Source of the DNA: a virus
Strand: one strand, 5' to 3'
Virus record (IMG/VR): IMGVR_UViG_3300025717_000004
Span: 1-30,010 of that record
DNA length: 30,010 nt
Shown: in pieces, positions 1 through 30,010 of the stretch
Layout of the letters: every line of letters begins with the position of its first letter
Position numbering within the stretch: the first letter of the stretch is position 1
Notes under the pieces: model-generated
The model's database searches: none
What the model was told of the DNA's origin: nothing
The model's input: only the letters and a program-made list of their open reading frames with translations
Position numbers and translations under genes: made by a program

Positions 1-1
1 C

Positions 2-2614
2 CTCGGTAAAAAAATCAAGGTGCTTGCACACAGAGGGTACACATCCTTCGTAAACCGCATACACCCGATCGACCAGTTCTCTGAGCTATACAAGAAGCTC
101 GAGGGTGGTGATATTGCATCACGGCAAGACCCGGGGCTGCTCGCGCAGAATATGAACGGATGGATCGGCCTTGCACAACACTTCCTCGAGTACGGCACGA
201 TCAAGCGTTCGTGGTACCAAGAGGCGCAAAAGGGCAAAGTGGGCACCGTGAAGGTCGAAGGGAAACCGCTCAAAGAGATCTTGTTGCCTATCGACAAGCT
301 CGACGCGATGCGTGAGTTCAGTGCATACCTTGTAAGTAGGCGCGACATTGAGCTCGGAGCGCGGGAAATTACAACCGGAGCCACGGCAGGAGACGCGGAG
401 GCGACCATCGAGTACCTCGAGCGCAAGTTCCCGGCATTCAAGCAGGCGGCCGAGGAGCTCGACACGTATCAAACGAGCCTTCTCGACATGCTTGTTGAGT
501 ACGGTGTGCTCGATCCGGCAATGAAAAAAACGATGCAAGACATGAACAAGATGTACGTGCCTTTCTACCGAGTGCAGGAGGAGATCACACAAAAGGACTT
601 CATGGGGCGCACACTGCAAAGCAAAAACCCTATCAAGAAGATCAAGGGCTCGCAGCGCGACATTGCAGATCCGATCGACAGCATCATCAAGAACACATAC
701 ACGTTCGCGAACCTCGCACGGCGCAATGAGGTCATGCAGGCATTCGCGCTTGGCGCAGAAAAACACCCAGACCTCGGCACATTGTTCGAGCGTGTCCCCG
801 GTGACATGGCAAAGGTTGCAACAGTAGACGCAAAAGACATTGCGTACAAGGCGTTCGGCGCCGACAGTGAGTTCGCAAAAAACTTCCTTCCAACAGAGGT
901 GCAGATGTTCATAGAGATGGTCATGCCGGAAAAGCTTGTGCCTATATTCCGGCCGACATTCTCGCAACAAGGCGACGTTGTGACTGTGCTCGATGGCGGA
1001 AAGGCAAAGCACTATTATGTTGACCGCGATCTATACGAGGCGATCGAAGGCATGAACATTGACCAAGCGGGCTTCTACATGAACCTGTTTGCGTTCCCGG
1101 CACAAACACTCCGCGCGGGCGCAACACTTACGCCGGAGTTTATGGCTCGCAACCCCATGCGCGACACCTTTGTTGCCGGAATACAAACAAAACATGGCTT
1201 CCGACTTGGCTTCGATACCGTGCGCGGGCTCGCTTCGCTGCTCAAAAAAGACGATGCATACAAGGCGTGGTTGATCGAGGGCGGAAACTTGTCGAGCCTT
1301 GTGTCGATGGATCGCAAGCAACTTGCCGAAACTCAAAAGACGCTGCTCAGACGAAGTGAGCGCATGAAGAACCTTGTCAAAAACCCGCTCGAGGTGCTGC
1401 AAATACTGTCCGCAGCGATGGAGCAGGCGACACGTATCGGTGAGGCACGGCGCGCACTCATAAAAGGAGAAGACCCCAAGCAGGCAGCACGAGCAGCGCG
1501 AGAGATCAGTTCCGACTTCCTGCGAATGGGTAGCAAGATCATCCCCATGTCGCGCGTGACGGCGTTCTTTAACGTTCGCGTGCAAGGTATAGATAAGATG
1601 TACCGGACGTTCAAGGATCAGCCGTTCAAGGCGACCGCACAATCAGTGCTTCGTATTACCCTTCCCTCGATCATCCTGTACATGATCAACCGAGACGAGG
1701 AGGGGTGGGAAGAAATCCCGCAGTGGCAGAAGGATGTATTTTGGCTTGTGCCGATCCCGCGCCAGTTTGCACAGAACATTCCCGGGCTTGTTACAGAGGA
1801 GCAAGGCGAGAATGTGTGGCTCAGAATACCGAAACCGTTCGAGTACGGCCTTGTGTTTGGATCGCTTCCAGAGCGGTTCATGGAGTACCTCGACAAAAAA
1901 GACCCGGAGAAGATGGACGAAGTGTTCCGCACATTGCGCACGAGCTTCCTGCCGCTACCTATCCCGACCGGGGCGCTCCCGATTATGGAAAATTGGTTCA
2001 ACTACTCGATATTCCTCGACCGGCCGATCATTCCTCGAGGCAAGGAGAACTTACCAGCAGAAGACCAGTACACCGACGGCACGAGCGAGATCGCAAAGAT
2101 TGCGGGGGATGCCATCAACTACAGCCCGGCGAAGATCGACAACCTACTGTATGGGTATTTTGCAGGCCTTGGGCGATACGCAACAGAAAGCGTGGATAGT
2201 GTGCTCAAAGGTACCGGCATCGTGAGTGTGCCGCCTGAGCCAGCAGCGACGCCGTCGGAGATCCCGGTACAGAAAGCTTTTGTGGTCAGGGCTCCGATCG
2301 GTTCAGGAAGCAACAGCGTCGAAACATTCTACCGCAGGCGGGAGGAGGCGACTGTTGCACACAACAAGATCAACATGTTGCTCGAGAGTGGGCAGACAGC
2401 AGAAGCGCGTGAGTACCTTGCGGAACACCCGGAGGCGAAGCTGTACACGTCATACAACCGTGTTGCGAAGAAAATGGGCGAAATTCGTGCGGCAAAGGAT
2501 CGCATATATCAGTCAGAGACAATGTCGCCAGAGGAAAAACGCAAAAAGCTCGACAAGCTCGACAGCATCATGACCGAGCTTGCATACCGGTCAGTGAACA
2601 TAGAGCTCAAATAA
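2..2614 (+). CDS. Large polyvalent virion protein, C-terminal part (LPD38-like), 5' partial
   Basis: The frame is open to the left edge (first full codon at base 2), so this is the C-terminal ~870 residues of a longer protein; the GTG at 20 is probably not the start. The region coded by about 1380-1920 looks like the LPD38 domain of phage polyvalent proteins: a helical stretch ending in SSDFLRMGS, then SRVTAFFNVRVQGIDKMYRTF-like text, a hydrophobic helix (LPSIILYMINRD), IPQWQKDVFWLVPIP and IPKPFEYGLVFGSLPERF. Such proteins are thought to be packaged and injected with the DNA (family knowledge; their activities vary). The last ~100 residues are charged and helical. It directly precedes the lysis genes, as late virion genes often do. 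The domain name is from memory of the pattern and was not searched. Confidence 0.75.
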   Translation, partial: LGKKIKVLAHRGYTSFVNRIHPIDQFSELYKKLEGGDIASRQDPGLLAQNMNGWIGLAQHFLEYGTIKRSWYQEAQKGKVGTVKVEGKPLKEILLPIDKLDAMREFSAYLVSRRDIELGAREITTGATAGDAEATIEYLERKFPAFKQAAEELDTYQTSLLDMLVEYGVLDPAMKKTMQDMNKMYVPFYRVQEEITQKDFMGRTLQSKNPIKKIKGSQRDIADPIDSIIKNTYTFANLARRNEVMQAFALGAEKHPDLGTLFERVPGDMAKVATVDAKDIAYKAFGADSEFAKNFLPTEVQMFIEMVMPEKLVPIFRPTFSQQGDVVTVLDGGKAKHYYVDRDLYEAIEGMNIDQAGFYMNLFAFPAQTLRAGATLTPEFMARNPMRDTFVAGIQTKHGFRLGFDTVRGLASLLKKDDAYKAWLIEGGNLSSLVSMDRKQLAETQKTLLRRSERMKNLVKNPLEVLQILSAAMEQATRIGEARRALIKGEDPKQAARAAREISSDFLRMGSKIIPMSRVTAFFNVRVQGIDKMYRTFKDQPFKATAQSVLRITLPSIILYMINRDEEGWEEIPQWQKDVFWLVPIPRQFAQNIPGLVTEEQGENVWLRIPKPFEYGLVFGSLPERFMEYLDKKDPEKMDEVFRTLRTSFLPLPIPTGALPIMENWFNYSIFLDRPIIPRGKENLPAEDQYTDGTSEIAKIAGDAINYSPAKIDNLLYGYFAGLGRYATESVDSVLKGTGIVSVPPEPAATPSEIPVQKAFVVRAPIGSGSNSVETFYRRREEATVAHNKINMLLESGQTAEAREYLAEHPEAKLYTSYNRVAKKMGEIRAAKDRIYQSETMSPEEKRKKLDKLDSIMTELAYRSVNIELK

Positions 2615-2616
2615 GC

Positions 2617-2784
2617 ATGCGGACGTTGAACAAAGTGTGTTGGTATATGTTCTTGACATACATGACATTCATTGTTGTTGCCATACTTTATGTGTCATAC
2701 AAAGACCTTGGGCGCCAACAATTTGACGGATCATATCGCTATGATGGGCGCTATGATCCGGGACTTTTGCACCCAGATCTGTAG
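2617..2784 (+). CDS. Small single-TM protein, 55 aa, unknown
   Basis: The ATG lies two bases after the stop of the polyvalent protein gene, the same tight spacing seen for many genes here. The product has one hydrophobic segment (about residues 9-27, WYMFLTYMTFIVVAILYVSY) followed by a polar, Tyr/Asp-rich tail, so it is probably an inner-membrane protein with the tail on one side. Its place just before the transglycosylase and holin makes a lysis accessory role (antiholin or spanin-like) possible, but no family is recognised. No Shine-Dalgarno sequence is visible; translation may be coupled to the gene before it. Confidence 0.55.
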   Translation: MRTLNKVCWYMFLTYMTFIVVAILYVSYKDLGRQQFDGSYRYDGRYDPGLLHPDL

Positions 2785-2806
2785 CTGTGGATAAAGCTGC
2801 TATGCA

Positions 2807-2830
2807 GCGAGCGGCTCGGTATGCCATACT
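2807..2830 (+). promoter_or_regulatory. Probable promoter of the lysis genes with GC-rich dyad
   Basis: The dyad GCGAGC-G-GCTCGG (2807-2819) is followed by a -10-like CATACT (2825-2830). Eight bases later comes the ATG of the transglycosylase gene (2839), so transcription would begin at or within a base or two of the start codon. No good -35 is seen. The dyad closely matches the palindrome inside the strong promoter at 6284-6312. A second small inverted repeat (GCTGC/GCAGC) lies at 2796-2808. Confidence 0.5.
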
Positions 2831-2838
2831 GAAACGGT

Positions 2839-3471
2839 ATGAAAAAGAAAACACAAAAAATAGACCGCTACACAAAAACTATCCTGTTTTGTGGCGCGCT
2901 CATGTTCGTCGCCGTATTGGTGACACATGCAGCAGACGGAGAGGCAGAGTTCCGGTGTCGCGAGCTAGTCAAACAAGCAAAAGACTTCAAAGAGTTCTAC
3001 ATGACCGACACAGAGCGCGCAATGTGCGCCAGTGTAGGCATTACTGTGAACGAACCGTTCCAGCGTGAGGTCGAGCCACATGCAGGCACCACGATCGCAA
3101 CGCCGGAGTTTGGCGCAGAGCAAGAGGTGCCGGAGTGGTACACGCGCCAGCAGTACGTCAAAGAAAAGGAGCTTGCGTACCTCAACCTGTACCCAAAGCT
3201 ACAGAGGATATGTGCATGTGAGAGCACCGGAGATCCGGACGGAACGCCTCGACACTATGAAAACGACGGTGTCACAGTGCTCACCGGCAGGATCACACCG
3301 GAAGACATCGGCATGTGCCAGATCAACACGTATTTTTGGGAAGATCGTGCAATAGAGCTCGGGCTCGACATCACCGATCCGCACGACAATGTCTCTATGG
3401 CGAATTACATATACCGCAAATATGGGGCACAGCCGTGGTACCCAAGCAAAAAATGCCACGGTTATGATTAA
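2839..3471 (+). CDS. Membrane-anchored lytic transglycosylase-like endolysin
   Basis: This 210-aa protein has a basic N-terminus and one hydrophobic signal or anchor segment (residues ~12-31), which would export it to the periplasm or cell surface. The C-terminal part resembles a lysozyme/SLT fold: a candidate catalytic Glu128 in CACEST, then the GMCQIN box (158-163), which corresponds to the G-(L/M)-x-Q-I-N signature of transglycosylases, and Trp200 in a QPWYPS motif. It would cleave the glycan backbone of peptidoglycan. It is followed by a holin and an amidase, so this is a lysis cassette with two different wall-degrading enzymes. The start is the ATG just behind a -10 box; the message may be leaderless. 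The ~95-residue linker between anchor and catalytic part is not recognised. Confidence 0.75.
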   Translation: MKKKTQKIDRYTKTILFCGALMFVAVLVTHAADGEAEFRCRELVKQAKDFKEFYMTDTERAMCASVGITVNEPFQREVEPHAGTTIATPEFGAEQEVPEWYTRQQYVKEKELAYLNLYPKLQRICACESTGDPDGTPRHYENDGVTVLTGRITPEDIGMCQINTYFWEDRAIELGLDITDPHDNVSMANYIYRKYGAQPWYPSKKCHGYD

Positions 3472-3486
3472 CAGTAACAAACAATC

Positions 3487-3753
3487 ATGCAAGAATTCAT
3501 CAGCATAGGAGTTGTCGGCGCAGCATTTTCGCTTGCGCTCGAGTATTTACAAGCACGATGGGGAATGAACAGCAAAGAGTCGCGCCTCATTGCGCTAGCT
3601 GGCTCGATCATGCTCGGATCAGCCTTGTGGTACGTCATGCAGTTCGAGGCCGTGTGGCAAGCGATCCTCGGGGTGCTCGGAGTGGCATCAACGATGTACG
3701 CAATGTTCTTTTCTGATCGTCATCGTAATGCAGACGGCAGTCTCAACAAATAA
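3487..3753 (+). CDS. Holin-like protein with three TM segments
   Basis: The 88-aa product has three hydrophobic segments (about residues 4-22, 33-51 and 56-75), short loops and a charged C-terminal tail ending DRHRNADGSLNK. This is the topology of class I phage holins, which make lesions in the cytoplasmic membrane and time lysis. It lies between a transglycosylase and an amidase gene, with 15 and 2 bases between them. There is no recognisable Shine-Dalgarno before the ATG. The role rests on topology and position, not on a sequence signature. Confidence 0.7.
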   Translation: MQEFISIGVVGAAFSLALEYLQARWGMNSKESRLIALAGSIMLGSALWYVMQFEAVWQAILGVLGVASTMYAMFFSDRHRNADGSLNK

Positions 3754-3755
3754 CC

Positions 3756-4280
3756 ATGAATAGACCAGCTTGGATCATCGTACACCATACCGGAGGCACC
3801 AACGCAAACCCTCGTGCGGACACATCGCACCACACGTTCGAGACAGTGAACGAGTGGCACCGGCAGCTGTGGAATTGGGAAAGCACGACCGGAAACTATA
3901 TCGGGTATCACTTTTTCATCGACAAGACCGGGAAGGTGACACAAGGACGCGGGCTCGACGAGGCAGGGGCGCACACAAAGGGCATGAACACAAGCAGTAT
4001 TGGCATTTGTCTCGCCGGGAATTTTGACGTGACCATGCCAACGGTAGAGCAAGAAATAGCACTGCGCGAGCTACTCATAAAGCTCATGAAGCAGCTTAAG
4101 ATACCGGCCGACAAGATCGTACCGCACCGGAAGTTCAGCAGCAAAACGTGCTACGGATCAAACCTCAAAGATGATTGGGCGGCACTGTTGGTCAAAAACA
4201 AGATCGACGTGTGTACGCTCGAAATGTTCAGCACACAAGACTTGCTCGGAGAATTGCGGCGGAGATGGTGGGGCACCTAG
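3756..4280 (+). CDS. N-acetylmuramoyl-L-alanine amidase (T7 lysozyme-like)
   Basis: This 174-aa protein is a zinc amidase of the Amidase_2/PGRP fold, which cuts the bond between MurNAc and the peptide stem. Visible motifs: IIVHHTGG with His10/His11, GYHFFID with Tyr51, GRGLDEAGAHTKGMN (His72), SIGICLAGNFD, and PHRKFSSKTCYG with His124, Lys130 and Cys132. The His-x5-Lys-x-Cys spacing equals that of T7 lysozyme (His122, Lys128, Cys130), so zinc ligands and catalytic residues all look intact. It has no signal peptide and would depend on the neighbouring holin for export. The C-terminal ~30 residues (after NKIDVCTLEMF) extend beyond the core and are unassigned. The stop is followed at once by a long inverted repeat. 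Confidence 0.93.
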   Translation: MNRPAWIIVHHTGGTNANPRADTSHHTFETVNEWHRQLWNWESTTGNYIGYHFFIDKTGKVTQGRGLDEAGAHTKGMNTSSIGICLAGNFDVTMPTVEQEIALRELLIKLMKQLKIPADKIVPHRKFSSKTCYGSNLKDDWAALLVKNKIDVCTLEMFSTQDLLGELRRRWWGT

Positions 4281-4389
4281 GGGTGTCCCCCTTTCGGTTC
4301 TCGTCATAGTGTAGGGCGCAGTCGATCTTGTACTCAAGTTACATCACCATCCCAGCGACACCGACGAGAGCCGAAAGGGGAACGTCCCC
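4281..4389 (+). other. Long inverted repeat / candidate structured RNA after the amidase gene
   Basis: Bases 4288-4305 pair with 4363-4380 in an 18-bp helix (17 Watson-Crick pairs and one G-U). GGGG at 4280-4283 can add an outer helix with CCCC at 4386-4389. The 57-base loop can form further pairs (CTTG-TACT-CAAG at 4327-4338; GTGT with ACAC). It begins right after a stop codon, is not followed by a T-run, and overlaps the possible 5' end of the next gene. It could be an RNA-processing or translation-control element. Confidence 0.55.
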
Positions 4390-4585
4390 GAGTTCTTTGA
4401 CAGCCGGAGACAATACTGTGGTCAAGGCAACGCAAGCACAGGCTCAAAAAGACGAGTCTACCAAACTAAATCCGTGCATCGTGTGCGGAAAGCATACCCA
4501 TGTGTGGGGCTATGTGGCGCGAGGAAAGAGCCACGTTTGCTCGAAAGATTGTTACATCCAGTACACAAAGACGAGGTACCCATGA
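4328..4585 (+). CDS. Small zinc-finger-like protein (MYM/TRASH-like), start uncertain
   Basis: No ATG exists in this frame. The longest form starts at TTG 4328, inside the loop of the inverted repeat; TTG 4397 and GTG 4418 are better candidates because they lie behind the hairpin. GTG 4418 gives MVKATQAQ as N-terminus. The conserved-looking part is CIVCGKHTHVWGYVARG followed by HVCSKDCY: a CxxC pair, then a CxxxC pair, as in small treble-clef or MYM/TRASH zinc fingers. The TGA stop overlaps the next ATG (ATGA), which supports real, coupled translation. First of three adjacent Cys-rich small genes. Function unknown; protein or nucleic-acid binding is likely for such folds. Confidence 0.6.
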   Translation: MYSSYITIPATPTRAERGTSPSSLTAGDNTVVKATQAQAQKDESTKLNPCIVCGKHTHVWGYVARGKSHVCSKDCYIQYTKTRYP

Positions 4586-4770
4586 GCACAACACACCTAC
4601 CATGCGAGCACTGCGGTCAATGGATCGCGCTCAAGACTTCGCACTACGTCGTCATCGAGTACAACGGCAAAAAGGTGCATGCGCACTTCAACCCCTGCAT
4701 GCAGCGGGTGATCGAGCAACACCCCAACGCCTTCATCGCTCAAGAGCACACCAACCACCATCGGAGGTGA
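4582..4770 (+). CDS. Small CxxC protein, 62 aa, unknown
   Basis: The start ATG overlaps the stop of the gene before it (ATGA at 4582-4585). The product opens with LPCEHCGQWIAL, a CxxC knuckle, and has a later HFNPCMQRV with a His and a Cys that could complete a zinc site, then a His-rich tail (EHTNHHRR). It resembles the small zinc-ribbon proteins on either side but is not recognised as a known family. Confidence 0.6.
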   Translation: MSTTHLPCEHCGQWIALKTSHYVVIEYNGKKVHAHFNPCMQRVIEQHPNAFIAQEHTNHHRR

Positions 4771-4772
4771 TC

Positions 4773-4946
4773 ATGTACCAACAGGCGTATTCTCGGTTCA
4801 GTTGCGACAAATGTGGAACGCTCATCATGCGCTCACAACCAATCCTCGTCGTCGAGGAGCACAGCGACGTGCTGCACTTTTGTTCAGAAGAATGCAAAGC
4901 AGAGCACGATCTCGAACAGGTTGTCGCCTTCGTGGAGGGTGAATAG
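4773..4946 (+). CDS. Small zinc-finger protein (FCSEEC type), 57 aa
   Basis: This gene has the only clear strong ribosome binding site noted in the window, GGAGGTGA ending three bases before the ATG region (about 4763-4770), which decides the start. The protein has CDKC near residue 11 and FCSEECKAEH near residue 36, the two halves of a treble-clef/MYM-like zinc finger, separated by a strand-rich stretch. It ends in an acidic tail. It closes a run of three small Cys-rich genes and is followed by a GC-rich hairpin. Function unknown. Confidence 0.7.
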   Translation: MYQQAYSRFSCDKCGTLIMRSQPILVVEEHSDVLHFCSEECKAEHDLEQVVAFVEGE

Positions 4947-4954
4947 CCCACAAT

Positions 4955-4974
4955 GCCCCTGCAAATGCGGGGGC
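4955..4974 (+). terminator. GC-rich hairpin behind the zinc-finger genes
   Basis: GCCCCTGC (4955-4962) pairs with GCGGGGGC (4967-4974), eight pairs with one T-G, around an AAAT loop. It is 9 bases after the stop codon and just upstream of a new promoter, so it probably ends or protects the upstream message. It lacks a proper T-run (TTACTG follows). Confidence 0.5.
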
Positions 4975-4984
4975 TTACTGTCCG

Positions 4985-4993
4985 TGATATAAT
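4985..4993 (+). promoter_or_regulatory. Extended -10 promoter (TGaTATAAT)
   Basis: A perfect extended -10, TG-A-TATAAT, lies here. No -35 is needed for this class and none is obvious. Six bases separate it from the ATG at 5000, so the predicted transcription start coincides with the A of the ATG: a leaderless message. Confidence 0.75.
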
Positions 4994-4999
4994 ACCCCT

Positions 5000-5200
5000 A
5001 TGTCACTCCGCTCATCAGTCGAGAAGAAGGGGAAAGAAGTCACGCAGGTTATAGGCTTTTCTCAAGGCAACAAGAAGACTTGGCGCAATATCAAAACTGA
5101 CACCATCGAGCAAGGAGAGTTCACGAAGTTCGAGACAGAAGACGGAAGACTGGTCATGGTAAATACGAAGAACGTGGATTGGGTGGAGGTTATGTTGTAA
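5000..5200 (+). CDS. Small protein, 66 aa, unknown
   Basis: The 66-residue product begins basic (MSLRSSVEKKGKEV) and then reads like one small beta-rich domain with GFSQGNKKTW, FTKFETEDGRLVMVNTKNVDWVEV. A run of strands ending in a DGR turn fits a small regulatory or nucleic-acid-binding fold, but no family is recognised. It stands alone behind the extended -10 promoter at 4985-4993, with no Shine-Dalgarno, and is probably a highly transcribed monocistronic gene. A structured segment and two facing terminators follow it. Confidence 0.7.
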   Translation: MSLRSSVEKKGKEVTQVIGFSQGNKKTWRNIKTDTIEQGEFTKFETEDGRLVMVNTKNVDWVEVML

Positions 5201-5297
5201 AATACTATAGGACACAATTCATTTATTTTCTAACGCCCCTTGGTCGAACGACCTTGCGATTACTGCCGAAAACATAGGCAGTGGGCAATGGGAAGAT

Positions 5298-5319
5298 AAA
5301 AAACTCACCGAAAGGTGGG
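5298..5319 (-). terminator. Intrinsic terminator of the minus-strand nuclease gene
   Basis: Read on the minus strand: CCCACC-TTTC-GGTGAG followed directly by six Ts. It lies 61 bases beyond the stop codon of the PD-(D/E)XK gene. Confidence 0.8.
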
Positions 5320-5322
5320 GGC

Positions 5323-5361
5323 ACACCATTCCGCCTTCGGGCGGTTTGGTGTTTCTATTTT
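5323..5361 (+). terminator. Intrinsic terminator with UUCG loop
   Basis: ACACCATTCCGCC (5323-5335) and GGCGGTTTGGTGT (5340-5352) form a stem with a two-base mismatch, closed by a TTCG tetraloop and followed by the T-rich TTCTATTTTA. It ends + strand transcription before the convergent nuclease gene. Confidence 0.7.
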
Positions 5362-5379
5362 AGTCCGGGGCGCTTATTT

Positions 5380-6258
5380 TCAATAGAAGTTTAATGTTCG
5401 ACCAAGTTTCTTTTTTATGTCGTTGTAGAATTGTGAGTCTACCAAGACTAGTTTTATGTCCGGGTAGTATTTCTCCATTCGGCGCAGCTTGGTCTTACTG
5501 CCACCATCCATGTAGCCCTTCACCTCGTGGTACTCGATCGTGCCGTCATTGTTGTGTATCTTAAAATCGGGCAAGTAGGATCGATTGCCAAACTGTATTT
5601 GCTCAAACACAAACCGATCAACCTCATACTCCCACAGCTTGATCTCACCAACCTTCACCAAGTAGTCAAGAAAAAGTGCATAGTTGGCCTCCCATTTTGA
5701 CCGGAAAAACATTGTGCCTTTCGAGTTTTCATAGTGTCCGCTCTGAATATTGGGGTATCTATTGCCGTACATCATGTTCTTGGGCATCTTACCAACCAGC
5801 GCATCTGATATTTTTGCTTTGTGAGCGTCTACCAAGGAGGCGCGTGGAGCGTGTATTTTCTTTTGTATCTCGGGACGCAGCATCGCAGCAGACGTTGTTG
5901 CGCGAATGCGCTCAACAAACTCCGGAGTGCCTTGCTTTGTTCTGCCACGTTTGCGCCTGTGGCGCTCTTGGTTGCTCATTCCGTCCTTTATTTTGGCGGC
6001 CTCGTGCTGGCATTGTGGGGAACAGTATTTTGACTGAGAGCGCTGCATGCTGTTGTATTTTCTATTCAGTTCGTACTCACAGCTGCAAAAAGCACACGTC
6101 TTTTTTTGTGGCGGTTTTGCAAGAGCCTTTTTGTGCTTTGCCTCTGCACTGCACCTCGGGGAGCAATAGCTTGAGCGCATGCGCTGTTGCGCACTGTACT
6201 TTTCGTTCAGTGGGTATTCTGTGCCGCAGTTCTTGCACTTTTTAGTGCGTGTCGTCAT
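5380..6258 (-). CDS. PD-(D/E)XK endonuclease with two zinc fingers, probably homing-type
   Basis: The 292-aa product has two N-terminal zinc fingers (C8/C11 with C32/C36, and C55/C58 with C79/C83; each CxxC...YCSPxC), a basic linker, then a nuclease domain: FRSKWEANYALFLDYL with Glu190, LWEYE, YLPDF with Asp231, and YHEVKGY with Glu245 and Lys247. This is the E...PD...ExK set of PD-(D/E)XK nucleases and resembles phage endonucleases of the EDxHD/Vsr-like kind. It is the only confident minus-strand gene, typical of a free-standing homing or selfish endonuclease. A GTG at 6264 is in frame but touches the -10 box; the ATG at 6258 lies where transcription should begin and is preferred. It has its own promoter and terminator. 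Confidence 0.85.
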   Translation of the reverse strand: MTTRTKKCKNCGTEYPLNEKYSAQQRMRSSYCSPRCSAEAKHKKALAKPPQKKTCAFCSCEYELNRKYNSMQRSQSKYCSPQCQHEAAKIKDGMSNQERHRRKRGRTKQGTPEFVERIRATTSAAMLRPEIQKKIHAPRASLVDAHKAKISDALVGKMPKNMMYGNRYPNIQSGHYENSKGTMFFRSKWEANYALFLDYLVKVGEIKLWEYEVDRFVFEQIQFGNRSYLPDFKIHNNDGTIEYHEVKGYMDGGSKTKLRRMEKYYPDIKLVLVDSQFYNDIKKKLGRTLNFY

Positions 6259-6264
6259 ATCCAC

Positions 6265-6270
6265 AGTATA
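6265..6270 (-). promoter_or_regulatory. -10 box of the minus-strand nuclease gene
   Basis: Minus-strand TATACT (6270 to 6265) lies six bases before the ATG at 6258, again giving an apparently leaderless start. No strong -35 is visible; the 13-bp palindrome of the divergent promoter (6292-6304) lies just upstream, so one regulator could control both directions. Confidence 0.55.
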
Positions 6271-6283
6271 GCAGAATAATGCA

Positions 6284-6312
6284 TTGACATAGCGAGCCGC
6301 TCGCTCTACACT
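6284..6312 (+). promoter_or_regulatory. Strong early promoter with palindromic operator in the spacer
   Basis: TTGACA (6284-6289) and TACACT (6307-6312) are separated by exactly 17 bases, a near-consensus sigma70 promoter. The spacer contains GCGAGC-C-GCTCGC (6292-6304), a perfect 6+6 dyad with one central base, placed where a bound protein would block RNA polymerase. Related GC-rich elements occur at 2807, 8083, 12383 and 15972. It drives the 6353-7681 genes and probably more. Confidence 0.85.
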
Positions 6313-6352
6313 GTGTACAGGTCGATAATTTACTCAGCAACCATATTGAAAA

Positions 6353-6493
6353 ATGGATAAGAAACTAAGCGAGTACATGCGCAGCATCGGACGCAAGGGC
6401 GGCAAAGCCACAGCCAAGAAGTACGGCCGTGAGCACATGAAAGCGCTCGGCAAGGCGTCGGCAGAGAAGCAGCGCAAAGCTCGCACAAAATAA
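6353..6493 (+). CDS. Small basic KGG-type protein, 46 aa
   Basis: A 46-residue, very basic, helical product containing SIGRKGGKATAKKYG and a second ALGKASAEKQRKA stretch. Short RKGG-containing proteins are common in phages and bacteria but their role is unclear; nucleic-acid binding is an inference from charge. It is the first gene behind the strong 6284-6312 promoter, with a ~35-base leader, and is followed two bases later by the next gene. No clear Shine-Dalgarno is seen. Confidence 0.65.
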   Translation: MDKKLSEYMRSIGRKGGKATAKKYGREHMKALGKASAEKQRKARTK

Positions 6494-6495
6494 CC

Positions 6496-6732
6496 ATGCA
6501 AGATACAACCCCCATCACATTCCTTGGGCTCCTCAGGAAGTACGCAGGCAACATCAACCGCGCACACCCGCTCGAGCTCAAAGCAGCCCGCAACGCTGTT
6601 CCGGAGAATGTCACACCGCTCAACCACTTCGCGCGTGCAGTCAAAAACTACAAGCTCGAGTGCAAGCGCAAGCATAAGAAGATCTGTACCAGCCGTGAAG
6701 GTCTTTGTGAACCGGACAAGTGCTGCTGTTAG
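6496..6732 (+). CDS. Unknown 78-aa protein with Cys-rich C-terminus
   Basis: The start follows the previous stop after two bases (TAACCATG). The N-terminal half looks helical (ITFLGLLRKYAGNINRAHP), and the C-terminal third is basic and Cys-rich: YKLECKRKHKKICTSREGLCEPDKCCC, holding six Cys in about 25 residues, so a metal-binding or disulfide knot is possible. No family recognised. It sits between the KGG-type protein and the RecT-like gene in the early operon. Confidence 0.65.
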   Translation: MQDTTPITFLGLLRKYAGNINRAHPLELKAARNAVPENVTPLNHFARAVKNYKLECKRKHKKICTSREGLCEPDKCCC

Positions 6733-6765
6733 ATCGCAGTCATTAGAAGAGCAATCAATATCGCT

Positions 6766-7464
6766 ATGTCAGAAGAAAAAAGCATCGAAGTTGCGGAGCA
6801 AAAGACATCGCCCGCGCCAGTCAACCAAGTGTTCGCAAAATTCCCTACCAAAGAAGAATGGGAAACGATGAACATCGTCGCACAAACATTGAAACAAGGA
6901 GGCGTCATGCCAAACAGCATTGACACGCTCCCGAAGATGGTCGTCGCATTGCAGGCAGGAAAGGAAATCGGCCTCAGCCCGATCGAGAGCATGAACAGTC
7001 TCTACTTTGTGAACGGCAAGATCGCAATGTATGGCGAGGCAGTGCCAAACCAGCTAGTTCGAGCCGGGCATCGCATCAAGTGGGGAAAGTGTGACGAAAA
7101 GCAGGCCGAAGTGACCGTAATCCGTGGAGATACCGGCGATAGCATGACCACCAAACTCACAATGGAGCAGGCAGAGAAGCGTGGGTACACCAAAAACAAT
7201 GTGTGGCAGCGCTTCCCGGAAAACATGCTCAAGTGGCGCGCGCTATCCATGACCGCGAAATTCATCGCACCGGACGCCATGAAGGGTATCGGCATCAAAG
7301 AAGACCTCGAAGGCGAGATTGTTGTGAAAGAAAGCCGCTTCCACAACGAAAAAGAGACAAAGCGCATCGAAACAGAAGTGAAAGACGGAACCTATGGCGA
7401 GCGCCCATCGCTCGATGAAGCATTACAAGATGAGCCAAAGAAGAAGGCACCAAAGAATAAATAG
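6766..7464 (+). CDS. RecT-like single-strand annealing protein (putative)
   Basis: The 232-aa product shows the pattern of a widespread phage family often annotated as RecT-like: a helical region MPNSIDTLPKMVVALQAG, KEIGLSPIESMNSLYFVNGKIAMYGE (residues ~65-95), a strand-rich part with TVIRGDTGDSMTTKLT, then WQRFPENMLKWRALSMTAKFIAPDAMKGI (about 145-173) and a charged, disordered Lys/Glu-rich tail. RecT-type proteins anneal complementary single strands during phage recombination and work with an exonuclease. The nuclease-translocase fusion four genes on could be that partner (inference). The family call is from memory; a profile search would settle RecT against an unrelated conserved family. 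Confidence 0.6.
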   Translation: MSEEKSIEVAEQKTSPAPVNQVFAKFPTKEEWETMNIVAQTLKQGGVMPNSIDTLPKMVVALQAGKEIGLSPIESMNSLYFVNGKIAMYGEAVPNQLVRAGHRIKWGKCDEKQAEVTVIRGDTGDSMTTKLTMEQAEKRGYTKNNVWQRFPENMLKWRALSMTAKFIAPDAMKGIGIKEDLEGEIVVKESRFHNEKETKRIETEVKDGTYGERPSLDEALQDEPKKKAPKNK

Positions 7465-7465
7465 C

Positions 7466-7681
7466 ATGGACACAGAGAAAAAGGACTACGTGATCATAAC
7501 ACCACTTGGTCACATGATCGTGCGAGCACAAACCCCCTATGATGCATTCATGGAGTACGTGTCAAAGGATGTTGAACTCGGATCACTTTGCCTTGGCCGC
7601 GAAGACTTGGAGGCACGAGGGTATACGCACCTTAAAATGACTGGTGTGCAGAGTGTGTTCGAGCTCATTACAAAAGACTAG
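7466..7681 (+). CDS. Unknown 71-aa protein
   Basis: The ATG comes one base after the previous TAG. The product reads DYVIITPLGHMIVRAQTPYDAFMEYV, then LGREDLEARGYTHLKMTG and VFELITKD, a compact alpha/beta pattern without Cys clusters, TM segments or known motifs. It is probably co-translated with the RecT-like gene. Function not recognised. Confidence 0.65.
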   Translation: MDTEKKDYVIITPLGHMIVRAQTPYDAFMEYVSKDVELGSLCLGREDLEARGYTHLKMTGVQSVFELITKD

Positions 7682-7701
7682 GGACTCTAACAATAAACAT
7701 C

Positions 7702-8076
7702 ATGACCGAAAGCTGCACAATGCCGATCATCATCACAGCAATAATGCTTGTCGTAGCATTCATTGCCGGGACGCTTTTCGCATTCAACTACGAAGAACCG
7801 ATTGCCCAGTACCGCGCGGAAGACCTCAACAAAGACAGTGTCGTGGACATTCACGACTTTTCGATCGCTGTATCGAACCTCAGCGCCATCATGGACGAGC
7901 TAGGAGGTGAAGCGGCGCCGTGCATCACAGAGTGCCCGGGAAGCACGCTCGAGATCATCAAAGAGCGTGAGAAAGCATCGTACGCGCCAGCGTACGAGCC
8001 GGAAGTCAGCAGCGTACCCTTGCCATACGAAGGCACCGTCATCACCGGCGTCACCGTGACTGGGATAGTGGAGTAG
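7702..8076 (+). CDS. Membrane-anchored protein with dockerin-like EF-hand
   Basis: The 124-aa protein has one N-terminal TM or uncleaved signal (residues ~8-28, PIIITAIMLVVAFIAGTLFAF), then DLNKDSVVDIHDFSIAVSNL (about 42-61), which matches the calcium loop and following helix of dockerin type I repeats (D-x-N-x-D-x-x-V-D-x-x-D-F). Only one repeat is visible; cellulosomal dockerins have two. The remainder is Pro/Glu-rich, and CITECPG has two Cys. A surface-exposed, calcium-binding, protein-binding role is an inference; an envelope function such as superinfection exclusion is possible. The gene lies between the RecT-like and the nuclease-FtsK genes. Confidence 0.65.
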   Translation: MTESCTMPIIITAIMLVVAFIAGTLFAFNYEEPIAQYRAEDLNKDSVVDIHDFSIAVSNLSAIMDELGGEAAPCITECPGSTLEIIKEREKASYAPAYEPEVSSVPLPYEGTVITGVTVTGIVE

Positions 8077-8103
8077 CACCGACCGGCTCGCTCATGATAC
8101 ACT
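8074..8103 (+). promoter_or_regulatory. Probable promoter of the nuclease-FtsK gene
   Basis: TACACT (8098-8103) is the -10; TAGCAC (8074-8079) lies about one helical turn and a half upstream with an 18-base spacer that contains GACCGGCTCGC (8081-8091). The segment TAGCAC-x-CGACCG-x-GC recurs at 15960 before the first small RNA. Predicted start about 8110, which is the A of a three-codon ORF (ATG ATC AAA TAA, 8110-8121) ahead of the real start at 8135. Confidence 0.55.
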
Positions 8104-8134
8104 GAACGCATGATCAAATAACCCCCTGTACATT

Positions 8135-10201
8135 ATGGAGCAAACATCGCCACCACTGATCGACCACTGGAGTTATAGCTCAATGGCGCTATTCCTTCGG
8201 AACCGATTGCTGTTCAAGAAGAAGTACATAGAGAGAATATACGACGACCTAAACCGACCGAGTGCCTTAGTCGGACAAGCGTGCCACAAAGCTGTTGAAG
8301 TGCTGTTGAAAGATGGCATCGAGCTATCAGATGCAGCTATTCAAGAAGGGCTCAAGCTCATCAACACCGCGTCAGATGCAACGATCGACTATGGCAAGAC
8401 CGGCAGTAGAGAACAGATGATCAAAGACTTCCACCGAGGTGTCAACTACTACCTCGAGGTGGCAGATATGTGGTACGACCGAGAGGTACTAGCTGTGGAG
8501 AAAGGCATGACACATGAGATCCACGACGAGCAGGGCAACGTGTTCCCGCTCCCGGCAAAATGCTTTTCGGACGTAATATGGAGAAGTACGAAGCCCGAGA
8601 CGTTCAATGGCAAGAAGTACCCGAAGGGCTCGCTATTCATTGAAGACCACAAGTTTGTGCGCTCATACTCTGATCCGGACGTGCTTGATCCCGCACGACT
8701 CTTGCAGAGCATGTTCAACTTCCACATCGTGCGTGAGGAGTTCAAGGAGGCGCCGGTAGCGCTCTTGTACAATGAAGTGAAGCTCACCGAAAACCGAGAC
8801 AAAACACCGCAGGCGCAATACTACACGGTAGACTACAAAGACCAGAAGGAGGCATTCTCACTGTTCTACAAGATATACAACGACTGTACGCGCGAGCTCA
8901 TGCGCCCGGGCGTGACGTTCCTGCCAAACTTTTTTGACACATTCGATGGAGACAACGCATACCTCACCTACCGCAGCAACTTGATCGGAGTGGATGCCCC
9001 GGTGCAGGTCGCGCCAAAGACCAAGCAGGTTGCGTTTCAGGAGAAGACATACGTCGAAAGCGCAACAGACAAGATCGAGAACAAGAACCTCACGAACGAG
9101 GAACGCATCAGACTCAAGCTGCAAGAATTCGGCATTGCGGTCGAGATGAAGGAAACGCACACCAATGGCAGCGTCGTCATGTACACCATGAAACCGAGCC
9201 GCGGCATTCGCATGAGCTCATTCGAGCACCACACGAACGACCTCGCGATCGCGCTCAAGGCAAACAGCATCAGGATCGAGGCACCTATTCCGGGCACAGA
9301 CATGGTCGGGGTAGAGATCCCGGCAGAGAAGCGCACATACAGGAAGTACACACCAACAGAGCACGCGGAGCCGCTCACGATACCGCTTGGAGTCGATGTG
9401 TACGGCAAGCCGGTCGTGAAAAGCCTTGCGGACATGCCACACCTGCTTGTTGCAGGAAGCACCGGATCGGGAAAGAGTGTATTCCTCAACACACTGATCA
9501 CGTCACTCACACAGCAGCATAGCGAAAAAGAGCTCAAACTTGTACTGATTGATCCGAAGCGCGTCGAGCTTGCATCATTCAAGGGATTGCCGCACCTGCT
9601 CACAGCGCCGATCTACGACCACGACAAGGCACACAAGGCGCTCGACTGGCTTGTGAAGGAAATGGAAAGCAGGTATCAGATGCTCGAGGGTGCATACCGC
9701 AACATTGACGAGTACAACACGAACGAAGCGACGACTCTACCCTATATAGTGCTTGTCATCGACGAGTTTGCCGACTTCATGCTTGGCGGGAAGCAGGCAG
9801 ACCGCACTAGAAAGTCTCGAGACAGCCTCAAGAACATTGCAGCACGCGAGCTCACAAAGCAGAAGGCGCGCCAAGCAGGAAAGATCGGAGACGAGTATGA
9901 GGTAGATGAGGGCGTGGAGTACAGCATGGACGCGGAAACGATGCTTGTGAGGCTGGCACAAATGGCGCGCGCCGTAGGCATTCACCTTGTGATCGCAACA
10001 CAGCGCCCGACCGTGAAGGTTGTGACCGGGCTCATCAAGGCAAACCTACCGACGCGCGTGTGCTTTATGGTGACAAGCAAGGTGGAGAGTCAGGTCGTGC
10101 TCGACACCGCAGGAGCAGAGGAGCTCGTAGGCAAGGGAGACATGCTCTACCAAGATCCTACCGCTCGTGGGCTCAAACGATTACAAGCATATTCTCTTTA
10201 G
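8135..10201 (+). CDS. RecB/Cas4-like nuclease fused to FtsK-type DNA translocase
   Basis: 688 aa in two parts. Residues 1-285 look like a PD-(D/E)XK nuclease of the RecB/Cas4 kind: WSYSSMALFLRNR, GQACHKAVE with His51, FSDVIW with Asp146, and FIEDHKF with Asp171 and Lys173. Residues ~320-400 match the FtsK alpha domain (LKLQEFGIAVEM..., NDLAIALKANSIRIEAPIPG, VGVEIP). Residues 405-688 are the FtsK/SpoIIIE motor: GSTGSGKS (441-448), LVLIDPKRVELASFKGLPHLL, VLVIDEFAD (539-547), ATQRP (621-625), TGLIKANLPTR and AEELVGKGDMLY. A charged ~50-residue insertion follows Walker B (about 548-600), and the gamma DNA-reading domain is absent. A translocating nuclease for DNA ends or concatemers, a one-chain analogue of HerA-NurA, is an inference. 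Preceded by its own promoter. Confidence 0.88.
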   Translation: MEQTSPPLIDHWSYSSMALFLRNRLLFKKKYIERIYDDLNRPSALVGQACHKAVEVLLKDGIELSDAAIQEGLKLINTASDATIDYGKTGSREQMIKDFHRGVNYYLEVADMWYDREVLAVEKGMTHEIHDEQGNVFPLPAKCFSDVIWRSTKPETFNGKKYPKGSLFIEDHKFVRSYSDPDVLDPARLLQSMFNFHIVREEFKEAPVALLYNEVKLTENRDKTPQAQYYTVDYKDQKEAFSLFYKIYNDCTRELMRPGVTFLPNFFDTFDGDNAYLTYRSNLIGVDAPVQVAPKTKQVAFQEKTYVESATDKIENKNLTNEERIRLKLQEFGIAVEMKETHTNGSVVMYTMKPSRGIRMSSFEHHTNDLAIALKANSIRIEAPIPGTDMVGVEIPAEKRTYRKYTPTEHAEPLTIPLGVDVYGKPVVKSLADMPHLLVAGSTGSGKSVFLNTLITSLTQQHSEKELKLVLIDPKRVELASFKGLPHLLTAPIYDHDKAHKALDWLVKEMESRYQMLEGAYRNIDEYNTNEATTLPYIVLVIDEFADFMLGGKQADRTRKSRDSLKNIAARELTKQKARQAGKIGDEYEVDEGVEYSMDAETMLVRLAQMARAVGIHLVIATQRPTVKVVTGLIKANLPTRVCFMVTSKVESQVVLDTAGAEELVGKGDMLYQDPTARGLKRLQAYSL

Positions 10202-10202
10202 T

Positions 10203-10436
10203 ATGGACGCTACAGAACACACAACAACACTCATTCTCGATGAAGCTCAGGCCGAAGCTGAAAAGATAGACCGACTCACGACAGAAATGTTAGATATTCA
10301 CGACTTAGACCTGTACACACTGCGACGAGCTGGCTATGTGCTCACCATCGAGATGGAGTCTGGTATGAAGTACGTCGTACTTTCAAAACAGGTTGATCGG
10401 GCGGCTATTGGTAAGTGCGGCGATCTTGGCTTATGA
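10203..10436 (+). CDS. Unknown 77-aa protein
   Basis: The ATG comes one base after the TAG of the nuclease-FtsK gene. The 77 residues are helical and acidic at first (LILDEAQAEAEKIDRLTTEML), then strand-rich (AGYVLTIEMESGMKYVVLSKQ). No motif or family is recognised. Its TGA overlaps the ATG of the next gene (10433-10436), so the three genes are probably translated as one unit. Confidence 0.65.
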   Translation: MDATEHTTTLILDEAQAEAEKIDRLTTEMLDIHDLDLYTLRRAGYVLTIEMESGMKYVVLSKQVDRAAIGKCGDLGL

Positions 10437-10906
10437 AAAAGAAGCGTCAACGCACGCCGGCAGAACGTCTCGCACAGCTCGAGATGATCAACTGGATCTT
10501 GGCGCAGCCTCAAGTGCTCCCGGCAGTCTACGCAGCAAAGAAGCAGCTCGACGCTTGGCAATGGAACGACGAGAAGGAGAAGAACGAATACAACGACCCT
10601 GCCTTCCTCACGTTTTGGGGAAGCTACCCGAAGAAGGTCGGGAAAGGTGCTGCATTCAGGGCATGGAAGCGCATCAAGCCCGGAGAGAAGAAGGCGCAGC
10701 AGATCATTGACAGCGTGAGCAAGCACAAAAACACTCCCGCGTGGAAGAAGGAGGAGGGGCGTTTCATACCAAACCCCGCAACATTCCTCAACCAACAGCG
10801 GTACGACGACGAAATTGAAGAAAAAAATGAACGTGTAAGAGATCTTTACAAGCTCGAATACGATCAGGAACGGCACACAATGGTACAAGTCCCGATCAAA
10901 CAATGA
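10433..10906 (+). CDS. Replisome-organiser-like protein (phage O/DnaT-like C-terminal type)
   Basis: The ATG at 10433 overlaps the previous stop (ATGA), which decides the start over the in-frame non-ATG codon at 10415. The 157-aa product carries the element FLTFWGSYPKKVGKGAAFRAWKRI (about residues 58-81), then QQIIDSVSKHK, GRFIPNPATFLNQQRYDDE (about 106-124). This FW-x-x-YP-x-K...W...F-x-P-x-P-x-T-x-L-x-x-x-x-W/Y block is common at the C-terminus of phage replication initiation proteins, which load or recruit helicase. The usual N-terminal winged helix is replaced by a short helical segment (MINWILAQPQVLPAVYAAKK). With no polymerase or primase in view, the phage probably recruits the host replisome. 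Confidence 0.65.
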   Translation: MKKKRQRTPAERLAQLEMINWILAQPQVLPAVYAAKKQLDAWQWNDEKEKNEYNDPAFLTFWGSYPKKVGKGAAFRAWKRIKPGEKKAQQIIDSVSKHKNTPAWKKEEGRFIPNPATFLNQQRYDDEIEEKNERVRDLYKLEYDQERHTMVQVPIKQ

Positions 10907-11526
10907 GTATGAGACAAAAACTACCGAAACTATGGCCTTTTTTGGTCAAACTACATCAAGAACACCCGGACACATTCAGCAACCCGGAGCTCCTCAAGGC
11001 AACCGCGGCGCAAAAGTGGCCGCAACTCAAGCAGGACGAGAAGTGCCCAAACTGTGATGCACACATGAAAGAGACGATCAGAACGTTTGGGTACTACAAC
11101 GCGCTCCTCATGCTCGAAATGGCAAACGTGGTGCGCAGGCGCGTGCGAGATGGTGTGCCCTTCACAAAGGCAAACCGCGTGCATGTGGTACAGGAGCCCA
11201 ACCTATCCGACACAGCAAAACACCAAACGACCGTGTGCCGCTACCTTGGCCTCATTGCAAAGGTGAAAAACGAAGAAGGCAAGCACGACACCGGCATGTG
11301 GCTCATTACCAAGCGCGGGTGGGCAGCGCTCCGGGGGGAACCGATCCCAAGCACGGTATCGACCTTCCGGAACGAGATCACCAAGCACCACGAAGCAACT
11401 ACCACCATTGGAGAAGCGCTCCGGGCACGCAAAGACAGCTTCGTTTTTCACCTTTGCGTCGCAGTGGAGCGGTACAATGAGAAGGAGTGGTACGAGTTCG
11501 GGGACAATGTCGAAGGAGCGCTCTAA
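10903..11526 (+). CDS. Conserved phage protein with zinc knuckle and winged-helix-like part
   Basis: Its ATG overlaps the previous TGA. The 207-aa product has a Cys pair (CPNCDAHM, residues ~46-53) followed by helices (FGYYNALLMLEMANVV), then HQTTVCRYLGLIAKVKNEEGKHDTGMWLITKRGWAALRGEPIPSTVSTF (about 106-155). The last block has the strand-helix-wing order of a winged helix, and similar GLI...G-x-W-x-x-T-x-x-G-W/F text recurs in uncharacterised phage proteins. DNA binding in replication or transcription control is an inference. It ends the 8135-11526 unit. Confidence 0.7.
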   Translation: MSMRQKLPKLWPFLVKLHQEHPDTFSNPELLKATAAQKWPQLKQDEKCPNCDAHMKETIRTFGYYNALLMLEMANVVRRRVRDGVPFTKANRVHVVQEPNLSDTAKHQTTVCRYLGLIAKVKNEEGKHDTGMWLITKRGWAALRGEPIPSTVSTFRNEITKHHEATTTIGEALRARKDSFVFHLCVAVERYNEKEWYEFGDNVEGAL

Positions 11527-11568
11527 ATTAAGCAGAGAGGTGAAGATTATAAAGCAACCGTTTACACT

Positions 11569-11774
11569 ATGAACACAATCACCCTAGGAGGCGAAACCCT
11601 CACAATCTCATTTGTAGAGTCTTACAAAGGCAAGAAAAACGACGAACTATCCGAAAAAACAGGATAGTTCACTTTTCAGGGGACAGGCAGACAAATAATA
11701 CCAGACGAAACAAAGCCCTCGCCCAAGCCCAAACCATTATCCGAGAAGCGAGCAACAATCGAACGACACCATGA
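11569..11774 (+). CDS. Small gene apparently read through a -1 frameshift, ~68 aa
   Basis: The zero frame runs from ATG 11569 to a TAG at 11665-11667 (32 aa, MNTITLGGETLTISFVESYK...). Just before the stop is a run of six A (11654-11659). Moving to the -1 frame there gives an open stretch of 38 codons (NRIVHFSGDR..., ALAQAQTIIREASNN) that ends in a TGA at 11772-11774 overlapping the next ATG exactly as ATGA, the arrangement used by other gene pairs here. The -1 frame has no ATG, GTG or TTG of its own nearby. The A-run sits in the loop of a perfect 9-bp hairpin (11644-11652 with 11662-11670). This is either programmed slippage or a one-base assembly or mutation indel. No function recognised. 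Confidence 0.45.
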
Positions 11775-12121
11775 AGATAATCATTCAAAACAACAACATA
11801 AAAACCATGCTTGCATCCGTTGACAGTGTACTTGAGAAATATGGACGCGATGAAGTGCCGGAGCACATAAAAGGACAAGCTACGCTGTCTGCATTAAAAA
11901 ACTTGTTTGAAGGTAACCACTTCTCAGTATGCAAGGTTGATGAGATTGCGTCACAAAACGACGTTATATTTTCAAAGGAGCACAGAGACTTATTCAGGAG
12001 CCTTCATTGTGTCGAATGGTGCGAGATGCACGAGCAAACGCGCGAGTACGTGTTTGCGCTCCTTGTTGATTATTTTAGAGGGCACATCGTAATGGCAAAC
12101 GCGCATGGAGATACTAAGTAG
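11771..12121 (+). CDS. Unknown 116-aa protein
   Basis: The start overlaps the TGA of the frameshifted small gene. The product looks mostly helical (SVDSVLEKYGRDEVPEHIKGQ, LSALKNLFEG, LFRSLHCVEWCEMHEQTREYVFALLVDYFRG), with three Cys but no CxxC pairs, and no TM segment. It is slightly richer in A/T than its neighbours. No family recognised. The end overlaps the next gene by 17 bases. Confidence 0.65.
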   Translation: MKIIIQNNNIKTMLASVDSVLEKYGRDEVPEHIKGQATLSALKNLFEGNHFSVCKVDEIASQNDVIFSKEHRDLFRSLHCVEWCEMHEQTREYVFALLVDYFRGHIVMANAHGDTK

Positions 12122-12347
12122 TCTATTGCTTGTGTGCGTGACGCTGGCGATACCGGCATGGCATATATGGCTGTCACCAATGGCACGTAGTACAAACGAG
12201 CTTGCAAAGTTGAACAAGCTCACAAAGCCATTCGCAGAAAAAAAGAAAAGACCAGAAGCTTTACTATCAGAATTGCAAAGTAGAAGATGGAAGTATCATC
12301 GAGAGAAGGCGCAACTGTTCGTCGAAGTTTGCAAGGCAATGATATAA
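12105..12347 (+). CDS. Small membrane protein, 80 aa, basic tail
   Basis: One N-terminal hydrophobic segment (MEILSSLLLVCVTLAIPAWHIWL, residues 1-23) is followed by a Lys/Arg-rich helical tail (KLTKPFAEKKKRPEALLSELQSRRWKYHREKAQ). The topology is that of a small inner-membrane protein with a cytoplasmic basic domain; spanin- or antiholin-like roles are possible but it is far from the lysis genes. The start overlaps the preceding gene by 17 bases. Function unknown. Confidence 0.55.
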   Translation: MEILSSLLLVCVTLAIPAWHIWLSPMARSTNELAKLNKLTKPFAEKKKRPEALLSELQSRRWKYHREKAQLFVEVCKAMI

Positions 12348-12382
12348 GTCACAACCAAGCCAGTGGTGTGGATAGTACGACA

Positions 12383-12408
12383 AGCCGCTCGGTAGTATGT
12401 GGTATACT
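12383..12408 (+). promoter_or_regulatory. Promoter of the terminase operon with GCCGCTCG element
   Basis: TATACT (12403-12408) is the -10, eight bases before the ATG at 12417, giving a leaderless or nearly leaderless start. AGCCGCTCGG (12383-12392) upstream matches half of the palindrome at 6292-6304, and CGACA (12378-12382) is the best -35-like sequence, with long spacing. Confidence 0.6.
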
Positions 12409-12416
12409 CACACTAT

Positions 12417-12953
12417 ATGGCAGCAACTAAGAAGACCGCAAAGAAGATCGTCAAAAAGAAACCGACCAAGCGCAAGTCCCGGTCGAGCCGAAACCTAGGC
12501 GTACTCAGTCCGCAAGAAAAGAAGTTTTGCACCCTCTACGGAAGCGATCAAGAGTTCTTTTGCAATGGTACGCAAAGCTACATAGAAGCGTTTGAGGTGA
12601 TCCTATACAAAGGGCAGAAGCCGGAAGGAGCAGGCAACTATATGACGTATGACAGCGTGAGGGACGCGGCGCATAAGCTGCTTACAAATACTCACATCTG
12701 TGCTGAAATAAACGCTCAGTTTGAGTCTCGAGGCCTCAATGATACGTTTGTGGACAAGCAGCTCGAGAAGCTCATTACGCAGGACGCGGAAATGTCGGTC
12801 AAGATCAAAGCGATCGCGGAGTATAACAAACTCAAGGCACGCATCCGGGAGCAGCACGATCACAAACACTCCTTTGCAGCGTACGACGAGCGCACCGATG
12901 AAGACCTACAACGCGAGATCGAGGAGCAACGCAAATTCTTTACCAAGCAATAA
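12417..12953 (+). CDS. terS: Terminase small subunit
   Basis: After a Lys-rich N-terminus (MAATKKTAKKIVKKK), the 178-aa product shows the Terminase_2 pattern: GVLSPQEKKFCTLY, then NGTQSYIEAFEV, SVRDAAHKLLTNTHICAEINAQFESRGL and a C-terminal helix with KIKAIAEYNKLKARIREQHDH. These proteins form rings, bind pac/cos DNA and regulate the large subunit. The basic extension could add unspecific DNA contact. A GTG at 12399 is in frame but lies on the -10 box, so ATG 12417 is chosen. The large subunit follows four genes later in the same operon. Confidence 0.85.
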   Translation: MAATKKTAKKIVKKKPTKRKSRSSRNLGVLSPQEKKFCTLYGSDQEFFCNGTQSYIEAFEVILYKGQKPEGAGNYMTYDSVRDAAHKLLTNTHICAEINAQFESRGLNDTFVDKQLEKLITQDAEMSVKIKAIAEYNKLKARIREQHDHKHSFAAYDERTDEDLQREIEEQRKFFTKQ

Positions 12954-12966
12954 GCAAAATATCGCC

Positions 12967-13359
12967 ATGAATACTCACGAAACCCCCGACGGAAAGAAGA
13001 TCAGTGTCACCGAGCACGAAGACGGCCGGAAGGACGTCACAATCGGGATCCCCACTATCAACATCGACATCAAGGACGAGGCAGACGCCAAGGCAGTGAA
13101 GGCAATCAACGAGAAGATCATCCCGGGCATCGCCAAGGCAAGGGTCAACTGTATCGTTATCTACAAGCCCACGAACGAGAGCACAAGCGCCAAGGTGTCG
13201 GTCGTGGACGTGCAGCACTACGTGAAGACCGCAATCGCGGCATTCCCTACACCAGGCGGCATCAAGCCCGACCATGCAGACTTTGTCGCAGTCGAGGTAT
13301 ATGAGAGCGGGCATGTGCGTGTTTCAAGCATCAAAGAGCTCAATCCATCGTATGAATAA
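12967..13359 (+). CDS. Unknown 130-aa acidic protein
   Basis: The ATG is 13 bases after the terS stop. The product is strand-rich (GKKISVTEHEDGRKDVTIGIPTINIDIKD), then has AVKAINEKIIPGIAKARVNCIVIYKP, VSVVDVQHYVKTAIAAFPTPGG and HVRVSSIKELNPSYE. No catalytic motif, TM or Cys cluster is seen, and no family is recognised. Its last codons overlap the next ATG by 8 bases (ATGAATAA), so translation is probably coupled. Confidence 0.7.
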   Translation: MNTHETPDGKKISVTEHEDGRKDVTIGIPTINIDIKDEADAKAVKAINEKIIPGIAKARVNCIVIYKPTNESTSAKVSVVDVQHYVKTAIAAFPTPGGIKPDHADFVAVEVYESGHVRVSSIKELNPSYE

Positions 13360-13540
13360 GCAGGATCTAGCAGCGCAATACTTGCAAAAGATGCAACACT
13401 TGCTCGAGGAGTGTCTCGAGACGGAAAAGAAGGCGCCCAGAGATGCACGAGAGCGCCTGTACAAGCACAATCAGTACCGGATCGACCGTGTGCTCAATAA
13501 CTACGAAGAACGCCTCAGAGGGGCTTCTGTGGCCGTATGA
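13352..13540 (+). CDS. Small helical protein, 62 aa
   Basis: Starts inside the last codons of the previous gene (8-base overlap) and ends with a TGA overlapping the next ATG. The 62-residue product is one long, strongly charged helical stretch (YLQKMQHLLEECLETEKKAP..., YRIDRVLNNYEERLRG), possibly a coiled coil. Function unknown; position in the terminase operon only. Confidence 0.6.
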   Translation: MNKQDLAAQYLQKMQHLLEECLETEKKAPRDARERLYKHNQYRIDRVLNNYEERLRGASVAV

Positions 13541-13755
13541 AGCAATCACAAGAATACAGCCGGATCAAAAAGATGCATTTGAAGTTCGATGCAACCATCC
13601 TCGAGGCTCTTATACTGTTTGAGGGGCTTACGTGGGACATGGTAGAGCTCGCCAAGAACATGCGTATCAAGTGGGCAAAGCGCGCACACGCTCGCCATTA
13701 CAAGCAGATTGACGATATAACAAAACAAAACCATGGAAATAGTGAGGCCGACTAA
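13537..13755 (+). CDS. Small basic protein, 72 aa
   Basis: ATGA overlap with the gene before. The product reads KKMHLKFDATILEALILFEGLTWDMVELAKNMRIKWAKRAHARHYK, a helical and basic pattern that could hold a helix-turn-helix-like core, then a polar tail. No family recognised. The 3' end overlaps the deformylase start by 23 bases. Confidence 0.6.
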   Translation: MKQSQEYSRIKKMHLKFDATILEALILFEGLTWDMVELAKNMRIKWAKRAHARHYKQIDDITKQNHGNSEAD

Positions 13756-14356
13756 GCCCGGGATCGGGATATATGCCAAGAGCGTGCCGGCAGAGTACAA
13801 GGATCGCCACCTTGCCGATGAGATGGTGGAGTTCATGGACGGAATGGCCGAGACGTGGGACAAGGAAAATCAGAAAATGTGCTACGCTTTGGCACATTCG
13901 CAAGTCACAGACAGCACCGAGCCTCGAAAGATATTTGTAGTACACAACATGTTTGTGGACACAAAAGAGTCTGCAACGAACACACGGTTCCCCGATCGGA
14001 GGATATTCAACGCGCAGGTCGTGGAGATCGCCGAGGACATCAAAATGGTAAAGCCGGTACGCAAAACCGTCATGAACGAGAAGACCGGGCGCCGAGAGAT
14101 CAAGCTTGTGGACACCGAAGTGACCGCACCAAACGAGCTCGAGGCCAAGGAGGGCTGCATGACATGGCCGGAGAAGACCACAAAGCTCGTGCTTCGACCG
14201 TTCCGGATCAAGGTTGCGTATGAGATACCACGAGGATCGCACGGCATGAAGAAGTGTGTCGAGTGGGTAGAAGGCCTCAAGGCGCGCATATTCATGCACG
14301 AGGTAGACCACTTCAACGGCCAGAACATCTACTACAAAACCCCGCCAAGCTCCTAG
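13733..14356 (+). CDS. def: Peptide deformylase
   Basis: The 207-aa protein has the three deformylase motifs: ALAHSQ (52-57; normally GLAAPQ, the Gln57 that contacts substrate is kept), EGCMT (140-144; metal ligand Cys142) and MHEVDH (188-193; metal ligands His189 and His193, catalytic Glu190). It would remove formyl groups from new protein N-termini. Motif I has lost its first Gly and Pro, and a ~25-residue charged insertion (NEKTGRREIKLVDTEVTAPNELEAK) precedes motif II, so it is divergent yet apparently active. Phage deformylases are known from marine phages; this one is unusual in being placed directly before the large terminase gene (one base gap), inside the packaging operon. Confidence 0.85.
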   Translation: MEIVRPTKPGIGIYAKSVPAEYKDRHLADEMVEFMDGMAETWDKENQKMCYALAHSQVTDSTEPRKIFVVHNMFVDTKESATNTRFPDRRIFNAQVVEIAEDIKMVKPVRKTVMNEKTGRREIKLVDTEVTAPNELEAKEGCMTWPEKTTKLVLRPFRIKVAYEIPRGSHGMKKCVEWVEGLKARIFMHEVDHFNGQNIYYKTPPSS

Positions 14357-14357
14357 C

Positions 14358-15839
14358 ATGAAGCAAAGCAAGCTCACACCACTACAGCTACAGCACTACC
14401 GGCTCAAGAACGAGAAGTTCCGGTACTACGAGCCTAGTGGTGTAGGCGAGGAGTTCATCAACGCATTCAAGAGCGACGACTATCTGATCGTGTTCATCAG
14501 TGCTGCAAACGGTGTCGGAAAGACCGCGCTCGCCTGCAACATCATCGCAAACCTCGCATTCCCGGGGCACAATCCATGGTTTCAGGGCGGCGTGTTCGAG
14601 AAGTGGCCGTATCGCACGAACGGCCGTCTCGTCACCGATGGATCGCTCGTGGAGAAGAACATGGTCAACGAGCTCAAGTTTTGGCTGCCACAAGACCGGT
14701 ACACCACAAGCAAAGCAAACAAACACTTCGAGTCTCAATGGAACACCGATACCGGGTGGTCGTGGGACATCATGACGTACGATCAAGACGCGGAGCAATT
14801 CGAGGGTGTGACGCTTGGGTGGGCGTGGTTTGACGAACCGCCACCGGACGCGATCCTCAAGGCTACTATCGCTCGTATGCGACGTGGTGGTGTCATTATG
14901 ATCACAGCAACCCCGATCGGGGGAAGTGCTCACCTCTATGACCTCTTTGCATCAGGAAAAGTGGAAACAACGGTACAGCTCCGTGAAAACGACGAGCCGA
15001 TCACGGTGCAGCGTCGCATCTTTCACATTACTGCCGACGTGGAGAGCGTGTGCAAGCAGCACGGCGTTCGTGGACACCTCGAGCACGACCACATACTCCA
15101 GATGGTCGCTGAATACCCCGCAGACGAGCGACAAGCGCGTGTTTACGGTAAATTCCAACACCTCATAGGCCTTGTGTATAAGCAATGGGACAGAGACATA
15201 CACGTCATTGAACCGTTCGCGCTCGATCCGGACGACTTTGTGGTATATCACTCACTCGATCCGCACCCGAGAAACCCGGACGCCGGGCTATGGGTAGCAG
15301 TAGACCGCAAAGGGCGCAAGTACATTGTCGATGAATACTACGAGAAGCCTCGAGACGTGCGACACCTTGCCCGGGACATAAAGGCCAAGAATGGGCAATA
15401 TCGCATGGAGGAGCCGTTTGTGTGCGATCCCAGCGCGTTCATCGTCGATCAACACACGAACCGGAGCCTCGCAGCAATGCTTGGTGATGAAGGTCTATCC
15501 TACATCGAAGCAAGCAAAGCCCGCGCAGCAGCAGACGCCCGGATCGGCACTGCGCTCAACTACACCATGACCAACGGCGAGTTGATACGAGCGCCGGAGA
15601 TATACGTGTTCTCAAACTGCAAACGCTTCATATACGAGATGGAGCACTACCGGTGGCAGGAATGGAAAGGAAAGGCCGCTGAGGAGCGAAATCGGAAGGA
15701 GAAGCCGGTAGACAAGGACGACCACACGATCGAATGCTTGGGGCGCATCCTCATGCGTGAGCCGGGCTATGTGTACCAGCATCAGAGCAATGTATACGAG
15801 GGTGAAGACGTAGCAAGCGATGATCCGTATGACCGATAG
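14358..15839 (+). CDS. terL: Terminase large subunit
   Basis: The 493-aa packaging motor has Walker A AANGVGKT (49-56), Walker B LGWAWFDE (153-160), motif III MITATP (181-186), and a C-terminal RNase H-like nuclease with Asp301 in HSLDPHP, VDRKGRKYIVDEYYEK, Asp357 in VCDPSA and a late acidic motif VDKDDHTIECLGR (about 444-456). Together these power DNA translocation and cut concatemers. Length is normal for the family. The start is one base after the deformylase stop. A ~780-base gap with small RNA units follows. Confidence 0.95.
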   Translation: MKQSKLTPLQLQHYRLKNEKFRYYEPSGVGEEFINAFKSDDYLIVFISAANGVGKTALACNIIANLAFPGHNPWFQGGVFEKWPYRTNGRLVTDGSLVEKNMVNELKFWLPQDRYTTSKANKHFESQWNTDTGWSWDIMTYDQDAEQFEGVTLGWAWFDEPPPDAILKATIARMRRGGVIMITATPIGGSAHLYDLFASGKVETTVQLRENDEPITVQRRIFHITADVESVCKQHGVRGHLEHDHILQMVAEYPADERQARVYGKFQHLIGLVYKQWDRDIHVIEPFALDPDDFVVYHSLDPHPRNPDAGLWVAVDRKGRKYIVDEYYEKPRDVRHLARDIKAKNGQYRMEEPFVCDPSAFIVDQHTNRSLAAMLGDEGLSYIEASKARAAADARIGTALNYTMTNGELIRAPEIYVFSNCKRFIYEMEHYRWQEWKGKAAEERNRKEKPVDKDDHTIECLGRILMREPGYVYQHQSNVYEGEDVASDDPYDR

Positions 15840-15959
15840 AGCCTACAGCAGCATGCCACGTCGTAAGAAGGTAGGCATAGCATTGTCGGAGGCGTTCCAA
15901 GAAATTGGTGCAGCGGGGTGAGAAAACACCTGCACAGGTACATGGAACATGTCCACAAC

Positions 15960-15988
15960 TAGCACTCGACCGAGCCGCCTGCTATACT
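15960..15988 (+). promoter_or_regulatory. Promoter of small RNA 1
   Basis: TATACT (15983-15988) is the -10; TAGCAC (15960-15965) sits 17 bases upstream. The spacer has CGACCGAGCCGCC, related to the elements at 8081 and 6292. Predicted start about 15995, the first G of a hairpin; no ORF follows. Confidence 0.6.
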
Positions 15989-15994
15989 GATTGT

Positions 15995-16109
15995 GGTACC
16001 CCAAAGGGGAACCGGCGACTGCTAGTGTTCAGGGGGCTGATCATGCAGTCAGGCGAGATGCCTGCAATCTGAAAAAAGAGTCCGGAGGGCAAGCCGGGCT
16101 CTTTTTTTT
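15995..16109 (+). ncRNA. Small RNA 1, structured, ~115 nt, unknown class
   Basis: Delimited by a -10 box seven bases upstream and an intrinsic terminator. Predicted helices: GGT-a-CCCC/GGGG-a-ACC at the very 5' end (15995-16013, AAA loop); GACTGC (16017-16022) with GCAGTC (16045-16050), enclosing TCAG-gggg-CTGA (16029-16040); CAGGC-gagat-GCCTG (16050-16064); then the terminator. No start codon opens a frame of useful length. It does not match tRNA, tmRNA, 4.5S, 6S or a riboswitch that I know. Trans-acting phage RNA or host-RNA mimic are both open. Confidence 0.6.
16072..16109 (+). terminator. Intrinsic terminator of small RNA 1
   Basis: GAGTCCGG (16078-16085), 8-base loop, CCGGGCTC (16094-16101), then eight Ts; six As before the stem can extend it. 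A textbook terminator. Confidence 0.93.
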
Positions 16110-16113
16110 GCAC

Positions 16114-16142
16114 TTGTGTGGATAACTCGAATGTGATACACT
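16114..16142 (+). promoter_or_regulatory. Promoter of small RNA 2
   Basis: TTGTGT (16114-16119), 17-base spacer, TACACT (16137-16142). It starts five bases after the T-run of the previous terminator. Predicted transcription start is 16149. Confidence 0.65.
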
Positions 16143-16148
16143 TGCATG

Positions 16149-16274
16149 TGCAATGAATAGTACAGTACATTGTGCATATAGTGAGCAGATGAAAGGACAT
16201 ACAGTGTCTTTTCACCTATTCATTGCAAACAGGACATGAAGACCGCACGGCAACGTGTGGTCTTTGTGTGTTTG
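16149..16274 (+). ncRNA. Small RNA 2, rod-like structured RNA, ~120 nt
   Basis: The predicted 5' end is the first base of a perfect 12-bp helix: TGCAATGAATAG (16149-16160) with CTATTCATTGCA (16216-16227). Inside lies a second 10-bp helix, TGAAAGGACA (16190-16199) with TGTCTTTTCA (16205-16214), one G-U, five-base loop. The 5' side carries a 29-base unpaired or weakly paired bulge (16161-16189) against one base (16215) on the 3' side. A terminator hairpin follows. A 28-codon ORF starts at 16153 inside the helix and is unlikely to be a gene. No known RNA family is recognised. Confidence 0.6.
16239..16274 (+). terminator. Terminator of small RNA 2
   Basis: AAGACCGCAC (16239-16248), loop GGCAAC, GTGTGGTCTT (16255-16264) with one G-U, followed by the T-rich TGTGTGTTTG. 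Strong stem, imperfect T-run. Confidence 0.6.
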
Positions 16275-16292
16275 ATGGAAAGGAGCAAGGCT

Positions 16293-16517
16293 TCACAGAT
16301 CTACTGGTGGCTCTGAGTTCACAACATCCTCAACCACAAGCTCACAGACGTCGCATGCATGGCGCTGTGCAGTACCGTCACATGAAGCACACGCACTGAG
16401 GCACACAACCTCTATCCGATGGGTGACAAGTAGCGGAGCGTGTATGCATGGGTTTACTCGACCGGCAGCGATAACAAGGGTGAAGGTAAATGCGAAGTCT
16501 ACAACATGATGTGTCAT
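16293..16517 (-). CDS. Possible minus-strand zinc-ribbon ORF, 74 aa
   Basis: In a region without + strand coding, the minus frame from ATG 16517 reads a hydrophobic strand-like start (VVDFAFTFTLVIAAG), then HRIEVVCLSACASCDGTAQRHACDVCELVVEDV, with a CxxC...CxxC set that could bind zinc. The codons look reasonable. Against it: no convincing promoter or ribosome site, and only one other minus-strand gene exists here. The longer frame to 16694 crosses the 5' end of the next + gene and is not favoured. Confidence 0.3.
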   Translation of the reverse strand: MTHHVVDFAFTFTLVIAAGRVNPCIHAPLLVTHRIEVVCLSACASCDGTAQRHACDVCELVVEDVVNSEPPVDL

Positions 16518-16621
16518 GAAAATATGTCGTTGATTGCGTTTTGTGTTGTCACAAGCGTGGAAGGGTTGTACCCGACCGGACAGCTCCTCCAAGAATGAAG
16601 TACATATAACACATACCAAGT

Positions 16622-17011
16622 ATGCAAAAATCTTTTCTAGAAATGAGTGCAGAAGAACGTATAGAGTATCGGCTGTTGCGTGGTGCTTGTGCAATTTGTA
16701 GAACTAGTAAAAAGTTGTGTGTTGATCATGACCACAAAACGGGGCGTGTTCGTGATGTGTTGTGCAATCGCTGCAACAGTTGGCTTGGCGTTATAGAAAA
16801 TGCAAAGAAAACACCTCACGCAATGAGCACAATACGTCGTTTGTCGTCTCGGCTTGCTCGTCGAGGTCTTGCCGTTTCGCTATTTTATGAGTACCTGCAA
16901 AATCATCGGTCAACATTTTGTAGGCTCGACGCACCAACACTTTCTAAGGCAACAAAGATGCGGGAAAAACACCTCAAAAGAATTTTGTTGAAAAACGGCT
17001 ATCTCGGCTAG
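16622..17011 (+). CDS. Endonuclease VII-like HNH nuclease
   Basis: The 129-aa protein has the treble-clef HNH core of recombination endonuclease VII: GACAIC (Cys23, Cys26), LCVDHDHKTGRVRDVLCNRCNSWLG with His36-Asp37-His38 and Cys48/Cys51. T4 endonuclease VII resolves DNA junctions before packaging; many short relatives are homing-like. A C-terminal helical part (LSKATKMREKHLKRILLKNG) looks DNA-binding. The gene is richer in A/T than its neighbours, with runs such as TTTTG, which suggests recent acquisition. It lies between the RNA units and the structural operon. Confidence 0.85.
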   Translation: MQKSFLEMSAEERIEYRLLRGACAICRTSKKLCVDHDHKTGRVRDVLCNRCNSWLGVIENAKKTPHAMSTIRRLSSRLARRGLAVSLFYEYLQNHRSTFCRLDAPTLSKATKMREKHLKRILLKNGYLG

Positions 17012-17075
17012 TCTTGTGGAAAACTTGCATGACACCCCGCTCGTTGTGTTATTCTATAAGCACGCCAACCTCTTT

Positions 17076-17330
17076 ATGCAAATACGCACATTGAAAGCAG
17101 GTGAGTATCGTGGATGTAAGATCTACTACCGCAACTACGGCAATACGTTCGAGTACCTTGCCGTTATTGACGGAGCGATCTACACGATGCACGCAACGAT
17201 CCGGCGCACACCTTTGCAAGCCTTGCTAGGGCGCGACTATTCCGAGAAGCAACTCTTGGACGTCGTAAACTATCTTGCACCGTACGCCGAGGCAACCGTA
17301 GACTACAAACTCGACGAAGCGACGAAGTAG
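17076..17330 (+). CDS. Unknown 84-aa protein
   Basis: The product begins MQIRTLKAGEYRGCKIYYRNYGNTFEYLAVIDGAIYTM, a strand-rich domain, then RTPLQALLGRDYSEKQLLDVVNYLAPYAEATVDY. An in-frame GTG at 17016 would add 20 residues, but a possible promoter (GACACCCCGCTCG... TTCTAT, 17031-17057) lies in that stretch, so the ATG at 17076 is chosen. No family recognised. An intrinsic terminator follows. Confidence 0.6.
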   Translation: MQIRTLKAGEYRGCKIYYRNYGNTFEYLAVIDGAIYTMHATIRRTPLQALLGRDYSEKQLLDVVNYLAPYAEATVDYKLDEATK

Positions 17331-17353
17331 TATACGAGACTTGAGCAGATTAT

Positions 17354-17393
17354 CGCCGCATTGCCCCAAAATGGGCTCTTGTCGGCGTTTTTT
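17354..17393 (+). terminator. Intrinsic terminator just before the portal gene
   Basis: CGCCG (17354-17358)/CGGCG (17383-17387) with inner GCCC (17363-17366)/GGGC (17373-17376), followed by six Ts. It ends only eight bases before the portal ATG. Confidence 0.8.
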
Positions 17394-17401
17394 CATACAA
17401 T

Positions 17402-19330
17402 ATGGCTACAGATACAAACAAGAACCTTCCGGCCGTTACAGAGGCGCAGAAGCCCGAGGAGGCACAAGAAGCTGATCGGAACGAGTACACCGACCTCGTA
17501 AAGCAGGTGCAAAGCGAGTGGAACCAAGGATGGTGGCACCTCAAGCCAAAGTGGGATGAGTGGGCGCTCCGACTCAAACTGTTCAACAATCAGAAGCGAG
17601 ACAAGGAAAGCGTGGGCGATACGACGCTGTTTTCTATATTCCAGACCGTACTTGCCGAGCTTTATGAGGATCGCTTGCAGGTGACGTTCGCACCCCGGGA
17701 GATGGGCGACGAGGAAGCTGCCGAAAACCTCACGATCGTAGCCGAGTACGACTACGACATCATGGAGAAGGACATGGTTGATTATGAGTGGATATTTGAG
17801 TCATGTTTCTATGGGCGCGGGCTTATATGCACGATGGAATGGGACAAAGACACAAAGACTCCTGCGCCGGTTGTGTGGAGTGCTATGTCTGTTGTGCGCG
17901 ATCCGGAGGCCGGAAGCGTGAATGGTGACCGTTTAGGGCGTGGAAAAAGCCGCTACCTGTACCGCGAGACACGGTTGTGCAAAGCAGACCTCGAAAATGG
18001 CAACTATTTTGACTATGAAACGCTCAAGCCGAGCGAGCAGTACAACAACACCCGGAGCCCGCTCGACGAATACATGCGCCTACAGGCCGAGGCAGCAGGC
18101 CTCAGTGATCTACAGAAGCACAGCAACGTGGACGGCGAGAATGCCACGTACAAGGTGGTGGAAGGTTTCACCCGGTGGAATGGCAAATTGTACTTTGTAA
18201 CGCTTGCAGACGACATGCAGCGCGTGATCCGTGCAGATGAGCTCGAGGGAGATCGTATGCCCATCGTGGATCGCGTGTTGTTCCCGATCCCTAACTCATG
18301 GGACAGCGTCAGCATCCCCGATCTTGTCGAGGACAAGCAACGAGCTCGAGCTGTTGCATTGAACCTGTCACTCAAGGGCGTCAAGGCGAACCTGCTACCG
18401 ATGTACCTGTACGACAAGAACAAGATCGACGAGCGAACCGACTTTTCGTTCCAGTTCAACAAGTTCATCGGCGTGAAGGGCGATCCGCGCAATGCAGCCG
18501 TACCACTTACCAAAGACCACCTCAAGTCAGACGTGTCATACATCATGGACACGCTCGACCTCAGCGCACAGAAGGCCTCAGCAACACCGGACATAAAGCA
18601 GGGCGCACGACCGACCGGAGCAGGTACCGCTACCCGGGACAACCTTGTGGAGCAGGGATCAGATACACGTTACAGCTTGGCCGCTCGTGTGTTCGGATGG
18701 AGCGAAAAGCGCTTTTGGCAGGAATACTACCGCCACCTGCGCGAAAACTTCGAGGACGGCATCGAGGAGAAGACCGCACGCATCGTGGGATCACTTGGCG
18801 CTACATGGCGACCGTTTGCAAAGAAAGACCTCGTCACCACACACAAAGATCCCGACATCAAGATCGAGAGCCGTCGTGTTGCGGAAGGAAAGCGTCAGAA
18901 CGAGGCAATCATGTATCGCGACTACATCCAAATGGCCGCAAACGATCCCACTGCACAGGTACGCGCAGCTCTACGGCACTACGGCAAGCTCATTGGCCTC
19001 AAGACGGACGTTATCGAGCAAGTATTCCCGGACACGATCGACGAATTGCGCGCAGAGGAGGAAAACCAGCTCATCATGGATGGGAAAAAGGCGATTGTGC
19101 TCCCGAACGACGACCACTACCTACACATGCACGTACACAACAAGCTTCCGGACAGCCCGACCAAGAAGGCGCACATCGAGGCACACAAGAAAGCACTGAT
19201 CTTGCAGAAGTTCCGACCGGATCTTGTGCCGCAAGCACCGGCGCAGGCAATGCCGGAAGGCGAGCTCGGGGAGCAACTTCGACCAGAGGGGCGGCAAGCA
19301 ACACGCCAGCTCCCTACCATGAACGCATAA
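17402..19330 (+). CDS. Portal protein
   Basis: A 642-aa protein between the terminase and scaffold/capsid genes. After a Glu-rich N-terminus it has WWHLKPKWDEWALRLKLFNNQKRD, TTLFSIFQTVLAELYEDRLQVTF, YGRGLICTMEWDKD and PVVWSAMSVVRDPEAG (residues ~40-180), typical of podovirus-type portals, a wing region with VDRVLFPIPNSWDSVSIPDLVEDKQRARAVALNL, then GTATRDNLVEQGSD and helical stem/crown parts. The C-terminus is Pro/Gln-rich. Twelve copies would form the DNA entry channel that docks the terminase. Assignment rests on size, position and overall pattern; there is no single diagnostic motif. Confidence 0.8.
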   Translation: MATDTNKNLPAVTEAQKPEEAQEADRNEYTDLVKQVQSEWNQGWWHLKPKWDEWALRLKLFNNQKRDKESVGDTTLFSIFQTVLAELYEDRLQVTFAPREMGDEEAAENLTIVAEYDYDIMEKDMVDYEWIFESCFYGRGLICTMEWDKDTKTPAPVVWSAMSVVRDPEAGSVNGDRLGRGKSRYLYRETRLCKADLENGNYFDYETLKPSEQYNNTRSPLDEYMRLQAEAAGLSDLQKHSNVDGENATYKVVEGFTRWNGKLYFVTLADDMQRVIRADELEGDRMPIVDRVLFPIPNSWDSVSIPDLVEDKQRARAVALNLSLKGVKANLLPMYLYDKNKIDERTDFSFQFNKFIGVKGDPRNAAVPLTKDHLKSDVSYIMDTLDLSAQKASATPDIKQGARPTGAGTATRDNLVEQGSDTRYSLAARVFGWSEKRFWQEYYRHLRENFEDGIEEKTARIVGSLGATWRPFAKKDLVTTHKDPDIKIESRRVAEGKRQNEAIMYRDYIQMAANDPTAQVRAALRHYGKLIGLKTDVIEQVFPDTIDELRAEEENQLIMDGKKAIVLPNDDHYLHMHVHNKLPDSPTKKAHIEAHKKALILQKFRPDLVPQAPAQAMPEGELGEQLRPEGRQATRQLPTMNA

Positions 19331-19331
19331 T

Positions 19332-19766
19332 ATGGCAGCAAAAAAGACCACAAAGAAAAAGACCGCAAAGAAGAAAGCAGCGCTCGACCTGCACACGCCC
19401 TTTACGACTGGCGAGATCGACGAGCCTACTGCAAATGCGTACGCGGAGCACTTGCGCCACATGGAAAACACCGTCGGGTGGCAGATCGTGCAGAAGGTGA
19501 TCGGAAACAACTTGCATCAGCTTGAGCAGGCGATTGTGTACAAGCTCGATCCGGAGACAGGCGCTCGTATGAGCGACGAGGATACCGACGAGCTACGCAT
19601 CATGCATGCACAGCTTAAGCAGCTAGTAGAGCTTCCGGGCATGCTCGCACGTTCGCTGGACAGTGACAGTCTCGAAGGCGCAGCGCCGGATGAGTTCGAT
19701 CCATACCGTAAATCATGGGAACCGCAGGTATATGGCAACGATGCAAATGTGTTGAGTGATACATAA
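19332..19766 (+). CDS. Unknown 144-aa protein with Lys-rich tail
   Basis: The ATG comes one base after the portal stop. The N-terminus MAAKKTTKKKTAKKKAA is histone-H1-like and resembles the N-terminus of TerS. The rest is helical and acidic (EHLRHMENTVGWQIVQKVIGNNLHQLEQAIV, DELRIMHAQLKQLVELPGML). A DNA-binding or head-assembly accessory role fits the place between portal and scaffold, but no family is recognised. Confidence 0.65.
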   Translation: MAAKKTTKKKTAKKKAALDLHTPFTTGEIDEPTANAYAEHLRHMENTVGWQIVQKVIGNNLHQLEQAIVYKLDPETGARMSDEDTDELRIMHAQLKQLVELPGMLARSLDSDSLEGAAPDEFDPYRKSWEPQVYGNDANVLSDT

Positions 19767-19770
19767 GTTC

Positions 19771-19828
19771 GCAAAGGGGGCTGTGTGTTGGGGTTGGCGA
19801 TACCCTTGCTCCGCACAGCTCCCCCTGC
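19771..19828 (+). other. Large GC-rich hairpin after the portal operon part
   Basis: GGGGG-CTGTG (19776-19785) pairs with CACAG-ct-CCCCC (19814-19825, two-base bulge), with outer A-T and GC/GC pairs. The loop has its own GGGT (19791-19794)/ACCC (19802-19805) hairpin. No T-run follows. Possibly a terminator or an RNA-processing or stability element. Confidence 0.55.
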
Positions 19829-19839
19829 GAGCTCGTGTC

Positions 19840-19889
19840 GGGCTCGATTATCAACCGGAACCTAGTTTTTGAGCCCCGTTTTCTAGGTT
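19840..19889 (+). promoter_or_regulatory. Possible H-type pseudoknot leader of the scaffold-capsid operon
   Basis: GGGCTC (19840-19845) can pair with GAGCCC (19871-19876), and AACCTAG (19859-19865) with CTAGGTT (19883-19889). The two helices interlock (loops of 13, 5 and 6 bases). GGGCTC could instead pair with GAGC at 19829-19832, giving alternative states. It ends 20 bases before the scaffold ATG (19910). Confidence 0.5.
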
Positions 19890-19909
19890 GACCGAGTAAC
19901 ATACAAAAC

Positions 19910-20587
19910 ATGGGAGAAGAAACACCTACCATCGACGAGACAAGTACCGTCGGTGAGGGAGCGGAAACGGCAGACGCTCCGGAAACACAAGATGCCGACG
20001 GTGCAGAGAGCACCAACGATCCTTCACAAGAAGGCAAACCCAAGGAGGAGGCGCCGAAAGACGACTCCGACGAGCCCCCAGTGCGTAAGAAGCGCACCAA
20101 CGAGGATTGGGTAAAGCTACGCCAGCAGCGCAAAGCAGAACGCGATGCAAAGAAGGCGGAGCAGGGGGAGCCGGACGATGAGCAAGATGATAATGATCTA
20201 TCGCCAGAAGATGCAAAAGTGATTGACAAGAGAGTGCAAAAACACCTCGAGCCGATCATGAAACAGCAAGAACAGGCGGAGTTGCGATCAGAAATCAACG
20301 AGTTCATTACCGACAATCCCGAGTTCAAGCAGTTCGCAGAGAAAGCCGAACGCTGGGCGCAAAATGAGGTGTGGCGGAATATCCCCACGAAGCAACTCAT
20401 GTACGCCGTGGCCGGTGAAAACCTGCTTCGGATAGGCGCAGAACGACGTGAGGCAGCAGACGCTCGAGCACTAAAGACCAGAACCGCAGGAGGAAACGTC
20501 GCAAAGACCAGCAGCAAGTCTGTTCAGGACATGAGCGACGCGGAGTTCCAGAAGGAAGTGGACAAAGTGCTTCATAGCGGACGCTAG
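19910..20587 (+). CDS. Scaffolding protein (putative)
   Basis: The 225-aa product is strongly charged: an acidic, Thr/Glu/Asp-rich, probably disordered N-terminus (residues 1-55), basic and acidic helices (KKRTNEDWVKLRQQRKAERDAKKAEQ, RVQKHLEPIMKQQEQAELRSEIN), and a C-terminal SVQDMSDAEFQKEVDKVL. Size, composition and place directly before the capsid gene are those of phage scaffold proteins, which guide procapsid assembly and then leave. The leader holds a large hairpin and a possible pseudoknot. Confidence 0.8.
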   Translation: MGEETPTIDETSTVGEGAETADAPETQDADGAESTNDPSQEGKPKEEAPKDDSDEPPVRKKRTNEDWVKLRQQRKAERDAKKAEQGEPDDEQDDNDLSPEDAKVIDKRVQKHLEPIMKQQEQAELRSEINEFITDNPEFKQFAEKAERWAQNEVWRNIPTKQLMYAVAGENLLRIGAERREAADARALKTRTAGGNVAKTSSKSVQDMSDAEFQKEVDKVLHSGR

Positions 20588-20621
20588 AACAACACACTTT
20601 ACAAAATAAAAAAACGCTATC

Positions 20622-21587
20622 ATGGCTAACACGACACGAACGCAGATCCCGGCAGAAGTAAACAACTTCTACTCCCGGACGCTGCTCATGCGTGCTGTTC
20701 CTTTGTTCCTGCACACCAAGTACGGACAGGTAAAGGACATCCCGCGCAAGGCAGGAACGAACACCATTAAATTCCGTCGGTACGGCAACCTCAGCGCGGC
20801 TACCACTGCGCTCACCGAGGGTGTCACTCCATCAGGCAGTCAAATGTCTGTAACCGACATCACTGCGAATGTTTCGCAGTACGGCGACTTCGTGACATTC
20901 ACGGATGTTGTTGATTACGAAAGCAAGGACGCGGTGCTTACCGAGTTTGCGATGATCCTTGGCGATCAGGCAGGCGACACGCTCGACCAGCTTGCACGCG
21001 ATGTTCTTGCAGCAGGTACCACAGTGACGTACGTGGGGCAAGTCGCACGCGCTGCGATCACCTCAACCGACCTGCTCACCGCAACCGAGGTGCGCAAGGC
21101 GATCCGTACGCTCAAGGGCAACAAGGCTCGTCGTGTAACCTCGATGATCGGGGCAAGCACCGGTATCGCAACCGAACCAGTCGCGGCTTCGTATATTGGT
21201 ATTTGTCACCCAGACACTACCTATGATCTACAGGACGAGACAGGATGGGTACCAGTAGAGAAGTACAGCTCAAACATGAAGGTCATGGAGGGCGAGGTCG
21301 GTAAGATCAACGAGGTACGCTTTGTTGAAACTCCGAACGCAAAGGTCTTTACCGGCGCAGGTGCAAGCAGCATCGACGTATACGCAACCCTTATCATGGG
21401 CGCGGAGGCGTACGGTGTCACACGCATCAGCGGCGAGTCACTCCGTAACATTGTGAAGCCTCTGGGCTCCGCAGGTACGGCAGACCCGCTCGAGCAGCGC
21501 GGTACTACCGGCTGGAAGGCAACGTTTGTTGCGAAGATCCTCAACGACGACTTCATGGTGCGTCTTGAACACGCGGTATCATCCTAG
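20622..21587 (+). CDS. Major capsid protein, N4-gp56 family
   Basis: 321 aa with the features of N4-gp56-type capsids: an N-terminal FYSRTLLMRAVPLFLHTKYGQVKDIPRKAGTNTIKFRRYGNL, ALTEGVTPSGSQMSVTDITANVSQYGDFVTFTDVV, LGDQAGDTLDQLARDVLAAG, and late YIGICHPDTTYDLQDETGWVPVEKYSS and GEVGKINEVRFVETPNAKVF. It adopts the HK97 fold (family knowledge) and builds the head shell. The 34-base leader is A-rich without a Shine-Dalgarno, which is notable for what should be the most translated gene. Confidence 0.92.
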   Translation: MANTTRTQIPAEVNNFYSRTLLMRAVPLFLHTKYGQVKDIPRKAGTNTIKFRRYGNLSAATTALTEGVTPSGSQMSVTDITANVSQYGDFVTFTDVVDYESKDAVLTEFAMILGDQAGDTLDQLARDVLAAGTTVTYVGQVARAAITSTDLLTATEVRKAIRTLKGNKARRVTSMIGASTGIATEPVAASYIGICHPDTTYDLQDETGWVPVEKYSSNMKVMEGEVGKINEVRFVETPNAKVFTGAGASSIDVYATLIMGAEAYGVTRISGESLRNIVKPLGSAGTADPLEQRGTTGWKATFVAKILNDDFMVRLEHAVSS

Positions 21588-21650
21588 GTACTAGGACAAA
21601 GCGCACATAGTGCCGCCAATCCCAACATTAGGAGCTAAACAATACACATC

Positions 21651-22124
21651 ATGGATTACGAGAAATTGACATACCAAGACCTGCGAAAGCACGCATCAGA
21701 GCGTCAGGTAAATTCCTCAGGCACCAAGGAAGACATCATCGCACGTTTGCAGGAGGCAGATGCAGCGGGTACGAACAGTCCGGAAAATCCGGATAGTTCA
21801 GAACCGACGGCACCGGCTGCAAACGACCGAGATGTTGATCGAGCTTGGAAGAAGGACGCGCTTACAATGAAAGAGCACCTCGCAAAGCAACCAAAGGTGC
21901 AGATGCTCATTCCATTTGACCCGGGCGTGAAACCAGAAGTTGCAGACAAGATACCGTTTGTGGTGAACATCAACGGTTATCGCATGGAGATCAAGCGCGG
22001 CGAGTACGTCGAGCTTCCCATGCAGGTAGCGGAGATCGTTCGCGAGCGGTTAGTCTCAGAAGGAAAAATCGGCGCAAATCAAAAGGTGCAAGCAAATCCG
22101 GAACGTGCAGACGCGCTTGCGTAA
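21651..22124 (+). CDS. Head-associated protein with N-terminal SAP domain
   Basis: Residues 3-37 (LTYQDLRKHASERQVNSSG, KEDIIARLQEA) form a SAP motif, a helix-turn-helix usually binding DNA or sometimes proteins. After a polar linker, residues ~70-150 read KVQMLIPFDPGVKPEVADKIPFVVNINGYRMEIKRGEYVELPMQVAEIVRERL, a strand-rich block seen after capsid genes in other phages. It is probably a minor head or decoration protein; the SAP part might contact packaged DNA. Its 63-base leader has GGAGC 20 bases before the ATG, too far for a normal ribosome site. Confidence 0.75.
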   Translation: MDYEKLTYQDLRKHASERQVNSSGTKEDIIARLQEADAAGTNSPENPDSSEPTAPAANDRDVDRAWKKDALTMKEHLAKQPKVQMLIPFDPGVKPEVADKIPFVVNINGYRMEIKRGEYVELPMQVAEIVRERLVSEGKIGANQKVQANPERADALA

Positions 22125-22134
22125 TAGTCAAAAC

Positions 22135-22185
22135 GCTCCGATCCCTTTCTTGCTCCTTTCGGGGGGCAAGGGAAGGGAGAGGAGC
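22135..22185 (+). other. Long near-perfect hairpin before the adaptor gene
   Basis: GCTCC (22135-22139) pairs with GGAGC (22181-22185), followed inward by a tandem GA/GA mismatch, TCCCTT/AAGGGA, a T-G, CTTGC/GCAAG and TCC/GGG, with a TTTC-type loop. No T-run follows. It is 14 bases before the next ATG. Confidence 0.65.
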
Positions 22186-22199
22186 ACCACAACGACATC

Positions 22200-22931
22200 A
22201 TGACAGGTACAAACTTTGCATCGCTCATACGAACGATAGACACGAAGACGAATAACGCGACATTGCCGGACGCGGATCTTGTGCTGCTCATGAATGCAGC
22301 AAAAGACAACCTCGCCGAGCTCATCGTCGCGAACGTGGACGAAGGCTATTTTCTCGCGGAAGACGTGCGCGATCTTGAAGCCGGGGTACGCAACTACACA
22401 TACCCGACCGATTGGCTCAAGAGCACCCGGTACGTGTCGGCAAAACTCGACGGCACAAACTGGAAGCTGCTCGACGAGATCGACTATGGGTACATCAACG
22501 ACCGGCAGCTCGCGCTCCGGGAGGAGACACTCATACAAAAAGAGTTCAGTACAAAGAAGCCGCGGTACTACTTCCACGGCACCGAGCTCGTGATCTTGTC
22601 AGGTAGCGCGATCGAGGATGTAACCGGCGGGCTCAAGCTCGTGTCAGAGGTGTACCCGGAAGACTTCACGGAGGCGAACCTGTCGTCAGATACAGACCTG
22701 TCCATCCCGAGCAGCAATACATCGGTACGGTTGCCACGCAGTGCGCACAACGCGCTCCGGAAAATGGTGTCGATCGCGTACAAGTCAGGAAAGGAAAAGC
22801 CGCTCCCGCTCACAGAGAGCGAACGAAAGCTCGAAATAGACCTCACGGATCTATACGAGAAGCTCCGGGGGCGAAATGCAGTGCGGGACAACATTGCGAA
22901 CGTGCCCTACGACGATGGGCAAGATTACTAA
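22200..22931 (+). CDS. Head-tail adaptor / tail tubular-like protein
   Basis: 243 aa; pattern of phage connector proteins: an N-terminal helical bundle (LVLLMNAAKDNLAELIVANVDEGYF), a strand-rich middle with VRNYTYPTDWLKSTRYVSAKLDG, KPRYYFHGTELVILSG and VYPEDFTE, then LPRSAHNALRKMVSIAYKSGKEKPLPLTESERKLEIDLTDLYEKLRGR. It would sit between portal and tail. It follows capsid and SAP-domain genes, the usual place. There is no single diagnostic motif, so the name is by pattern and order. Confidence 0.7.
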   Translation: MTGTNFASLIRTIDTKTNNATLPDADLVLLMNAAKDNLAELIVANVDEGYFLAEDVRDLEAGVRNYTYPTDWLKSTRYVSAKLDGTNWKLLDEIDYGYINDRQLALREETLIQKEFSTKKPRYYFHGTELVILSGSAIEDVTGGLKLVSEVYPEDFTEANLSSDTDLSIPSSNTSVRLPRSAHNALRKMVSIAYKSGKEKPLPLTESERKLEIDLTDLYEKLRGRNAVRDNIANVPYDDGQDY

Positions 22932-22944
22932 TAAACGAGAGAAT

Positions 22945-23289
22945 ATGGATCAAACAGAAATCAACAATCAGGCAGAAGCCTTCGCAGCGCTCCCACGAGC
23001 AGAGCGAAAGGCAAAATTCGCCGACCTTCCTCGTGAAGTACAAAAAGTAGCACGCTCTATCATCGAGAAGCGTCGCGGCATTGCGTTCCGCACGCAGGAC
23101 GGTGGGATCGTGTTCGACCGTGAGACTTTGCGCAATCAGGTGCTCCACTTTGCACAGAAGGTACAAAACTGCGAACAGCGCGCAGCAGTGGCAAAACAGC
23201 GCGTGGTCGATCTTAAAAACCAAGCGCGCGACATCTACGGTGATGAGTACCTTGCGGAAGTAGAAGCAGCGCTCGATAACCTCGCATAG
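22945..23289 (+). CDS. Unknown 114-aa helical protein
   Basis: ATG 22945 follows the adaptor stop by 13 bases. The product is helical and charged: AFAALPRAERKAKFADLPREVQKVARSIIEKRRG, TLRNQVLHFAQKVQNCEQRAAVAKQRVVDLKNQARDIYGDEY. A coiled coil in the C-terminal half is likely. Position between adaptor and a minor virion protein suggests a head-completion or tail-chaperone role, not shown. Confidence 0.65.
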   Translation: MDQTEINNQAEAFAALPRAERKAKFADLPREVQKVARSIIEKRRGIAFRTQDGGIVFDRETLRNQVLHFAQKVQNCEQRAAVAKQRVVDLKNQARDIYGDEYLAEVEAALDNLA

Positions 23290-23290
23290 T

Positions 23291-23713
23291 ATGGCAGACG
23301 CAATATACAACGGTTTCAAGAAAGAAATCATGGCGGGAAATCACGACCTCGACACCGATACCTACTACGTGATGCTGGTAACAAGTGCATACTTACTCGA
23401 TCAAGACGCGCACCTCGATCGCAATGACATCAGTGGTGAAATCACCGGCACCGGATATACAGCAGGTGGTGCAGAGATCACCGGCAAGGCTGTGACAGCA
23501 GACAATACGGACAACGAGGGTGTTTGGGACGGAAACGACGTAACATGGGCAAGCTCGACACTTACTGCCGGGGGCGCAATCATATACAAGAGCACAGGCG
23601 TCATTCTAAACGACCTGCTCGTGTGCTACCTCGACTTCGGTGGAGATCAGAGCTCGAGCTCCGGAGACTTCACTATTCAGTGGGGCTCGGAGGGCATCTT
23701 GAACCTCAACTAG
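23291..23713 (+). CDS. Conserved minor virion protein
   Basis: The ATG comes one base after the previous stop. The 140-aa product has YYVMLVTSAYLLDQDAHLDRND, GTGYTAGGAEITGKAVT, NDVTWASSTLTAGGAIIYKSTG, LLVCYLDFGGDQSSSSGDFTIQW. This DVTW-x-x-STL...A-x-IYK...Y-x-DFG-x-DQSSSSGDFTI pattern is well known in uncharacterised phage structural proteins, mostly beta. It is probably a tail or head-completion component. A 14-bp hairpin follows. Confidence 0.75.
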   Translation: MADAIYNGFKKEIMAGNHDLDTDTYYVMLVTSAYLLDQDAHLDRNDISGEITGTGYTAGGAEITGKAVTADNTDNEGVWDGNDVTWASSTLTAGGAIIYKSTGVILNDLLVCYLDFGGDQSSSSGDFTIQWGSEGILNLN

Positions 23714-23716
23714 CGC

Positions 23717-23749
23717 GCTCACTCTGCCCCTTTTGGGGTAGGGATGAGC
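23717..23749 (+). other. GC-rich hairpin with TTTT loop
   Basis: GCTCACTCTGCCCC (23717-23730) pairs with GGGGTAGGGATGAGC (23735-23749) with one bulged A and two wobble pairs. No T-run follows, so it may not be a normal terminator. Confidence 0.6.
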
Positions 23750-23780
23750 ACACTAGCTCTTATCAAATAAAAACCACAAC

Positions 23781-24179
23781 ATGAACAAAGAAGAATTACG
23801 CACACACTATGTAGACCTTGGCTGGACAGCACAGCCTGTAGCAGACTGGCGCAAGGTATCAGATGTGGAAGGAGTAGAAAAGTACGACGTGAACGTGGTA
23901 TCACCCGAAAACGTATTCGGCACCGCACAGGTGGTGGTACGTGACGGTGTAGCAACCGCAGAGGGGATGCTCAAGGAGAGGGTAGAGAGCTTCACAGAAG
24001 CACTACGCACGCACTCACGTTCATTCGAGGCAGCAGCGCCTATCTTTGCTGTAAAGCTTGGCGAGGTATCAGAGCAGGACGAAGTGGGTGAAGTGACGGT
24101 CTACAACACAGACGGTAGCACCGCATCCTACGTGGTAAAGCGTCGCGACGGTGCGTTTGAGCATCAGGCGTTGGTGTAA
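23781..24179 (+). CDS. Unknown 132-aa virion-operon protein
   Basis: Mostly strand-rich: RTHYVDLGWTAQPVADWRKVSD, EKYDVNVVSPENVFGTAQVVVRDG, then a helix (MLKERVESFTEALRTHS) and EVGEVTVYNTDGSTASYVVKRRDG. No family recognised; no Cys, no TM. It lies between two structural genes, behind a hairpin and an A-rich leader without a Shine-Dalgarno, and is followed by a homing endonuclease. Confidence 0.65.
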   Translation: MNKEELRTHYVDLGWTAQPVADWRKVSDVEGVEKYDVNVVSPENVFGTAQVVVRDGVATAEGMLKERVESFTEALRTHSRSFEAAAPIFAVKLGEVSEQDEVGEVTVYNTDGSTASYVVKRRDGAFEHQALV

Positions 24180-24191
24180 TAAAACAAAACG

Positions 24192-24821
24192 ATGAGTCAT
24201 GTTGCACAACTACAATCACAAATGTTTGGAAGACTAACTGTTATTAACAGGGAGCCAAGCAATAAACATGGGCACGCCATGTGGCTTTGTAGGTGTGTTT
24301 GTGGAGGAGTGGCCGTAGCCTCTACAAATGATTTGCGTAGAGGTAATACAAAATCATGCGGTTGCCTTTCTAGGGAGACAACAGAACAGAACAACAGAAA
24401 AAAGACTGGTCTTGATAAAAAGGTTTGGGGAACACCGTCGTACAAAGCATATATTGGTGCAAAGCAAAGATGTGGAAACCCTAACAATCCAGCGTGGGAA
24501 CGATATGGTGGTAGGGGGATAATGGTGAAAATGACGTTCAAGGAAATGATAGAAGACATTGGCGAAAAGCCAGCACCAAGAATGTCGTTAGACAGAATTG
24601 ATGTAAACGGTAACTACGAGGTTGGAAATATACGATGGGCAACCGATACACAACAAGCACGCAATCAACGAAGAACTACTACTGCTGGGGTTTTCTGGAG
24701 AAACGGAAAATGGCGTGCTTATATTGGAGTAGATAAAAAACTTATCCATCTCGGCACTTATTCTACAGAAAGTGAAGCAAGGAGAGCGCGAAACAAAGCG
24801 GTAATAGAATACTGGAAATAA
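24192..24821 (+). CDS. HNH homing endonuclease with AP2 DNA-binding domain
   Basis: 209 aa in three parts: an N-terminal zinc-ribbon-like MWLCRCVCGGVAVAST...TKSCGCLSRE (Cys33/35/37 and 56/58); a central HNH-like nuclease with YKAYIGAKQRCGNPNNPAWERYGGRGI (84-110) and LDRIDVNGNYEVGNIRWATDTQQARNQR (133-160); and a C-terminal AP2 domain, GVFWRNGKWRAYIGVDKKLIHLGTYSTESEARRARNKAVIEY (166-207). This is a standard free-standing phage homing enzyme. It is clearly more A/T-rich than its neighbours and splits the structural operon, so it was probably inserted recently; both flanking spaces are short (12 and 2 bases), so it moved in cleanly. Confidence 0.93.
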   Translation: MSHVAQLQSQMFGRLTVINREPSNKHGHAMWLCRCVCGGVAVASTNDLRRGNTKSCGCLSRETTEQNNRKKTGLDKKVWGTPSYKAYIGAKQRCGNPNNPAWERYGGRGIMVKMTFKEMIEDIGEKPAPRMSLDRIDVNGNYEVGNIRWATDTQQARNQRRTTTAGVFWRNGKWRAYIGVDKKLIHLGTYSTESEARRARNKAVIEYWK

Positions 24822-24823
24822 AT

Positions 24824-26440
24824 ATGCATGTTTGCACTGTAACAATAGATAGCTCACTCGTTTCTGCGGATTTGTCGGACTTTGTTGTGTACATCGACCT
24901 GTCCGACCTCCCTGCTTCATTTTGGGACGTTGTGGCTAACGGAGGCGGAGACATCCGCGTATACAAAAGCGACGGCACCACAGAGCTTGCCCGTGAGGTT
25001 GTATCGTGTGACACCGCAACCGACACAGGAGAGCTTCACGTAAAGTACGCAGGTACGCTCTCAAGCTCATTAGATACCGAGATACAGATACACGCAGACG
25101 GTAGTAGTAGTGACTATGCAGTTACAGCAACGTATGGGCGGAATAATGTGTGGAGTGCTTACGAAATGGTGTATCACATGGACGGTACGACAGACAGCAC
25201 AGGCAACGGGCATTCACTCACAGCAAGCGGCGCTACACTTGGTGACAGTATTGGAAAGTTGGGTGGAACTGGTGGCGCTACCAACTTCGACGGTGCAGAC
25301 AACTACGCATACAGTGCCGACGTAGACCCTGGCGCTGCGTTGACCGTCACCCTTTGGGCGAACGCGGACAGCTTCCCAAGTGGGCAAGCAACAATGGTGG
25401 CAAAGTGGACAGCATCGCGTGCTTTTATTTTTCAGGAGGGAGAGGGCAGCTACCAAGAAAAACTGGTGGCGTATATGTCGCAGGCAGGCTCGTTTGAGGG
25501 TGGGAACGTCACTTATGGCAGCACCAGCATGTCAACAGACTGGCAGCACTGTGCGTTTACATTTTCAGGAGCAAACACGCGTGCAAAAGTTTACCTTGAC
25601 GGCACAGAGGATGGGCAGGACACATCAGCAGGGTCAAGCATTAAAGATACGTCAGATGCGTGGACTATTGGCGGACAGAGTACAGCAAACAACTACGATG
25701 GTCAGATTGACGAGGTGCGTATAGCGTTTAGTGAGTTTAGTTCCGACTGGATTGACACAGAGCACGAGAACCAAAACTCCCCTAGCACGTTCTATAGTGT
25801 GACTGCGGTTAGTAGTGGTACCGACGTCACTGCAACACCAAACACTCAAGCTGCAACACTTTCGATACCGACATACAACACACTGCTCGACTACGTGCTC
25901 AGTGTTGCAACACAGACAGCAACGTTTTCAGTGATTGCTCGCACGACTGCGATCGGCGCAACGTTTGTCGCCACAGTGCAAAGTGCAGCATTCACCCTCA
26001 TTGGGTACGTGATCGATGCCGGAGGAAACATCACAAAGCTCGTGAACACACAGAGCGCCACGTTCTCAGCGATCGCCCGGAGCATTTTCACAAGCATCAC
26101 AAAGCTCGTGAACACACAGAGCGCCACGTTCTCAGCGGTCGCCCGGAGCATCCTCACAGGTGTCACAAAGACCGTGAACACCGTGACATCTACGTTCAGC
26201 GCTATTGCACGCACGGTAGGTGTTACATCAAGCATAACGATAGCAGTAAACACTGCAACTGCTACTTTCAGCGCCGTTTCAAGGACGATCATTGCTATTG
26301 TCACAAACAAAATAATCACCGTTTCAACACAGGTTCTCACATTCAGCATCGCCACGATCCGCAAGGTCGGGGGAGTGTGGAGCCGGAGCGGACGTAACAA
26401 CACCGGGGACTGGACACGCTCCTCGAGGAATGATGCATAG
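24824..26440 (+). CDS. LamG-domain virion protein with C-terminal 22-aa repeats
   Basis: 538 aa. Residues ~1-100 resemble DUF2341 (VYIDLSDLPASFWDVVANGGGDIRVYKSDGTTELAREVV...GELHVKYAG). Residues ~110-320 form a concanavalin-like LamG domain (YHMDGTTDSTGNGHSLTASGA, NFDGADNYAYSADVDPG, WANADSF, WQHCAFTFSG, KVYLDGTEDG, GQIDEVRIAF), often binding carbohydrate. Residues ~340-515 hold about seven repeats of the kind VNTQSATFSAIARS, period about 22. It is probably an adsorption or decoration protein on the virion. It starts two bases after the homing endonuclease stop. Confidence 0.8.
   Translation: MHVCTVTIDSSLVSADLSDFVVYIDLSDLPASFWDVVANGGGDIRVYKSDGTTELAREVVSCDTATDTGELHVKYAGTLSSSLDTEIQIHADGSSSDYAVTATYGRNNVWSAYEMVYHMDGTTDSTGNGHSLTASGATLGDSIGKLGGTGGATNFDGADNYAYSADVDPGAALTVTLWANADSFPSGQATMVAKWTASRAFIFQEGEGSYQEKLVAYMSQAGSFEGGNVTYGSTSMSTDWQHCAFTFSGANTRAKVYLDGTEDGQDTSAGSSIKDTSDAWTIGGQSTANNYDGQIDEVRIAFSEFSSDWIDTEHENQNSPSTFYSVTAVSSGTDVTATPNTQAATLSIPTYNTLLDYVLSVATQTATFSVIARTTAIGATFVATVQSAAFTLIGYVIDAGGNITKLVNTQSATFSAIARSIFTSITKLVNTQSATFSAVARSILTGVTKTVNTVTSTFSAIARTVGVTSSITIAVNTATATFSAVSRTIIAIVTNKIITVSTQVLTFSIATIRKVGGVWSRSGRNNTGDWTRSSRNDA
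26031..26162 (+). repeat. Tandem 66-bp direct repeat inside the LamG gene
   Basis: Two units (26031-26096 and 26097-26162) are identical over their first 41 bases and differ at only a few positions after that; each codes 22 residues (KLVNTQSATFSAIARS...). A third, more diverged unit follows at 26163. Confidence 0.9.
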
Positions 26441-26441
26441 T

Positions 26442-26921
26442 ATGGATGAAGATATGAGCCACATCACACGTTCAGAGGTGCAAGACATCGTCGATCGCTC
26501 GACGAAGGAGCTGCACGACGACCTCAAACGCATGCGTGAGGAACGTGAGAAATATATGCAGCAGATCGCCCGGGATGAGGTGAACAGTGCTCGGTCAGAA
26601 ATCATGAAATTCTTTGGGTGGGGTGCGATCGCAACACTTGGAGCCGGACTGTACTTTTTCGGTGGACTCACCGGCGATGTGGAAACATTACAGCGCGACG
26701 TGTCAGAAATGACTACGACGCTCAAAGAGTTTAATGACTTTATGAACCGTGGAGATCGCTTTACTGTACAAGACGCGCAAGCTTTACAAAACTATTCAGA
26801 TCAGCAAGACCGCCTACTTGGAGATCAGGACGAGCGCCTGCAAACACAGATCGACCGCAACCACGAAGAAATGCGCACATGGCGTGATGAAATTATCAGT
26901 GAGATACGGCAAATAAAATAG
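26442..26921 (+). CDS. Coiled-coil protein with one TM segment, 159 aa
   Basis: The ATG at 26442 follows the previous TAG by one base, as for several genes here; an upstream ATG at 26430 would overlap that gene. The N-terminus is a charged helix (ITRSEVQDIVDRSTKELHDDLKRMREEREKYMQQIARDE), then a TM or amphipathic segment (FFGWGAIATLGAGLYFFGGL, residues ~57-76), then a long coiled coil (VETLQRDVSEMTTTLKEFNDFM..., DQQDRLLGDQDERLQTQIDRN). It could be a virion or ejection component or a holin-like protein; neither is shown. Confidence 0.7.
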   Translation: MDEDMSHITRSEVQDIVDRSTKELHDDLKRMREEREKYMQQIARDEVNSARSEIMKFFGWGAIATLGAGLYFFGGLTGDVETLQRDVSEMTTTLKEFNDFMNRGDRFTVQDAQALQNYSDQQDRLLGDQDERLQTQIDRNHEEMRTWRDEIISEIRQIK

Positions 26922-26922
26922 T

Positions 26923-28332
26923 ATGGAACCGCAACACATCATCATAAGGAATATCGACCAAGGCGGTATCGCCGATAGTGAGTACGTGGGCGCACCAAAC
27001 AGCGTCGCGGAATGTGTGGGACTCGACATCCACAGCAAGCCGGGCATCGTGCGACTCAGCCAGCGCCTCACAGAGATCGACGACTCAGCAAGCCCGATCG
27101 ACGGACTCATTGGGTCGATTGTGAACGCAAGCGATGGGAACACGTACTTTTTCTCAAGAGACAGTGGCAAGGTGTGGAAGCGTACGAGCGCAGGGGTGTG
27201 GTCACTCGCGCACACATCAAGCCCGGCAGCCGGAAATGCTGGCACACTGTGCGCTCGGGAGTATCAAGGCTACATTTACTACGCAATGGAGTCTCGACTT
27301 GGTCGCTTTGACATGGCGAGCACATGGTCGGATAGTTGGGCAACGTTTGGTGTTACAGACGACACCTACCATCCTATGCGCATTGTGAACCTTGTGCTTT
27401 ACATTGGGGACGGCAATCAGGTGGCACAGGTAGACGGCACAACATTCAGTGCAAACGCGCTCGACCTCAAGGATCCGCTGCGTGTGAGCGCGCTCGGCAA
27501 GCTCTCGACCGACCTTTTGATCGGCACATACGTCGCAAGCAACGTTACGAAAACAGAGATATTCCGCTGGAACACATGGAGCACGAGCTTTTCGGTGTCG
27601 GATGAGATCCCGGAAGTGGGTGTCAATGCATTTTTGGAGACAGACAACCTTGTGATCGTGAACGCGGGCACCAAGGGCAACATGTACGTGTACAACGGTC
27701 AGCAGCTCGAGCTATACAAGAGCATCAAAGGAGATTGGACGACCGGAAACAGGGCTATTGTGTACTCGGAAGCAGTGCTCAACTTCCACGGTATGCCACT
27801 GTTCGGCCTTTCGGCAACGAGTGGCAATGGCGCACCGCAAGGCGTGTACAGCTTACACCGAACGAACCGGGGCTACCCTATGGTATTGAACCTGCCATAC
27901 CCCATCAGCACCGGCAACACGAGCGGTGTCACGATCGGCGCGATCGGTGGCAATGGTGACACGTTCTATGTTGCATGGAAGGACACGACCGACAGCACCA
28001 CGTACGGCGTGGACATCCTCGACCTCAGCAACAAGTACGCGAGCGGGTACTTCCTCACGCGCACGAGCCTGTACGATCGGATGAAGAAAAGCACGTACCG
28101 TGAAATGAAAGCGGCGTATGCATCACTGCCAGCGAACACGAGTATTGAGCTCGGCACATCGCGCAACCATGCAGCAGTTGTCAATCAGACCGTCGTAGAT
28201 GATACCGACCGCAAAGTGGTACAGACGGCCGCAGACTGCGGAGACGCGAGTGCGTTTGCGGGAAAATGCACACTCAATGGTAGCGGAAACAGTAGCCCGG
28301 AGATCGAGCAGCTCGACATAGCAGTTACATAG
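26923..28332 (+). CDS. Propeller-like tail/hub protein (putative)
   Basis: 469 aa, almost all beta. Repeated blocks with W/F and small turns (GNTYFFSRDSGKVWKRTSAGVW, GYIYYAMESRLGRFDMAS, LVLYIGDGNQVAQVDGTTF, DLLIGTYVASNVTKTEIFRWNTW, NLVIVNAGTKGNMYVYNGQQL, GVYSLHRTNRGYPMVLN, DTFYVAWKDT) suggest a beta propeller, as in phage tail hub or stabiliser proteins. It sits between a coiled-coil protein and the tail fibre. The start is one base behind the previous stop. Confidence 0.65.
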   Translation: MEPQHIIIRNIDQGGIADSEYVGAPNSVAECVGLDIHSKPGIVRLSQRLTEIDDSASPIDGLIGSIVNASDGNTYFFSRDSGKVWKRTSAGVWSLAHTSSPAAGNAGTLCAREYQGYIYYAMESRLGRFDMASTWSDSWATFGVTDDTYHPMRIVNLVLYIGDGNQVAQVDGTTFSANALDLKDPLRVSALGKLSTDLLIGTYVASNVTKTEIFRWNTWSTSFSVSDEIPEVGVNAFLETDNLVIVNAGTKGNMYVYNGQQLELYKSIKGDWTTGNRAIVYSEAVLNFHGMPLFGLSATSGNGAPQGVYSLHRTNRGYPMVLNLPYPISTGNTSGVTIGAIGGNGDTFYVAWKDTTDSTTYGVDILDLSNKYASGYFLTRTSLYDRMKKSTYREMKAAYASLPANTSIELGTSRNHAAVVNQTVVDDTDRKVVQTAADCGDASAFAGKCTLNGSGNSSPEIEQLDIAVT

Positions 28333-28333
28333 C

Positions 28334-29644
28334 ATGGAAAACATCAAGATCATCAACCCATACGAAGACTATGAAGTGCCTCAGATGGAGCAGGCAGACG
28401 GTGTCTATGGCAACGACCTACTCGGCCGTGTGCAGTCTTTGCAGGTAGGTTTCGGCACGAAAGTGCTCAGGATCGACCGGGATGGTTTGTGGATGGGCTC
28501 GGAAGACTTTGCGACCGCGCCATTTAGTGTGGACATGGATGGAAATATGTCCGCAACGAGCCTCGATCTTTCAGATTACTTGCAGGTTGGTGAGGCGCTA
28601 GACGACCTGCAAGGTGACATTTTCGATCTGTCAGACATCAACGACGACCTCGGCACCATTGTGGCTGGAACGCTTGTTGGTTTAACAGTGATTGGCGGTA
28701 CCATCAAGACATCAAACTCAGGGGAACGTGTTGAAATGAATGGCAGCACTAACACTTTGCGGATTATTGACTCAGGTGGAACCGTGCGCGCAGAAAGTTA
28801 CAGCAACGGCATTCAGTACAGAAACAGCAGTGGAAGTGTCGCTGGGCGCACCTTTGTCGAGCCATCACTCGGTTATTTTGCTATACAAGGAGTGAACAAT
28901 GATGTGCTCATACAAGCAAACGACGATATTACGTTTGCGCCGGGTGGAGGCGGCATTACAGCGTACATAGACGGCGGCACAAAAGACTTTTTTGTGACCA
29001 GTGGAGACTTGCGCGTTACAAGAGATATTTTTTGTGACGACATCTTTGGAGACAACATAGAGTGCGACATCATTGACTGCGACCAAGTGGGCGGCGCTGC
29101 CGGATCGTTTACGTTTACCGGGAGCGCTATATGGGTTGACGAGGAAATCAGCCCGACATCAGACAATGTCCACGACCTCGGCGATCCCGGTGAGTGGTGG
29201 AACGACTTATACGCAACAGACATCAACTACGACAATCTCGTGCTGGGCTCTGATCGGCGCCTCAAGAAGAACATTGCCGACTCACAGTACGGACTCACAC
29301 AGATTAAGGCGCTCAGGCCGGTCACGTACAACTACAAAATGCGGGACACGGATGAGACAACACCACGTATGCAGCGTCTCAAGGCAGCAAAGCCGGAGCG
29401 GTATCAAAAACTGCTAGAACGTGCAACGCGAAACAAGGCAGAAAAGCGGCAGGTGCAACACCTCGGACTCATTGCACAGGATGTGGCAAGTGTTATGCCG
29501 GAGCTTGTGCATGTGCGAAAAGACGGCATGCTCGGACTGCGATCGACAGAAATCATCCCGGTGCTAGTGCGTGCGGTGCAGGAGCTTAGCGATCGCGTTG
29601 ACGCATTAGAAAATAAATCAACAAAACATGAACGAAAAACCTAG
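28334..29644 (+). CDS. Tail fibre/spike with S74 intramolecular chaperone
   Basis: 436 aa. The N-terminal and middle parts are beta-rich (LQVGFGTKVLRIDRDGLWMGSEDF, GTIKTSNSGERVEMNGSTNTLRI, DITFAPGGGGITAYIDGGTKDFFV), with HDLGDPGEWWNDLYATDINYD before the chaperone. The C-terminal domain is peptidase S74: SDRRLKKNI starts at Ser306, with Lys311 five residues on as in the Ser-Lys dyad that cuts itself off, then ALRPVTYNYK, HLGLIAQDVASVMPELV, STEIIPVLVRAVQEL and a final coiled coil. The fibre trimerises with this domain, which is then released. It is the receptor-binding candidate. Confidence 0.93.
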   Translation: MENIKIINPYEDYEVPQMEQADGVYGNDLLGRVQSLQVGFGTKVLRIDRDGLWMGSEDFATAPFSVDMDGNMSATSLDLSDYLQVGEALDDLQGDIFDLSDINDDLGTIVAGTLVGLTVIGGTIKTSNSGERVEMNGSTNTLRIIDSGGTVRAESYSNGIQYRNSSGSVAGRTFVEPSLGYFAIQGVNNDVLIQANDDITFAPGGGGITAYIDGGTKDFFVTSGDLRVTRDIFCDDIFGDNIECDIIDCDQVGGAAGSFTFTGSAIWVDEEISPTSDNVHDLGDPGEWWNDLYATDINYDNLVLGSDRRLKKNIADSQYGLTQIKALRPVTYNYKMRDTDETTPRMQRLKAAKPERYQKLLERATRNKAEKRQVQHLGLIAQDVASVMPELVHVRKDGMLGLRSTEIIPVLVRAVQELSDRVDALENKSTKHERKT

Positions 29645-29870
29645 AACACCACAAGAGCGGGTGGCGGCTCATGAGGAAACAGTGATCACATCCTTGAAAG
29701 AGAACGGCCTAGAAATGGTGCTCATGGTTGCATTCCCGGGGCACAAGAAGCCACCAATACTCGGGAGGCTTGGTGTGTGGCTTTGCAATGCGTATGGGGG
29801 TAACATCGCTATCAGGTATCGCGTGGTCAATGGTAGTATTACAAGTAACCGGAGCAAAACTCGCCAGTAA
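29628..29870 (+). CDS. Unknown 80-aa protein
   Basis: It overlaps the tail fibre gene by 17 bases. The product starts basic and polar (MNEKPRTPQERVAAHEETVIT), then ENGLEMVLMVAFPGHKKPPILGRLGVWLCNAYGGNIAIRYRVVNG, with a moderately hydrophobic middle that is not a clear TM segment. No family recognised. It may be a fibre accessory protein by position. Confidence 0.6.
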   Translation: MNEKPRTPQERVAAHEETVITSLKENGLEMVLMVAFPGHKKPPILGRLGVWLCNAYGGNIAIRYRVVNGSITSNRSKTRQ

Positions 29871-29872
29871 CT

Positions 29873-30010
29873 ATGGCTCAAAAACTCAACACAGACACGT
29901 CCGTTGTGGACTACCTAAAGAGCACCGGCTCAGACTCATCGTTCGAGGCGCGCGGGAAACTCGCCGTGGAGAAGGGTATTGTCAAAAACAGCGCGGAATA
30001 CTACGGAACC
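29873..30010 (+). CDS. Start of a probable large virion protein (3' partial)
   Basis: ATG 29873 opens two bases after the previous stop and the frame stays open to the window end (46 codons). The text TSVVDYLKSTGSDSSFEARGKLAVEKGIVKNSAEYYGT resembles a short helical motif (S-VDYL...G-DSSF-x-R-x-x-LA...GI) that I recall from the N-terminus of phage or envelope proteins with wall-binding parts. The domain identity is uncertain, and the rest is outside the window. Confidence 0.6.
   Translation, partial: MAQKLNTDTSVVDYLKSTGSDSSFEARGKLAVEKGIVKNSAEYYGT

Follow-up and report, generated by a model that had tools for sequence, protein, structure and literature searches.

Introduction

RecE and RecT work together as an exonuclease-annealase pair, and phage annealases are usually paired with an exonuclease lacking a motor. 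Lambda Exo and Red beta form another such pair (PMC7496540). Motor-driven resection is performed by HerA-NurA, which makes 3' ssDNA for recombination in archaea and some bacteria. In this complex, the putative exit of the DNA is the N-terminal HAS face of the pump, and it is there that the nuclease is docked (PMC9960219). The related motor FtsK translocates DNA from its beta ring to its alpha ring (PMC9410874). One-chain proteins consisting of a nuclease and a HerA/FtsK motor have been described for DndH and related defense systems (PMC10853773), and fusions of a nuclease with a helicase, for example UvrD-Cas4, are also known (PMC5704561).

Here, we analyzed the window, which is the entire stretch of 30,010 nucleotides of viral DNA from IMG/VR record IMGVR_UViG_3300025717_000004, and focused on a gene that joins a predicted nuclease to an FtsK translocase. 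This fusion is probably a one-chain, ATP-driven DNA-end resection enzyme, which would stand in for RecE or lambda Exo within the RecT recombination module of a phage. Computation gave us both domains, conserved active sites, one origin with co-inheritance of the two parts, a constant linkage to RecT, and copies beside chromosomal genes in metagenome-assembled genomes (MAGs).

Architecture and Predicted Structure of the Fusion Protein

The fusion gene occupies positions 8135-10201 of the plus strand as one uninterrupted ATG-start ORF of 688 codons, on which the positions given below are also located. A one-chain combination of nuclease and FtsK translocase had been proposed for it in the initial annotation, and this was borne out by the single 688-residue ORF, Pfam, AlphaFold2, fold matches, and the conservation of the family. 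Residues 1-282 (8135-8980) constitute the PD-(D/E)XK nuclease domain, which is followed by a flexible linker at approximately residues 283-318 (8981-9088). The FtsK alpha domain spans residues 313-396 (9071-9322; PF17854, 5.5e-19), and the FtsK beta motor spans residues 405-688 (9347-10198), for which FtsK_SpoIIIE was matched at residues 410-582 and in a second stretch (PF01580, 8e-48). Both PF17854 and PF01580 were detected by Pfam in all 33 fusion members searched. PDDEXK_1 (PF12705) was sub-threshold in the window protein alone (E 0.012), while it matched 29 of the 33 members with a best value of 1.1e-16. The nuclease half of the window protein also matched exonuclease families of PHROG at 2.8e-7 and 2.3e-4.

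The absence of the gamma DNA-reading domain was likewise confirmed, as the window chain stops right after the motor; at the fusion loci, the chains end 0-8 residues past the aligned motor, leaving no KOPS/XerD-type gamma domain. N-terminal transmembrane segments are also absent, and a soluble nuclease domain occupies the N terminus. A charged, helical insertion follows Walker B at 9779-9931, where the model confidence is lower. This insertion, which had been pointed out from the window sequence, is real but is not a fixed feature of the family, since its 51 residues in the window protein correspond to 8-82 residues in the relatives.

The AlphaFold2 model of the full chain gave a pLDDT of 86 and a pTM of 0.53, with a low-confidence segment of the linker at residues 291-305 (pLDDT below 50). 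The nuclease domain modeled alone gave a pLDDT of 94 and a pTM of 0.90, and its nearest solved folds were AdnA (VIA Z 17.4), the putative exonuclease 3l0a (16.6), and RecE (15.2). Further matches were obtained for ACE1/Cas4 (14.7), AddB (14.5), Dna2 (13.5), and MGME1 (13.0), and lambda exonuclease was a weaker match (8.8). The nuclease fold anticipated for the N-terminal half was hence recovered by structure prediction, and this half is a predicted RecB/AdnA/RecE-type PD-(D/E)XK nuclease. As Cas4, MGME1, and Dna2 are among the matches, the modeled folds do not settle between endonuclease and exonuclease action. The motor half (residues 316-688) matched FtsK structures with VIA Z values of 38-40, which agrees with the alpha domain and full motor described initially.

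Conservation of the Two Active Sites

The active-site residues were examined in an alignment of 41 family members. His51 (8285-8287), Asp146 (8570-8572; a predicted metal ligand), and Asp171-x-Lys173 had been placed in a PD-(D/E)XK context, and all of them were found at these positions and are invariant in 41/41 members. The D-x-K motif is Asp171-His172-Lys173 (8645-8653), and a RecB/Cas4-type motif III glutamine, Gln191 (8705-8707), is also present in every member. Together with E122 and K216, these residues make up the invariant set of the nuclease, namely H51, E122, D146, D171, K173, Q191, and K216. No alignment column contains Cys in half or more of the 41 members, indicating that the nuclease is not of the Fe-S type found in Cas4 and AddB.

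In the motor, the Walker A motif GSTGSGKS (residues 441-448; 9455-9478) and the Walker B segment containing D543-E544 (approximately residues 538-547; 9746-9775) were located as annotated. A phosphosensor and DNA-gripping segment, T622-Q623-R624 to K635-A-N637, is encoded at 9998-10045, of which T622, Q623, and R624 have as their counterparts T630, Q631, and R632 in the FtsK of P. aeruginosa (PMC9410874). Invariance among the 41 members was observed for G441, G444, G446, K447, S448, D473, K475, R513, D543, E544, R612, T622, Q623, and K635, and 37 of them have retained the DNA-gripping R624. The dN/dS ratio was computable for four pairs in each half and was 0.03-0.13 for the nuclease and 0.04-0.36 for the motor, synonymous sites being saturated in the remaining pairs. 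On these ratios, both halves are under purifying selection in the computable pairs. The analogy with HerA-NurA drawn in the initial annotation thus gained comparative support from a conserved family with invariant active sites in both halves.

Distribution, Descent, and Hosts

The search for other proteins carrying both domains in this order yielded 43 other viral contigs and three bacterial MAGs, where two of the 43 contigs end inside the FtsK alpha domain. Each of these relatives is known from a metagenomic contig or a MAG. Scanning the motor alignment against IMG/VR gave 80 loci, of which 36 possess the fusion, mostly as ORFs of 627-736 residues, and two of these fusions (L030 and L039) are interrupted by contig ends. 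The N-terminal parts of the fusion loci are homologous to the window nuclease, with phmmer values down to 6e-102. Two further scans with the nuclease only, which were blind to FtsK, added seven contigs consisting of five full-length fusions and the two that end inside FtsK alpha. Every nuclease relative obtained in the viral scans is either a fusion or one cut within FtsK alpha by the contig end. These viral relatives were recovered solely with the motor and nuclease alignments; single-protein scans of the viral contigs, using either the whole protein or the nuclease, gave no relatives. When annotated phages were searched by tblastn with the full length and with the nuclease half, only motor matches and no full-length relative were obtained, and the nuclease half had no match at E 1. 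The loci are partly non-independent, as L018, L019, and L020 are near-identical, and so are L025 and L026.

In a tree that also contained FtsKs of viruses, of Saccharibacteria, and of other origin, 39 fusion motors grouped in one clade (support 96/93), and the distances of the two halves were correlated with a Mantel r of 0.85, a value reached in none of 5000 permutations. This one clade and the correlated distances indicate a single fusion event followed by joint descent of the halves. The most divergent fusions are L134 and L136, which possess a strongly diverged motor and a long branch, and in which the fusion precedes recT. Separately, a single 37.2 kb contig was found to have L039 at one end and L106 at the other, both containing part of a fusion gene. 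This arrangement is suggestive of a near-complete genome that is circularly permuted.

A search of the phylum Patescibacteria detected stand-alone versions of the nuclease in other genomes, namely three strong relatives with E 1e-65 to 1e-76. They are located on the chromosomes at 8178-9065 of L171, 6441-7268 of L172, and 7859-8758 of L173, beside what we take to be, from reading their translations, housekeeping genes such as dnaG, rpoD, and hisS. No RecT or FtsK was found beside these three genes, which means that the nuclease can have another use. They form one clade, and the nuclease tree fits them as either ancestral or derived. Such relatives, detected with the nuclease profile within that phylum, would tie the nuclease to Patescibacteria.

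Two of the fusion loci were found in a bacterial collection, one in MAG S12M_Sa_37 and the other in a MAG labeled Candidatus Saccharibacteria, and the third MAG fusion occurs in another genome of the same class. A strong match was obtained in 3 of 393 genomes of that class. Reading of the translations leads us to assume that the neighbors are secA and murD in one MAG and ftsI, mraY, ftsW, and murG in the other. Copies located near such chromosomal genes fit a prophage or its remnant. As two copies lie beside chromosomal MAG genes and one MAG is labeled Saccharibacteria, the hosts of the fusion phages are probably the ultra-small Patescibacteria, and the window phage presumably has a host of this kind.

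A recT Gene beside the Fusion

A RecT-family single-strand annealing protein, the likely partner of the fusion, is encoded at 6766-7464 on the plus strand (PF03837, 2.3e-5; PHROG RecT, 2.8e-16). A pairing with this protein of the early region had been suggested from the window, and the relatives agree with it: in 42/42 testable loci, no more than 2.4 kb separates the fusion from a recT of the same strand, which is upstream in 40 and downstream in 2, the latter in the reversed order noted above for L134 and L136. A RecT profile (E 1e-3) matched 32 of the 35 fusion records, and in each of the remaining three a homologue of the window RecT is present. As a control, viral records with a non-fused FtsK were inspected; RecT occurred anywhere in only 5 of 42, and its coordinates were in no case closer than approximately 8 kb to FtsK. 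A nuclease of the lambda-Exo-like YqaJ family (PF09588) was found in none of the 35 fusion records.

The two genes overlap by a few bases in many loci, several of these overlaps being 4 nt. The gap however exceeds 200 bp in 15 of the 42 loci and is 670 bp in the window, so that direct translational coupling of recT and the fusion is not general. The window gap holds two small plus-strand ORFs (7394-7681 and 7702-8076), which are not common to three or more of the compared loci. Three RecT subfamilies alternate along the fusion tree, and the best tree requires four or more changes between them. According to this tree, it is the type of RecT partner that changes while the fusion stays.

Other genes of the window were also recorded. 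In 16 of the compared loci, that of the window among them, a conserved gene is located downstream of the fusion; its window copy occupies 10903-11526 and gave no Pfam match. Positions 2-2614 encode the end of a very large protein (870 residues, open at the window edge) containing the Pfam domain LPD38, 'large polyvalent protein associated domain 38'. On the minus strand, 5380-6264 encodes zinc-ribbon-like repeats together with a DUF1064/Holliday-junction-resolvase-like nuclease, which is possibly a free-standing homing endonuclease. A large-terminase candidate with weak profile matches is located at 14358-15839 and a portal gene at 17402-19330, between which lies a gene of the Endonuclease VII family (16622-17011).

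Proposed Function and Alternative Explanations

By analogy, the simplest reading would be a RecT module in which the fusion acts as the exonuclease, driven by a pump of its own. The FtsK alpha-beta part would bring six copies together on linear dsDNA, and the assembled fusion would not read KOPS because it has no gamma domain. The beta ring would then pump dsDNA toward the alpha ring, such that the DNA exits at the alpha face, where the N-terminal nuclease domains would hang on a linker of approximately 35 residues. The tethering of the nuclease at the N-terminal side of alpha places it on the same face as in HerA-NurA. One strand, probably the 5'-ended one, would be degraded at this face, and the resulting ssDNA would be passed to the RecT encoded nearby for annealing in phage replication, circularization, concatemer formation, or repair. 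The hexamer, active translocation, exonuclease rather than endonuclease action, strand polarity, and physical contact with RecT are the parts of this scheme that we infer.

Another conceivable function for a one-chain pump and nuclease is that of a defense or takeover enzyme of the kind proposed for DndH and other HerA/FtsK-capture systems, which would track along host or competing DNA with its pump and break it down with its nuclease. In DndH, a single chain indeed contains an REase as well as a HerA/FtsK motor, in some cases with FtsK alpha (PMC10853773), and the motor half of the window protein matched the PADLOC SspH models at 7e-52. These matches however cover the motor half only, from residue 335 onward, and among solved structures AdnA and RecE come closest to the fold of the nuclease. 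Since the constant neighbor of the fusion is RecT, which points to recombination, we think a defense function unlikely. The linker raises a different question, namely whether the motor feeds the nuclease at all. The motor might instead clear proteins from the DNA or position RecT, leaving the nuclease to work by itself, either slowly as an exonuclease or as an endonuclease specific for certain structures. Such independence would suit both the segment of pLDDT below 50 at residues 291-305, which leaves the nuclease free, and the full-chain pTM of 0.53, which defines no fixed arrangement of the domains. On the other hand, the members of a divergent family have all kept the one-chain fusion and the invariant residues of its two active sites, which suggests coupling, and the N-terminal position of the nuclease is the side where FtsK pushes DNA out. 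An uncoupled motor is likewise unlikely.

The end-processing or concatemer-processing role suggested in the initial annotation has to be divided, as the results favor the former. A machine that trims or resolves concatemers or genome ends before packaging, like a second terminase, would share with terminases the plan of a pump and a nuclease in one chain. The nucleases of terminases have the RNase H fold, whereas the fusion combines an FtsK motor with a RecB-family PD-(D/E)XK fold. Furthermore, the fusion gene sits with recT and not among the packaging genes. The concatemer role is less likely because the window encodes a portal and, apart from the fusion, a terminase candidate, and we regard a genome-processing machine as very unlikely. 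The chance that the fusion is an assembly or annotation artifact, in which two genes were erroneously joined near 8990-9100, is negligible. The same uninterrupted junction is present in more than 40 other viral contigs and in the three MAGs, by which such an error is excluded; the GC content is also even along the gene, and the two halves were co-inherited. Resection of DNA ends in the RecT module hence stays the preferred reading.

Comparison with Known Systems

In the open-access literature, neither a phage nuclease-FtsK fusion nor a link between RecT and FtsK was found described. The initial impression of an undescribed architecture is accordingly valid for phages in this literature, but not in general, considering the DndH-type one-chain fusions and UvrD-Cas4. 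What appears to be new is the phage RecT module with a predicted FtsK-fused exonuclease; one-chain nuclease and HerA/FtsK proteins are already known in defense. Nuclease and HerA/FtsK motor in one polypeptide, in some cases with FtsK alpha, are shared with DndH and the HerA/FtsK-capture proteins. DndH has an REase domain and belongs to cellular defense operons, whereas the fusion has a domain predicted to be exonuclease-like and occurs in phages together with RecT. Cellular FtsK/SpoIIIE and other phage-encoded FtsKs, such as Mycobacterium phage Optimus gp193, share the alpha and beta parts, all motor motifs, and approximately 40-45% identity with the fusion, which in contrast lacks the transmembrane part and the gamma domain and carries a nuclease at its N terminus.

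A phage nuclease gene located near the gene of a single-strand annealing protein is the feature shared with RecE-RecT and lambda Exo-Red beta. Neither of the two exonucleases in these pairs has an ATP motor, whereas here a predicted exonuclease is joined to a dsDNA pump with RecT kept beside it. If this is true, an FtsK motor has been recruited for recombination, and not for segregation or packaging. The fusion would also provide a compact one-gene system for testing how translocation is coupled to resection, and it opens the recombination biology of Patescibacteria phages, a little-known area.

HerA-NurA resembles the fusion in combining a dsDNA pump of the FtsK/HerA superfamily with a nuclease on the N-terminal DNA-exit face, and its role in recombination may be likened to that of the fusion. 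It is, however, composed of two proteins, a HAS-barrel HerA and NurA, while the fusion is one chain with FtsK alpha, a RecB/AdnA-type nuclease, and RecT as the likely partner. No NurA or HAS-barrel match was listed by Pfam in the fusion proteins, which have FtsK_alpha instead; membership in HerA-NurA was rejected on these grounds and for the single chain. RecBCD, AddAB, and AdnAB also possess a RecB/AdnA-type nuclease and an ATP motor in one chain, and AdnA is the best structural match. Their motors are SF1 helicases acting on ssDNA, whereas that of the fusion belongs to the hexameric FtsK type and is predicted to translocate dsDNA. We see about an even chance that an FtsK hexamer pushing dsDNA onto tethered RecB-type nucleases, with the ssDNA handed to RecT, is a third architecture of motor-driven end resection besides these SF1 helicase-nucleases and HerA-NurA, which evolved once in Patescibacteria phages and works with at least three RecT subfamilies.
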